A DNA stretch of 45,912 bases, from positions 1 to 45,912 of the forward strand of contig JAGVGO010000221.1 in assembly GCA_020057085.1 (NCBI GenBank). Reading direction: 5' to 3'. Position numbers and translations under genes: made by a program. Below the pieces are notes generated by a model. It was not told the origin of the DNA and made no database searches. It was given only the letters and a program-made list of their open reading frames with translations. Positions 1 through 45,912 of this stretch are shown here, one piece after another (within the stretch, counting starts at the first letter, position 1; each line of letters starts with the position of its first letter). The DNA comes from Planctomycetota bacterium (GTDB taxonomy: Bacteria > Planctomycetota > Uabimicrobiia > Uabimicrobiales > JABWCH01).

Positions 1-15
1 ATTATTGTGGAGTAA

Positions 16-94
16 TTTTATCAATATACGAGGCGCGACGAGCGCCGCATAGCCTGGCTCTGTAAGCGAGGAGCAACGAAGTAGATTGATAAAA
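16..94. repeat. Palindromic repeat with 10-bp inverted ends, related to the element at 31336-31514
   Basis: The ends TTTTATCAAT (16-25) and ATTGATAAAA (85-94) are perfect inverted repeats. The reverse complement of the interior (about 38-62) resembles 31425-31452, sharing CAGAGC, GCTATGCG and TCGTC in the same order. This points to two copies of one non-coding dispersed family. It lies upstream of the shell-protein gene, and 95-179 shows no clear promoter. Confidence 0.5.
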
Positions 95-179
95 GTGCCA
101 TCAAGAATGTGAAGTTATTTTTAGACAGAGCCTAGTTTCTTCTGTCAGACCCAACGGTAAAAAGGAGTGATTTTGGCTT

Positions 180-734
180 ATGCAACATTTTTGTGTCGGG
201 TTTCTGGAATTGGCGACCATCGCTAAAGGTGTGCAAGTGACCGATGCTTTGCTGAAAAAGGCACTCGTTAAAATTATCTTGGCCAAACCGGTGAGTTCCG
301 GCAAATACCTTGTGTGTTTCCGTGGAGAAGTAGAAGATGTCAAAAGCAGCCTGGCAGCCGGCAAAGAGGTAAGCGGCCCGACTTTACTCGATTCATTTCT
401 GCTGCCCGCCATCCATGCAGAAATTATTCCGGCTATGTTGAACCAGATCAGAGTAGATGGCCTAGAGGCCATCGGCATCATTGAGACAGTGACCTGTGCC
501 GCCTGTATTGTCGCTGCCGATGTGGCACTTAAAACCAGCCAGGTACGGCTTATCAAATTACAACTTGCCCAGGGCATCGGCGGTAAGGCATACTTTATTA
601 TAAATGGGGAAGTGGGAGAAATTGTCACGGCCACCTCGGCAGCCATGCGATATCTGCAAAAACAAAATATAGCCGTAGTGGATAACGTGGTGATTCATCA
701 GGCTGCCCCAGAATTATTGGCAATTTTTCAATAA
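180..734 (+). CDS. Tandem-domain bacterial microcompartment shell protein (BMC-T)
   Basis: 184 aa. Two BMC domains are visible. The first (about residues 4-85) has the FLELATIAKG opening, the DALLKKA helix and the GKYLVCFRGEV strand. The second (about 95-184) repeats this as AIGIIET, AADVALK and a GIGGKAYFIINGEV stretch, and ends in the usual HQAAPELLAIF. Proteins of this class form pseudohexameric trimers in the facets of protein-shelled organelles (for example PduT or EtuB) and control passage of metabolites or electrons. The ATG is the only start, since an in-frame stop lies four codons upstream; AAAGGAG sits a rather long 12 nt before it. No other shell, signature-enzyme or aldehyde-dehydrogenase gene is in the window, so its cargo is unknown. 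The stop overlaps the next start (TAATG), suggesting coupled translation with the FGE-type protein. The family call is strong; the PduT-like subtype is a guess. Confidence 0.85.
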   Translation: MQHFCVGFLELATIAKGVQVTDALLKKALVKIILAKPVSSGKYLVCFRGEVEDVKSSLAAGKEVSGPTLLDSFLLPAIHAEIIPAMLNQIRVDGLEAIGIIETVTCAACIVAADVALKTSQVRLIKLQLAQGIGGKAYFIINGEVGEIVTATSAAMRYLQKQNIAVVDNVVIHQAAPELLAIFQ

Positions 735-2245
735 TGCTTGGCCGGGCATGGACGGCGGCGACGTTCGCCTTTTTGGCCACGGTAGCTGCTTACTGGTTAA
801 CTATAGTTGACACGGGAAATCGGTGGCCAAGCGCAGTGGCAGACAAGAGACCAACAGCTCTCCAGGACACTCAAGTCGTGGGGGCCGCCCTTGCCACAAC
901 GACCAATATATATAACCATACCGCTGAAGATGCCAGTTACTTCAAATGGCGAGCAGCCGGGCAAATTTTGGAAAAACGTGGCCGGCTAGCCGAGGCCGTA
1001 AGACTATACAGCCTGGCACTCAGTTATCGCCAGGACCAGCTACTACAGGAACACCTGGCTCTACTACGCGACCAGGTGCGGCAAAGCCAGTCTGTCCGGA
1101 CAATGGCAAGTGAAATCTTGGCACAGGCCGAGGCTTGTGCAAAAGAAGGTCGCTATCAAGATGCCTGGCAGCTTTATCAGCGGCTTGGCACGGATAATGT
1201 TACGCCGCAAATGCAAACGAAAATGGATTTGTGCCGTCAGAATATGGAGACGATGCGTGCCCTGACGGATATGTTGCATCAAGCCGATACGCTTGTCCAG
1301 AATGGAGATTGGACGGCCGCTATACCTTGGCTTGAAAAAGCTGGCCGCCTCTATAAAGAATGGTTTTCAAGCCACAACAATACGGCTCTTTTACATAACG
1401 ATATCGGGCAAGCGGAAGACAATTTGGTTTTTCTGCGTCGACATGACACACTGATAAGTTTGTTGGTGCAGCAAGGCCGTATCGCAAGAGCATTGCAATA
1501 TATCGCTGACCTTCCCTCTCAACTACCTAAACAAGGGTTACAAGTTAAGCTTGCACATCTGTTGCAGCAAGAAATGGTATTGGTGGCCGCTGGGCCTTTT
1601 ATCATGGGAAGCACGGTGGAAACAGACGAAGCACCACCGCAACCTGTTACCCTGCCAGCCTACTATATAGACCGCTACGAAGTGAGCAATCGCCAGTACG
1701 ACCTCTTTGTTTCTACTACCGGCGTCCGTCCGCCAGTAAGCCGGCAAGAACGATCTGCCTTGCATGATTGGCATCTCCATCCGGTGAACGGGGTTTCCTG
1801 GGAAGAGGCAGAACAATATGCCGAATGGGCGGGTAAACGTCTGCCCACCGAGGCGGAATGGGAAAAAGCGGCACGTGGTAACGATGGACGCATATACCCG
1901 TGGGGCAACACCTTTGCCAGCGAACGATGTAACGCCCTGGAAAGTGGCTGGCAACGAAGCACACCGGTAGGAAGCTTTCTACAGGAGATCTCCCCTGTCG
2001 GCTGCTTCGATATGGCGGGCAATGTCCTGGAATGGACGAGCGATGTCTATGCCCCTTATACCGGCGGCAGCGTGCCCACGACGATACGCCACGGCTATCG
2101 TGTGGCACGAGGGGGGGCATGGTATTACCCCGGACAATCGCTACGCTGCAGCAACCGATACCCGCAACTTCAGACTGCACGCTTGGCGGGTATCGGTTTT
2201 CGTTGCGCCTTAGATTACCGAGAGCTTGCAGAAAATGCAAAATAA
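734..2245 (+). CDS. Membrane-anchored TPR protein with C-terminal FGE-sulfatase (SUMF1/PvdO) domain
   Basis: 503 aa. A hydrophobic N-terminal segment (residues about 7-24) looks like a signal anchor. Residues about 70-260 are helical TPR-like repeats rich in Ala, Leu and Gln. Residues about 285-495 form an FGE-sulfatase domain: FIMGS, YYIDRYEVSN, HPVNGVSWEEA, GKRLPTEAEWEKAARG, YPWGN, GCFDMAGNVLEWT, ARGGAW and a final GIGFRC are all present. Such domains include formylglycine-generating enzymes but also many non-catalytic carbohydrate- or protein-binding versions, and with TPRs they are common in Planctomycetota. Cys occurs in the RCSNRY region, but the formylglycine active-site pair cannot be assigned by eye. 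The start overlaps the shell-protein stop by one base. The substrate is unknown. Confidence 0.8.
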   Translation: MLGRAWTAATFAFLATVAAYWLTIVDTGNRWPSAVADKRPTALQDTQVVGAALATTTNIYNHTAEDASYFKWRAAGQILEKRGRLAEAVRLYSLALSYRQDQLLQEHLALLRDQVRQSQSVRTMASEILAQAEACAKEGRYQDAWQLYQRLGTDNVTPQMQTKMDLCRQNMETMRALTDMLHQADTLVQNGDWTAAIPWLEKAGRLYKEWFSSHNNTALLHNDIGQAEDNLVFLRRHDTLISLLVQQGRIARALQYIADLPSQLPKQGLQVKLAHLLQQEMVLVAAGPFIMGSTVETDEAPPQPVTLPAYYIDRYEVSNRQYDLFVSTTGVRPPVSRQERSALHDWHLHPVNGVSWEEAEQYAEWAGKRLPTEAEWEKAARGNDGRIYPWGNTFASERCNALESGWQRSTPVGSFLQEISPVGCFDMAGNVLEWTSDVYAPYTGGSVPTTIRHGYRVARGGAWYYPGQSLRCSNRYPQLQTARLAGIGFRCALDYRELAENAK

Positions 2246-2280
2246 AACATAATGACACAGCGATTCCCATAATTCGTAGT

Positions 2281-2297
2281 GCCTGGACTGTCCAGGC
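2281..2297. promoter_or_regulatory. 17-nt palindrome between the FGE-type gene and the EIIA-like gene
   Basis: GCCTGGAC-T-GTCCAGGC is a perfect 8-bp inverted repeat around one base, 36 nt after the stop of the FGE-type gene. As RNA it would fold into a short hairpin with a small loop. No T-run follows, so it is a poor intrinsic terminator; an operator or processing site is equally possible. Confidence 0.35.
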
Positions 2298-2343
2298 TAG
2301 GTTACTTCTACGAGCCTTATCCAGCGAATTTTTGGAGACGCCT

Positions 2344-2415
2344 ATGAACGACATACAAGAAAGGAGAGCACCTCCGACCGTTGTGATATTTCACGCGGTG
2401 CGGTTATGGTGTTGA
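2344..2415 (+). CDS. Possible 23-residue leader peptide before the EIIA-like gene
   Basis: A short frame opens with ATG five bases after GGAG and closes with TGA at 2413-2415, six bases before the EIIA-like ATG. The downstream gene has no recognisable ribosome-binding site and no alternative start, because the same TGA is its upstream in-frame stop. Coupled translation from this short frame would therefore explain how it is read. The peptide itself resembles nothing I know, and chance cannot be excluded. Confidence 0.25.
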   Translation: MNDIQERRAPPTVVIFHAVRLWC

Positions 2416-2421
2416 AAATTT

Positions 2422-3042
2422 ATGAACTATGCACAACATCTTGCCGAACGATCTATTGCTTTGGATATTCCTGTATACTCCTGGGATGAAATAGAACAAA
2501 ACCAGGAAGAGGAAAACTATGAGTTGACCGATTATGAATCGGAATACAATTCAGAGAATGAAGAATCACATGAGGAGTTAGAAGAGGATGACGAAGACAA
2601 CCAAGGCGGCGGCGTAAAATGTTCACGCATCGTCATGCGCAAAATCAAAGATGCAGTGATGTCGGATATGGCGGCATTACTCTATGCCTCTGAGAAAATT
2701 GTCAACCTCAATAAATTGCGCACCGATCTGACCTTTGTGGAACGAAGGTCCACATGTGCCATCGGTTGTGGCATTGTTCTTCCGCATGTGCGCACCATGC
2801 AGGCCAAAACTCTGGCCATCGGTTTTGCCCGCTACAAAACCGAGTTCGACTTCGATGCCCCCGACCAACAAAATGTCCAAATCTTCATCCCCATGGTAGC
2901 CCCCACTTACGACGATAAACTTTATTTACGCCTTTATCGTTCTATTGCTAAAGCCATTTTGGAAACCGATGTCAAAGAAAAACTCCTCGCAGCCCAACGC
3001 CCGAGCGAAGTGATCTACCTGTTCAACGAATATTTCAGATAA
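2422..3042 (+). CDS. PTS EIIA type-2 (fructose/PtsN-like) domain protein with acidic N-terminal extension
   Basis: 206 aa. Residues about 22-60 are strongly acidic and low-complexity. Residues about 69-206 fit the PTS EIIA type-2 fold: helices with MAALLYASEKI, the RRSTCAIGCGIVLPHVRT block, and a C-terminal AKAILETDVKEKLLAA-type helix pair. His122 in GIVLPHVR matches the phospho-accepting histidine of the GIAIPHA-type motif. PtsN/FruA-like EIIA proteins accept phosphate from HPr or NPr and act in sugar import or in regulation. No EIIB, EIIC, HPr or EI gene is in the window, so a regulatory role is more likely than transport. The start has no clear ribosome-binding site (see the possible leader at 2344). 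The domain call is fairly sure; the partner is unknown. Confidence 0.7.
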   Translation: MNYAQHLAERSIALDIPVYSWDEIEQNQEEENYELTDYESEYNSENEESHEELEEDDEDNQGGGVKCSRIVMRKIKDAVMSDMAALLYASEKIVNLNKLRTDLTFVERRSTCAIGCGIVLPHVRTMQAKTLAIGFARYKTEFDFDAPDQQNVQIFIPMVAPTYDDKLYLRLYRSIAKAILETDVKEKLLAAQRPSEVIYLFNEYFR

Positions 3043-3073
3043 GCAACCCATCAGGCGGGGCCGGTTTTTTTAA

Positions 3074-4492
3074 ATGGAAAAAAAGAAAAAAATCCTCGCT
3101 ACCACAGCACGCTTGCCGATGGTCGGGAAAGACGGCTGCACCGGCACCAAGGCCATTTTCTGCCGGAAGTGCCAAAAGCAACTGTGGATACCCCTCAATA
3201 TGGGCAGCGGCCATGTGCGTTGCCCTGCCTGTGGCGAGATTTATCGGATCGGCATTCCAAATGAGTATGCACGCATTGTCTGTAGTTGCGGCAAGATACT
3301 CACTGCTCCTAAAAAACTGGCAGGCCAGTATGGCCGCTGTCCTGGCTGCCACCGCCAGTGGCAAATACCCAAATCACTACCTCCAAGCCAACCCCAGACG
3401 GAACGACTTGTTCTGCAAGCGTCTGCACAGCCGGCGATGCCTATTTCACCTCAAGTGCCGATCCGTTTCAAGTGTACGTGCGGTCAGCCGCATATGGTGG
3501 AATGGGAGCGTGGCGGCATGCGCATCCGCTGTTTTCGTTGCGGGCAGGAAGTCGCCGTACCACATCCGGAAATAGTAAATCTACCCCAGCCAATACCGGA
3601 TGTCACGCCGGAAATTGTTCACAAATCAGCAGCACAGCCTCTTGTCGCAGAAGGCGGCTGGTATTTCCAGATACCTTACGCCGAGGAAGACTGGTTTTTG
3701 CTGCTCAATGTCAGCTCGGATACACATATCTCCGACATCAAACAAAAGTGTCGTGACCTCGAGGCTGGGCTTGACCGCGAAGACAGCCGTTTCCAAAAAA
3801 TACAGATGGCCAAAGATATTTTGACACGGCCAGAGAGCCGTCTGTGGTTTGAGCTGATAAGCGACCGCTTGGTGACGATGTGGAGAAACATGGTAAAAAA
3901 CAAATGGCTGGCGCTGCACGACGAGGCAATACGCCTACACCGGCAGGCCATAGAACTGGAGAGAGCAAGTATCTACCACAAGGCTGAACCATTGTGGCGA
4001 AAGGCTGCGCAGCACTGGCTATCGCTTGCCCAAACTGGGCCCTTCTGGGAAGGGCTACGCCAGCGAGGCGAGGCTTTGTTCGACAAAAAATTCACCGCCG
4101 AGATCGCCGCCCGTCTGCGCTACGATTTCGCTGACCGCCTGTTGGTGCAAGTAGCCTGCCAGTTCCGTGATCACTACATAGCAGAGAACCAATTCGCACG
4201 TGCGCACATGCACCTGGAGTGGATAGAGGGAATATTGCAAGACCGTTTCACCAATGCCCCCACCGACTCTTACAACAGCGGGCTTTGGGCACAATATCTC
4301 ATGGAAAAGGCAGCCGCTCTGGCACAAACAGGGCATTACGCCAAGACAGTTCCTATCTTGCAACAACTGAGCGCTCTCGCCACCAACTACACGGCAGTGG
4401 AGCGGTGGAAAGACGGTTTTCTGCCTCTCTTGTTGCCGCATCTGTCGGCAAAAGAAAAGAGTAAGGCTCTCTGTAACCATCGAAAGGAATAG
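3074..4492 (+). CDS. Multi-zinc-ribbon protein with a degenerate J-domain-like segment and helical C-terminus
   Basis: 472 aa. The first ~165 residues carry at least three C-x(1-2)-C zinc-ribbon units (CRKCQKQL..CPACG, CSCG..CPGCH, CTCG..CFRCG), each with the CP.C and .VP/.IP spacing common in Planctomycetota proteins. Residues about 206-260 read like a J-domain: DWFLLLNVSSDT, then DIKQKCRDLE, then FQKIQMAKDILTRPESRLWFEL. The HPD tripeptide needed to stimulate DnaK is absent; GLDRED occupies its place. Residues 270-472 are mostly helical and TPR-like. No membrane segment is obvious. It lies 31 nt after the EIIA-like gene and 5 nt before the deacetylase gene, so it is probably co-transcribed. 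Its function is unknown; a scaffold or assembly role is an inference only. Confidence 0.7.
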   Translation: MEKKKKILATTARLPMVGKDGCTGTKAIFCRKCQKQLWIPLNMGSGHVRCPACGEIYRIGIPNEYARIVCSCGKILTAPKKLAGQYGRCPGCHRQWQIPKSLPPSQPQTERLVLQASAQPAMPISPQVPIRFKCTCGQPHMVEWERGGMRIRCFRCGQEVAVPHPEIVNLPQPIPDVTPEIVHKSAAQPLVAEGGWYFQIPYAEEDWFLLLNVSSDTHISDIKQKCRDLEAGLDREDSRFQKIQMAKDILTRPESRLWFELISDRLVTMWRNMVKNKWLALHDEAIRLHRQAIELERASIYHKAEPLWRKAAQHWLSLAQTGPFWEGLRQRGEALFDKKFTAEIAARLRYDFADRLLVQVACQFRDHYIAENQFARAHMHLEWIEGILQDRFTNAPTDSYNSGLWAQYLMEKAAALAQTGHYAKTVPILQQLSALATNYTAVERWKDGFLPLLLPHLSAKEKSKALCNHRKE

Positions 4493-4497
4493 AACCG

Positions 4498-5466
4498 ATG
4501 GCAACGAAAATAGTATACCACGACCGTTACAATTTTCCATACAAATTGATGCAAGCTATGTCTTGGGCTCTCGCTATTGGTTCGCTAGGTTTCATTCGCA
4601 ATATCCATCCTTTTATCGGTGACAGATCGCGGCGGGTGCGAGATTTTCTGGTCGCTTCCGGGCGCTTCGCTTGCCAAGACTTTATCGCACCGGAAATGAA
4701 CGAAGAGCTGATTTTATCTTATTTGCAGCCGCAATATCGGGAAATAGTTCACAACAAATTGCTCGTAGCCGGCGCGGTAGAGATTTTTACCCTGCAATTT
4801 TTGCCTTACTCTTTTTTGCGATACCATTTGCTTGAACCGATGCTGCTGGCCAGTTGCGGTACCATCAAGACGGTAGAACTGGCGATGCAGGAAAAGCTGG
4901 CGATCAATTTGGGCGGCGGCTTTCACCATGCTTCATTCTATTCAGGCGGAGGTTTTTGTCTTTACCCGGATATGCCCATTGCGATGAAGGAAATCCGCAA
5001 ACAGTATCCCGGTCTGAAAATCGCCGTACTCGACTGTGATGCGCACCAGGGGAATGGGACAGAACGAGCGTTGGACGAAAACGATAGCACGTTCATGGTA
5101 GACATGTTCAATTGCCAAATCTACCCGCAAGACAGCGATGCCGAAAAAGTTGCCGATGTCGCCGTTCGTTTGAATTTTGGGTGTCGGGATCAAGTGTATT
5201 TGCAAGCACTGCAAACGATAGCGCTGCCCGCTATCGAAAAATTTGCGCCACAGTTGATTATCTATGGAGCCGGTACCGACATTTACGAAAAAGACCCTCT
5301 GGGAGGTATGAACGTCTCGGCTCAAGGCATCATGCAACGAGACAAACTGGTCAAAGATTTTGCCTGTCAACACGATATTCCATTGGCCATGGTGTTGTCA
5401 GGCGGATATCACATAGATTCCGGACGCATCATCGCCGATTCCATCCTGAACAATTTTGTCTTATGA
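4498..5466 (+). CDS. Histone deacetylase-family hydrolase, class IV (HDAC11-like)
   Basis: 322 aa, near the expected family length. Catalytic features are intact: the His-His dyad in GGGFHHA (H143, H144), zinc ligands D181 and H183 in DCDAHQGNGT, the third zinc Asp D261 in GAGTDIYEKDPLGG, and the transition-state Tyr Y304 in SGGYH. The EKDPLGG context is typical of class IV enzymes. Family members remove acetyl or longer acyl groups from lysines or polyamines; bacterial substrates vary and cannot be told from sequence. GGAA precedes the ATG at a normal distance. The end overlaps the radical SAM gene by four bases (ATGA), suggesting stoichiometric co-expression. The protein looks cytoplasmic and enzymatically competent. 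Confidence 0.88.
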   Translation: MATKIVYHDRYNFPYKLMQAMSWALAIGSLGFIRNIHPFIGDRSRRVRDFLVASGRFACQDFIAPEMNEELILSYLQPQYREIVHNKLLVAGAVEIFTLQFLPYSFLRYHLLEPMLLASCGTIKTVELAMQEKLAINLGGGFHHASFYSGGGFCLYPDMPIAMKEIRKQYPGLKIAVLDCDAHQGNGTERALDENDSTFMVDMFNCQIYPQDSDAEKVADVAVRLNFGCRDQVYLQALQTIALPAIEKFAPQLIIYGAGTDIYEKDPLGGMNVSAQGIMQRDKLVKDFACQHDIPLAMVLSGGYHIDSGRIIADSILNNFVL

Positions 5467-6275
5467 AAAATTACGCTGAGAGAATCGCTGCGGCAAGAAA
5501 TCTCATCGCCGCCTGTCGCCTGTGCCCACGCCGCTGCAGGGTAAACCGCCTCGCAGGAGAAAGCGGATACTGCGGCGCTGGGGCTGTTGCCTGGTATTTC
5601 GACACGGCGATCCACTACGGCGATGAGCTGACGCTTATCCCTAACTTTGCCTTGAGCCTTGGCGGGTGCAATCTACGCTGTTGTTACTGCATCACGGCAC
5701 CTGCCGCCTGGCAGGCACAAAGCGGGCAGCAGCTTGATATCCAAGAGATGGTCGGGAGAGTGCAAAGGGAAAAGTTGCGTATACTGCATTTGGTGGGCGG
5801 CGAGCCGGCAGTCCATCTGCCCGCCATTCTGGAACTGGCACAGTGGATACCAGATTCCGTGCGTATCCTGCTCGATTCCAATTTTTATTTTGCGCCGGAG
5901 GTACTGCCACTGGTGCAAGATGTGGTGAGCGACTTCCTTCCTGATCTCAAATTTGGCAACGATGCCTGTGCCGCACGTCTCTCACAGGCAAAAGAATACT
6001 GGCAAACTGTGACTTCCAATATTCTGGCTGCACGCTCTTTGGGCAATGTGATCGTGCGCCATCTCTTGTTGCCAGGGCATTTTGCCTGTTGCTTTATGCC
6101 AATAATAGAATGGCTCTCGCAACACTGCCGGGACGTACCGTTTAGCCTGCGCTGCCAATTCGTGCCACCCGCCTCGTCCCCGGTAGCCAAAGAGCTAGCG
6201 CATTTTATCGGTGCGGATGAATATGGTAAAGCGCTCACTATAGCCAAAAGAAAGGGACTCAACCTTGTCCAGTGA
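5463..6275 (+). CDS. PflX-like radical SAM protein (pyruvate formate-lyase activating enzyme homologue)
   Basis: 270 aa from the ATG that overlaps the deacetylase stop. A longer in-frame reading back to 5112 only re-reads the upstream gene. The radical SAM cluster motif C-x3-C-x2-C is C69, C73 and C76 in GGCNLRCCYC, followed by VGGEPAVH, a GGE-type SAM-binding motif. An N-terminal cysteine set (C18, C21, C25, C37) in CRLCPRRC and YCGAG is characteristic of the COG1313 PflX group. These proteins are thought to generate glycyl radicals or modify unknown targets. No glycyl-radical enzyme is in the window. Coupling to the deacetylase and to the small gene downstream (11-nt overlap) suggests a functional unit. 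The family is confident; the substrate is unknown. Confidence 0.8.
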   Translation: MKNYAERIAAARNLIAACRLCPRRCRVNRLAGESGYCGAGAVAWYFDTAIHYGDELTLIPNFALSLGGCNLRCCYCITAPAAWQAQSGQQLDIQEMVGRVQREKLRILHLVGGEPAVHLPAILELAQWIPDSVRILLDSNFYFAPEVLPLVQDVVSDFLPDLKFGNDACAARLSQAKEYWQTVTSNILAARSLGNVIVRHLLLPGHFACCFMPIIEWLSQHCRDVPFSLRCQFVPPASSPVAKELAHFIGADEYGKALTIAKRKGLNLVQ

Positions 6276-6522
6276 ACCCGACGACAAAGCAAAAAATATT
6301 GGCAAACCACAGACGGCCACGGCCAAGAACGAAATCAGCGTGTGGATCACCAGCGATGGCCAGCTATATTTTCACAACATCACAGCCGATGTGATCGAGA
6401 TGGCGCACCATATCTCTCCTGAGAACGCAGAGATGGTTTTGCGCTACGCCATCCTGCAACAGAACGACGTACCTTCGGCAAAAGACGAGACTGCGCCAGT
6501 GCCCCCCTGGAGAATGAAATGA
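6265..6522 (+). CDS. Small conserved-looking hypothetical protein, 85 aa
   Basis: Starts at TTG, seven bases after an AAAGGGA ribosome-binding site inside the end of the radical SAM gene; the two genes overlap by 11 nt. The protein is soluble and polar, with a probable compact core around SVWITSDGQLYFHNITADVIEMAHHI. I do not recognise it. The last codons (PPWRMK and the TGA) are written by a 21-bp repeat end at 6507-6527, so the original C-terminus may have been altered by the repeat. Tight coupling argues that it is a real gene working with the radical SAM protein. Confidence 0.6.
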   Translation: MSSEPDDKAKNIGKPQTATAKNEISVWITSDGQLYFHNITADVIEMAHHISPENAEMVLRYAILQQNDVPSAKDETAPVPPWRMK

Positions 6523-6527
6523 CCCTG
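6507..6527 (-). repeat. Solo 21-bp terminus of the CAGGG-ended MITE family
   Basis: Read on the minus strand it starts CAGGGTCATTTCATTCTCC, identical to the right end of the element at 28659-28841. The adjoining sequence does not resemble the element interior, so only an end is present. It contains the stop codon of the 85-aa gene. Confidence 0.6.
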
Positions 6528-6545
6528 CGGCAAATACGAAATTTC

Positions 6546-6574
6546 TTGCTTTTGCTTAATTTTTGCTATATATT
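6546..6574 (+). promoter_or_regulatory. Sigma70-type promoter for the FHA/rsmA operon
   Basis: TTGCTT (6546-6551), a 17-nt spacer and TATATT (6569-6574) lie in an AT-rich gap about 75 nt before the FHA gene start. Spacing and both boxes are good matches to the housekeeping consensus. Confidence 0.55.
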
Positions 6575-6650
6575 ATCTTAACATGCTTACTACATTTTAT
6601 CTTATCGGCAACCAAGATGCCAGTGGAATTGGCTTTTGAGGAATGCGAAC

Positions 6651-8273
6651 ATGGAGCGATTACGAATTGTGGAAGAAGGGCAAGAACGATATTGCGATCT
6701 TGCCAACAGGGTTGTTACAGTGGGTAGAAGCAGTAAGAACGATATTTCGCTAAAAGACCGTAATACCTCTCGTCGCCATTGCAATGTCTTGCAGGTGGGT
6801 GATAGCTGGTTTGCGGTAGATTGCGACAGCCATAACGGAACTTTCGTCAATGGCGTGAGAATCAGCAAAAAAGAGCTGGTTAACGGTGATCGTATCTCCA
6901 TCGGTGAGGTGAATATATATTTCTTGACCGGCAAAGATGTCGCTCAACCTGGCGATAAAAAAGACGCAGCCGAGCCACCATCAGTACCCAATGCGGCCGC
7001 CCTGGACAAAAAGGGGCAAGGCAACGACAAAGCAGAAGAAATCCTGGTGCAAGAAAAAAGAATCGGCCAGGAAAAAATGGAAGAGTTGTCTTCGTTGTCT
7101 CCTATGAAAGACATAACTCCAAACAAAGAAGACGTGCCGCTGCCGGCACCTGTTTTGTCGAAAGTGGACGAGATTGACAAAGAATTGATGGAGGCGTCGC
7201 AAAAAATGGCCGCGGTCAGCCCAGAGCCATTAGGATTCCAGGCCAGACCAGCCTCTCCGGCCAAGCAGGCGGATATGGATATGGATATGGAAAATCCGAT
7301 GGCAGCGCCAGTCGTGGCAGAAAAAGAGATAGCCCATGAAAAAGAGCGCGAAAAAATGAGCAAAAGCGGCCTCCATCTGACCAAGGAACTCAATCAGTTG
7401 CGAGATCTATATCACCGTTTCCAGAGCCAGATGGCATTCCACCTGATCGGCCAGGAAAAAATCGGCAAACTCTTGATTACCGCCCTGCTGGCTGGGGGGC
7501 ACTGTCTGATTCAAGGCGACAACCTGGCGGTCAAAGCCATCATCGCCAACCGCGCCGCCAAGGGACTCAATCTAGCCTTCCGCCATATTTACTGGAATGC
7601 TTCCTATGCACAGGAAACATTGCGTAAAGCCAACATCATCCTGTTGCAAAACGCGCCCGTAGAACTGGCCGCTTCGGTTATGTGCGAAAGCAGACTCAAA
7701 CTCGTTTCAAGCGGCGATCGCTCGTACAGGTTGCCGGAACCTTACCTCCTGGTGCTGAACGAGGACTCTACAGACGGCACTACACTCAGCAAAAGTCTAG
7801 AGAATTTTTTCGTGTTCAGCGTGCCATTGGCTTCGCTTGCTTTGCAGGAAGAAATTTCCCTCCTCGAAATGTCGGCACAGGAGGGGGAAAACGAAAGGAC
7901 GCTCCTCTCGCCGCAAGAATTTCAGAATTTCCAGCGATTGGTAGATAGCATCAAGATTTCTCGCGCCTGTCTCGAATATATCGGCCGCATTATCCGTCTT
8001 ACGCGTCCGGCGGAAGAAGATGCACTGCCGTTGGTCAAGGAAAAGATAAACAAAGGCTGCCATCCTATCGTTGGTATCTGGATCATCAAAGGGGCGCAGG
8101 CCACGGCGGCGCTACATGGACGCGAGGCCGTATCGGCCAAAGATATTCAGGCTATCGCCCGTTATTTGATCCCGTCACGTCTGCTACTTAGCATGCAGGC
8201 ATTACAGTCCGGCGATACAGGGGAGACCATCTATCATGCTATCCTGAGCAAGTTGAAAGAACCTGTCGAATAA
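6651..8273 (+). CDS. FHA-domain protein fused to a degenerate MoxR-like AAA domain
   Basis: 540 aa from the ATG nine bases after GAGG; a TTG five codons upstream is less likely. Residues 3-92 are an FHA phosphothreonine-binding domain (GRSSKND, SRRH, NGTFVNG). Residues about 95-255 are a charged Lys/Glu/Pro/Ala linker. From about 262 the chain follows the MoxR ATPase pattern: LIGQEKIGKLLITALLAGGH at the entry, RLPEPYLLVLNE and DGTTLSKSLENFF mid-domain, and a C-terminal helical lid ending in HGREAVSAKDIQAIARYLIPSR. The Walker A position reads GDNLAVKA (289-296) rather than GxxGxGKT, and the Walker B Asp-Glu is replaced by Gln333-Asn334. ATP hydrolysis is therefore unlikely. It could be a phospho-regulated adaptor or a partner of an active MoxR elsewhere. 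Cytoplasmic; possible ligands include the window's Ser/Thr kinases. Confidence 0.8.
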   Translation: MERLRIVEEGQERYCDLANRVVTVGRSSKNDISLKDRNTSRRHCNVLQVGDSWFAVDCDSHNGTFVNGVRISKKELVNGDRISIGEVNIYFLTGKDVAQPGDKKDAAEPPSVPNAAALDKKGQGNDKAEEILVQEKRIGQEKMEELSSLSPMKDITPNKEDVPLPAPVLSKVDEIDKELMEASQKMAAVSPEPLGFQARPASPAKQADMDMDMENPMAAPVVAEKEIAHEKEREKMSKSGLHLTKELNQLRDLYHRFQSQMAFHLIGQEKIGKLLITALLAGGHCLIQGDNLAVKAIIANRAAKGLNLAFRHIYWNASYAQETLRKANIILLQNAPVELAASVMCESRLKLVSSGDRSYRLPEPYLLVLNEDSTDGTTLSKSLENFFVFSVPLASLALQEEISLLEMSAQEGENERTLLSPQEFQNFQRLVDSIKISRACLEYIGRIIRLTRPAEEDALPLVKEKINKGCHPIVGIWIIKGAQATAALHGREAVSAKDIQAIARYLIPSRLLLSMQALQSGDTGETIYHAILSKLKEPVE

Positions 8274-8274
8274 C

Positions 8275-9162
8275 ATGGAAAACATTTCGTTTGCGCGCAG
8301 CGCTGTCAAAAAATTTTTGAGCGAGTTAGAGATGTGTCCCAGTAAAAATATGGGACAAAATTTTTTGCTGGACGCTAATTTTCACCAGAAACTGATAACG
8401 GCAGCCGATGTGCAAAAAACGGACGTAGTGTTGGAAGTCGGTGGTGGGCTTGGCCATCTGACACAATTTTTGTTGGAACGTGCCGCTACCGTGTGGTGTG
8501 TGGAGTTAGACCGACGCCTGGCCGGTTTCCTGTGCCGGCAATTTAGCCATCACCTGGCCTTTCGACTGTTTTCTATGGATGTGCTGGCAAGCAAGCATCG
8601 GCTGCAACCACAGTTGTTGGAAAGCCTGAGCGCATTGCCACCGCAGCAGTCGTTTAAACTGGTTGCCAATTTACCCTACAGCGTGGCAACACCGGTCATC
8701 ATGAATTTCCTGGCATTGACACCGCCGCCTGTTATCATCGCCGTCACGATCCAGAAGGAAGTGGCTGAAAGGCTTACCGCGCGTCCCGGCAGCGAACATT
8801 ATGGCTACCTGTCGGTGTATGCTCAATTTTATGCTAACATACAGCTTGTCTGCTCTCTGCCGCCGCTGGCCTTCTATCCACCACCACAGGTCGCTTCGGC
8901 AATCATTACCCTGACACCATATCCACCGCGCCAGGATTTGCTAGACAAAGCCATGTTTTACGAAGTCGTACAAAAGACATTTCAGGCACGGCGCAAAACT
9001 ATCATCAATGGTTTGCGGCGAGTGTCGGCGCTTCCCACAGGCAGGTTACAACAAATTTTGCAAACGTGTGCTATCGCTCCTGACAGCCGGGGCGAAGATT
9101 TGTCTTTGGAGGAGTTCATAAGGCTTAGCAATGAGCTTTGTGCAGCTAGAGAAGATGACTAA
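8275..9162 (+). CDS. rsmA: 16S rRNA (adenine1518-N6/adenine1519-N6)-dimethyltransferase
   Basis: 295 aa, normal length. Dimethylates two adjacent adenines in the 3'-terminal hairpin of 16S rRNA late in small-subunit assembly. The KsgA signature is complete: KNMGQNFLLD near the N-terminus, SAM motif I EVGGGLGHLT, the acidic motif II in VELDRRL, motif IV NLPYSVATP, the YGYLSVYAQFYA segment, and FYPPPQVASAI. The C-terminal helical domain contains FQARRKTIINGLRR. It starts one base after the FHA gene stop and overlaps the DUF445 gene by 32 nt, so the three genes are probably co-transcribed. Confidence 0.93.
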   Translation: MENISFARSAVKKFLSELEMCPSKNMGQNFLLDANFHQKLITAADVQKTDVVLEVGGGLGHLTQFLLERAATVWCVELDRRLAGFLCRQFSHHLAFRLFSMDVLASKHRLQPQLLESLSALPPQQSFKLVANLPYSVATPVIMNFLALTPPPVIIAVTIQKEVAERLTARPGSEHYGYLSVYAQFYANIQLVCSLPPLAFYPPPQVASAIITLTPYPPRQDLLDKAMFYEVVQKTFQARRKTIINGLRRVSALPTGRLQQILQTCAIAPDSRGEDLSLEEFIRLSNELCAAREDD

Positions 9163-10042
9163 AGGACACATCACCCTCATTGCTACAGGGCTTATCATGC
9201 CTCTTGCCTTCTTTTTCCATGGCCATATGCGCGATTTTATTTTCACGCTGGGCGTTTCGGGCGTGGTCGGCTGTGCCACCAATGCCATTGCCATTCGTAT
9301 GTTGTTCGATCATATCTACTTGCTGCCGTGGTTGAAGAAATGGCCGCTTCCCTATTCCGGTATTCTCGAAGAACAACGTGAAGAGATTGCCAAGGCTATC
9401 GGCTGGACCGTAGCCAAGAGATTACTTTCCACCGATGCGCTGATGCGTGCCGTAACTGCAGAGCCGTTTCAGGAGGTGATTCGTAGTACTCTCGGCTCTC
9501 GCCTGCGTGAGATTTTGTGTGAACCGGGTTTTCTTGAAGTAGTGAGCCAGGACATCGGCAAACATGCCTGCGCGTTCATTGGCAGCGACCTGTTCCGACT
9601 CAAATTGCAGCAGGCGTTGTACCGCCATCTGGGCTGGGTCGGCAGTATCCTGGTAGAAGTGAAAAACGTGCGCGAACGGGACAAAATCACAACGCAGATG
9701 CAAAGAGAGCTGAAGCAAGTGGTCGCTTATATGTGCCAAGATGAATCTTTCCGGCTTGCCGTACGTGATTTTCTCAAAAACTTGCCGATCAAATTTTACG
9801 ATACGCAAACCCCTCTCAAAGAAGGCGTGCAGCGTTGTATCGCCGTGCTGGTAAGAGATCTCCTGGAGCAGGTAGACATCGAGAAGATCGTGGCAGATGA
9901 GGTGCGTTCATTCCCGCCGGGCGCTCTGTCCAGCATCATCATCAAGATCACCGCCGAAAATCTCGACTGGCTGGAGGTGTGGGGCGGAGTGCTCGGTGTG
10001 CTGGTCGGAGGCTTGTTCTGGTGCCTTGGTAAACTTGTATGA
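9131..10042 (+). CDS. DUF445 (YheB/YjiN-type) membrane protein
   Basis: 303 aa. An N-terminal hydrophobic hairpin contains the family hallmark GVSGVVGCATNAIAIRMLF followed by YLLPWL and GILEEQREEIAKAIG. A long helical middle part has DUF445-type repeats, and a last membrane segment (about 282-300, GVLGVLVGGLFWCLG) closes the protein. The biochemical role of DUF445 is unknown; some members have been linked to membrane or lipid homeostasis. The start overlaps rsmA. An ATG at 9155 (MTKGHI) would also serve and shortens the overlap. Confidence 0.8.
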   Translation: MSFVQLEKMTKGHITLIATGLIMPLAFFFHGHMRDFIFTLGVSGVVGCATNAIAIRMLFDHIYLLPWLKKWPLPYSGILEEQREEIAKAIGWTVAKRLLSTDALMRAVTAEPFQEVIRSTLGSRLREILCEPGFLEVVSQDIGKHACAFIGSDLFRLKLQQALYRHLGWVGSILVEVKNVRERDKITTQMQRELKQVVAYMCQDESFRLAVRDFLKNLPIKFYDTQTPLKEGVQRCIAVLVRDLLEQVDIEKIVADEVRSFPPGALSSIIIKITAENLDWLEVWGGVLGVLVGGLFWCLGKLV

Positions 10043-10058
10043 AAGGCACATAAAAGAT

Positions 10059-11549
10059 ATGATAACGCTCAAAGATTTAGAAGCCTATCTGTGGGGAGCA
10101 GCCAATCTCCTACGAGGTATGATTGATGCGGCCGATTTCAAGCAGTATATATTCCCCATGCTTTTTTACAAACGCCTCTGTGATGTGTACGATGAAGAGT
10201 ATGATTTAGCTTTGAAGGAATCCAATGGTAGTTTAGAGTTTGCTGAATATGAAGAGAATCACCGTTTCCAAATACCCAAAGGGTACCACTGGAATGACAT
10301 CCGTAAAGAAACCAAAGATGTTGGCTTGAAATTCCAAAAGGCTCTCCGAGAGATTGAGAAAAAGAACGCAAAACTACACGGTATTTTTGGAGACGCACAA
10401 TGGTCGAACAAAAATCGCTTTACGGATGAGAAAATGGTAGACCTGATAGACCATTTTTCTTCGTTGAAACTTACGCTGGAAAACGTGCCCGCAGATGAAT
10501 TCGGAACGGCTTATGAATATCTGATCAAAAAATTTGCCGATGACAGTGGGCATACGGCAGCAGAATTTTATACCAACCGCACGGTGGTGCAACTGATGAC
10601 TCTGATTCTGGCTCCACAGCCAGCCGAAGCCATTTATGACCCTACGTGTGGGACGGGCGGAATGTTGCTCAACTGTGTGCTGCAACTGAAAAACGCTGGT
10701 AAAGAATACCGCAATCTGGTATTGCAGGGGCAGGAATTGAATCTGATTACCTCGGCAATTGCACGCATGAACATGATCATCCACGATATTGATGATTTCG
10801 AAATTGCCCAGGGAGATACGCTGGATAATCCAGCCTTTATCAAAGAAGATAAGCTGGAAACCTTCAACATTATTCTGGCCAATCCACCGTATTCTGTCAA
10901 ACGATGGAACCGCAAGAAATGGCTGAAAGACCCCTATGGCAGAAACATTTGGGGAACACCTCCCCAAGGCTGCGCAGACTATGCCTTTATCCAGCACATT
11001 TACCATAGCCTGGACAAACAAAACGGACGTGCCGCAATTTTACTGCCCCATGGAATTTTATTTCGAGACACTGAGGCGGAGATACGGCGTAAGATGGTGG
11101 AAATGGACGTGGTAGATGCCGTAATCGGTTTAGGCCCGAACCTGTTTTACAATTCCTCGATGGAATCTTGTGTGCTGATACTGCGGAACAATAAGCCTGT
11201 CCAGCGCATGGGGAAAATTCTGTTCATCAATGCAGTGGGCGAAGTACACAAAGAACGCTCCGAAAGTTGTCTGGAAAAAGAACATATAGAAAGAATAGTG
11301 AATGCGTATCGCAGCTACCAGGATATAGAGGCTTTCGCAAAAGTTGTCACGAAAGAGCAGGTGTTGAGCAATTCGGGCAATTTGAATATTCGTCTCTACA
11401 CAAGCCCGGATGAAACCAACCACAAAGCCGATTTGCCCCAGTTATACAACGAGTTACAAAGAAGCTCGGAAAACATGCAAAAGACGATGGAAGATTTGCT
11501 TCGTAAGTTAAAGGAGTTTGGGGTTGGAAAGAAAAATAGTTGTAAGTGA
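10059..11549 (+). CDS. hsdM: Type I restriction-modification DNA methyltransferase subunit HsdM
   Basis: 496 aa. Transfers a methyl group from SAM to N6 of adenine within the bipartite site chosen by HsdS. The N-terminal helical domain (LWGAANLLRG, FPMLFYKRLCDVYDEEY) is followed by the target-adenine methylase core: motif I at DPTCGTGG (D194 onward) and the catalytic NPPY at residues 275-278. I start it at the ATG opening MITLKDLEAYLWG; longer readings back to 9897 run inside the DUF445 gene. The last residues (GVGKKNSCK) differ from the expected HsdM end because a toxin-antitoxin-like cassette joins here; the ancestral ending (GVGTERL-stop) seems preserved at 12409-12432. It begins 16 nt after the DUF445 stop. 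Confidence 0.93.
   Translation: MITLKDLEAYLWGAANLLRGMIDAADFKQYIFPMLFYKRLCDVYDEEYDLALKESNGSLEFAEYEENHRFQIPKGYHWNDIRKETKDVGLKFQKALREIEKKNAKLHGIFGDAQWSNKNRFTDEKMVDLIDHFSSLKLTLENVPADEFGTAYEYLIKKFADDSGHTAAEFYTNRTVVQLMTLILAPQPAEAIYDPTCGTGGMLLNCVLQLKNAGKEYRNLVLQGQELNLITSAIARMNMIIHDIDDFEIAQGDTLDNPAFIKEDKLETFNIILANPPYSVKRWNRKKWLKDPYGRNIWGTPPQGCADYAFIQHIYHSLDKQNGRAAILLPHGILFRDTEAEIRRKMVEMDVVDAVIGLGPNLFYNSSMESCVLILRNNKPVQRMGKILFINAVGEVHKERSESCLEKEHIERIVNAYRSYQDIEAFAKVVTKEQVLSNSGNLNIRLYTSPDETNHKADLPQLYNELQRSSENMQKTMEDLLRKLKEFGVGKKNSCK
11505..11529 (+). repeat. Junction repeat, left copy (ribosome-binding site and TTG start)
   Basis: 25 nt containing AAAGGAG and the TTG that starts the PIN gene. 22 of the 25 bases are identical to 12394-12418, where the same offset gives the hsdS start. 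The two copies bracket the PIN/RHH cassette. Confidence 0.75.
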
Positions 11550-12090
11550 TACAGGACCATTAATCTCTGTATTTCAAAGTAAACAAGTTAAATTATTGCA
11601 ATCGTTGTACGACAAAGTTTGCATTCCAATCACAACACTGCCCGAATACATTGGGCAAGTAGAAAAGACAACCATTGACTGGCTTATCAGCATTGGTTAT
11701 GTGGATGTGTGCGAATTGACACTTTCTGAAAAATCTATGGCTTTTGAGATTGCAAAAGAAATTGCGGAACATCCTCTAAGCAAGAATAAACTCGCAGAAG
11801 ATCACGACCCAGAAGCTCAGGCTATCGTATTAGCCAAGAGGCAAACATTCAAAGCATGCGAGTTACTTATGGACGAGCTTGTTGCCAGAGAGATTGCCAA
11901 AAAACATGATGTCCCAATTATAGGATTTCCAGGCATTCTAATTCGTTGCTGTAAACATGGTATGATTAGTGCTGAACAGGTAAGAGATACACTGCTCATT
12001 TGTCAATCGTTGGGAACACATTATGCAACGGATTTCATCCAAAACATCTATAAAAAACTGAAGGAGGAACAGCCCAATGAATCCAGATAA
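11524..12090 (+). CDS. PIN-domain (DUF3368-type) nuclease, probable toxin
   Basis: 188 aa from the TTG seven bases after AAAGGAG (a TTG two codons earlier is also possible). The fold is that of PIN ribonucleases: an opening strand with the first acid in VVSDTGPLI (Asp9), a central DHDPEAQAIVLA with further acids, then LLMDELVAREIA followed by VPIIGFPGILI and GMISAEQV, the usual DUF3368 order. Such proteins cleave RNA using metal ions and act as toxins with small DNA-binding antitoxins. The downstream RHH gene overlaps it by 14 nt, in toxin-first order. It overlaps the hsdM end by 26 nt. Function is inferred from family and pairing; the RNA target is unknown. Confidence 0.75.
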   Translation: MERKIVVSDTGPLISVFQSKQVKLLQSLYDKVCIPITTLPEYIGQVEKTTIDWLISIGYVDVCELTLSEKSMAFEIAKEIAEHPLSKNKLAEDHDPEAQAIVLAKRQTFKACELLMDELVAREIAKKHDVPIIGFPGILIRCCKHGMISAEQVRDTLLICQSLGTHYATDFIQNIYKKLKEEQPNESR

Positions 12091-12325
12091 AAACAAAGAA
12101 TTATTGATGAATTCTGTGGAGGAAGCTTTTAAGGATGCTGACGATTCAGAAAAAAGATGGCGAGAGTGGGAACATTCGTATGCTCTAAAGACTATTTCCA
12201 TTAAGCTACCAGAATCCGACTATAAGGTTCTGGAAAACTTAGCACGCGAACAACACAAGACAGCACCGCAGTTAGTGCAGGCACTTGTCCACAATGTTCT
12301 CTCCACTTTTCTTGGAATGCGATGA
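12077..12325 (+). CDS. Probable ribbon-helix-helix antitoxin of the PIN toxin
   Basis: 82 aa. A charged N-terminal half rich in Glu, Asp and Lys (about 1-35) would suit a toxin-neutralising tail. Then ALKTISIKLPESDYKVLENLAREQ gives a basic beta-strand and two helices typical of RHH/CopG-type DNA binding. DUF3368 toxins are more often paired with UPF0175 proteins, so this partner is somewhat unusual. GGAGGAA precedes the ATG inside the toxin gene. Its stop overlaps the next small frame (ATGA). Self-repression of the cassette is the expected role. Confidence 0.65.
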   Translation: MNPDKNKELLMNSVEEAFKDADDSEKRWREWEHSYALKTISIKLPESDYKVLENLAREQHKTAPQLVQALVHNVLSTFLGMR

Positions 12326-12432
12326 TTTACAAAATACAGTTTGAAAAACTCGCACCATTGGTGCGAAAAATAGCGCGGTCAGAAAAAACAACAAAGCTAA
12401 AGGAGATCGGGGTTGGAACTGAAAGGCTTTGA
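12322..12432 (+). CDS. 36-residue frame carrying a relic of the HsdM C-terminus
   Basis: Opens with an ATG overlapping the antitoxin stop and ends at a TGA 17 nt inside hsdS. Its final residues KLKEIGVGTERL continue the HsdM pattern (HsdM itself ends KLKEFGVGKKNSCK after the insertion). The frame is therefore best read as the displaced original 3' end of hsdM joined to cassette sequence. It may still be translated to feed ribosomes into hsdS. Confidence 0.4.
   Translation: MIYKIQFEKLAPLVRKIARSEKTTKLKEIGVGTERL
12350..12366. promoter_or_regulatory. Palindrome just after the antitoxin gene
   Basis: TCGCACCA-T-TGGTGCGA is a perfect 8-bp inverted repeat 25 nt downstream of the antitoxin stop. 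It could be an operator for an RHH dimer, since RHH proteins bind short palindromes, or a trace of the insertion event. No T-run follows, so it is not a terminator. Confidence 0.4.
12394..12418 (+). repeat. Junction repeat, right copy (ribosome-binding site and TTG start of hsdS)
   Basis: Partner of 11505-11529, with differences at only three positions. AAAGGAG (12399-12405) and the TTG at 12413 fall at the same offsets as in the left copy. Confidence 0.75.
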
Positions 12433-12988
12433 CAAAACTAGATGGAAAAAGATTTGTTTTAAAGAAATGGCTGAAAATATCTCCGAACGAGTAGACCCCA
12501 AGGATGCGGAATTTGATATTTATATAGGACTAGAACATCTTGACCCCGAAAGTTTAAAAATTATTCGATATGGAAAACCACAAGAGGTCATTGGGACAAA
12601 GTTAAAAGTTAAGAAAGGTGATATTATTTTTGGAAAGCGCAGGGCATATCAAAGAAAAGTCGCTGTGGCAGATTTTGATTGTATTTGCTCGGCTCATGCA
12701 ATGGTGCTAAGAGCCAAGCCTGATTATGTGATAGCTGAATTTCTACCTTATTTCATGCAATCAGATATGTTTATGAATTGTGCTGTACAAATATCCGAGG
12801 GTTCATTATCACCTACAATCAAATGGAAAACACTCGCATCACAAAAATTTATCATCCCTACAAAAACAGAACAGAAGCTGATAGCAGATACTCTTTACCA
12901 GATCGAAGATACCATCGAACAGACCAGGCACCACCAAGCCACTCTCCGCAATTTTAAAAAAGGATTGCTGGCTGAGTGGGTTGGGTAG
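12413..12988 (+). CDS. hsdS: Type I restriction-modification specificity subunit HsdS, half-length (single recognition domain)
   Basis: 191 aa, about half the usual ~400. One target-recognition domain is present, with the typical IGLEHLDPES, KVKKGDIIFGKRRAYQRKVAVA, CSAHAMVLRA and LSPTIKWKTLASQKFIIP blocks. It ends with one conserved helix (EQKLIADTLYQIEDTIEQTRHHQATLRNF is split by the usual bend). Half-size HsdS proteins can dimerise and then recognise a symmetric bipartite site. The TTG start lies seven bases after AAAGGAG. The end overlaps no gene; hsdR starts 26 nt later. No second HsdS half is in the window. Confidence 0.82.
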   Translation: MELKGFDKTRWKKICFKEMAENISERVDPKDAEFDIYIGLEHLDPESLKIIRYGKPQEVIGTKLKVKKGDIIFGKRRAYQRKVAVADFDCICSAHAMVLRAKPDYVIAEFLPYFMQSDMFMNCAVQISEGSLSPTIKWKTLASQKFIIPTKTEQKLIADTLYQIEDTIEQTRHHQATLRNFKKGLLAEWVG

Positions 12989-13014
12989 ATTTTGGGCACT
13001 TAAAGGGAAACGCT

Positions 13015-15993
13015 ATGGCAACCTTTAATGAAAAAAACAGTGTCGAATCTTTTGTGATCCGAGAGTTGACGGGCGTGGAATTGCTGTCTCCCGATCTTAT
13101 ACGGGAAGCAAAAACTTATTTTACCGGCAAAGCAATATGGCAATATGTACCTGCCGCCCAATTGCCTCGCAAAACCTCGGATATTTTGGTGGAGGCTATT
13201 CTGGTAGATGCCTTGAAAAGGCTCAATCCTGCAATCCAGGAACAACCGGATCGTGCGGAAGAGATTATCCACAAACTGCGTGGAATTTTGCTCACAGCGC
13301 AGCACATTGGTCTGGTTCGTGCCAATGAGCAGTTTAGCGAATGGTTACGCGGTGAGAAAACCATGCCCTATGGTGCCAATCAACAACATCTTCCCATTCG
13401 CTTGATAGATTTCGAGAATCCCGGCAATAACAGTTTTTTTGTCACCAATCAATATACTGTCACCACCCATGTAGAAAAAGTGCCCGACGTGGTTTTGCTG
13501 GTCAATGGAATTCCACTGGTTGTTGGCGAATTGAAAACGCCCGTCCGTCCAGCCGTGAGCTGGTATGATGGTGCTGTGGATATTCATGATGATTATGAAC
13601 GCACCATTCCCGCACTGTTTGTCCCGAATGTATTTTCTTTCACCACAGAGGGCAAGTATTTTCGTTACGGTTCTGTTCGTATGCCACTAGAAATTTGGGG
13701 GCCTTGGCGAGAAGAAATATCCAGAAAAGAACAGGAGTCAATATCGGAAGTATTTACAGCAGTGGGGCTAGAGGAAGTAAGCAAGGCCATTCATGCCATG
13801 CTCAACCCTTGTGTGGTGTTGGATATTTTACAACATTTCGCTATTTTTGCCACGGGCAGACAAAATCGGAAAATCAAGATTATTTGTCGTTACCAGCAAT
13901 ATGAGGCTGCCAATCGAATTGTGCAAAGAGTGGTTGCGGGAAAAGTGGATCGCGGGTTACTCTGGCATTTCCAGGGTTCTGGAAAATCATTGCTGATGGT
14001 ATTTGCAGCACAAAAATTACGTTCTTCCCCGGTTCTCAACAATCCCACGGTTTTGATTGTAGTTGATCGTACCGACCTCGACACTCAAATCACCGCGACA
14101 TTTAACGCGAGTGAAATCCCTAATATTGTTACTACCGATAGCCGTGAGGAATTGCAACGGTTGCTGCAAGAAGACACGCGCAAGATCATCATTACCATGA
14201 TCCACAAGTTTGGAGAAATCACTGGTGTCTTGAATGACCGCCGAAATATTATTGTGTTGGTGGACGAAGCTCATCGCACACAAGAAGGCGATCTGGGACG
14301 TAAGATGCGAAATGCCTTGCCCAACGCATTTCTTTTTGGGCTTACAGGAACACCAATCAACCGCAGGGACAGAAATACATTTTATGCCTTTGGCGCGGAA
14401 CAAGACGAGAGCGGATATCTCAGTAGATACTCTTTTCAACAATCTATAGAGGATCATGCGACATTGCCTCTCCATTTCGAACCAAGATTGCTATCTGTTC
14501 ATGTTGACAAAGAACAAATAGATTTTGAATTTGCCGAACTAACCCGAAATCTTAATGATGAAGACAGACGAGAACTGTCTAAACATGCTGCCCAGATGGC
14601 TAATTTTATCAAGGCTCCAGAAAGAATAGAGAAGATTGTCCATGACATTGCAAAACATTACAGTGAAAAAATCCAACCCACCGGTTTAAAGGCGCAAATT
14701 GTATGCTATGACCGAGAAACCTGTGTTTTGTACAAGAAAGCGTTGGATCAAATCATTGCTCCCGAAGCCAGCCAGATTGTAATGAGTGTGTCTGACGAGG
14801 AATATAAGGCTTATAAATTGAGCAAAGACGGAGAGGAAAAACTGTTAGACCTGTTTCGAGATCCCTCTAGCCAGCTCAAGTTTTTGATTGTGACGAATAA
14901 ACTTCTTGCCGGTTTCGACGCTCCAATTTTGCAAACCATGTATTTGGACAAGCCGCTGAAAGATCATAACCTGCTTCAAGGAATTTGCCGGACGAACCGC
15001 CCATATAAAGGCAAATCTTATGGACTGATAGTGGATTATTTCGGGGTTTTCGATGATGTCGCCCGTGCGTTAGACTTTGACGAAAAGGCTGTCCGGCAGG
15101 CTGTAACCAATATCAAGCAGTTAAAAGACGCCTTGCAACAGGCTATAGATAATTGTCTAGCATATTTCCTCAATATTGACAGGGGTATAGCTGATTATAA
15201 TGCCCTATTGGAAGCTCAGAAATGTCTGGACACCGATGAAAAACGGGACGCATTTGCCAGCGACTTCACTTATCTGGAACGCCACTGGGAAGCGATTTCC
15301 CCCGATCCGTTTTTAAACCCTTATGAAAGCGATTATAAATGGCTTTCTAATGTATACCAATCCATCAGACCAGTAAACGAAACAGGCCGTTTAATCTGGC
15401 ACGCTTTGGGCGCAAAGACTATTCAACTAATCCATAAAAATATTCATGTCCGTGAGGTCAATGATAAGCTGGAAACCGTTATTGTGAATGCGGATGTCCT
15501 AGACGAATTCATCAAAAACCAGAGTCCTAAAAACATAAAAGAGATAGAGATCGAAATCTCCAAACGAATTGCCCGACATCCGAGTAATCCTAAGTTTATT
15601 GCCCTCAGCGAACGCCTCCAAAAACTAAAAGAACAGGCTGAACAGGGTATTATCAACAGCATCGAATTTCTAAAATACCTGATCAAAATCGCGGAAGATT
15701 TATTAAAGGCAGAAAAAGAAGAGATCGGCAAGGAAGAGCAAAAGTCTGCAAAAACAGCATTAACTGAACTATTTAATAGCGTTAAGACATCCAATACTCC
15801 TAAAATTGTAGAAAATATAGTCAACGATATTGATAAAATTGTCAGAATCGTTCGTTTTGAAGGGTGGCAAAATACGACCAAGGGTCAAAGGGAGGTAAAA
15901 CAGGGTTTGCGAAAGACGTTATTGAAATACAAATTGCACCAGGATCAGGATTTGTTTGAAAGAGCGTACAAATACATCGAACAATATTATTGA
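13015..15993 (+). CDS. hsdR: Type I restriction endonuclease translocase subunit HsdR
   Basis: 992 aa from the ATG after AAAGGGAAA; the in-frame GTG at 12976 lies inside hsdS. The N-terminal PD-(D/E)xK nuclease domain shows VPDVVLLVNGIPLVVGELK (E172, K174). The SF2 translocase follows, with Walker A QGSGKS (320-325), DEAH box VDEAH (417-420), motif III FGLTGTP and motif VI-type QGICRTNRPY. A long C-terminal helical region would bind the methylase complex. With HsdM and HsdS it cuts unmodified DNA at a distance after ATP-driven translocation. All key residues are intact, so the system looks active. The gene is visibly more AT-rich than the flanking housekeeping genes, in keeping with horizontal transfer. 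Confidence 0.93.
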   Translation: MATFNEKNSVESFVIRELTGVELLSPDLIREAKTYFTGKAIWQYVPAAQLPRKTSDILVEAILVDALKRLNPAIQEQPDRAEEIIHKLRGILLTAQHIGLVRANEQFSEWLRGEKTMPYGANQQHLPIRLIDFENPGNNSFFVTNQYTVTTHVEKVPDVVLLVNGIPLVVGELKTPVRPAVSWYDGAVDIHDDYERTIPALFVPNVFSFTTEGKYFRYGSVRMPLEIWGPWREEISRKEQESISEVFTAVGLEEVSKAIHAMLNPCVVLDILQHFAIFATGRQNRKIKIICRYQQYEAANRIVQRVVAGKVDRGLLWHFQGSGKSLLMVFAAQKLRSSPVLNNPTVLIVVDRTDLDTQITATFNASEIPNIVTTDSREELQRLLQEDTRKIIITMIHKFGEITGVLNDRRNIIVLVDEAHRTQEGDLGRKMRNALPNAFLFGLTGTPINRRDRNTFYAFGAEQDESGYLSRYSFQQSIEDHATLPLHFEPRLLSVHVDKEQIDFEFAELTRNLNDEDRRELSKHAAQMANFIKAPERIEKIVHDIAKHYSEKIQPTGLKAQIVCYDRETCVLYKKALDQIIAPEASQIVMSVSDEEYKAYKLSKDGEEKLLDLFRDPSSQLKFLIVTNKLLAGFDAPILQTMYLDKPLKDHNLLQGICRTNRPYKGKSYGLIVDYFGVFDDVARALDFDEKAVRQAVTNIKQLKDALQQAIDNCLAYFLNIDRGIADYNALLEAQKCLDTDEKRDAFASDFTYLERHWEAISPDPFLNPYESDYKWLSNVYQSIRPVNETGRLIWHALGAKTIQLIHKNIHVREVNDKLETVIVNADVLDEFIKNQSPKNIKEIEIEISKRIARHPSNPKFIALSERLQKLKEQAEQGIINSIEFLKYLIKIAEDLLKAEKEEIGKEEQKSAKTALTELFNSVKTSNTPKIVENIVNDIDKIVRIVRFEGWQNTTKGQREVKQGLRKTLLKYKLHQDQDLFERAYKYIEQYY

Positions 15994-16074
15994 TTATTGA
16001 CTTAACATGAATTTTTTGCATGAACTATTCGCTTGGGCAAAGTCTCTTTGTAACATGCGATATATAAAAAATTT

Positions 16075-16144
16075 GTAGTCGCAGGCTTTATGCCTGCGCA
16101 AATGTACAAGCTGCCGCGAACGCGGGCATAAAGCCCGCGACTAC
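16075..16144. repeat. Nested palindromic repeat (GTAGTCGCAGGC family), copy 1
   Basis: The left arm opens GTAGTCGCAGGCTTTATGCC and the right arm is its near-perfect inverted complement. Each arm also folds on itself (GCAGGC/GCCTGC). A second copy with the same outline is at 44073-44143. It is non-coding and sits between hsdR and the next operon. Confidence 0.7.
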
Positions 16145-16180
16145 GGGTTCTAGCTAACGCCATACCTGTTTCATCGCTTG

Positions 16181-16213
16181 TACTCGTGTCCCGCGTAGTC
16201 GGGACACAGAGTA
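16181..16213. repeat. Hairpin repeat TACTC-GTGTCCCG / CGGGACAC-AGAGTA
   Basis: An 8-bp perfect stem (GTGTCCCG/CGGGACAC) around CGTAGT is extended by TACTC/GAGTA with one unpaired base. It lies 60 nt before the signal-peptidase-like gene. The rest of 15994-16274 holds only this hairpin and the palindrome at 16075. Confidence 0.55.
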
Positions 16214-16274
16214 TGAAAAAAACTAGCGCCCCGTGCGGATTGGTTGCTTGTATGAAGAACGAAAGGATGTTTCT

Positions 16275-16820
16275 ATGGAGAGAATAAAACGCAAAATTCT
16301 TATCAAAAACATTCTCTATTATGTAAAATGCTTTGGCGGCCTCTGCCTTTTATATTTTGTCTGTAAGGTATGGGGTACCTATGATTATGTATGGGTTCCG
16401 CTTGACAATTTCCAAATGACGCCCCGTTTCAAGCCCAAAGAGTTCTACTGGGGCAAACGCATTTCGGACGTTTCAACATTGAAACACAACAATGTGATTT
16501 ATTACAACTACCCTCACCGCCTGACCGGTAGCCGCAATGAATGTCTGTTCTTTGCAAGAGTCTTAGGTCTTCCGGGTGACCGCCTTGCTATCAAAGATGG
16601 CAAGGTATATCGCAACGGCAACATAGTGGAAGAAGTGTACCTCGATCCTACAAGCATCAAGAAAGAGACGCTGCCTGAACTACTGATTCCGCGTGATTAT
16701 GTCTACGTCCTGAACGACAATCGCATGAAAATGGGGCCGGAAATTTATTTCCGCGATTCCCGTTCCTGGGGTCCGCTCTTGGGAAACTGTCTCATCGGGG
16801 TGTTCATGGACGATAAATAG
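16275..16820 (+). CDS. Signal peptidase I-like membrane protein lacking the catalytic Ser and Lys
   Basis: 181 aa. An N-terminal membrane anchor (about 12-33) is followed by a type I signal peptidase (S26) fold: the substrate-box region VPLDNFQMTPRF, the ARVLGLPGDRLAIKDGKVYRNG strand pair, and the VLNDNR...RDSRSWGPLLGNCLIG box. In active enzymes the first box reads SMxPT and the second starts with KRV. Here the Ser position is Gln47 and the Lys position is Ala94, so peptide-bond hydrolysis by the usual dyad is impossible. AAAGGA precedes the ATG. It heads a cluster with a TPR protein and two other membrane proteins and may act as a structural or substrate-holding subunit. Confidence 0.78.
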   Translation: MERIKRKILIKNILYYVKCFGGLCLLYFVCKVWGTYDYVWVPLDNFQMTPRFKPKEFYWGKRISDVSTLKHNNVIYYNYPHRLTGSRNECLFFARVLGLPGDRLAIKDGKVYRNGNIVEEVYLDPTSIKKETLPELLIPRDYVYVLNDNRMKMGPEIYFRDSRSWGPLLGNCLIGVFMDDK

Positions 16821-16841
16821 AAGTGAGTTAGGAGCAATGTT

Positions 16842-18401
16842 ATGTTGTTATCGCGTGTCAAATTTTCCACACTTGCCGTGTGTGAACTGATTGCTATCGT
16901 TATTTTTCTGCCACTCTCTATCAGCTTGTGGTCTTCCGGCTGGCGTCACATGAAGTATTATCAACAATACGAAAAAGCACTTCTGTATTACAATGCATGC
17001 CAGCCGGCGGAGGTACTGGTAGCGCTAGAAAAAGCCGAAAAAAACAGAACTACCATTTCTTTGTATATCCTCAAAGGGAACGTGTTGATCGAGCAAGGTA
17101 AATTTGCTGAAGCCATGAGAGTGTATGAGGAGCTGATTGAATTCACCGATGATACCAAGATTCCCAAACTGGGGGTCGCCGTGTGCAAGATGTATCTCTT
17201 GGGTGACAAAGGAAGCGAGACAACCACCGGTCTGTATCAATTGGAAAAAGAGGTCAAGGAAATAGTCCGTGATAATCCGGAATTTAGCGATGCCGCCGCA
17301 TTGTTAGGGAATATCTACTTGCAGGAAGCATTGTCTTTCCGCAAAGCAGGCAAGCAGGATCGTTTTCTCACTAGCTTGGAGCTTGCTCTCAAAGAGTTTA
17401 ACCGTGCCGAAACACCGCGCGAGGAAAATTGGCGGCCACCTTCCCGTAATGCCCTGTGTTCTCTATATCTGGGCAAAGCTTATACTCTCTATGAAAAAAG
17501 CATGGAAAGATGGAACTCCCTGGTCCATCCGGCATTGCCTTCACCTGAAACAAGAGCGATCAGTGAGTTGCTTTATGAAGCTATTCAGTGCCTGCGCAAA
17601 GCCTTTGCTTTGCGTGTACCCCATCGAGAGATCATGAGTAACTGTCTGATATTATATGGACACCTGCTAGGGCTGCCGTGGCTTGAAACAAGCAGCGACA
17701 GCAAGAGCAATTTGCACAGACAGTCTCTGATCAAGGAGATACCTGATCTTCAACAAGCCATTGACAGGTTCAAAGCACATGCCCGCTGGCTGCGCGAAGG
17801 CCCTGAATATTTGGAAAAATGGCAGCTCGACGGTAGAAATTATGAAATCATAGAGCGTCCTATGCACTACGGCCTAAGTATTTCTTATTTTTACGTCGGC
17901 GAGGAAGCAAAAGGTACAGAGTTGATGTATCCGCTGGTACAAAGCAGCCCTGCGGTGGTATTCGAAAGCATTCTTGAAATAAATGCCCACCAGGCTACCA
18001 AAGCGTATCTACAACGTAAAAAGAATGTAGCAGATGCGAACTTTCTTAATACAGACATTTCGATTAGTACGTGGAACCAATATCAGCGTGAAATTGAGCG
18101 ATGGAAAAAAGTCAATGACAATAAACCTAGCCTGCCGCAATTGATCTTGCTCAATAATTATTTGATAATGGTTTTCTGGCAGCGTGAGCCGGCGGCAACG
18201 GTCGGTGATTTAGCCAAGTACGTACAAAATTTCGCCAATCAGGTCCCTGCGGCCAAAGTCATTGTGGGATGCCAGCAAGACCCGGTCAATGCCATACAGG
18301 TGCTGCGACACAATCTGTTTATGATCTACAGTGGTCTGCCGACTCCTTACAAGGAAAATGCCGGACAATTCGCTTCCTACCGGCTTACTTTTAGCAAATA
18401 G
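16842..18401 (+). CDS. Membrane-anchored TPR-type protein, function unknown
   Basis: 519 aa. One N-terminal membrane segment (about 10-31) is followed by a soluble region of helix-turn-helix repeats: LYILKGNVLIEQGKFAEAMRVYEELI near residue 72 is a clear TPR, and others are more diverged. The topology predicts the repeats outside the cytoplasmic membrane. AGGAG precedes the ATG, 21 nt after the signal-peptidase-like gene. I recognise no catalytic motif. The pairing suggests that it holds proteins for, or assembles with, the pseudo-peptidase. Confidence 0.65.
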   Translation: MLLSRVKFSTLAVCELIAIVIFLPLSISLWSSGWRHMKYYQQYEKALLYYNACQPAEVLVALEKAEKNRTTISLYILKGNVLIEQGKFAEAMRVYEELIEFTDDTKIPKLGVAVCKMYLLGDKGSETTTGLYQLEKEVKEIVRDNPEFSDAAALLGNIYLQEALSFRKAGKQDRFLTSLELALKEFNRAETPREENWRPPSRNALCSLYLGKAYTLYEKSMERWNSLVHPALPSPETRAISELLYEAIQCLRKAFALRVPHREIMSNCLILYGHLLGLPWLETSSDSKSNLHRQSLIKEIPDLQQAIDRFKAHARWLREGPEYLEKWQLDGRNYEIIERPMHYGLSISYFYVGEEAKGTELMYPLVQSSPAVVFESILEINAHQATKAYLQRKKNVADANFLNTDISISTWNQYQREIERWKKVNDNKPSLPQLILLNNYLIMVFWQREPAATVGDLAKYVQNFANQVPAAKVIVGCQQDPVNAIQVLRHNLFMIYSGLPTPYKENAGQFASYRLTFSK

Positions 18402-18418
18402 CGAGCAAAGGGAAATTT

Positions 18419-18736
18419 ATGATCTGCATGAATTGCAAAAAACAAACGCCTGATGCCGAAGTGCATTGCCGCCATTGTGGCGTCAGGCTAGACCTCACTT
18501 TCGATGAAATTTCAGCAAAACTGGGTAAACAGATACACAGCGAACAGCAAGACAGAACCGAGGCATTTATCCGCTGGGTACTCTTATTTGTGATGATCCT
18601 GGTGTGCGGTGGGGTGATTTTTAAAAGTTTTTGGGCAACGCCGCCTGTCACCACGTTGACGCCAGGTTACATGCCGTTGCACACGATACCCATCCAGTGG
18701 CAGCCGATACACCAGCCTCTGGTCATTCGTGAATAG
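18419..18736 (+). CDS. Small zinc-ribbon membrane protein
   Basis: 105 aa. An N-terminal zinc ribbon is formed by C3, C6, C17 and C20 (CMNC, CRHC). A polar stretch follows, then one membrane helix (about 48-70, FIRWVLLFVMILVCGGVIF) and a Pro-rich tail outside. Zinc ribbon plus one membrane pass is a frequent layout in Planctomycetota proteins of unknown role. AAAGGGA precedes the ATG, 17 nt after the TPR gene. Confidence 0.65.
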   Translation: MICMNCKKQTPDAEVHCRHCGVRLDLTFDEISAKLGKQIHSEQQDRTEAFIRWVLLFVMILVCGGVIFKSFWATPPVTTLTPGYMPLHTIPIQWQPIHQPLVIRE

Positions 18737-18743
18737 GCAGTCC

Positions 18744-18911
18744 ATGTGCTTCGATGTGCGTGAATGTTTGTTGCAACTGAAGGCGCTGTTTCGTTTGTGT
18801 TTACTGCGCCCGAACAGTTGGCGCGAAGTTGTACTCGGCTTTCTGACAATTTTGCTACTGCCGTTGGTAATTCTCGTGTGCGTGGCTGCCAATATCAAAA
18901 AGCGGGCATAG
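18744..18911 (+). CDS. Tiny membrane protein, 55 aa
   Basis: Starts at the ATG seven bases after the AGG that overlaps the upstream stop; a GTG at 18729 would add five residues. It has an amphipathic Leu/Arg-rich first half and one strong membrane helix (VVLGFLTILLLPLVILVCVAA), ending in KKRA. No family is recognised. Its place at the end of the cluster and the lack of any gap argue that it is real. Confidence 0.45.
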   Translation: MCFDVRECLLQLKALFRLCLLRPNSWREVVLGFLTILLLPLVILVCVAANIKKRA

Positions 18912-18993
18912 CTTTTCGCAAAGCGGAAATCGGATAATCGTTCTCAGACAAATTTACTTTGACATGTACGACATATCTGTTAGGGGGGAAGAC

Positions 18994-20892
18994 ATGAAAG
19001 TCAGGATTTTACTCGCCCTTTTGCTGGCATTGGCGTTTTGTCTGCCGGCTCAAGAAGTTCAGGTGTTGGCTTACAACGTATTCTTACGTCCTGGCCTCAT
19101 CGGCATGGACGACTACAAGGCCGAGCGATTTGCCGAGTTGGTCGAAGCGGTGCGTCCCTATGATATTATCGGCCTCTCGGAAGTGTTCGACGACGACCGG
19201 CGCGCCGAACTCAAGAGTCGCCTGCGCAACACCCATCCCTATGCCATAGACCCGCCCGAATCGGACGATCCGTTTTTGCAGGACGGCGGCATTACTTTTT
19301 TCAGCCGCTACCCTGTGGTGTTCAGCAAAAAGACCATTTACAAGGATGCCACTGGCTGGGACGAGTGTTCGGAAAAGGGGGCGATCTTTGCCCGTCTGGA
19401 ACTGCCCAACCGGCAAACCTGGGAGGTGGTACTCAGCCATACCCAAGCCGACAATGAAAATTTTGGCATACGGCAGAAACAGTTCAACCAGTTGCACAAT
19501 TTCATCCAACAGTATCGCCAGAATGTGCCGCTTTTCATCATTGGCGACCTCAACGTCATCGGCGACACCACGAGCGAATATCCTGATATGCTGGTTCGCC
19601 TTGGCTCACCGAAGGATGTCTATCGCTATCTCAACAGTGACCCAGGCTATACCTGGAATGGCCCGGAAAACCCTCTCACCGAGAGCAGCAGCGTGGAACG
19701 GCTCGACTACATCCTGCACCGCGCAGGCAGTGAAGCGGTCGGCTTGTCGCGTAGCTATATCAATCGTTTTCCGATGGCGCATCCGGTGGGAAAAGCCAAA
19801 TACATGTCGGACCACTACGGCCTCGTGGCAGTGATCACTCCAGGCAGCAGCAGGCAGAGCCAGTCGGACACGGTAAATTTCGTGGTAAATCTGCGCCTCA
19901 CTGCGGCGCTTACGCGCGAGTTGCAAGGCAGCGTGAGCCTGCGCGACGCCTTGGGTGGCACGAGTAGACAGGCGTTCACGCTGGCCGCCGGTGACACCGT
20001 CAAAACGCTTGTTTTTGCGCGTGTTCCTGCCGGACAATTGCTTCTCACCTGTATGAGCGAAGACCGTCTGATGCATGCCAGGAGCGAGGCCAGGCTGGCG
20101 GCAACCACCTTGCGTCTGCCTTACGGCCAGGCCGGCTACCGCTATCGTTGTCCGGCACACTATGCCGGGCAGCCTGTGCAGATAACTTTGCAAGGCGAGT
20201 TATGGTATCGGGACAAAGTCGAGGCGGGTGAAAAGCTGGAGTTGAATGAACTGCCGGAAGGCACTTTCGAGGAAACGATCCAGGTAGGCAACCGTCGCCT
20301 GCTGCGCGACATCTTGCTCTTGGACGGTGAAACCTATATGAGCGGCGAATCGCGCGGCACCCTTCTTTTCTCCGGTATAGCACCGGTATCGGCAAGTGAA
20401 ATTCTGCTGTGCCCTGAGACGCAGGGTAATACCAAGTATGCACGCGCCTTTGTCCAGAAGGGCAGGTTCTATCTCGCCGAAGTCAACCCCGGCGACTACC
20501 GTTTGCTGGTGCGAGAGAACGACGGGGCACGCCGTCGCTTGAGCCTTTTGCCCTTATCGCTCAACAACAACGTGAGCGACTTCGACCTGCCGGCCCAGCT
20601 TACGCCGCAGGAAAACGGTAAAAACTACCTGCTGGTGGCTGCCGCACCTCTGGCACGCATGATACGCATCGCGCACGGCGAAGCTACCCTGCCTCTCTAC
20701 CAAGAACGCAGCGATTTTCTGACACTTGGTAAATTTTCCTGGCTGCCGCTCGCATCCGACACTGAACTGTTGTTGAGCGATTACCCTGCAGGCACTTACC
20801 GCATTGGACTTTATCTGGCCGACGGCGAAAAGTGGCGGCTCTCTTCCACCAGCACTCTGGAGATGAAGGGCGGTATCTACCAGATCAAATAG
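18994..20892 (+). CDS. Secreted endonuclease/exonuclease/phosphatase-family phosphodiesterase, neutral sphingomyelinase-like
   Basis: 632 aa from the ATG opening a signal peptide (MKVRILLALLLALAFCLPA); GGGGGGAA precedes it. Residues about 22-290 are an EEP domain with its metal and catalytic residues: Asn in AYNVFLRPG, Glu in GLSEVF, the SHTQADNENFG block, GDLNVIGD, SVERLDYIL and the terminal SDHYGL. SDH and the loop sizes resemble bacterial sphingomyelinase C, which splits sphingomyelin into ceramide and phosphocholine; other phosphodiester substrates are possible. Residues 300-632 are beta-rich repeats (SVSLRDALGG, GTLLFSGIA, NPGDYRLLVREN), probably binding modules. It was likely exported to the periplasm or outside. 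It is followed by a hairpin against the convergent operon. Confidence 0.82.
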   Translation: MKVRILLALLLALAFCLPAQEVQVLAYNVFLRPGLIGMDDYKAERFAELVEAVRPYDIIGLSEVFDDDRRAELKSRLRNTHPYAIDPPESDDPFLQDGGITFFSRYPVVFSKKTIYKDATGWDECSEKGAIFARLELPNRQTWEVVLSHTQADNENFGIRQKQFNQLHNFIQQYRQNVPLFIIGDLNVIGDTTSEYPDMLVRLGSPKDVYRYLNSDPGYTWNGPENPLTESSSVERLDYILHRAGSEAVGLSRSYINRFPMAHPVGKAKYMSDHYGLVAVITPGSSRQSQSDTVNFVVNLRLTAALTRELQGSVSLRDALGGTSRQAFTLAAGDTVKTLVFARVPAGQLLLTCMSEDRLMHARSEARLAATTLRLPYGQAGYRYRCPAHYAGQPVQITLQGELWYRDKVEAGEKLELNELPEGTFEETIQVGNRRLLRDILLLDGETYMSGESRGTLLFSGIAPVSASEILLCPETQGNTKYARAFVQKGRFYLAEVNPGDYRLLVRENDGARRRLSLLPLSLNNNVSDFDLPAQLTPQENGKNYLLVAAAPLARMIRIAHGEATLPLYQERSDFLTLGKFSWLPLASDTELLLSDYPAGTYRIGLYLADGEKWRLSSTSTLEMKGGIYQIK

Positions 20893-20920
20893 GCTTGCCG
20901 GCTCCGTATGCTTCGTAAAC

Positions 20921-20942
20921 GTGGCCGTCATGTTACGGCCAC
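20921..20942. terminator. Hairpin between convergent genes, possible bidirectional terminator
   Basis: GTGGCCGT-CATGTT-ACGGCCAC is a perfect 8-bp GC-rich stem with a 6-nt loop, 29 nt after the phosphodiesterase stop and 31 nt from the end of the DUF35 gene. No T-run flanks it, so termination is suggested by position and stability only. Confidence 0.45.
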
Positions 20943-20972
20943 GACCACGATGGCGCGTCTTAAATTGTCGAA

Positions 20973-21320
20973 CTAAACTTCGTAGAACACGATGCCGTAG
21001 TTGGTGTCATAACCTTCCTGGCGCACCGCTTCAATCTTGCCTTTGACCTGCATACCCATGTGTGGATTTTGGATACTGACCTGTCCGGTAACGCGGATGC
21101 CATTCTCCAGTTCGACGATGCCGAGTGTCAGCTTGGCTACCTCGAAATCGGCCGGCAGTGTATAGAGATGGGTAAAGGTGAGGAGTTTGCCATTTTTCGG
21201 CAGCGGCACCAGATCGAATTCGTTGTGCGCATTTCTCTTGCATTTTTTGCACACCATGCGATAAGGGTAGTGAAGCTGTCCGCACTTTTTGCATTTGTAT
21301 CCGTATAAATTCATCTCCAT
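20973..21320 (-). CDS. DUF35 (zinc ribbon / OB-fold) acyl-CoA-associated protein
   Basis: 115 aa. A rubredoxin-like zinc ribbon (C10, C13, C24, C27 in YKCKKCG and VCKKCK) is followed by an OB-fold strand series (GKLLTFTHLYTLPADFEVA, LGIVELENGIRVTGQV). Family members bridge or channel CoA intermediates for thiolase-fold partners, as in archaeal HMG-CoA synthesis and in actinobacterial steroid side-chain aldolases. It starts two bases after the thiolase stop with AGGGAGGAG in front, so it is translated in step with that gene. Confidence 0.82.
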   Translation of the reverse strand: MEMNLYGYKCKKCGQLHYPYRMVCKKCKRNAHNEFDLVPLPKNGKLLTFTHLYTLPADFEVAKLTLGIVELENGIRVTGQVSIQNPHMGMQVKGKIEAVRQEGYDTNYGIVFYEV

Positions 21321-21322
21321 GA

Positions 21323-22498
21323 CTACTCCTCCCTTATGAACGTAAGGCAGACGACGTTGTTGCCAAAGCCGCCGAAGTTGCAGGTAAAGCCCACGCGCGC
21401 ATTCTTGACCTGGCGTTTTCCCGCCTCGCCTCGCAGTTGCAGCACGATTTCATGTGCCTGGCCTACGCCAGTGGCTCCCACCGGATGTCCCTTGGCCTTG
21501 AGCCCACCCGATGTATTGATAGGTATCTTGCCGGTAAGGCTCGTCTCGCCCCTTTCCAGTGCCAGATGGCCTTCGCCTTTTTTGAAGAATCCCACTTCTT
21601 CGCTCTCGACGATTTCGAGGATGGTAAAGGCATCGTGCAGCTCGGCTACGTGTACATCACCTGGCTTGATGCCGGCCATCTGCATCGCCTGGGCAGCGGC
21701 TCTGCGCACGGCGAGCAAATCGGTAGGTTCTTCGCGTTCTTGTACCGCATGGGTGTCGGTGGCCTGTCCCACACCGGCCAGACGGATGAGTGGCTTGTTC
21801 ATCTTCTTGGCCACCTCGGCCGAGGCTAAAATGACGCAGGCGCTGCCGTCGGATACCGGACAGCAATCGTAGAAGCGCAACGGATCGGCCACGTACGGGT
21901 TATTGGTCATCGCTTCGGGCGAATCGAGAATACCGGCGACGGTAATCGGTTCGTGCAAATGGGCGAAGAAATTGTCCATGGCATTGGCATGGTTTTTTAC
22001 CGCGACCATCGCCAGATGGCGCGAAGTGACGCCGTACTTTTCCATGTAGAGCCTTGTGAACATGCCGGCAAGCGACGGCAGGGTGACGCCGTAGATGTAT
22101 TCGGCAAGCGGATGAGTGAGGGAGGCCACGAATTCGGTGGACTCCAGGTTGTCCACTTCACGCATGCGCTCGGCGCCAATGACCATAGCCGTCTCGTACA
22201 TGCCGGAAGCAATGCCGAGAAAGCCTTGCAGGATAGCCGATGCGCCGGAAGCTGGGCCGTTCTCGATGGTGGTGGCGCCGGCTGGGGTGAGGCTCATGCT
22301 GTCAACGACTGCACTGGCGAGTCCTGCCTGATGGTTCAAGGCACAGCCACCCATGTTGGCGACATAGAGATGGGCGATGTTGGGAAATCCCGCTTCTTTC
22401 ATGGCCATCATGCCCGAATAAGCAGCGATTTCCGAGAGTGGGTATTCCAGCCTGGTAAAGCTGGTGATGCCTACACCGATTGCATATACCTCGCGCAT
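21323..22498 (-). CDS. Thiolase-superfamily protein (SCPx/archaeal type) lacking the nucleophilic Cys
   Basis: 391 aa, full length. Thiolase landmarks: the HDAFT motif, GLKAKGHPVGATG (catalytic His338) and the C-terminal CNFGGFG (Cys373, the acid/base Cys). At the position of the acyl-accepting nucleophile (usually a Cys in a CASG-type turn) the sequence reads ENGPASG, with Pro82. Normal Claisen condensation through an acyl-enzyme is therefore doubtful. Thiolase-fold partners of DUF35 proteins include Ltp2-type aldolases that do retro-aldol chemistry instead, and this could be such a case. AAAGGAGGAG precedes the ATG. It lies between the GNAT-like and DUF35 genes, almost without gaps. Confidence 0.8.
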   Translation of the reverse strand: MREVYAIGVGITSFTRLEYPLSEIAAYSGMMAMKEAGFPNIAHLYVANMGGCALNHQAGLASAVVDSMSLTPAGATTIENGPASGASAILQGFLGIASGMYETAMVIGAERMREVDNLESTEFVASLTHPLAEYIYGVTLPSLAGMFTRLYMEKYGVTSRHLAMVAVKNHANAMDNFFAHLHEPITVAGILDSPEAMTNNPYVADPLRFYDCCPVSDGSACVILASAEVAKKMNKPLIRLAGVGQATDTHAVQEREEPTDLLAVRRAAAQAMQMAGIKPGDVHVAELHDAFTILEIVESEEVGFFKKGEGHLALERGETSLTGKIPINTSGGLKAKGHPVGATGVGQAHEIVLQLRGEAGKRQVKNARVGFTCNFGGFGNNVVCLTFIREE

Positions 22499-22500
22499 AA

Positions 22501-23253
22501 TTACTCCTCCTTTCCTGTGAGCTTCCGCCGCTGGAGCATGAGCGCCGTACCTGTGGAATCATATTTGGCACGAGTAGCCGCCAGTGTATCTTCCGGCGGG
22601 GTCGGCGGATCGGAAGGCGGAATAATGGCCGCTTCGGCTTTTTTCAGCAAATGATCTGGCACCGGACGCCGCCCAACAATGAGGCTGCCGCGCGCGCGAT
22701 CGAAGAGTTCCTTGGTGAGCGCCCAGGAAGGAACGCCACCCAGTTCGTGAGGAATTTCAAACCGTTTTTCCAGTTTGTATTCGATCATCCATCTGCGGAA
22801 ACCGATGGGCGATTCGGCGACGACCAGCACTTCTTTTTGCCGCATGGTATCAATGTGGTATTCCATCTTGGTGGCAAAGGCGTGCGCGCCTACGCGCAGC
22901 CCACGACGCAGCGCCAGCGTGTGGTACGACATGCCGACATCGGCATTCATGCGTCTGCCGTTGACGATGGCGGCAAGCTCGCCGTCAATCTGGGCGACGA
23001 GTACATATTCGTCCTGTACCCGATAGCGATAATAGGCGAGCAGTTCCGAATAAAGGCGTGCCGTCACCACGTCGTAATAGTCGCGTTCGACGTGCAAGAG
23101 CGGCTCGACGTAGGCGAGTAGTTCCGGTATTTCTTCGCGTTTGGCCTGGCGGATGATCATATCCTCGCCGCCTGCCAGAGTCATGTATTTAGGCTCGAAC
23201 GGCGGCATGGGATGTTCCACCGGCCGCAAAATTTTTTCAAGATCAACAGCCAT
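22501..23253 (-). CDS. GNAT-like N-acetyltransferase-fold protein
   Basis: 250 aa. The middle (about residues 31-170) shows a GNAT outline: MIIRQAKREEIPELLAYVEPLL, then YVLVAQIDGELAAIVNGRRMN, ending in a helix before FRRWMIEYKLEKRFEIP. The acetyl-CoA pyrophosphate loop is not clearly conserved, so activity is uncertain. The C-terminal 70 residues are Pro-rich and probably flexible. It is the first gene of the thiolase/DUF35 operon, two bases ahead of the thiolase stretch; GAAAGG precedes the ATG. A role in handling the acyl product is inferred only from position. Confidence 0.6.
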   Translation of the reverse strand: MAVDLEKILRPVEHPMPPFEPKYMTLAGGEDMIIRQAKREEIPELLAYVEPLLHVERDYYDVVTARLYSELLAYYRYRVQDEYVLVAQIDGELAAIVNGRRMNADVGMSYHTLALRRGLRVGAHAFATKMEYHIDTMRQKEVLVVAESPIGFRRWMIEYKLEKRFEIPHELGGVPSWALTKELFDRARGSLIVGRRPVPDHLLKKAEAAIIPPSDPPTPPEDTLAATRAKYDSTGTALMLQRRKLTGKEE

Positions 23254-23357
23254 TGAAAATTGCCTTTCAAAATGTTTACTTTTGGTCTTTTAGCCAGACG
23301 TTAATGGGTTATATTTTACTATGAATTACGGCGTTTGCAATATGAAAAGTCGCTTCA

Positions 23358-23587
23358 CCGGGCCATTTCATTCTCCGCGTTTGCCATCTTCGCGCGGCAA
23401 TGCCTTCTCCACGATGATCGGAACAACGAACGCTTGCGTGTCTTTGCGCGCCAAGCACTACAGCCCTCTGTTCCTCACTTCGCTCGGAACGAGGGCGAGG
23501 ACCTCTGCGAGGCCGATCCTCGTTACGAAGGCATTTGCCGCGCTCATTGTGAATTTACTACTCGCTCTGTAGAATGAAATGACCCCG
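23358..23587. mobile_element. MITE-like element, copy A (CAGGG-family ends)
   Basis: 230 bp without a credible gene. The left end CCGGGCCATTTCATTCTCC and the right end (inverted) CGGGGTCATTTCATTCT match. The interior shares long blocks with 28659-28841, for example AATGCCTTCTCCACGATGAT and ACGAAGGCATTTG. Flanking nonamers GTCGCTTCA and GTTGTTTAA agree at 6 of 9 positions, as expected for an old target duplication. It abuts the stop of the kinase gene. With the element removed, 23254-23592 is a short AT-rich upstream region. Confidence 0.7.
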
Positions 23588-23592
23588 GTTGT

Positions 23593-25620
23593 TTAATGCG
23601 CCTTGGCGAACTGGCGAGCGCCTTGATGATTGGGATCGAGCGATAAGATTTGCTGCCACAATGCTTGCGCTTCTGCCTGGCGTGCGTTCCAGTGGTATTG
23701 ACAGGCGAGCAAAAACAAGAGTTCCACTTCACGTTGATTGCGAAGCACCTGACGTTCCAGCTCTTGCAGACAAATATTGTAATCGCGCAGGAACATCTTG
23801 AATTCGTTGGCAAACCGCTCATTTTGGGGCAGGTCGGGGAGATAGCGAAGTGCCAGGAGCAGGGATTGGCTGGCTGCGGCAAATTTTTTTTGCGCAAACA
23901 AACTGCTCGACAGTGCCAGGGGAAGTCTGCGCATATTGACATCAACGCCAGGCGCGTGCATCGTCACGAGTTCATCGTGCAACAAGAGCGAAGCGCGAAA
24001 ACCGGCCTCGGCGTCGATGTGATGCATGTTCTTGGAAAACTGCCCGCCAAGCGTTGCCAGGCTTTGCAGGTAGATGTGCTGCGCTTGCCACATGGCTTTG
24101 AGATGTTCGAAGGCAAACCGTAGTGTCCAGGCTTTGTCGCTCGCGCCCGGCAATTCTTCACAGCGTGCGAGGCCGGCGCGCAAGACAATAAGCCCTTGCC
24201 AAGCCAGGGCGCTGGCGGTGGCAGGTTCCTGGAAGGTAGTGGACAGCGTATGGCAGGTATCCCAATAAAATTCGTAACATGCCTGCTGGCCGTCCTGCAC
24301 GCGGTCATAGACGGGTGCACCGAAAGCGATGGACAGTTCCACCACATCGCGTATTAGCCCTAAGGTAGCTGGAGATTTTCTCAGGCGGCTGTCTTCTATG
24401 CGTTTATCTATCAGTTGGCGAATGCGGCGACCTTCGCCGGCGACCTCCGCCGGCAAGATCTGAAAATTGGTGATGCGTTTGTCCGGCGCGACACGCGGCT
24501 CCGGCGCGACACGCGTGTCTGCCTTGCGCGGCTCCGGTTCCGATTTGATCTCGGCCGGATTCTTCTCTGTTGTGCCGTTTCCACTGCGGTCAATCTCGAC
24601 CCTCACCGCTTTTTTTTCCACTCTGTTCTTGTCCGCTCTGGTATCGAACAGGTACAAGACAGCGATGAGCACCATCAGGGCGCTGGCTGCTACCGTAGTC
24701 CAAACAGCATGCCGTGACGAGCTACGTCTGGCATGCGTTGCATGGCGAGCGGATGTGCCCTTGCCGCTCTTGCCGAGCACGACCCGACCCAGATCATCAC
24801 ACATGTCCTGCGCCGTCAGATAACGCCGCCTTTTTTCTTTTTCCATCGCTTTGTTGCAGATATCTTCAAGTTGGCGTGGAATACCAGGCCTGATGCGGCT
24901 CAGGGGCATTGGTTTTTCGCTTGCCACCTGGTAGATAATATTGAGCGCGTTGCCCTCGTAAAACGGCGGCCGACCCGCTATCATTTCGTACAAAATAGCG
25001 CCGAGCGTGTAGACATCGCTTTGGGCATCCACATCGCTATGCCTTGCCTCCGCTTGTTCGGGCGACATGTAGAGCGGCGTGCCGACTATCATCTCGGCAG
25101 TACGCGTCACTGTCTCGCGGGTGACCCATTTGGCCAGACCGAAGTCACCGATTTTCGGTTCCAGATTGGATTCCAGCATGATATTGGATGGCTTCAAATC
25201 GCGGTGGATGATGCCCTGCATGTGAGCGTAGTGGACAGCGGCGGCGACCTTGCTGATGATGGCGATGGCTTGCGCTAAAGACACTGCCTTTTGTTGGAGA
25301 CGGTCTTCGAGCGAACCGCCGGCAATGAAATCCATGACAAAAAATACCGTGCCATTTTCCTGGCCGATATCATGCACCATGACGATGTTGGGATGGCGCA
25401 GTTGGGCAATGGTCTTGGCCTCGCGTAAAAAACGCTCTATATCGCCACTGTCAACGGAAACCAACTGTTTGATGGCGACCATGCGGCCAAGGTGGCGGTC
25501 GTAGGCCTTGTACACACGCCCACTGCCCCCTCTGCCAATCTGCTCATTTAGCTGGTAGCGTCCGAGAAAACCGGGGGTCAGCGCCGTCTGGGTAGCGTCC
25601 ATGTCTTTTTGTTTATCCAT
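23593..25620 (-). CDS. Transmembrane Ser/Thr protein kinase (PknB type)
   Basis: 675 aa. The kinase domain spans residues about 22-278 with every key residue: glycine loop GRGGSG (29-34), Lys51 in VAIK, HRDLKPSN (catalytic Asp141), DFG (159-161), GTPLYMSPEQ and DVYTLG. A Ser/Arg-rich juxtamembrane stretch leads to one membrane helix (305-326). The outer region (about 380-675) is alpha-helical with late TPR-like repeats (LLFLLACQYHWNARQAEAQALWQQIL). It should sense something outside the inner membrane and phosphorylate cytoplasmic Ser/Thr. It follows the M48 protease gene by 24 nt and is the last gene of the block, ending beside a MITE. Confidence 0.92.
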   Translation of the reverse strand: MDKQKDMDATQTALTPGFLGRYQLNEQIGRGGSGRVYKAYDRHLGRMVAIKQLVSVDSGDIERFLREAKTIAQLRHPNIVMVHDIGQENGTVFFVMDFIAGGSLEDRLQQKAVSLAQAIAIISKVAAAVHYAHMQGIIHRDLKPSNIMLESNLEPKIGDFGLAKWVTRETVTRTAEMIVGTPLYMSPEQAEARHSDVDAQSDVYTLGAILYEMIAGRPPFYEGNALNIIYQVASEKPMPLSRIRPGIPRQLEDICNKAMEKEKRRRYLTAQDMCDDLGRVVLGKSGKGTSARHATHARRSSSRHAVWTTVAASALMVLIAVLYLFDTRADKNRVEKKAVRVEIDRSGNGTTEKNPAEIKSEPEPRKADTRVAPEPRVAPDKRITNFQILPAEVAGEGRRIRQLIDKRIEDSRLRKSPATLGLIRDVVELSIAFGAPVYDRVQDGQQACYEFYWDTCHTLSTTFQEPATASALAWQGLIVLRAGLARCEELPGASDKAWTLRFAFEHLKAMWQAQHIYLQSLATLGGQFSKNMHHIDAEAGFRASLLLHDELVTMHAPGVDVNMRRLPLALSSSLFAQKKFAAASQSLLLALRYLPDLPQNERFANEFKMFLRDYNICLQELERQVLRNQREVELLFLLACQYHWNARQAEAQALWQQILSLDPNHQGARQFAKAH

Positions 25621-25644
25621 GCTATGCCATTTTCCAGCGACTTA

Positions 25645-26466
25645 CTAAAATTTGCCGATCTCTTCGCGGATGGCGTCTTTTCTCTGCTGCCAGTTGGGAT
25701 GGGTAGCGAAATATCCCTGGATTGCCTCTTTGGAAAGGCGCACCCCCATGTGTAACGGATTGCGGCTTTCCGGTTCGTTCTTTTGTTTCCCCTGCATATA
25801 TTCGATCAGTTTGATGGCGGCACGCGCGTCGTAATCCGCCTGCAGCACCAGGCGTACACCGCCACGGTCCGCTTCGAGCTCCATAGTTTCGCTGTAACCA
25901 AGCCGCAACAAAGTTTCTGCGAGTTTGGCCAACTCGTTCACCGCAGGCAGTGAGTCGAGCGATAATTTTTTCCGTACCATCTCCTGCCGCATACGCACAA
26001 GGGCATGCCGGTTTTCCACGTGTGAAATTTCGTGCCCGATCACCCATGCCAGCTCGTCATCGTTCTCGACGAGACAGAGCATGCCGGTAGTGACCATGAC
26101 AAATCCGCCTGGAGCGGCGAAAGCATTGACCATCGGCTGCTGTGTGGCATAGAAGTGGTAGACGATGTCCTTGCGCCTGGTGTACGGGGTAATCCGTTTG
26201 CCGATTTCTTTCACGCGCTTGCTGGCGGGGTCGTTTTCCGGCAAAGGCGAGAAATAACTGAGTACCTGACGGCCGATCTCGATTTCTTGTTGCGTGCTCA
26301 CTTCGATGGGTGCGGTCACCGTTTCGGTGATATCACGTGCCGTCTTGTTGACGACATTCAGCACCGGCGTCAAAGCCGGTTTTTCCTGCTTACCTTCGCG
26401 CAGGAAGATGGTGAAAACAGCCAGGGAAACCACCAGCAAAACCAGTAAAACCCATTTACGTCCCAT
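25645..26466 (-). CDS. M48-family zinc metalloprotease (BepA/LoiP-like)
   Basis: 273 aa. An N-terminal signal anchor (about 4-22) is followed by a short linker and an M48 peptidase core: the zinc motif HEISH (H145-H149) and a MELEAD (E196 and D200) third-ligand motif, preceded by NAFAAPGGFVMVTTG, the family's active-site edge strand. Relatives act in the periplasm on misassembled outer-membrane proteins. AAAGGAGA precedes the ATG. It is in line with the kinase and acetyltransferase genes. Envelope quality control is plausible given the LptD-like protein elsewhere in the window. Confidence 0.87.
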   Translation of the reverse strand: MGRKWVLLVLLVVSLAVFTIFLREGKQEKPALTPVLNVVNKTARDITETVTAPIEVSTQQEIEIGRQVLSYFSPLPENDPASKRVKEIGKRITPYTRRKDIVYHFYATQQPMVNAFAAPGGFVMVTTGMLCLVENDDELAWVIGHEISHVENRHALVRMRQEMVRKKLSLDSLPAVNELAKLAETLLRLGYSETMELEADRGGVRLVLQADYDARAAIKLIEYMQGKQKNEPESRNPLHMGVRLSKEAIQGYFATHPNWQQRKDAIREEIGKF

Positions 26467-26510
26467 GCTTTTCTCCTTTGGTATATTTTGGTATTTTATT
26501 TTTCAGCCGC

Positions 26511-27047
26511 TTATTCTTGCCAGATGGCATACAACATGGAATCATGCCATAAACCTTTATACCACTTGTTTTTATGCAGATATCCTTCCTCGCACATGCC
26601 AGCCTTGGCCATCACCCGCAATGACGCATGGTTTTCCGCATCGCACATGGCCATTATCCGATGTAGCTTGAGTTGCCGAAAACCGAATGCAAGCAAAGAC
26701 TTGACCGCTTCGGTGGCATAGCCCTGCCCCCAGGATTTGCGGTGCAGGCAGTAGCCGATCTCCGCCTCGCCATGACGCTCGTCCCTGATATGCAAATCGC
26801 AGTGACCGATGAGTTGCCCGTTCGCATGCAGCACGACCGCCAGACTGAAAAACAGGCGCGGCTCATCCCAGCGCATATCCATAACATCACGGATGAACTC
26901 TATGGTTTGTGCCTCGCTCTCCGGGCCAAAATCAACATAACGTACCACCTCAGGATCCGAGGTATAGCTGTGTATTGCCTCTGCGTCATCGCGGCTGAGC
27001 TCGCGTAACAATAATCGCGCCGAGGTGAAGGGAATCTGCGCACGCAT
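26511..27047 (-). CDS. RimJ/RimL-type GNAT N-acetyltransferase
   Basis: 178 aa, usual size. The pattern is typical: SARLLLRELSRDDAEAI at the start, HIRDERHGEAEIGYCLHRKSWGQGYATEA with the acetyl-CoA-binding GQGYATEA loop, then HRIMAMCDAENHASLRVMAKAGM. Members acetylate ribosomal protein N-termini, but many act on other amines. It starts six bases after the glycosyltransferase stop. Confidence 0.85.
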   Translation of the reverse strand: MRAQIPFTSARLLLRELSRDDAEAIHSYTSDPEVVRYVDFGPESEAQTIEFIRDVMDMRWDEPRLFFSLAVVLHANGQLIGHCDLHIRDERHGEAEIGYCLHRKSWGQGYATEAVKSLLAFGFRQLKLHRIMAMCDAENHASLRVMAKAGMCEEGYLHKNKWYKGLWHDSMLYAIWQE

Positions 27048-27053
27048 GCCGGT

Positions 27054-28541
27054 TCACTCTGTTTTGTAGATGCTGATCGAACGTTTGCCAGGGAACAATT
27101 GTAAATACCCCTGAGGCGTTTCCTCCCCGTGCCTGCATTTGTAAACGACCCAGCGCGCATGTAATTCTTGGGCTCGTTGCCTCAATGTCGGCAAATCGGC
27201 ACCCTTGATAAAAAGACGACTGCGCTCGTGGTGAAAAGGGATGTCGGCATAAAACAGCACCTTCATTTCATTGGTCACCACCGTTTCTGCCGGGATATTG
27301 TTTTGTTTCACCCACGCGCCAGCGTGAGAAATATTGCCTTCGCGGCCTGCATGATGAGCGACGATTTTGCACACAGGCACAGCCAGCAGTACGAGTAGCA
27401 ACAGCAGGCATGAGCGAGGGCCGAGAGTAAACTTGTCCCGCACACGCTGCCACACGTAGCAGAAACCCGGCCCGATCCAAGCATACAAAATGAGCGAGGC
27501 GGGGCAGAGGTAGCGACCGCTCAAGAAATTTTCGCGCAACAAAAAGAGATACGGAATGAGCAGAAACAGCAGCAGCCACAGCAACAGCCACTTTTGCGCC
27601 CGTTGGTAAGGCCGCCCTGCGTATAGGCCGATCATGGCGAGGAAAAACATGACGGCAAACGTCGTGTCAACCCACACAGAGATAAGCCCGACGAGATAGA
27701 CCAACCAAAAAAAATTGCGCGTCGTTTCAAGCAATCCCCCTTTGCCGTCCTTGAATTCCGGCTGCAATTCTGCCAGTTTGTCGCGCAAACGAGCGACGAC
27801 CGAGGTCTGGTAGTAGTGTACCGGATGCTTCACGATGTTGGTAAATTCACTGAGACGATTGACATCGTAATCTCTTTGCTTTTGTGACAAAAATGCATAG
27901 CCACCAGCGAGCGTGGCGCACAGCAGCAACATCGCTGTAACATAGCGCAGACGGCGGGAAGCCGAACGTAGTCCTTTGCCGATCAAAAAGAGAAGGCTTA
28001 ACAAAAGCAAAAAGAACCCTTCAATACGGCTCAAAGCCGCCAAAAGTGCACAGGCGACAGACACTGCATAGTGTCGCCCATTACCGCTAACAGCCACGTT
28101 GGCCGACAGCCAGAAATAGAGAAAAGTCGCCAGGAACAGCAGAAACAGGGGATCGCGCATAATATCAACTGTACGAAAGTAGGGAGCCACTGTCAAAAAC
28201 AGAGTAGAGATAAATGCCTTGTCGGCGTCCCATACTTTGCGGCACAGATAATAAAACGGCAGGAGCAAGAGCAGATTGGCAAGCACAGCCACTATGCGGC
28301 CCGCTGTCACCCAATCACTGACCAACATCTGCACTGCGCAGATGAGCGTCGGCATAAAAGGCATCTTCTCATGGTCAATCGCTTCTTGCCACTCTCCCGC
28401 TTTGAGAGATTGGGCACAGTGGATATAGCGAACACCGTCGTCGTTGATCGCCTCGGTTTTTAGCCATACAATCGTCGTTAGCGTGACAGCCGCCAGTAGC
28501 AGTAACGCAATTTTCTTGTTTTCGCTTAGATTGCTCCACAT
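27054..28541 (-). CDS. GT-C glycosyltransferase, PMT/ArnT (GT39)-like membrane protein
   Basis: 495 aa with about ten or more membrane helices. The first periplasmic loop has the acidic motif NDDGVRYIHCAQSL, matching the DE/DD lipid-phosphate-sugar site of the PMT/ArnT clan. The HEKMPFMPTLI and MRDPLFLLFLATFLYFWLS segments also fit. A C-terminal periplasmic domain (about 400-495) follows. Such enzymes transfer sugars from polyprenyl-phosphate donors to proteins or lipid A. The acceptor is unknown. It is the first gene of the minus-strand block; the MITE at 28659 lies in its upstream region. Confidence 0.8.
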   Translation of the reverse strand: MWSNLSENKKIALLLLAAVTLTTIVWLKTEAINDDGVRYIHCAQSLKAGEWQEAIDHEKMPFMPTLICAVQMLVSDWVTAGRIVAVLANLLLLLPFYYLCRKVWDADKAFISTLFLTVAPYFRTVDIMRDPLFLLFLATFLYFWLSANVAVSGNGRHYAVSVACALLAALSRIEGFFLLLLSLLFLIGKGLRSASRRLRYVTAMLLLCATLAGGYAFLSQKQRDYDVNRLSEFTNIVKHPVHYYQTSVVARLRDKLAELQPEFKDGKGGLLETTRNFFWLVYLVGLISVWVDTTFAVMFFLAMIGLYAGRPYQRAQKWLLLWLLLFLLIPYLFLLRENFLSGRYLCPASLILYAWIGPGFCYVWQRVRDKFTLGPRSCLLLLLVLLAVPVCKIVAHHAGREGNISHAGAWVKQNNIPAETVVTNEMKVLFYADIPFHHERSRLFIKGADLPTLRQRAQELHARWVVYKCRHGEETPQGYLQLFPGKRSISIYKTE

Positions 28542-28658
28542 CCTTCAGATACCTTTCTGCTAACACATTTTACATGTCTGGGCCGACTTGCTCGTTACAG
28601 ACCGACTCGCTCATTGTACCAAAAAAAATCGAGGGATGCACCTTCTTTTTCCCGTGCC

Positions 28659-28841
28659 CAGGGCTATTTCATTCTCCGTGTTTTGCCATCTTCGCACGGC
28701 AATGCCTTCTCCACGATGATCGGAACAACGAACGGTTGCAATCAGAGTGCGCGTAAGCTGGACAGCCGATCCTCGTTACGAAGGCATTTGCTGCGCTCAT
28801 TGTAGATTTTACTACTCGCTCTGGAGAATGAAATGACCCTG
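28659..28841. mobile_element. MITE-like element, copy B, with 9-bp target duplication
   Basis: 183 bp. It opens CAGGGCTATTTCATTCTCC and closes with the inverted form GGAGAATGAAATGACCCTG. TCCCGTGCC stands directly before (28650-28658) and after (28842-28850), a perfect 9-bp target-site duplication. CAGGG ends with 8-10 bp duplications are typical of ISAs1-family transposons, so this is probably a non-autonomous derivative. It has no coding capacity; short frames inside it recur in copy A only because the DNA repeats. The rest of 28542-28887 shows nothing else. Confidence 0.8.
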
Positions 28842-28887
28842 TCCCGTGCCCAGGCCACGTTTTTCGTAGAGCATTCTGCGCCAGTTC

Positions 28888-29304
28888 TCACAAACCGTCA
28901 GCTGCGGCGATTACCACGCGTGCCAGGCGCAAGACATCCCCTTCGTACATATAGCCTTCCCGCTCCACTTCGACAATTTGCCCGGAAGGCACATCCTGAC
29001 GCGCCACTTTGCCGACCACTTCATGGTACTCTTGATTGGCAGGTTGGCCTGACGAATTGATGAGCATGGCGCCGTTGCGTTGCACTAGTTGCAGCAATTT
29101 TTTGTTGACGAGCGAGAACCGTTCGTCAACAAATTTTTTGGCTTCTGCCGGCCACTCTTCTCGCAACGAGATGGCCAGCAGTTTTTCTAGACCTTCCTTC
29201 ACTTCGAGAATCTGGTGCAAAATTTCCTTGATCTGTGTCTTGTTTTCTTTCTGCGTACGACGTAGTTGAAATTCCAAATCTTTCACTTGATTGGCTAAAT
29301 CCAT
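28888..29304 (-). CDS. grpE: Short GrpE-like protein (DnaK nucleotide-exchange factor fold)
   Basis: 138 aa from the ATG seven bases after AAGG; an ATG two codons upstream is less well placed. A long N-terminal coiled-coil (about 3-75) leads into the GrpE beta domain: YHEVVGKVARQDVPSGQIVEVEREGYMYEGDVLRLARVVIA follows the HE...G.I..V...GY...LRPA.V.V pattern in two halves. GrpE releases ADP from DnaK. The usual FDP segment is weak and the chain is shorter than common GrpE (about 190 aa). No dnaK or dnaJ lies nearby, so it may be a second copy with another partner. Confidence 0.7.
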   Translation of the reverse strand: MDLANQVKDLEFQLRRTQKENKTQIKEILHQILEVKEGLEKLLAISLREEWPAEAKKFVDERFSLVNKKLLQLVQRNGAMLINSSGQPANQEYHEVVGKVARQDVPSGQIVEVEREGYMYEGDVLRLARVVIAAADGL

Positions 29305-29351
29305 AACCATGCCTTTCTTTGGTTGCTGCTATGAAACATGAATTTTTCTGC

Positions 29352-29380
29352 ATTATACACCGTTTTTCCGGCAATCGCAA
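29352..29380 (-). promoter_or_regulatory. Sigma70-type promoter for the GrpE-like gene
   Basis: On the minus strand TTGCGA (29375-29380), 17 nt and a perfect TATAAT (29352-29357) lie about 48 nt before the start. It is divergent from the promoter at 29414. Confidence 0.7.
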
Positions 29381-29413
29381 TAAAATGACAACCCACAAAA
29401 CTACCATTTTCTG

Positions 29414-29442
29414 TTGCACTACGCAAAGATTTCGCTTAAAAT
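29414..29442 (+). promoter_or_regulatory. Sigma70-type promoter for the caspase-fold lipoprotein gene
   Basis: TTGCAC (29414-29419), 17 nt and TAAAAT (29437-29442) stand 44 nt before the ATG; AAGGAG (29473-29478) is the ribosome-binding site. Confidence 0.65.
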
Positions 29443-29485
29443 ATGTAAAATATTGTTTCCGTCTAGCCTAGCCTAAGGAGTTTTT

Positions 29486-31321
29486 ATGAAGATATGGTAT
29501 TGGTTACTTGTGTTCTGTATGATGGGCTGTTCCTCGCAAAGTGGCAGCGTGCGTTCGACAGAATCTCCGGCATACAAGCAAACTTCGGCCAGCATCGATG
29601 CGCTGGAAAATGAACAAAAAGCATGGATGCGCCTGGAAATGGCGGCCGAAAATTATAGCAAATCTCCTACTCCTGCCAATCAACAGGAGTACACAAGCAA
29701 AAAACAGGAACTCATAGACCTGCGTGCACAAAATCATGCACAAGGTCTGGAAGTCGGGCCTGCATTGCCAACTCAGCTATCGCCGGCCCAGGAGATCGCC
29801 GTATTGAGAAAGAACCATGATGCCGTATCAGAACGCGTGCGCGAGTTGACACAAAAAAGGAACGACATCGTCAATGCCGAAATGGGAGTAGTGGCCAAAG
29901 AAAAACCTGTGGTGCAGACGGCCGCGACAAAACAAGACCGCGAGCCGGTTCATGTCACTGCTCCGCCGGCGAACAACCAGACGAGTCAGCCTGTTGTGCC
30001 TGCGACTATAGCGCGGCAACCAGATGTGAAAGACAACAAAAAGAGTGAAAGTGTTCCTGGTTTGCCAAAGAATATCGAAATTGCGGTGGAGGCCGTCCAG
30101 CCAACTCCCAAGACGCCTGCTGTGGAAATGCCAGTGGAAATGCCGGTGGAGGCCGTCCAGCCCACACCCAAGACGCCCGATGTGGAAATGCCGGTGGAGG
30201 TCGTCCAGCCAACTCCCAAGACGCCTGCTGTGGAAATGCCAGTGGAAATGCCAGTGGAGGTCGTCCAGCCCACACCCAAGACGCCTGCTGTGGAAATGCC
30301 AGTGGAAATGCCGGTGGAGGTCGTCCAGCCAACTCCCAAGACGCCCGATGTGGAAATGCCGGTGGAGGTCGTCCAGCCAACTCCCAAGACGCCCGATGTG
30401 GAAATGCCGGTGGAGGTCGTCCAGCCAACTCCCAAAACGCCCGATGCGGAAATGCCGGTAACTACGGTGAAACCGAAGCCAAAAACGCCCAAGACGCCGC
30501 CTGCCAAGATAAAGCCGGCTTTGCAGCCACCTGTTCCTGATGAAACAGAAAGCACGTTGGACACGAAAGACATTGTCAAATATCGAGTTCTCGTGATCGC
30601 CAATAACAAATACAAAGATCGTGCGGAGAAATGGGTACCGCTAAAAACACCTCAGGCCAATGCCAAGGGCTTGATCGCTGTGTTGCGTCAGAAATATGGC
30701 GTCAGTGCTGATCGGCTGCAATATATAACCGATGCCACACGTAAGAAAATGGAAAGCGCATTTGCCACACTTTACCAGCAGGTCAGGCATAACGAAAGCG
30801 TAGTGATCTGTTATTTCGGGCATGGGTATTACGACAGTGACAACGACGAAAGCTTCTGGATTTCTGTAGATGTCAAGGACGACAGCGAAAACCATTTCGT
30901 GTCGAACAGCTGGCTGCGTGAGTGGATTGTGAAGATCGGACAAAAAGCGCAGCATGTGCTATTGATCGCCGGGACTGCCTTTGCGCCCACCATGGTCATC
31001 CGCAAAGCAAAAGGTGACATGGGGGAAGACGGTGAAAAAATGTTGGCCAAAAGTTGCCAGGTGTTAGCCGCTGGCGAAAGCGAATACCAAGACCAGAAAT
31101 ACCAAAGAAACTCGCAGTCACGATTTGTTTATCTCCTGGTGCAGGAACTCAAACGCGGCCGCACCATGTCGGCGAGCCAACTAGCCACAGCCATGAAAAA
31201 GACGTTGAAAACATTGCAATTTGGCGTATGGAAAGGAAGCCAGGATCGAGGTGGTGAGTTTCTTTTTCGCGCGCCCATGGAAGAAGCTACGGGCGAAAAC
31301 GAAGAAAGCCAGGAGGAGTGA
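29486..31321 (+). CDS. Repeat-bearing lipoprotein with a caspase-fold (C14) domain lacking the catalytic Cys
   Basis: 611 aa. A lipoprotein-like signal (LLVFCMMGC, then SSQ) would anchor it to a membrane. Residues about 30-180 are helical; about 201-324 are seven Val-Glu-Pro-rich repeats. From residue 366 (YRVLVIANNKYKD) a caspase-type domain follows: DADRLQ-type strand order, the catalytic His446 in CYFGHGYYD, and the strand HVLLIAGTAFAP. Active family members read DSCxSG in that strand; here the Asp is Gly496 and the nucleophile is Ala498. It should therefore not cleave peptides. A binding or sensor role is more likely. It has its own promoter and no neighbour in the same direction until the MBL gene. 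Confidence 0.78.
   Translation: MKIWYWLLVFCMMGCSSQSGSVRSTESPAYKQTSASIDALENEQKAWMRLEMAAENYSKSPTPANQQEYTSKKQELIDLRAQNHAQGLEVGPALPTQLSPAQEIAVLRKNHDAVSERVRELTQKRNDIVNAEMGVVAKEKPVVQTAATKQDREPVHVTAPPANNQTSQPVVPATIARQPDVKDNKKSESVPGLPKNIEIAVEAVQPTPKTPAVEMPVEMPVEAVQPTPKTPDVEMPVEVVQPTPKTPAVEMPVEMPVEVVQPTPKTPAVEMPVEMPVEVVQPTPKTPDVEMPVEVVQPTPKTPDVEMPVEVVQPTPKTPDAEMPVTTVKPKPKTPKTPPAKIKPALQPPVPDETESTLDTKDIVKYRVLVIANNKYKDRAEKWVPLKTPQANAKGLIAVLRQKYGVSADRLQYITDATRKKMESAFATLYQQVRHNESVVICYFGHGYYDSDNDESFWISVDVKDDSENHFVSNSWLREWIVKIGQKAQHVLLIAGTAFAPTMVIRKAKGDMGEDGEKMLAKSCQVLAAGESEYQDQKYQRNSQSRFVYLLVQELKRGRTMSASQLATAMKKTLKTLQFGVWKGSQDRGGEFLFRAPMEEATGENEESQEE
30086..30457 (+). repeat. In-frame tandem repeats, seven units of 48 or 60 bp
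   Basis: Units encode VEVVQPTPKTPDVEMP (16 aa) or the same plus VEMP (20 aa), in the order 20-16-20-20-16-16-16. DNA identity between units is very high, which implies recent expansion. The stretch is likely an extended linker and a hot spot for length change. Confidence 0.9.
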
Positions 31322-31335
31322 TCGCCAAGTAGCTA

Positions 31336-31514
31336 AGGCGACTCCAAGAAATAAATGCTCCCAATCTGCTGGATTTTTTTGTCAATAGCGGCGTTAATGA
31401 CTCAGTTATACCCTTCGGGCACAAGCAGAGCTACGGCTATGCGCCTTCGTCATTGCCTTGCTCTTGACAAAAACCTATCAGCATCTTGGAATCATTTATT
31501 TTTTGGAATCGCCT
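31336..31514. repeat. 179-bp element with ~50-bp imperfect terminal inverted repeats
   Basis: The left arm (31336-31385) starts AGGCGACTCCAAGAAATAAA and the right arm (31464-31514) inverted starts AGGCGATTCCAAAAAATAAA; both end in TTTTTGTCAA. The centre shares CAGAGC, GGCTATGCG and TCGTC with the repeat at 16-94. It is non-coding and fills the gap before the MBL gene, where its transcript would fold into a long hairpin. Confidence 0.65.
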
Positions 31515-31539
31515 GAGACAATTTTAAGGAGTGTCCAGA

Positions 31540-32862
31540 TTGAAAACGATGAAGAAGAACGTGAAACATCTGTTGTTACCACCTTACATCATCAAAGGGC
31601 TAAGAGAGATTCCGTGGATCAAGAGCAGCGGGCAAAGCGGCGCTGACGATGAAATCATTGAGCTTGTTGCCGACGATTTGCTCCTCATTACCTATGGTAC
31701 ACGTGGGAGCACACCGTTTTCCGGTCCGGAATGCTTACGTTACGGAGGCAACACCACATCGTATCAGGTTTATTCGCCTAAGATGCCCGATAATTTTTTG
31801 TATCTGGGAGATGGCGGCAGCGGTATTTTAGAAATCAACCAAAGTGTCGTGAAAAAATGTTTCGCGCAAGGGATCAATATTTTTACTGCACCGCACGAGA
31901 AAGTACATCAGATCATCGAGCAAATCATCAACACCTACACGCATTATCACTACGATCACTTGCATACCGGTGCTCCCCTGGCAGGGCTTTTTCATGCCAA
32001 TGCTGTGCGCAAGTTGATTATAGGCGCCTGGAATCCGCGCAGTATGTTCCAGAATGTGTTTAAACGGCCGATTTTTCCTCGCGATTTCAACGAGATGCAA
32101 GCCAGTTATTCTTTCTACGATATCAAAGATGTGCGTTCGAGTGTGCTCGCTTTCCTGCCCAATGGTGATGTGCGTGAACTGGGCATTTCCGAATTCAACA
32201 GTTTGCTCCAGCAAAATTCACCACAGATCAAACACAAAAAAATCAGCTATTATTTGTGTGAGTGCCTGATCGTAAAATGTTTCCCTACCGATCACCCGGA
32301 TCCTTGTACCAGTTATCGTTACGAGAACTACGACGAAAACAATCACATCGTGAGCTGTATGACATTTATGACCGACCACGACATCCGCGATACCGACTAC
32401 CGCGAAAATTATTTCAAGGCACAAGTGGTAGGCTGTGATGCCATCTACATAGATGGGCAGTATCAGGACAGCAACTATATCCCTGGTTTTGGCCATGGCC
32501 GTGTCGAGATGATCGGCGCCATGGCGCGCGATTTGAAACTGCCCAACGTCGCTATCGGCCATCATGACCCGACGCGCGAAGATAAACAAGTTGATGCCAT
32601 GATCGAGTTGGCCAAACAGGCCAACAAGGGAGGCGAAATCGAAAGCCGCATCTTCGGGGCATCGGATCGCATGATGCTCTTTGTGCCATCACCGGCGCGT
32701 GGTCGCAAGGGTATCGTCATCGGCCGCATGGATTTCACCGTGGTAGGCCATATTCCAAGTGATACCGGCCCGTCATCAGAAGTCAAGGGTAACTACGGTT
32801 GTCGCGATTTGACCACCTGCTATCAGTTGCAAGATCATACCAAAGAGGCTAAGTCGCTGTAA
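31540..32862 (+). CDS. MBL-fold metal-dependent hydrolase (COG1235/PhnP-like)
   Basis: 440 aa from the TTG eight bases after AAGGAG; a GTG at 31531 and an ATG at 31549 are poorer. The N-terminal GTRGSTPFSGPE and YGGNTTSYQV strands and the metal motif THYHYDH (His135, His137, Asp139, His140) define the MBL fold. Later metal-ligand candidates are in PTDHPDP and GHHDP. Relatives act on cyclic phosphodiesters or as RNases of the RNase Z/PhnP group. Two inserts (about 150-230 and 330-400) lengthen it beyond the usual 250-300 aa. The exact substrate is unknown. It ends five bases from the convergent membrane gene. Confidence 0.8.
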   Translation: MKTMKKNVKHLLLPPYIIKGLREIPWIKSSGQSGADDEIIELVADDLLLITYGTRGSTPFSGPECLRYGGNTTSYQVYSPKMPDNFLYLGDGGSGILEINQSVVKKCFAQGINIFTAPHEKVHQIIEQIINTYTHYHYDHLHTGAPLAGLFHANAVRKLIIGAWNPRSMFQNVFKRPIFPRDFNEMQASYSFYDIKDVRSSVLAFLPNGDVRELGISEFNSLLQQNSPQIKHKKISYYLCECLIVKCFPTDHPDPCTSYRYENYDENNHIVSCMTFMTDHDIRDTDYRENYFKAQVVGCDAIYIDGQYQDSNYIPGFGHGRVEMIGAMARDLKLPNVAIGHHDPTREDKQVDAMIELAKQANKGGEIESRIFGASDRMMLFVPSPARGRKGIVIGRMDFTVVGHIPSDTGPSSEVKGNYGCRDLTTCYQLQDHTKEAKSL

Positions 32863-32867
32863 AAAAC

Positions 32868-33311
32868 TTACTGCCATTGTGACTGCCTTGGGAAATAATA
32901 GATCTGCAGCAGCAAAGAAATGCTCAGGAAGATATAAAATTCACGATACAGCGCGGCCAGTACGAACAGCATCAAGCCGTATATGGCAACCGAATTGGCA
33001 AGAGCGGCCGTGATGATGCTCAAGCGAAACAAATGTTGCGCTTTCACAGTCGCATCATCTTCTTCTTTGGGACGCCAATGGCTGCGGAAAAGCTGGATAG
33101 CGAAGAGTTCACTGCAGGCGAGCGCATAGAAGACATAGTTGAGAATGCGCACCACATCGGCGGAAATAGCAAACTGAGTCGTAAACCCGCTCGCCTGCGT
33201 CTTCACGATTTCGACAAATACCGCCAGCATCACGCAGGATGCCAGCATCGCACCGCAGACTATCACCGCTTTGCGATACCAGATAGAAACAGAGTTTGCA
33301 AAATTATCCAT
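32868..33311 (-). CDS. Small four-helix membrane protein, unknown
   Basis: 147 aa from the ATG seven bases after AAAGG; a longer reading to 33380 lacks a better site. Four hydrophobic helices are visible (VIVCGAMLASCVMLAVFVEIV, ILNYVFYALACSELFAIQLF, a third around IITAALANSVAIYGLMLFV and a fourth at FYIFLSISLLLQIYYF), with a charged loop KEEDDATVKAQ between the second and third. No family is recognised. Confidence 0.6.
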   Translation of the reverse strand: MDNFANSVSIWYRKAVIVCGAMLASCVMLAVFVEIVKTQASGFTTQFAISADVVRILNYVFYALACSELFAIQLFRSHWRPKEEDDATVKAQHLFRLSIITAALANSVAIYGLMLFVLAALYREFYIFLSISLLLQIYYFPRQSQWQ

Positions 33312-33385
33312 AAGTAAACCTTTCTTGAATGGAAGTTTCAGATAAGGCCACCATCCGTCGGGGACGCCGGTTTTTTTCAAGATGA

Positions 33386-33430
33386 AACTTTGTCCGACTT
33401 ATCCGACCTGTCGAATTTGTCGGACTTGTC
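33386..33430. repeat. Five 9-bp tandem units upstream of lptD
   Basis: On the minus strand the units read GACAAGTCC, GACAAATTC, GACAGGTCG, GATAAGTCG, GACAAAGTT. They partly overlap the -35 box of the putative lptD promoter. No gene covers them. Confidence 0.65.
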
Positions 33431-33454
33431 GCTCATGTTTCACAGAAATATTAT
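33426..33454 (+). promoter_or_regulatory. Sigma70-type promoter for the lptD operon
   Basis: TTGTCG (33426-33431), 17 nt and TATTAT (33449-33454) stand 24 nt before the start. The -35 box lies in the last 9-bp repeat unit, so repeat number could change promoter context. Confidence 0.45.
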
Positions 33455-33477
33455 ACCGTTCTTTTTTATAAAGGCAA

Positions 33478-35895
33478 ATGGAAGATATGACCCGTTGCCT
33501 CCTTTCTTGTCTCTTATTCTTGTTCTTTTCTTCCTTACCAGCCCAGCAGACCACCTCGGCAAAAGATCCGCAAAATATCGAACAATTTTTGCGAGTATGG
33601 CGCAGCGACAAGAGCCAGGATCCTCGGCAGAGTCCAATGTATCTTAAACCCGGGGCAATGGAACTGCGGGAGACAACAGATGGAATATACCAATGGGTGG
33701 CAAGCGAAGGGGTACATATCTGGCAAGGCAAAGAAGATAACCCTCTGTTAGAACTTATGTGCCAAGAAGCTGTGGTCTGGATCAAACCTGCTGCCACACC
33801 TGGCATATCTAAAGCACACAAGCCAATAGCAGACAACAAGTCGCGGCTGGCCGCCATCCAGGAGAAGCTGGAAGTGGCACGCCTCTATGCCGAAGGCAGC
33901 GTAATGTTACGCTGGGGCAACAATATTTTGTACGGAGAGCGGCTGTTTTTCGATTTGCTGCGTAACCGAGGGGTTATCTTGCATTCCTCACTACGTGGCA
34001 GCACCGACTACGAAAAACGTAAGTTGCCGCTGCATGTACGGGCGCAGGAAATTTGGATTCACTCCGAATACGATTTCCTCGCCATCGAGGCAGCAGTCTC
34101 CACCTGCCAGTTCGGCAGCCCGCATTACCAGTTCGGTGCCCGCGAGATTCATGTAGTGCGCGATGACAAGGCTGCCACCATCCAGGGTTATGACAATGTC
34201 TTGTATGGCGCCGGTATACCGCTCTTCTATTTCCCTTATCTTGGCTGGTCTACCGATCAGGAATGGCCCATCCAGTCTTTTCATGCCGGTCGCTCTTCAC
34301 GTTTCGGCTATTTTGTGGAAACGACATGGCGTGGCACGCTGTATCAACGAGGCAAAGGAGAAGATTTTCCGCTCGATAAACTGCGTTGGCTACTAGATGT
34401 TGATGTGCGACAAGAGCGCGGTATCGGTCTGGGCCCGCAACTCGTTTACAAAGGAAGTTGGCCGGAAAAAAGCTCCTTCAACGGGCACATCCGTGGCTAT
34501 TTTGTGCGCGACCAACCGTTAAACGAACTGGGCACTGGATTGCAAAGTGGCCCTAGCGAGGATGATGAAGCGAGATGGCAAAATCGCCACCGCTTTTACC
34601 TGTTGCACCGGCACGAATTTCCCGGACGACTTACGCTTGACACAGAAATTTCCCAGATTTCAGATCGCCATCTGTTGACCGACTTTTTTGAGGAAGACGC
34701 ACGCGAAACAAAAGAGCAGGAAACTTACCTCTATGGCAAAAAGTTGTGGGAAAATCATGCCGCCAGTCTGCTGCTGCGCTACAGTATCAACGATTTTCAG
34801 ACGCAGACGGCGTATCTGCCGCAATTTACCTATTATATAATGCATGAACCTTTGGCTGCGGAGTGGGGTGGCCCATGGTATTTTTCTTCACGCCTGGAAA
34901 CTTCTTATGTCCGCCGGCAGGATGATACAGAGAACCCAACGGCGTTTTTTGGCGAGAAGAACTTCCGTGTAGATTGGCAAAATACGCTGTCGCGCAAATG
35001 GAGTGTCGGGCCTTTTTTTGTTACCCCATTTGCCACAAGCCGCTTGAGCTATTTTGCCAACGGGCGTGAAGAAGATCACTTGCTGCGCCGCAGTGGTGAA
35101 TTTGGCATAGACGTGGCGACCAATTTCTATCGTCTGTACAGCGTTGACAGTGAACTTTTTGCCATACATAATTTGTTGCACGTGATGACACCTGGCGTAA
35201 GATACGCATGGCTCTATGCCAATACGGAATCGCCGGGTCACCTCATACCTTTCGACACCATGGAAACCGTTGACAAAGTGCAAAAAATCGACTTTCGCCT
35301 GACCAATCGTTTCAAGACAGTGCGCAACGGCAATATCGTGCAGTTTCTGTTCCTTGAGGCCGAGCTGTCTTGTTTCCCTGAACGCGACATAGAAGGCATC
35401 GTCGGTGTGGCGGCAAAACTGGATCCGCTCAAACTCGACTGGCAATGGCAGATTTCACACTCACTCTCGTGGTACGCGCGCGCCGAGTATGACTTCGCGG
35501 TGCGTGATTGGAGCAAAGCGGTAGCCCGTCTGACATGGAATCTTATGCCCGACTGGCAATTCGTGTTGGATAGCCGTTACCAGCGCAAGATCGAGCTAAT
35601 CACCACCGCCACAGTCTCTTACTACCCAAGCCACAAATGGGGACTACATCTGTCAACACAATATGAATTCACGGAAAATTTCAGCGATCACAGGTTGCGT
35701 GAAATCCGTTTTACCCTGCAGCGCAGGTTACACGATTTCGTGCTGGATATTCAGGTACGCCGTGATATAGTTGACAGTAACACCTCACTCGTGGCCAACT
35801 TCTATCCGCTTGATCTGATGAAGACCGGATTCAGCAGACAAAATGAGCTGGAACAAGAGCCACCGTCCAATAGCGATACGTTTCTTGCAAGATGA
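33478..35895 (+). CDS. lptD: LptD/OstA-like outer-membrane lipopolysaccharide assembly protein
   Basis: 805 aa, normal length. A signal peptide (CLLSCLLFLFFSSLPAQQ) precedes an OstA-type beta-jellyroll (about 60-250: ARLYAEGSVMLRWGNNILYGERLFFDL is the repeat core in two halves, then IWIHSEYD and YGAGIPLFYFPYLGW). Residues 260-805 show alternating aromatic strands of a large outer-membrane beta-barrel. LptD with LptE inserts LPS into the outer leaflet, so the cell is a diderm with LPS-like lipids. ATG 33478 follows AAAGG closely; ATG 33487 is an alternative. The next gene begins 12 nt later. Confidence 0.83.
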   Translation: MEDMTRCLLSCLLFLFFSSLPAQQTTSAKDPQNIEQFLRVWRSDKSQDPRQSPMYLKPGAMELRETTDGIYQWVASEGVHIWQGKEDNPLLELMCQEAVVWIKPAATPGISKAHKPIADNKSRLAAIQEKLEVARLYAEGSVMLRWGNNILYGERLFFDLLRNRGVILHSSLRGSTDYEKRKLPLHVRAQEIWIHSEYDFLAIEAAVSTCQFGSPHYQFGAREIHVVRDDKAATIQGYDNVLYGAGIPLFYFPYLGWSTDQEWPIQSFHAGRSSRFGYFVETTWRGTLYQRGKGEDFPLDKLRWLLDVDVRQERGIGLGPQLVYKGSWPEKSSFNGHIRGYFVRDQPLNELGTGLQSGPSEDDEARWQNRHRFYLLHRHEFPGRLTLDTEISQISDRHLLTDFFEEDARETKEQETYLYGKKLWENHAASLLLRYSINDFQTQTAYLPQFTYYIMHEPLAAEWGGPWYFSSRLETSYVRRQDDTENPTAFFGEKNFRVDWQNTLSRKWSVGPFFVTPFATSRLSYFANGREEDHLLRRSGEFGIDVATNFYRLYSVDSELFAIHNLLHVMTPGVRYAWLYANTESPGHLIPFDTMETVDKVQKIDFRLTNRFKTVRNGNIVQFLFLEAELSCFPERDIEGIVGVAAKLDPLKLDWQWQISHSLSWYARAEYDFAVRDWSKAVARLTWNLMPDWQFVLDSRYQRKIELITTATVSYYPSHKWGLHLSTQYEFTENFSDHRLREIRFTLQRRLHDFVLDIQVRRDIVDSNTSLVANFYPLDLMKTGFSRQNELEQEPPSNSDTFLAR

Positions 35896-35907
35896 AAGGG
35901 AAGCATA

Positions 35908-37686
35908 ATGGCACGACCAGGTTATCTTGATTTTTACTGTCCCTTTTGTGGTAGAAAGAGTAGTCTTAAAGAGAGTCTGGAACCTTTGGATAAAAAAAAG
36001 TTGTGCCGGGGATGTAACCAGATTTTCGTCCTCACAACAGACAACTTGCTTCCACCACAGCACCAGCTTGCCCCTACCCCTGTTATAGAGATCAAGACGT
36101 CGGGACAACCTGCGGGTCTTTGTTTTATAGAGGAAACCGGCGAATCACCTATCAGCGACAACATGCCCACGCAGCCTATGTCTCCTGTAGAGATCGTCAT
36201 TGCAGCTTTGCCTGCCGGTAAAAGCGATCTTGCGTTTCTGGAGAGCGATCCCGTTCCCGTCAACGGCCACCAGAAAACAGAGGTAATACCGCAATTCTCA
36301 GCGCAGATGGCAAGCGTCGCCCCTGATTTTACCGCACCACCTCAGCAAAGCATAGAAGACCAGAGTGATCGCATGCTGCCTGTTCTTTTCTGCGTCCTCG
36401 TCGCCGCCATATGCGCCAGTGTCTATTACGTGCGAGAGATAAGACCACAGAAGAAAGCGACGCGTGATGTGCGCGCAAGCAAACCGGTGACAGAGCCTGA
36501 TAAAACAAGCGGCCAGGCCGCTACCGTGTCTACGGACAGCGAAGAGGAGGCGTTCAAAGATATCGGTCGCCTTGCCGAAAAAACCCCGTCCGAGCGCTAC
36601 CAGAAGTGGCAAGCTTTCCGGCAATTCATGAGCCAATACCCGCAAGGCCGTTTCCAGACCAAAGCCAGAGAAAACAGCGAGATATTGGAACAAAACTTAC
36701 AACAGACCGCCACACAATGGTTTCAGGAAATAGAGCTGGCAGTGAGTAAAGGAGAGTGTATTGTCGCCTGGAATAAATACCAGGCCTTCCCGTCGGCCTT
36801 GTTGCAATTGACCGACAAGAGATGCGAACAATATAAAACGAGATTGCTACACCTGGAACAGCAGATTGCCGGCACTGTAGTCAGCCTGTTGACACAAGAA
36901 GCGGAGAAGCTCAACGCGGCCATTGCCAACAACCTGGATGTATCGCAGAGAATTTCGCAAAAATGGCAGCAGGAGTCGCCCACTGTCTGGCAGGAATGGC
37001 TAGACAAGTGGCCCGCAGCGAAACAGGCTTTTAGCAAGAACGAAGAAATTGCCAACGCACTGCAGAAACATCTGGTGGTGCAACAGCAAAAAAAGGCCGA
37101 ACAGGAAAAAGCGCGGCAACAAAAACTGGCACAAATAGAGGCACTCTTCAGTGAATTCATGGCCAGTTACCCCAAAAAGATGAAAAACAAAGATTACAAA
37201 GGCGCTAATCTGCAACTGGAAGAACTGGCTCAGACTGCCGACAAGCTGTTCAATGAAATCGGGGAACGTCCCCGTTACGAGTGGATATTGGCCTGGCAGA
37301 AAGAACAACGATGCATACAAAAAGCCTTGCTACAGGTAGAGAAAAAAACAGACCACCACAAAGGCCTTTCGCGTACTTTCCGAGTCAACGGTCGAGAAGT
37401 GAAGGGAACGATCCACCACTCTCAACAAGGGAAAATCTATCTGCAAATGGCTCTGGCGGTCATTGCTTATCCATTACATCTTTTTGGCGCTGAAGATCTG
37501 TATTACCTGAGCGGGTACAGCCAGGAACCTGATATGATCTACGCCGTGGCAGTCTGGTTTTTCTATGAAAATAACAGCGAAAAAGCAAACCAATATTTTG
37601 CTCTGGTCAAAGATTCGCGCCTCCAGCTCCTCATGCAAAAGTTTTATCCGACCATAGCCTGGGTGCATGCTATAAAAAATAAGTGA
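35908..37686 (+). CDS. Zinc-ribbon single-pass membrane protein with long helical outer region
   Basis: 592 aa. The N-terminal zinc ribbon is C11, C14, C33 and C36 (CPFC, CRGC). A Pro-rich linker runs to one membrane helix (about 154-174, LPVLFCVLVAAICASVYYV). The rest (190-592) is mostly helical and coiled-coil (EQEKARQQKLAQIEALF) with a tail containing RTFRVNGREVKGTI. AAAGGGAAG precedes the ATG. It stands between lptD and the giant kinase (9 nt gap) and shares the zinc-ribbon/one-helix layout of other window proteins. No enzymatic motif was found; it may be a partner or substrate of the kinase. Confidence 0.7.
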   Translation: MARPGYLDFYCPFCGRKSSLKESLEPLDKKKLCRGCNQIFVLTTDNLLPPQHQLAPTPVIEIKTSGQPAGLCFIEETGESPISDNMPTQPMSPVEIVIAALPAGKSDLAFLESDPVPVNGHQKTEVIPQFSAQMASVAPDFTAPPQQSIEDQSDRMLPVLFCVLVAAICASVYYVREIRPQKKATRDVRASKPVTEPDKTSGQAATVSTDSEEEAFKDIGRLAEKTPSERYQKWQAFRQFMSQYPQGRFQTKARENSEILEQNLQQTATQWFQEIELAVSKGECIVAWNKYQAFPSALLQLTDKRCEQYKTRLLHLEQQIAGTVVSLLTQEAEKLNAAIANNLDVSQRISQKWQQESPTVWQEWLDKWPAAKQAFSKNEEIANALQKHLVVQQQKKAEQEKARQQKLAQIEALFSEFMASYPKKMKNKDYKGANLQLEELAQTADKLFNEIGERPRYEWILAWQKEQRCIQKALLQVEKKTDHHKGLSRTFRVNGREVKGTIHHSQQGKIYLQMALAVIAYPLHLFGAEDLYYLSGYSQEPDMIYAVAVWFFYENNSEKANQYFALVKDSRLQLLMQKFYPTIAWVHAIKNK

Positions 37687-37695
37687 GGGGAGAGT

Positions 37696-40600
37696 ATGCC
37701 GACTGAAGGATTGTCGTTGCTGTTGCCGTTTTTTGAAGGCTCGCAGTTGGGCAATTATGTCATTCAAGGCAAGCTGGGAGCAGGCGGCATGGGTGTCGTA
37801 TACCGGGCCAAAGACACGACACTGCTACGCCAGGTTGCCATCAAAGTTATAAAAACGGGCGAAGCCGGCCATGCCATGGAGCGTTTTTTACGGGAACTGG
37901 AAATTTCGGCGCATCTGGACCATCCGCACATCGTCAAAATATACCATGTCGGCGTATGCAATAAATTTCCTTATTGCGTGATGGAATATATCCAGGGGTT
38001 GCCGCTTCTCGACTACGTAGAAACGCACTGTCTGCCGCTGGCCGGTAAGCTCACTATCATCAAAAAAATTGCCATGGCACTGGTTTATGCCCACAAGTAC
38101 AAGGTCATACATCGCGACATCAAACCATCCAACATTCTGGTACGCGACAACGGCGATCCGGTATTGATGGACTTCGGTATAGCCAAAATCACCCAATCTG
38201 CAAATCGCTCGATCACTCGCAGTGGTGAGGTCGTCGGCACGCTCGAATATATGTCTCCAGAGCAGGCTGAGGGAAAAAAACGCGAGATAGATGCGCGCAC
38301 AGACATCTATGGCCTGGGTGCCGTGTTATACCATCTGTTGACCGGCCGGCCGCCTGTGACCGGCTCTGGTATGATGGAAAAAATCTACAACGCAGCGGAA
38401 GGAAAAACGGTACCACCAAGCCAACTGGTCAATCATCTCCCGCTCAGTGTGGAAAAAATTTGCCTCAAAGCTTTGGAAAAAAAGCAAAGCAACCGTTATA
38501 GCGACGCCAAAGCTATGGTATCCGATATAGAGGCCTATCTGGAAGGCAAAGAATTGGCGTCAACCCGGCGCAATTGCGCAAGTAACAAAGTATCTCGCCT
38601 TTTGCACATGTCAACAGAAATATTGGTGACTGGTTTGCAGGTAGTGCTCAGGGTGAGAGATTTTTGCCGTGCAGCTTTGCTGAAAAAAAATATCTTCAGC
38701 TATATCCGGCTATTGACAGGGATAACAGCGGCCCTGATCGTTTTTTTTGGTTACCTGATCCTCGCTCCCAAGCCAGGCGAAGTCGGTAGTAAGTCTCCAT
38801 CAGTCTTGGAAAAAAACATTGATAAGTCGCGCATCCTTTCTCTCTACCAATCCGGTCTTGAAAAATACAAAAAACGCGATTATCATGAAGCCTATTTTTA
38901 TTGGGATTATGTCAGGCAAAAGATACTGGAAAATGAACGATTGGCAATGGATGAACAAATCAAGAAGATTGCCCAACAATTGTCGGATGATCTGATCGAA
39001 GTCGCTTTCGAAGCTGGAGAGTATCAAAAAGTATACGCTTTTTCTAGAGCCTCTTCCACTAAAGAAAAGCCTTTCTATATCCTCTGTTATATTGCTCGTG
39101 CTGCCTATCACTGCGGTTATACAGAGAAAGCGAAAACGATGTTCGAAGAGCTGGAAAAAGGCCTGACCTCCATTCCTGAAGCAGCGCAAAAATCTTACTT
39201 GCAGGTACTGAGTTATTACCGAGGGATGATCTTTTTCTCACAAAAACGCTGGGCTGCTGCTGCTGCAAAATTTAAAGAGGTCATCCATCTTGTTGAGCAA
39301 GACAAAACTCAACAAGAAAAAGCTTCGTTCGCTCCTGCTCTGTATCTCTATTATTGCGCCACTTACTTGGTTGACATAGACCAACCGATGACGCCGGAAG
39401 GGCAAGAAGCGATTAAAAATTACTTTTGGCAGGCGGCTTCATCTCACGATTTGACCTCGGAGGCGTTGCTGCACACTTTGTATCACGACACCCAGGCACG
39501 TTACTATCTGAAAATGGCCGAACTGTCCAAAGCCAAAGAGAGCGCAGGCAAAGTCATCGAGCATATTGAAGAATGCCTGAAAAATCAAGAGCTACAGGCT
39601 GAGTGGTACTATATTCGAGGCAAAGCTTACGCCATGCTCGGCCAAGCCGGCAAGGCACAACAAGACTTCGATGTCGCATGCCAACTGGCACCAGGGCAAT
39701 TGGGGCCGTTTCTCGCCAAAATAGATTTGCTATGGCTCGATCCCAAACCGGCAGAACTACGCAACATTTTTTCCGAATTTCCGACGCGGATATTTAAAGG
39801 AATACACATACCGATCAATCTTTTTGCGCATGAATTTGCTCAACTGGCCGAATCATACGGCGTTCGTATACAGGGTATACCTTTTAACCAAGGGCTGTTC
39901 GACCATTATGCCCAACAATTATGGAGCGGTAAAGAAGAAGATATGCAGATAGCGCAAAAGGTAATAGCTTCCATGGTACCAACCAGTGTCGTAAAAAGAG
40001 CTTTAGGGCATCTTATGGCTGTTCGGCAAACCGATATCGAATTCATACATTCGCTGATGGAAAAGGCCGATGTGTACGAGCAAGCATGTCTGGGGCAGGA
40101 ATGTTTGAGCCGACTGGCACGTGTACCATGGACAGGCACTATATGGCATGTGGAAAATTTCTATCCAAAGCATACCGACAGACTAAAAGAGATTCTGGCG
40201 GACGAGCGACAAAACATGTTTTTGCGTTTTCTGGCGGCACGGGTACTCACTGGCCTGCCCAGTCTCGAAGAGAGGGAAAGCCTATGGCAAAAATATTTGC
40301 AGGAGGCCGGACAAACGAATGATATGACTGCTACCATTATGGTGGCGCATGCTTTTCTGCAGCTTGGCTATGTTCACACTATCAGCGATTCCAATTTCAA
40401 TCACTTGGCCGCTCAATGGATTAAACAACAACGCCCTCACGATGCGGCCAATCAGTTTCTCGAATGTCTGCTGGCCGATATTTTGTTGCCGGCCGACCCC
40501 ACAGGTCTGGATATCTTGATCGCCATGCTCGATCTGCCGAGCAAACGCAGCAAGCTGATGGCAGCCTCACGTTTTCTCTGGCCACAACGCCTTCCGCCTG

Positions 40601-42363
40601 CGGTTTTCTCCAAGTTATTGCAGGTCTTACGCGATGGTATCTTCAATGGAAGTGAGCAAACGAGCAACCAGGATGAGCTGTCTACCCTGTGCCAGACTGC
40701 GACATTGTCTATGTTTTGCCGTTTTTTGACATTGAGCGAAATAGATGCACAAATGCAATGGCAAATCATGGTAGATCAGCATTTTCTGCAGCAAACGTTC
40801 GCATATTTACATCAACGACTGCGGCTGGCAAACCCGCCTCTGCAAAATGCAATCTTGCAATTCTGGCGCGAAGCGGCGCGCCTACTGGTCATCAATGATG
40901 ACAACGATCTGATACGGCAAATGCACAAAAAGATTCGCCCGTTATGGACCAATCCTGACCCGTTGGTCCGCTATCAGGCGCTCATGGCATCTTCTGCCTT
41001 GTTCGATCCCAAACTAATGGAAAAAATCTCGCCGGCCGAAGATGCAAATTTGTTGGAGAACATAGCCTGTTTACTTGGTGCTGCCAGTTCGGCGTCTATG
41101 GAAATCTACCGACAAAAAGCCTGGTTTTCTCTTTTGCGCGTGATAGGCAAAAACCAATTGATGGAAACAAAGAACTGGCGTATGCGTATGATTCTCCTTT
41201 ACCTGGTGGGTAGCGAAGCCGGGCACAGTGTCTTTCACTCGCAAATTCAAGCAGCACTACAAGACCCAGAGCCTTATATGCGATGCGTAGGCATCGTCTG
41301 CATGGGCCGTTGGTCGCAAGTTAACAAGACATTTCTCGACCGCTTGCGTCAAATGGCACGCGAAGATACTGATCATATGGTACGGGCGACTGCTCTGGGT
41401 ATGCTCATTCATCACACATACAAGCAGCAATCGCCCGATGCCGAGAACTGGCACCAATATGCCAAGCAAAGTCACGAGTGCGCAAGCGAAGATTATGCAC
41501 TCGCCGTAGGATGGGGCTATAGTATCCCCTGGGAACTTTACATCTTTGCCTCGCCATTTTTACGCAGTAAATTCAATTGGCAGGAAGAACAACATTGGGC
41601 ACATATTGCATGTGAGCTGGTGCAGCACTGCAAAGATCTAGCAACACGCAAGGAATATATGCTGCGGTTGCAAAAAAGTCTGGATATCCTGGAAAAATAT
41701 AAAAATTTGCCCATATACCAGGAACACACCTACTTGTTAGCCTTGCTGTATGAACAAGAGGGACGATATAAGGATGCCAGCGATTTCTTGGCTAAGATCA
41801 TCGGTGAATTGGCAATACAGGATACACGTTTTATCTGGATGTGGACCCAGTTGATGGTGCGTCAAGATCGTATCCGTGAGGCACAACAGAGAATCGAGGA
41901 GTTGCTGGCCCGGAGCGAGCAATACCAAACGGAAGATTACGCGACTAAGCAAGCTTTAACCAAACACCAGGCGCAACTACTACGTAGCCTGGCACTGTTA
42001 TGTCTGGCGCAAGGCAACAAGAGCAGAGGACGACAGCTTCTGTTGCAACAATATCTGCTATACCCACAACAGCCGGATGGCCTGCAAGCCTGGGCAGAAT
42101 TTTATTATGCCGAGCACGAAGATTTACGTGCCTCTTATGCCTTGCAAAAGATGCAAGAGTGGGTGCCTAAAAACTGTGAATTTTCTTTGTCTCTAGCCAG
42201 GCTCGCGGCGCGAAATAACGATTTGTCAAAGGTAATTTTGTATGTACGCTGGGCTAAATTGCAAAATTCTTCCCTCAACTGCAGAGATGTGGAGAAATAC
42301 CAGGAGTTGCAACCTTTTGTCGCTCACCCCAAGATACAAAAAATAGTCGACGGCAAAGAATAG
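37696..42363 (+). CDS. Giant transmembrane Ser/Thr protein kinase with TPR/HEAT-like C-terminal region
   Basis: 1555 aa. The kinase domain (about 21-285) is complete: GAGGMG (28-33), Lys50 in VAIK, HRDIKPSN (Asp141), DFG (159-161), GTLEYMSPEQ and DIYGLG. A membrane helix lies at about 336-357. Beyond it are TPR-like repeats (about 375-680, e.g. QAEWYYIRGKAYAMLGQAGKAQQDF), HEAT-like helical repeats (about 790-1230) and further TPRs (about 1350-1540). The layout predicts a very large extracytoplasmic sensor or scaffold driving a cytoplasmic kinase. GGGGAGA precedes the ATG. It is co-directional with lptD and the zinc-ribbon protein, hinting at control of envelope assembly. A solo MITE end starts at the base after its stop. 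Confidence 0.92.
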   Translation: MPTEGLSLLLPFFEGSQLGNYVIQGKLGAGGMGVVYRAKDTTLLRQVAIKVIKTGEAGHAMERFLRELEISAHLDHPHIVKIYHVGVCNKFPYCVMEYIQGLPLLDYVETHCLPLAGKLTIIKKIAMALVYAHKYKVIHRDIKPSNILVRDNGDPVLMDFGIAKITQSANRSITRSGEVVGTLEYMSPEQAEGKKREIDARTDIYGLGAVLYHLLTGRPPVTGSGMMEKIYNAAEGKTVPPSQLVNHLPLSVEKICLKALEKKQSNRYSDAKAMVSDIEAYLEGKELASTRRNCASNKVSRLLHMSTEILVTGLQVVLRVRDFCRAALLKKNIFSYIRLLTGITAALIVFFGYLILAPKPGEVGSKSPSVLEKNIDKSRILSLYQSGLEKYKKRDYHEAYFYWDYVRQKILENERLAMDEQIKKIAQQLSDDLIEVAFEAGEYQKVYAFSRASSTKEKPFYILCYIARAAYHCGYTEKAKTMFEELEKGLTSIPEAAQKSYLQVLSYYRGMIFFSQKRWAAAAAKFKEVIHLVEQDKTQQEKASFAPALYLYYCATYLVDIDQPMTPEGQEAIKNYFWQAASSHDLTSEALLHTLYHDTQARYYLKMAELSKAKESAGKVIEHIEECLKNQELQAEWYYIRGKAYAMLGQAGKAQQDFDVACQLAPGQLGPFLAKIDLLWLDPKPAELRNIFSEFPTRIFKGIHIPINLFAHEFAQLAESYGVRIQGIPFNQGLFDHYAQQLWSGKEEDMQIAQKVIASMVPTSVVKRALGHLMAVRQTDIEFIHSLMEKADVYEQACLGQECLSRLARVPWTGTIWHVENFYPKHTDRLKEILADERQNMFLRFLAARVLTGLPSLEERESLWQKYLQEAGQTNDMTATIMVAHAFLQLGYVHTISDSNFNHLAAQWIKQQRPHDAANQFLECLLADILLPADPTGLDILIAMLDLPSKRSKLMAASRFLWPQRLPPAVFSKLLQVLRDGIFNGSEQTSNQDELSTLCQTATLSMFCRFLTLSEIDAQMQWQIMVDQHFLQQTFAYLHQRLRLANPPLQNAILQFWREAARLLVINDDNDLIRQMHKKIRPLWTNPDPLVRYQALMASSALFDPKLMEKISPAEDANLLENIACLLGAASSASMEIYRQKAWFSLLRVIGKNQLMETKNWRMRMILLYLVGSEAGHSVFHSQIQAALQDPEPYMRCVGIVCMGRWSQVNKTFLDRLRQMAREDTDHMVRATALGMLIHHTYKQQSPDAENWHQYAKQSHECASEDYALAVGWGYSIPWELYIFASPFLRSKFNWQEEQHWAHIACELVQHCKDLATRKEYMLRLQKSLDILEKYKNLPIYQEHTYLLALLYEQEGRYKDASDFLAKIIGELAIQDTRFIWMWTQLMVRQDRIREAQQRIEELLARSEQYQTEDYATKQALTKHQAQLLRSLALLCLAQGNKSRGRQLLLQQYLLYPQQPDGLQAWAEFYYAEHEDLRASYALQKMQEWVPKNCEFSLSLARLAARNNDLSKVILYVRWAKLQNSSLNCRDVEKYQELQPFVAHPKIQKIVDGKE

Positions 42364-42385
42364 CAGGGCCATTTCATTCTCCGCG
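42364..42385 (+). repeat. Solo left terminus of the CAGGG-ended MITE family
   Basis: CAGGGCCATTTCATTCTCC begins at the first base after the kinase stop and has the same end sequence as the elements at 23358 and 28659. No matching right end follows before 42422. Confidence 0.6.
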
Positions 42386-42421
42386 TGAGGGTATCAGCGC
42401 GACGTATCTTTTATTGTCAAA

Positions 42422-43222
42422 CTATTCTTTGACCAGCACATGGTAAAAGGTTCCATCTTCGCCTACCACGTTTTTCTTACTGCACAGGGCAAAAGTCTGG
42501 TTGTTGTAGATAGCTCTCAAACGGAAGCCGGCCAGGCTGGTGAGACGCACAAAATCGTGGTAATGCCACAGGCGCAGATTGTGGTCTTCACTGAAGGAGA
42601 AAGTTTTGCCGTGGTCGTCCACTTGCATGCTGACGGTAACGTGGCGGATCTTATGCTCTTCGTCGTAGCGGTCGGGATTCCAGGAAACGGCAATTTTGAT
42701 ACCGTCCTGCTCGGCCGCCCAGCTTTGATCTTGCGGGTTTTCGTTTTTGATGTCGTTGCAGGCATAAGAAAATTCCAGGATGTAGGCGGCACCTTTGCGC
42801 AATGTTTGCGCCATGTTACTGAAGTGTTGCAACACTTCTTCGTCGCTTACGCAGTAACAGATACTGCTGAGTAGATTCAAGCTGGCATCGTATTTTTTGT
42901 TGAATTTCATGACACGCATGTCGCCTTGCAACACTTCGGCCTTGTCACCACAGCCCTCTTTCTGCACCAGTTCTTTGGCATACTTCACCATGCCATCGCT
43001 CAAATCGTAAGCGGTCACCCGATAGCCGCGTTTGGCAAAACTGGTGATAAATGTACCGGTACCGCAAGCCACTTCCAGGATACTCTTGACCTGCAGCCTG
43101 GAATATTTTTTGAAACAGTCGAGATAAAAATCGGTTTCCTCCGCCACATCGCGGTTGAAACCTTTACTGGTAAAGGCGATGTCGTAATATTTCGCCTGAT
43201 CGTAAAATTGCTTGGTTTCCAC
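42422..43222 (-). CDS. Class I SAM-dependent methyltransferase, paralogue 2
   Basis: 266 aa from a GTG seven bases after AGGA. Motif I is LEVACGTGTFITSF and motif II follows in VTAYDLSDGMV. LQGDMRVMKFNKKYDASLNLLSSICY contains the post-motif segment in two parts. It is closely similar along its whole length to the gene at 43237-44031, including the unusual DKAEVLQGDMR block and the DDHGK/EEHNLR C-terminal region. The substrate is unknown; the C-terminal beta hairpins resemble those of small-molecule methylases. It starts 15 nt after the other copy. Confidence 0.85.
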   Translation of the reverse strand: METKQFYDQAKYYDIAFTSKGFNRDVAEETDFYLDCFKKYSRLQVKSILEVACGTGTFITSFAKRGYRVTAYDLSDGMVKYAKELVQKEGCGDKAEVLQGDMRVMKFNKKYDASLNLLSSICYCVSDEEVLQHFSNMAQTLRKGAAYILEFSYACNDIKNENPQDQSWAAEQDGIKIAVSWNPDRYDEEHKIRHVTVSMQVDDHGKTFSFSEDHNLRLWHYHDFVRLTSLAGFRLRAIYNNQTFALCSKKNVVGEDGTFYHVLVKE

Positions 43223-43236
43223 GTATTTTTCCTGTT

Positions 43237-44031
43237 TTATTCTTTAATGAACACGGTGTAGAGCGGCTGGTCTTCGCCAGTCACTCGCTTGTTCGGCAAC
43301 AGCTCGAACTTGTCGGTATAGACGGCCTTGAGCCGGAATCCGGCGAGGCGGCTTAAACGTTGTAAATCGTCATAGAACCACAGCCGCAGGTTGTGTTCTT
43401 CGACAAACGATAATTTCTTGCCATTGTCGTCAACCTCCATCTTGACGGTGACGTGGCGGATTTTCTTGTCTTTGTCGTAAGAGTCCGGCGACCACAAAGT
43501 TTTGGTCTTGATGCCATCGCGTTCCATCTCCCACTCTTCGAGCCAGCCCTGACCGGGTGCGCGCTCTTTTTCGATGTTGTCGTAAGCATAACCGAACTCG
43601 GTTACGTACACGGCACCTTTGCGCAGCGAACTGACCATGCTGACGAAGTGGTTCAGGATATCTTCATCGCTCGACAAGTAGCTCAAGCTGGTGAACGGGG
43701 TGACGGCGGCGTCATATTTTTTGTTGAATTTCATCGTCCGCATGTCGCCTTGAACTGCCTCCGCCTTGTCGGCAAGGCCTGCTTTTTGTGCCCGTTCTCT
43801 GGCACACACCACCATGTTGGCGCTGATGTCATAGCCGGTGATGTGGTAGCCACGTTTGGCAAACGACACGAGGTAAAGACCGCTGCCGCAGCCTGCTTCG
43901 ATGATCTTTTTCACCTTGAACGGCGGGTATTCATTGAAACAACGCACGAAAAAATCGGTTTCAGGGGTGAGATCCCGGTCAAAAGCAATGTCATAGTACT
44001 TAGCTAAATCGTAAAGTTGTGTAGTTTCCAC
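43237..44031 (-). CDS. Class I SAM-dependent methyltransferase, paralogue 1
   Basis: 264 aa from a GTG after AAGGAAG. SAM motif I IEAGCGSGLYLVSF and motif II ITGYDISANMV are present. It is the upstream partner of a tandem pair; opening (METTQLYDLAKYYDIAF) and closing residues match paralogue 2 (METKQFYDQAKYYDIAF). The two genes probably arose by local duplication and then diverged, so their substrates may differ. Confidence 0.85.
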   Translation of the reverse strand: METTQLYDLAKYYDIAFDRDLTPETDFFVRCFNEYPPFKVKKIIEAGCGSGLYLVSFAKRGYHITGYDISANMVVCARERAQKAGLADKAEAVQGDMRTMKFNKKYDAAVTPFTSLSYLSSDEDILNHFVSMVSSLRKGAVYVTEFGYAYDNIEKERAPGQGWLEEWEMERDGIKTKTLWSPDSYDKDKKIRHVTVKMEVDDNGKKLSFVEEHNLRLWFYDDLQRLSRLAGFRLKAVYTDKFELLPNKRVTGEDQPLYTVFIKE

Positions 44032-44072
44032 ACTACTTCTTCCTTATTTAAGAAAAACTTTAAGTAATGCTC

Positions 44073-44143
44073 GTAGCCGCAACCTTTACGGTTGCGCCGC
44101 GATTTCTAAAACATGACGACGCAGGCATAAAGCCTGCGACTAC
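44073..44143. repeat. Nested palindromic repeat (GTAGTCGCAGGC family), copy 2
   Basis: The right arm inverted reads GTAGTCGCAGGCTTTATGCC, identical to the left arm of the copy at 16075. The left arm is a diverged GTAGCCGCAACCTTTACGG. Length and spacing match copy 1. Confidence 0.7.
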
Positions 44144-44195
44144 AATCTTTTTGCCATCACATTGGTCAATTGCAGAGGTAGAAATTATTTACCGT

Positions 44196-44245
44196 GTAAG
44201 ACCTTCATCTTACTCAACTTTTCAGTCATTTCAAACAAATTTTTG
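44196..44245. repeat. Direct repeat flanking the permease gene, copy 1
   Basis: About 50 bp: a small hairpin (GTAAGA/TCTTAC) followed by CTCAACTTTTCAGTCATTTC and AAACAAATTTTT. It agrees closely with 45540-45589 and lies just beyond the permease stop. Confidence 0.65.
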
Positions 44246-44254
44246 CTGTTGCGA

Positions 44255-45484
44255 CTACTTGACGATCCACACCAACAACACTACACCCACGCACAATACC
44301 AGCAAAGTCGAGACAAAGCCAAAGCGCAGATATTCAAAAAAACCGAGTGGATAATCTTTTTTCGCTTTTTCTGCGACAATGATGTTGGCGACCGAGCCGA
44401 TCAAAGTGAAATTGCCCGCCACGGTAGTGACAAATGCCAGCAGTACCCAGCCGAGTTCTGATGAACCGAGTTGTGGCATATGTGGGCCGGCCAGCATGAC
44501 CATCGGCACGTTGGAAACGATCTGCGAGCCGATCGTCATAAAGGCGGAAAATATGGCTACGCCGCCCGGTTGAGCCAAATTCATATGAGGTGACAGACAG
44601 TTCCAGCACTCTTCTACCAGGCCGGTCTTGGCTAAGGCCTTGACGACGATAAAAAGCGAACAAAAAAAGATCAAAAGTGCCCAGTCCACGCGTGAAAAGG
44701 CTTCGCGAGGATCTTTACGTTCCGAGAGGATGAGAATCACACAGCCGCCCACAGCGGTGTAGCCCAGATGGAAACCTGCGAAAAATCCGGCAATGACGAG
44801 CAGAGTCACCAGGCTGACGATTTTGAGACGCCGGTAATCAACAACAACACTTAGCTGTTCGGATAATTCCATTGTTTTGGGAAGCACTCGCCGATAATAC
44901 AGTCGCAGCAGCAGAATATTGAGAACGACGCCGATCAGCGAAGCCGCTCCTGCATACATGAGAAACTGGGCAAACGGAAATTTACTCATGCTGCCGATAA
45001 TCATGTTTTGCGGGTTGCCTACCAGGGTGGCGGCGCTGCCGATATTGGCCGAGGTAGCGATGGCGATGAGATACGGTCCCATAGGCAGCTTGGCTCTGCG
45101 ACAGGTAGCTATCACAACCGGTGTCATAAAGAGGCAAACGGTATCGTTGACCAGGAAAGCCGAAAGCAAAGCGGACAGCAAAGCGACCATTTCGAGTAGA
45201 TACCAAGGGCTTTTGCACAAAGCGATAGCTTTGCTCGCCAGCCATTCAAAGAAACCGGCGTTGTCCAGATAGACAGTGAGTAGCATCGTGCCGAAAAGTA
45301 AGACAATTGTGTCGTGGTCAATGGCATGGTAACTTTCTTCCGGGGTCAGCGCGCCTACCGCGACCATCAACACTGCTCCCAAGAGAGCACCGGCAGGTCG
45401 GCCTATCGGCAATAGAGAAAGACGGCGGGCAGCAATCAACACATAGGTAAGGCCGAAAATCAAGAGTATCAGTGTCGTTTTCAT
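44255..45484 (-). CDS. ArsB/SLC13-type (ion transporter superfamily) permease
   Basis: 409 aa, about eleven membrane helices. Two-fold signature motifs of the ion-transporter superfamily are present: VNDTVCLFMTPVV, ATSANIGSAATLVGNPQNMI, VSNVPMVMLAGP and TVAGNFTLIGSVANIIVAE. Arsenite/antimonite, dicarboxylate/sulfate and Na+/H+ transporters share this fold; no ars or other diagnostic genes are nearby. AGGA lies six bases before the ATG. The gene is enclosed by near-identical direct repeats, which suggests that it was acquired or duplicated as a unit. Confidence 0.85.
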   Translation of the reverse strand: MKTTLILLIFGLTYVLIAARRLSLLPIGRPAGALLGAVLMVAVGALTPEESYHAIDHDTIVLLFGTMLLTVYLDNAGFFEWLASKAIALCKSPWYLLEMVALLSALLSAFLVNDTVCLFMTPVVIATCRRAKLPMGPYLIAIATSANIGSAATLVGNPQNMIIGSMSKFPFAQFLMYAGAASLIGVVLNILLLRLYYRRVLPKTMELSEQLSVVVDYRRLKIVSLVTLLVIAGFFAGFHLGYTAVGGCVILILSERKDPREAFSRVDWALLIFFCSLFIVVKALAKTGLVEECWNCLSPHMNLAQPGGVAIFSAFMTIGSQIVSNVPMVMLAGPHMPQLGSSELGWVLLAFVTTVAGNFTLIGSVANIIVAEKAKKDYPLGFFEYLRFGFVSTLLVLCVGVVLLVWIVK

Positions 45485-45500
45485 AAAAAATCCTGGGAAC

Positions 45501-45518
45501 GCCGAGCCCCAGCTCGGC
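45501..45518. repeat. Hairpin GCCGAGC-CCCA-GCTCGGC in the permease leader
   Basis: A perfect 7-bp GC-rich stem sits 17 nt upstream of the permease start. With the adjacent GGGAAC it looks like a dispersed palindromic repeat. On the permease transcript it would fold in the 5' leader. Confidence 0.5.
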
Positions 45519-45539
45519 CAAAAAATAAATTTACAGATC

Positions 45540-45589
45540 CTAAGACAATTATCTTACTCACCTTTTCAGCCATTTCAAACAAATTTTGT
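45540..45589. repeat. Direct repeat flanking the permease gene, copy 2
   Basis: Partner of 44196-44245 in the same orientation: TAAGA/TCTTA hairpin, then CTCACCTTTTCAGCCATTTC and AAACAAATTTTG. It lies upstream of the permease start. Confidence 0.65.
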
Positions 45590-45705
45590 GAACTATGATG
45601 GTACTGTTGTTTTTGTGAGGCTGCCCGCGCGATGTTTGTGGGATTCTTCTCAAACACACAAAAAAAAGTAGCTGGTCTATCAATGTCCCACCCTGGATGT
45701 TATAA

Positions 45706-45798
45706 TGGAGTGAAGTGGAAGTCCTGGAGCCGGCAAATCTGCGTGAGATGGTAACGGCCGAGATCAAGAAGATGGCGGCGATTTATGAGAAAGCATAG
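45706..45798 (+). pseudogene. C-terminal remnant of a WYL-domain transcriptional regulator
   Basis: The frame after the stop at 45703 reads WSEVEVLEPANLREMV, then TAEIKKMAAIYEKA and TAG. It matches the extreme C-terminus of WYL-domain regulators (V.VL.P..LRE...E...M...Y). Nothing upstream in any frame continues the domain, so only about 30 codons survive. The remaining sequence from 45590 to 45705 and from 45799 to 45912 shows no gene, RNA or clear regulatory site. Confidence 0.55.
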
Positions 45799-45912
45799 AC
45801 TATTGTTCCGATTGGGCGTATCCAATAATTAGGGGGCATAGTAACTTTTTTGAAATAAGTACAAGAGTACAAGCCTATCACCTCTCCCCTGGCGGGCTGT
45901 TTTGTACCCACA

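Follow-up and report, generated by a model that had tools for sequence, protein, structure and literature searches.

A PIN-RHH gene pair between hsdM and hsdS of a planctomycete type I restriction operon, with a duplicated gene overlap as the probable trace of its arrival

Background

Embedded defence genes are recognised by their position, and the route by which they come to lie between tight overlaps without silencing the gene downstream is seldom visible. A type I restriction operon on a contig of a Planctomycetota bacterium (JAGVGO010000221.1; all 45,912 nucleotides of it are called the window below) raises this question directly, because a PIN-domain gene and an RHH protein gene separate its hsdM and hsdS, and a short sequence at the end of hsdM recurs just before hsdS. 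We conclude, with a probability of roughly 0.7, that the operon took in the PIN-RHH pair at the hsdM-hsdS overlap, and that the overlap was duplicated with its start signal kept for both genes. The locus would then be a readable record of an insertion, in which the old gene end, the start signal and the new tail are all present.

Organization of the operon

The genes hsdM, hsdS and hsdR are all present and open (by Pfam, NCBIfam and PADLOC matches), hsdS being of half size (Table 1). Five ORFs form an overlapping chain from hsdM through the PIN gene, the RHH gene and a 36-codon ORF to hsdS, and hsdR begins 26 nt downstream. The 36-codon ORF is unremarkable by length alone; its last codons read KLKEIGVGTERL before the stop, it contains the second copy of the repeat described in the next section, and it overlaps the hsdS start by 20 nt. 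The palindrome that it spans is a possible operator or a possible terminator for the minus strand. At third codon positions GC is lower in the PIN and RHH genes (GC3 0.34-0.39) than in hsdM (0.50); hsdS matches the PIN gene in its low GC and may therefore likewise have arrived recently.

Table 1. Features of the operon in the window, and direct repeats at type I loci of rumen Bacteroidales
Feature	Coordinates	Strand	Remarks
hsdM	10059..11549	+	type I DNA methyltransferase, 496 aa; N6_Mtase and HsdM_N matches; 88% identical to G051 HsdM
junction copy 1	11505..11529	+	hsdM 3' end, Shine-Dalgarno AAAGGAG (11510-11516), PIN TTG and second codon
PIN-domain gene, PDC-S70 family	11524..12090	+	PADLOC match; TTG start; 26-nt overlap with hsdM
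RHH protein gene	12077..12325	+	82 aa; candidate antitoxin/regulator; 14-nt overlap with PIN gene
36-codon linking ORF	12322..12432	+	ATGA overlap with RHH stop; read directly
17-nt near-perfect palindrome TCGCACCATTGGTGCGA	12350..12366	+	between RHH gene and hsdS
junction copy 2	12394..12418	+	probable fossil hsdM 3' end with AAAGGAG, hsdS TTG and second codon
hsdS	12413..12988	+	half-size, 191 aa, one target recognition domain; Methylase_S match
hsdR	13015..15993	+	restriction subunit; HSDR_N and TIGR00348 matches
direct repeats, rumen Bacteroidales	L155:7444-7553 and 9023-9132
direct repeats, rumen Bacteroidales	L146:7445-7562 and 8980-9097
direct repeats, rumen Bacteroidales	L154:7535-7634 and 9210-9309

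The repeated junction sequence

Read directly from the window, copy 1 is AAGTTAAAGGAGTTTGGGGTTGGAA and copy 2 is AAGCTAAAGGAGATCGGGGTTGGAA; they are identical at 22 of 25 positions (three changes) and are spaced 889 nt apart. Nothing in the following 1.47 kb matches copy 1 better, and 2000 shuffles of that downstream DNA gave at most 19/25. When AAAGGAG and TTG are held as fixed by function, 12 of the remaining 15 positions match (P ~1e-5 to 9e-5). The window holds no third copy, and no fetched locus has one outside the hsdM-hsdS junction. Both copies have the same layout, AAAGGAG, 7 nt and then TTG-GAA, and this shared spacing makes 11524 the most likely start of the PIN gene and 12413 that of hsdS; 11524 is the second TTG, where the ORF listing had chosen 11518. 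The initial annotation had reported the repeat with its three changes and had taken its two copies for the translation starts of the PIN gene and hsdS; the direct reading and the shuffles bear out the repeat, and the AAAGGAG and TTG present in both copies bear out the starts.

Empty junctions and the probable former end of HsdM

Relatives of HsdM were drawn from genomes of the same phylum, from a scan of genome contigs and from two further classes. In 16 homologous operons of the subclass with an L-K-x-I-G-I end (HsdM 58-62% identical) the junction is empty of any such cassette; HsdM ends 1-5 residues after GI (GIEV, GIEA and GIETGND are examples), and hsdS starts inside hsdM, 3-10 nt before the end of the hsdM stop codon. 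The empty junction of Kuenenia hertensis (L081, on the same contig as L067), for example, reads KLNSIGIETGND and a stop over ATGATTGAACTT. The empty version is thus the norm, so the alternative that these junctions are always occupied fails, which supports the first proposal that the PIN-RHH pair of the window is a cassette between hsdM and hsdS. The nearest relative (G051, below) is occupied, and the closest empty site found stands at about 60% HsdM identity; the plasmids, phages and viral contigs searched yielded no HsdM relative that is closer.

The present HsdM C-terminus is KLKEFGVGKKNSCK, with the tail GKKNSCK. In the HsdM frame copy 2 reads KLKEIGVGTERL and a stop, over TTGGAACTGAAA. 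Scored with a profile built from natural HsdM ends, the hsdM flank joined to copy 2 reaches 32.0 bits, as against 25.3 bits for the present end, and the conserved I of the natural ends is kept in copy 2, where the present HsdM has F. The relatives end like copy 2 and unlike the present tail. These comparisons support the view that copy 2 is a fossil of the natural HsdM end, to which it is a better fit than the present tail, and uphold the earlier suggestion that the original ending is preserved there.

The PIN and RHH proteins

By its sequence the PIN protein is a member of PDC-S70: it matches the PADLOC model PDLC05071 (E=2.3e-19) over residues 7-183, the whole domain, while no current Pfam or NCBIfam model scores above threshold. 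It has the acidic residues D9, E41, E97 and D117; in an alignment of 17 sequences E41, E97 and D117 are invariant and the first acidic position is D or N. No sequence relative of known structure was found for the PIN protein, and its single-sequence structure model (mean pLDDT 43.8) is too low in confidence for use; the RHH model is likewise unusable. The RHH protein matches RHH_1 with E=0.0067, below Pfam's cut-off, and its 36-residue core is 39-42% identical to RHH proteins encoded directly behind PDC-S70 PIN genes in G088, G247, G049 and G327. It has an N-terminal extension and lacks the C-terminal domain (a UPF0175-like extension) of its relatives elsewhere.

Of 392 genomes of the phylum, 74 carry PDC-S70 genes, and a UPF0175-like gene overlaps most of the genes examined on the upstream side. 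Three proteins in other genomes of the phylum match the window RHH protein, and each is encoded directly behind a PDC-S70 gene. The pair, which the initial annotation had described as a toxin-antitoxin-like cassette, has free-standing counterparts in the same gene order, a few nt apart, in five anammox-like genomes (G088, G247, G049, G327 and G122); among the neighbouring ORFs listed for these five there is neither hsdM nor hsdS, and YhcG fragments lie nearby in L196. Since it recurs outside hsd operons, PIN-RHH is a real two-gene module that entered the window operon. About 150 related hsd loci yielded neither a PDC-S70 PIN gene nor a window-type RHH, and the phage, plasmid and viral contig sets that were searched gave neither gene. 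Adjacent, overlapping and paired in other genomes, the two genes are a candidate toxin-antitoxin-like pair; the PIN protein may be an RNase restrained by the RHH protein, and the pair may form a second layer of defence or, as the initial annotation proposed, an addiction module.

Different cargo at the same junction

The operon most similar to that of the window lies in a genome of the same family (G051, locus L065; HsdM 88% identical in amino acids and 81% in DNA, HsdR 81% identical in amino acids). Between hsdM and a full-length hsdS it carries, in place of PIN-RHH, a gene for an 82-aa zinc-finger protein of MqsA/YgiT type, whose MqsA-like match (E=3e-5) falls short of Pfam's cut-off. Its hsdS leader (AAAGGAGATYGGGGTTG / AAAGGAGATTGGGGTTG) is identical to copy 2 at 16 of 17 nt and reads KKEIGV in the old HsdM frame, with KEIGV as the residue of that end. 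The hsdM end of G051 itself (KLQEIGIEADRKCV) has diverged, so the duplication is only weakly visible there: the junction copies are alike at ~12/15 nt by eye, and the repeat finder reports none. The same hsdS leader thus stands behind different cargo in two genera, which indicates that this one junction exchanges cargo; the difference between the two operons could reflect either one insertion whose cargo was later exchanged or two insertions.

HsdS is 191 aa long in the window versus 370-424 aa in relatives. Its C-terminal sequence, TRHHQATLRNFKKGLLAEWVG, corresponds to the one that closes the second half of HsdS in G051, which suggests that the window gene was shortened through recombination between half-repeats.

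An empty and an occupied junction can also be compared within one HsdM subfamily (HsdM 94.5% identical): L096 is empty, and G441 has a YhcG nuclease gene exactly at the ATGA. The cargo-bearing relatives L089, L111 and G441 have no junction duplication, so such duplication is no general rule.

Origin of the arrangement

We propose that the ancestral hsdS ribosome-binding site lay inside the last hsdM codons, as the AAG-GAG of K-E-I-G-V; the uninterrupted junction would have read KLKEIGVGTERL and a stop over TTGGAACTGAAAGG. With this site inside hsdM, an insertion there would shut off hsdS if the overlap were not copied as well. In the event that survived, the ~25-nt overlap would have been doubled, with copy 1 becoming the HsdM end and the PIN start and copy 2, no longer coding for HsdM, the hsdS start; the duplicate was presumably kept because a working hsdS was selected for. 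The compared sequences themselves display the repeat, the empty sites, the fossil HsdM end, the cargo exchange and the free-standing pairs; from these we infer that an insertion duplicated the junction and that selection preserved the start signal. The duplicate could have arisen by microhomology, by recombination with another operon, or by duplication of hsdS and later replacement; that HsdS is of half size speaks to some extent for the last of these. An integron-type insertion was considered and dropped: the copies read GTTGGAA against GTTRRRY, and the cassette contains no integrase.

Taken as a full account, hsdS duplication would run as follows: hsdS and its leader were duplicated in tandem, PIN-RHH took the place of the first hsdS, joining at its start codon, and the remaining hsdS was cut to one domain by half-repeat recombination. 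Two specificity genes in tandem are common in type I loci, and this history would fit the half size of hsdS, the low GC that it has in common with the PIN gene, and the fact that the repeat stops one codon beyond both start codons. However, no remnant of a first hsdS was seen between the RHH gene and copy 2, and two hsdS genes at the junction were seen in none of the 16 relatives, and we regard this course of events as rather unlikely. It is harder still to credit that the two 25-mers are independent, the Shine-Dalgarno and TTG context having arisen twice and the KLKEIGV of copy 2 being a coincidence. Ten of the 25 positions are indeed ribosome-binding or start-codon letters under functional constraint, but the agreement at the other 15 is beyond chance (above), the conserved HsdM end stands in copy 2 in the correct frame and place, and the G051 hsdS leader shows the same HsdM-end reading; we consider this the least probable of the alternatives.

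The pair might instead be a domesticated regulator without a role in addiction or defence, the RHH protein controlling hsd through the palindrome as operator and the PIN protein trimming the operon mRNA. The position of the palindrome between the RHH gene and hsdS agrees with this, as does a small regulator, RptR, which controls a type I operon with an embedded toxin-antitoxin system (PMC12255303). Yet the palindrome is found nowhere else in the window, including upstream of hsdM, and the free-standing PIN-RHH pairs have no hsd operon to regulate; a purely regulatory role seems very unlikely.

The overlaps lead one to expect co-transcription, as in the single transcript first proposed, and translational coupling along the chain. 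Expression of the PIN gene should then depend on HsdM translation, a predicted translational link between the methyltransferase and the PIN protein. A doubtful generalization, offered as conjecture, is that overlapping genes with an internal ribosome-binding site accept cargo only with the overlap duplicated, that the fossil both dates and orients the insertion, and that PIN translation reads out HsdM translation; if this were true, a shut-off of methyltransferase synthesis would change the dosage of the PIN toxin.

Relationship to known systems

PDC-S70 is described as a PADLOC phage-defence candidate, a PIN nuclease found by guilt-by-embedding (PMC12988326). The window PIN protein is like it in matching the models with conserved acidic residues and in being embedded in a defence operon; unlike most PDC-S70 genes checked, it has hsdM in the place of the upstream UPF0175-like gene and an RHH gene behind it. 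The DarTG2 toxin-antitoxin system of enteropathogenic E. coli (EPEC), like the toxin-antitoxin-like pair here, lies inside a type I restriction-modification operon, in the RRDM island, but there it separates hsdS from hsdR and is served by a dedicated repressor, and the available part of that report describes no duplicated hsd junction with a start signal (PMC12255303). The YhcG/DUF1016 nuclease genes (G441/L187, L111) likewise sit as cargo between hsdM and hsdS, in operons of the same HsdM subfamily, but with plain ATGA overlaps and no copy of the hsdM end before hsdS. The anammox-like PIN-RHH pairs are akin to that of the window in gene order and RHH core, but by their neighbouring ORFs they stand outside hsd operons, and their RHH proteins have the C-terminal UPF0175-like extension. 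Toxin-antitoxin and other defence genes are well known inside type I operons, with DarTG2 and the PDC families found by guilt-by-embedding as examples, so embedding is not new; the novelty here is the traceable duplicated overlap that carries a start signal.

Other type I loci

A Desulfobacteraceae locus (L095) was considered as a second fossil case, with TTGAAGTATGAA at the hsdM end and before hsdS and a PIN-like fragment adjoining; it was rejected, since its hsdS leader equals a YhcG gene 3' end like the one in G441 (GATAAGGATTTTAAAGTATGAAG), a cargo remnant and no hsdM fossil. The truncated PIN-like start there (MPQKTVVVSDTGTLIN) is fused to the YhcG 3' end directly before hsdS (L095:5700-5870), and this stretch is debris of earlier cargo at the hsdM-hsdS junction. 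Rumen Bacteroidales have a Schlafen/AlbA-type gene between hsdM and hsdS, flanked by direct repeats of ~100-118 nt (70-77% identical) with TTATTTGAYKG motifs and, in L155, also the palindrome CTGATTATCAG; these repeats (~110 nt in L155, L146 and L154) were weighed as junction duplications and set aside as regulatory spacers, not coding overlaps. G051 has a second type I-like operon (contig C540, L186:2236-5130) in which a gene for an MNT-type nucleotidyltransferase separates hsdM from hsdS; between its hsdS and hsdR lie a UPF0175-like gene and a PIN gene of PDC-S70. In another type I locus of the genome to which the window belongs (L071, G000:C233) HsdM reads into HsdS as one frame of ~900 aa, and a second, shorter hsdM adjoins this frame.

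What the first reader, a model, noticed from the sequence alone, without database searches (positions are those of the whole stretch)
16275..18911. Pseudo-signal-peptidase cluster with TPR, zinc-ribbon and tiny membrane proteins
The S26-fold protein has Gln47 for Ser and Ala94 for Lys, yet its other boxes are well kept, which implies selection for a non-proteolytic role. The three following genes are all membrane proteins of unknown function, closely spaced in one direction. Together they look like a membrane complex that has not been described.
Basis: partly seen in the sequence, partly recalled or inferred. Interest (0 to 1): 0.68.

Follow-up and report, generated by a model that had tools for sequence, protein, structure and literature searches.

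The report
Planctomycete pseudo-signal-peptidase envelope gene cluster
A gene that looks like the enzyme that trims exported proteins has lost its cutting residues throughout a large bacterial phylum, yet it is kept in one fixed gene order with a TPR protein and a zinc-ribbon membrane protein, which points to an undescribed non-cutting envelope machine.

Summary
Gene A (16275-16820) encodes a signal-peptidase-I fold (AlphaFold2 pLDDT 92; Foldseek hits SpsB, LepB and SipA) with Gln47 and Ala94 exactly opposite E. coli LepB's catalytic Ser and Lys. None of 63 homologues has Lys at the catalytic position (Gly 31, Ala 21, Ser 10, Phe 1), while most other S26 paralogues in 12 of the same genomes keep Ser...Lys. 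Gene order A, then a TPR protein (B), then a four-Cys zinc-ribbon/TM protein (C), holds in 62 of 66 loci; the other four contigs end first. The module occurs in 70 of 392 sampled Planctomycetota genomes (28 families), including Candidatus Uabimicrobium amorphum. The tiny gene D is a lineage-specific extra (6 loci), so the core is three genes. NCBIfam scores A above its 'signal peptidase I' cut-off, so it is probably misannotated as active. Best reading: a membrane-anchored, probably periplasmic, pseudo-peptidase that binds peptides as a scaffold or chaperone, working like Streptococcus SipA, but with other partners and no sortase in 12 genomes. The inactive fold and conserved module are well supported; the mechanism and physical complex are inferred. 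I found no published description.

The parts
16275..16820 (+). A: pseudo-signal peptidase; N-terminal TM helix (about residues 15-35), then SPase-I-fold domain with Gln47 for Ser and Ala94 for Lys
   Evidence: Pfam PF10502 50.9 bits; TIGR02227 65 bits; AF2 pLDDT 92.3; Foldseek SpsB E 5.8e-8, SipA E 3.9e-6; alignment to LepB
16413..16415 (+). codon for Gln47, at the catalytic serine position
   Evidence: the position is Q/E/D/S/A/R/L/Y etc. in 62 homologues
16554..16556 (+). codon for Ala94, at the catalytic lysine position
   Evidence: G 31, A 21, S 10, F 1, Lys 0 in 63 homologues
16842..18401 (+). B: N-terminal TM helix followed by a TPR-type helical solenoid
   Evidence: sub-threshold TPR hits; significant TPR hits in homologues; AF2 pLDDT 81.6, all-helical; Foldseek TPR superhelices
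18419..18736 (+). C: N-terminal CxxC...CxxC zinc ribbon, one TM helix, short C-terminal tail
   Evidence: four Cys invariant in 62 homologues; CxxC pair plus TM in 61 of 62, more Lys/Arg before than after the TM in 53 vs 3
18744..18911 (+). D: 55-aa single-TM protein with conserved KALFRLC-x-x-PNSWRE motif; lineage-specific accessory
   Evidence: alignment; follows C in 6 loci; detached copy in G001

Best explanation
A-B-C(-D) is a conserved cell-envelope module of Planctomycetota built on a pseudo-signal peptidase. Shown: A keeps the signal-peptidase-I fold and an N-terminal membrane helix but lacks the Ser/Lys dyad in every member; it is followed, wherever the contig allows the test, by a TPR protein with an N-terminal TM helix and by a zinc-ribbon/TM protein; the set is inherited together. 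Inferred: A sits in the membrane with its domain in the periplasm and uses the peptide-binding groove, without cutting, to hold a segment of an exported or membrane protein. The TPR solenoid B docks that client or a partner. C spans the membrane with its zinc ribbon in the cytoplasm and its tail, or a larger toroid domain in some families, outside. The unit would act as a scaffold or chaperone for assembling or handling envelope proteins, as SipA does for sortase-made pili, but with other partners and without sortase.
For: No homologue has the catalytic Lys, while most S26 paralogues in the same genomes keep Ser...Lys, including this genome's own (IPTSSMEPT / FLKRLIGLPGE). A fold prediction with pLDDT 92.3 matches active SPases and inactive SipA. 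A lies upstream of C on the same strand in 62 of 66 loci, and the other four contigs end within 0.6-2.1 kb; a B-type ORF fills the interval. 70 of 392 genomes in 28 family labels carry C, with a gap to background zinc ribbons (E 3.5e-13 or better versus 1.7e-11 or worse). A and C distances correlate (Mantel r 0.75, 0 of 1000 permutations). The only other non-housekeeping S26 gene found in this genome is a zinc-ribbon/TM/pseudo-S26 fusion. A divergently transcribed HEAT-repeat protein with a lipoprotein-like N-terminus flanks the cluster in about 16 loci. SipA is an experimentally studied pseudo-SPase that needs neither replaced residue for function (PMC4049620).
Against: No client, partner or phenotype is known, and groove binding was not tested; in SipA itself peptide binding could not be detected. 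Sortase is absent from 12 genomes, so the client must differ from SipA's. B's topology is ambiguous from charge bias (19 vs 15). Boxes D and E erode in some families (Arg95 to Trp/Tyr, Arg150 to His/Pro), so the groove may not be intact everywhere. The correlation of A and C distances shows joint inheritance, not contact.
Confidence: 0.45

Rival explanations
1. A regulates the housekeeping signal peptidase: as a dead paralogue it competes for, or presents, signal peptides of chosen pre-proteins, with B and C as client-selecting adaptors.
For: The same genomes encode canonical Ser/Lys signal peptidases, and A has the same fold. Dead paralogues often act as decoys of active enzymes (general knowledge).
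Against: The canonical signal peptidase genes found lie on other contigs or far away; nothing links them genetically to the cluster. Not tested directly.
Confidence: 0.2
2. The module is a transmembrane sensor: the A groove and B detect free peptides or stalled pre-proteins outside and C signals inward through its cytoplasmic zinc ribbon.
For: C has a zinc ribbon with four invariant Cys before the TM, with charge bias for N-in. The module sits beside response-regulator genes in L048 and L052.
Against: That neighbourhood is not general, and C lacks any recognisable signalling or DNA-binding domain.
Confidence: 0.15
3. The S26 domain is only an inert structural module holding B and C at the membrane; the groove has no role.
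For: Box B and the positions around the former active site vary in several families.
Against: The window's order and several other families keep box C, box D (minus Lys) and box E motifs.
Confidence: 0.12
4. A is an active protease with different catalytic residues.
For: The fold is intact; the Ser-equivalent site is polar (Q/E/D/S) in about 38 of 62 homologues.
Against: The Ser site varies freely (also A, L, Y, G, F) and the Lys site is always small or hydrophobic, so no alternative conserved nucleophile/base pair is seen; in SipA the equivalent residues are dispensable.
Confidence: 0.04

Closest known systems
SipA (LepA) of Streptococcus pyogenes, PDB 4N31 and 4K8W (PMC4049620)
   Same: SPase-I fold with Ser and Lys both replaced (Asp48, Gly85 there; Gln47, Ala94 here), membrane-anchored, non-proteolytic; the family profile matches it at E 3.9e-21 and Foldseek at E 3.9e-6.
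   Different: SipA lies in a sortase-pilus operon of a Gram-positive; here there is no sortase in 12 genomes, and the fixed partners are a TPR and a zinc-ribbon membrane protein in Gram-negative Planctomycetota.
Type I signal peptidase (LepB/SpsB; Pfam PF10502, NCBIfam TIGR02227)
   Same: Fold, TM anchor, order of boxes; scores above both curated cut-offs.
   Different: The catalytic Ser and Lys are absent and absent as a pair in all homologues.
L179 4425-5465: zinc-ribbon/multi-TM/degenerate-S26 fusion in the same genome
   Same: Joins a zinc ribbon and a degenerate S26 domain (Lys to Asp) in one chain.
   Different: No full-length relative in 59 related genomes; several TM helices; no TPR partner seen.

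Membership tests
Type I signal peptidase (S26A) | SPase-I fold and conserved boxes B-E | tested here: met
Type I signal peptidase (S26A) | catalytic serine in box B | tested here: not met
   Gln47 opposite LepB Ser
Type I signal peptidase (S26A) | general-base lysine in box D | tested here: not met
   Ala94 opposite LepB Lys; 0 Lys in 63 homologues
SipA-type pseudo-signal peptidase | SPase-I fold without Ser/Lys dyad | tested here: met
SipA-type pseudo-signal peptidase | works with a sortase in a pilus operon | tested here: not met
   PF04203 absent from 12 genomes with the module; controls positive
SipA-type pseudo-signal peptidase | required for polymerising a surface fibre | not testable with these tools
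   needs a mutant
TraF conjugative signal peptidase | NCBIfam TIGR02771 above cut-off | tested here: not met
   13.2 bits against 100.25
LapB/YciM (TPR plus rubredoxin-type metal domain) | TPR and metal domain in one chain with a cytoplasmic TPR | not tested
   considered from memory only; here TPR (B) and zinc ribbon (C) are separate genes

The most novel reading that the evidence does not exclude
A phylum-wide, sortase-independent envelope machine of Planctomycetota in which a dead signal peptidase, a TPR arm and a zinc-ribbon membrane protein jointly capture exported or membrane proteins without cutting them: a new kind of pre-protein-handling complex in Gram-negative bacteria.
Probability: 0.35. 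Interest if true: 0.78.

Novelty: new variant of a known kind. Interest (0 to 1): 0.6.

Why it matters
Signal peptidases are essential and are annotated automatically; here a whole lineage of dead ones passes or approaches the 'signal peptidase I' model (the window's copy scores 65 bits against a cut-off of 47), so the database label is likely wrong. Pseudo-signal peptidases have been studied experimentally mainly as SipA in streptococcal pili. Finding one locked in an operon with a TPR and a zinc-ribbon protein in about 28 families of Planctomycetota shows the fold was recruited for non-proteolytic work in Gram-negatives too. It also gives a defined three-gene target in a phylum with unusual envelopes and few known envelope machines, with a member in the phagocytosis-like Candidatus Uabimicrobium amorphum.

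Tried and rejected
Searching all genome contigs with the wide C profile failed for lack of a conserved stretch; a narrower profile found only five order-level loci, all Planctomycetota. Presence outside the phylum could not be sampled: the genome search takes only genome handles as centre. Defence and phage libraries: no PADLOC hit to A-D and only one weak, unnamed PHROG hit to A; no tblastn hit of C in plasmids or A in phages, so no sign of a mobile element. Foldseek for B gives only generic TPR superhelices. Promoter and terminator scans are no better than shuffles. A tree of A with canonical paralogues puts 62 of 63 pseudo-peptidases on one side but with weak support (73/73; L055 falls among canonical ones), so a single loss is likely but not proved. 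A complex structure could not be predicted with the tool (single chains only).

Full report
OBSERVATION. The window is contig C114 of an incomplete genome (59% complete, 3.7 Mb) in the order of 'Ca. Uabimicrobium amorphum', phylum Planctomycetota (named matches; the order mates are G001-G005). At 16275-18911 four ORFs run in one direction with gaps of 21, 17 and 7 bp. A is an S26-fold protein (Pfam 50.9 bits; NCBIfam signal peptidase I 65 bits against a cut-off of 47). In an alignment with E. coli LepB taken from the E. coli record, Gln47 falls on the catalytic serine and Ala94 on the catalytic lysine. B has an N-terminal hydrophobic helix and weak TPR matches; C has CxxC...CxxC then one TM helix; D is a 55-aa TM protein whose likely start is the ATG at 18744, because homologues begin there.

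IS THE LOSS OF CATALYSIS REAL AND GENERAL? A was searched in 59 related genomes, the regions were fetched, and 14 homologues were aligned. The set was then widened with the C profile over 392 genomes of the phylum (regions). Of 63 homologues none has Lys at the general-base position: Gly 31, Ala 21, Ser 10, Phe 1. The serine position is free (Q, E, D, S, A, R, L, Y, G, F and others; Ser in 6, all without Lys). Alignment of box B is uncertain in the most divergent families, so the lysine column is the firmer evidence. Other S26 proteins found in 12 of the same genomes give the control: most keep SxSM...KR, including this genome's housekeeping copy. The few exceptions among them look like further degenerate S26 proteins (L003, L167, L168) or carry other substitutions.

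IS THE GENE ORDER REAL? B-type and C-type genes lie downstream of A in the same orientation in every order mate. Across the phylum 66 fetched loci have a strong C; 62 have A 0.5-4 kb upstream on the same strand, and in the other four the contig ends 0.6-2.1 kb upstream. An ORF fills the A-C interval in these loci. Genes further out differ between loci. The refined C profile separates the module's C proteins (70 genomes, E 3.5e-13 or better, 28 family labels by my count of the listing) from background zinc ribbons (1.7e-11 or worse). A and C distances correlate (r 0.75, 0 of 1000 permutations). D is found after C in six loci only; it was not found in G002 and sits on another contig in G001. The conserved core is therefore A-B-C.

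ANATOMY. AlphaFold2 on 63 sequences gives A an N-terminal helix and a mostly-beta SPase domain at pLDDT 92.3. Foldseek finds S. aureus SpsB first (E 5.8e-8), then E. coli LepB and S. pyogenes SipA (E 3.9e-6, target-normalised TM 0.72-0.78). B is a TM helix running into an all-helical TPR solenoid (pLDDT 81.6). C's four cysteines are invariant in 62 proteins, and Lys/Arg bias puts the zinc ribbon inside and the tail outside (53 vs 3). In one family (f47) C is extended by a squalene-hopene-cyclase-like toroid; other families carry other C-terminal extensions. B's orientation is ambiguous by charge; N-in with the TPR outside is assumed because A and C face that way. About 16 loci have a divergently transcribed HEAT-repeat protein with a lipoprotein-like N-terminus beside A.

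MECHANISM. Shown: fold kept, dyad lost, membrane anchor, fixed partners, joint inheritance. Inferred: a periplasmic pseudo-peptidase that uses the signal-peptide groove to hold a protein segment, with a TPR docking arm and a membrane-spanning zinc-ribbon partner, acting as scaffold or chaperone for envelope proteins. The model is SipA, where both catalytic residues are replaced, the replaced residues are dispensable, the cleft is conserved and the protein is essential for pilus polymerisation, although peptide binding was not detected in vitro (PMC4049620). The client cannot be a sortase pilin: no sortase was found in 12 genomes with the module, with positive controls elsewhere. A zinc-ribbon/TM/degenerate-S26 fusion elsewhere in this genome (L179) suggests that zinc ribbon and pseudo-S26 can act in one unit, but it is a singleton among 59 relatives. 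Rivals are a decoy or presenter for the housekeeping peptidase, a transmembrane sensor, an inert scaffold, and a protease with other residues; they are ranked in the fields above.

NOVELTY AND LIMITS. Pseudo-signal peptidases are known from streptococcal pili. This cluster, its partners and its spread in Planctomycetota were not found described in the open-access library, which lacks most subscription papers and preprints. Presence outside the phylum was not sampled. No complex was predicted or measured. I rate the finding a new variant of a known kind: the pseudo-SPase idea exists, this three-gene system was not found described.

Noticed in passing
L179 4425-5465 (G000:C2): Second degenerate S26 protein in the same genome: N-terminal zinc ribbon, several TM helices, S26 domain with Lys replaced by Asp (VIDRILGVAGD). 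No full-length relative in 59 related genomes.
   Followed up: partly
L181 4678-5301 and G059:C1 near 1268400: Another pseudo-S26 gene (Lys to Ser, RMMSRVVGLPGD) in family f47, a few kb from a PilM-like gene (PilM_2 confirmed in L180).
   Followed up: partly
16075-16144, and half a copy at 44124-44143: Palindromic repeat GTAGTCGC(A/G)GGCTTTATGCC...; 14 half-sites in this genome, no match to the reversed control pattern; folds well (z -4.7). REP/MITE-like element just upstream of A.
   Followed up: partly
9897-15993: Type I restriction-modification genes (N6-methylase-like M, a single-domain S of 191 aa, R) with two small genes between M and S; the first (11518-12090) matches PADLOC PDC-S70 at E 2e-19, the second (12077-12325) is unassigned.
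   Followed up: partly
18994-20892: Secreted endonuclease/exonuclease/phosphatase-fold protein, weakly like sphingomyelin phosphodiesterase (62.7 bits, below its 248 cut-off), directly after D; not conserved next to the cluster in relatives.
   Followed up: no
29486-31321: Caspase-domain (C14) protein with a VEMPVE(A/V)VQPTPKTP repeat region before the domain.
   Followed up: no
4498-5466: Histone-deacetylase-family protein encoded next to a zinc-ribbon protein.
   Followed up: no
L101, L102, L106 and other f47 loci: C is fused to a squalene-hopene-cyclase-like toroid, predicted outside the membrane; family f11 has a different, shorter extension with QKPDGSF-type motifs.
   Followed up: partly
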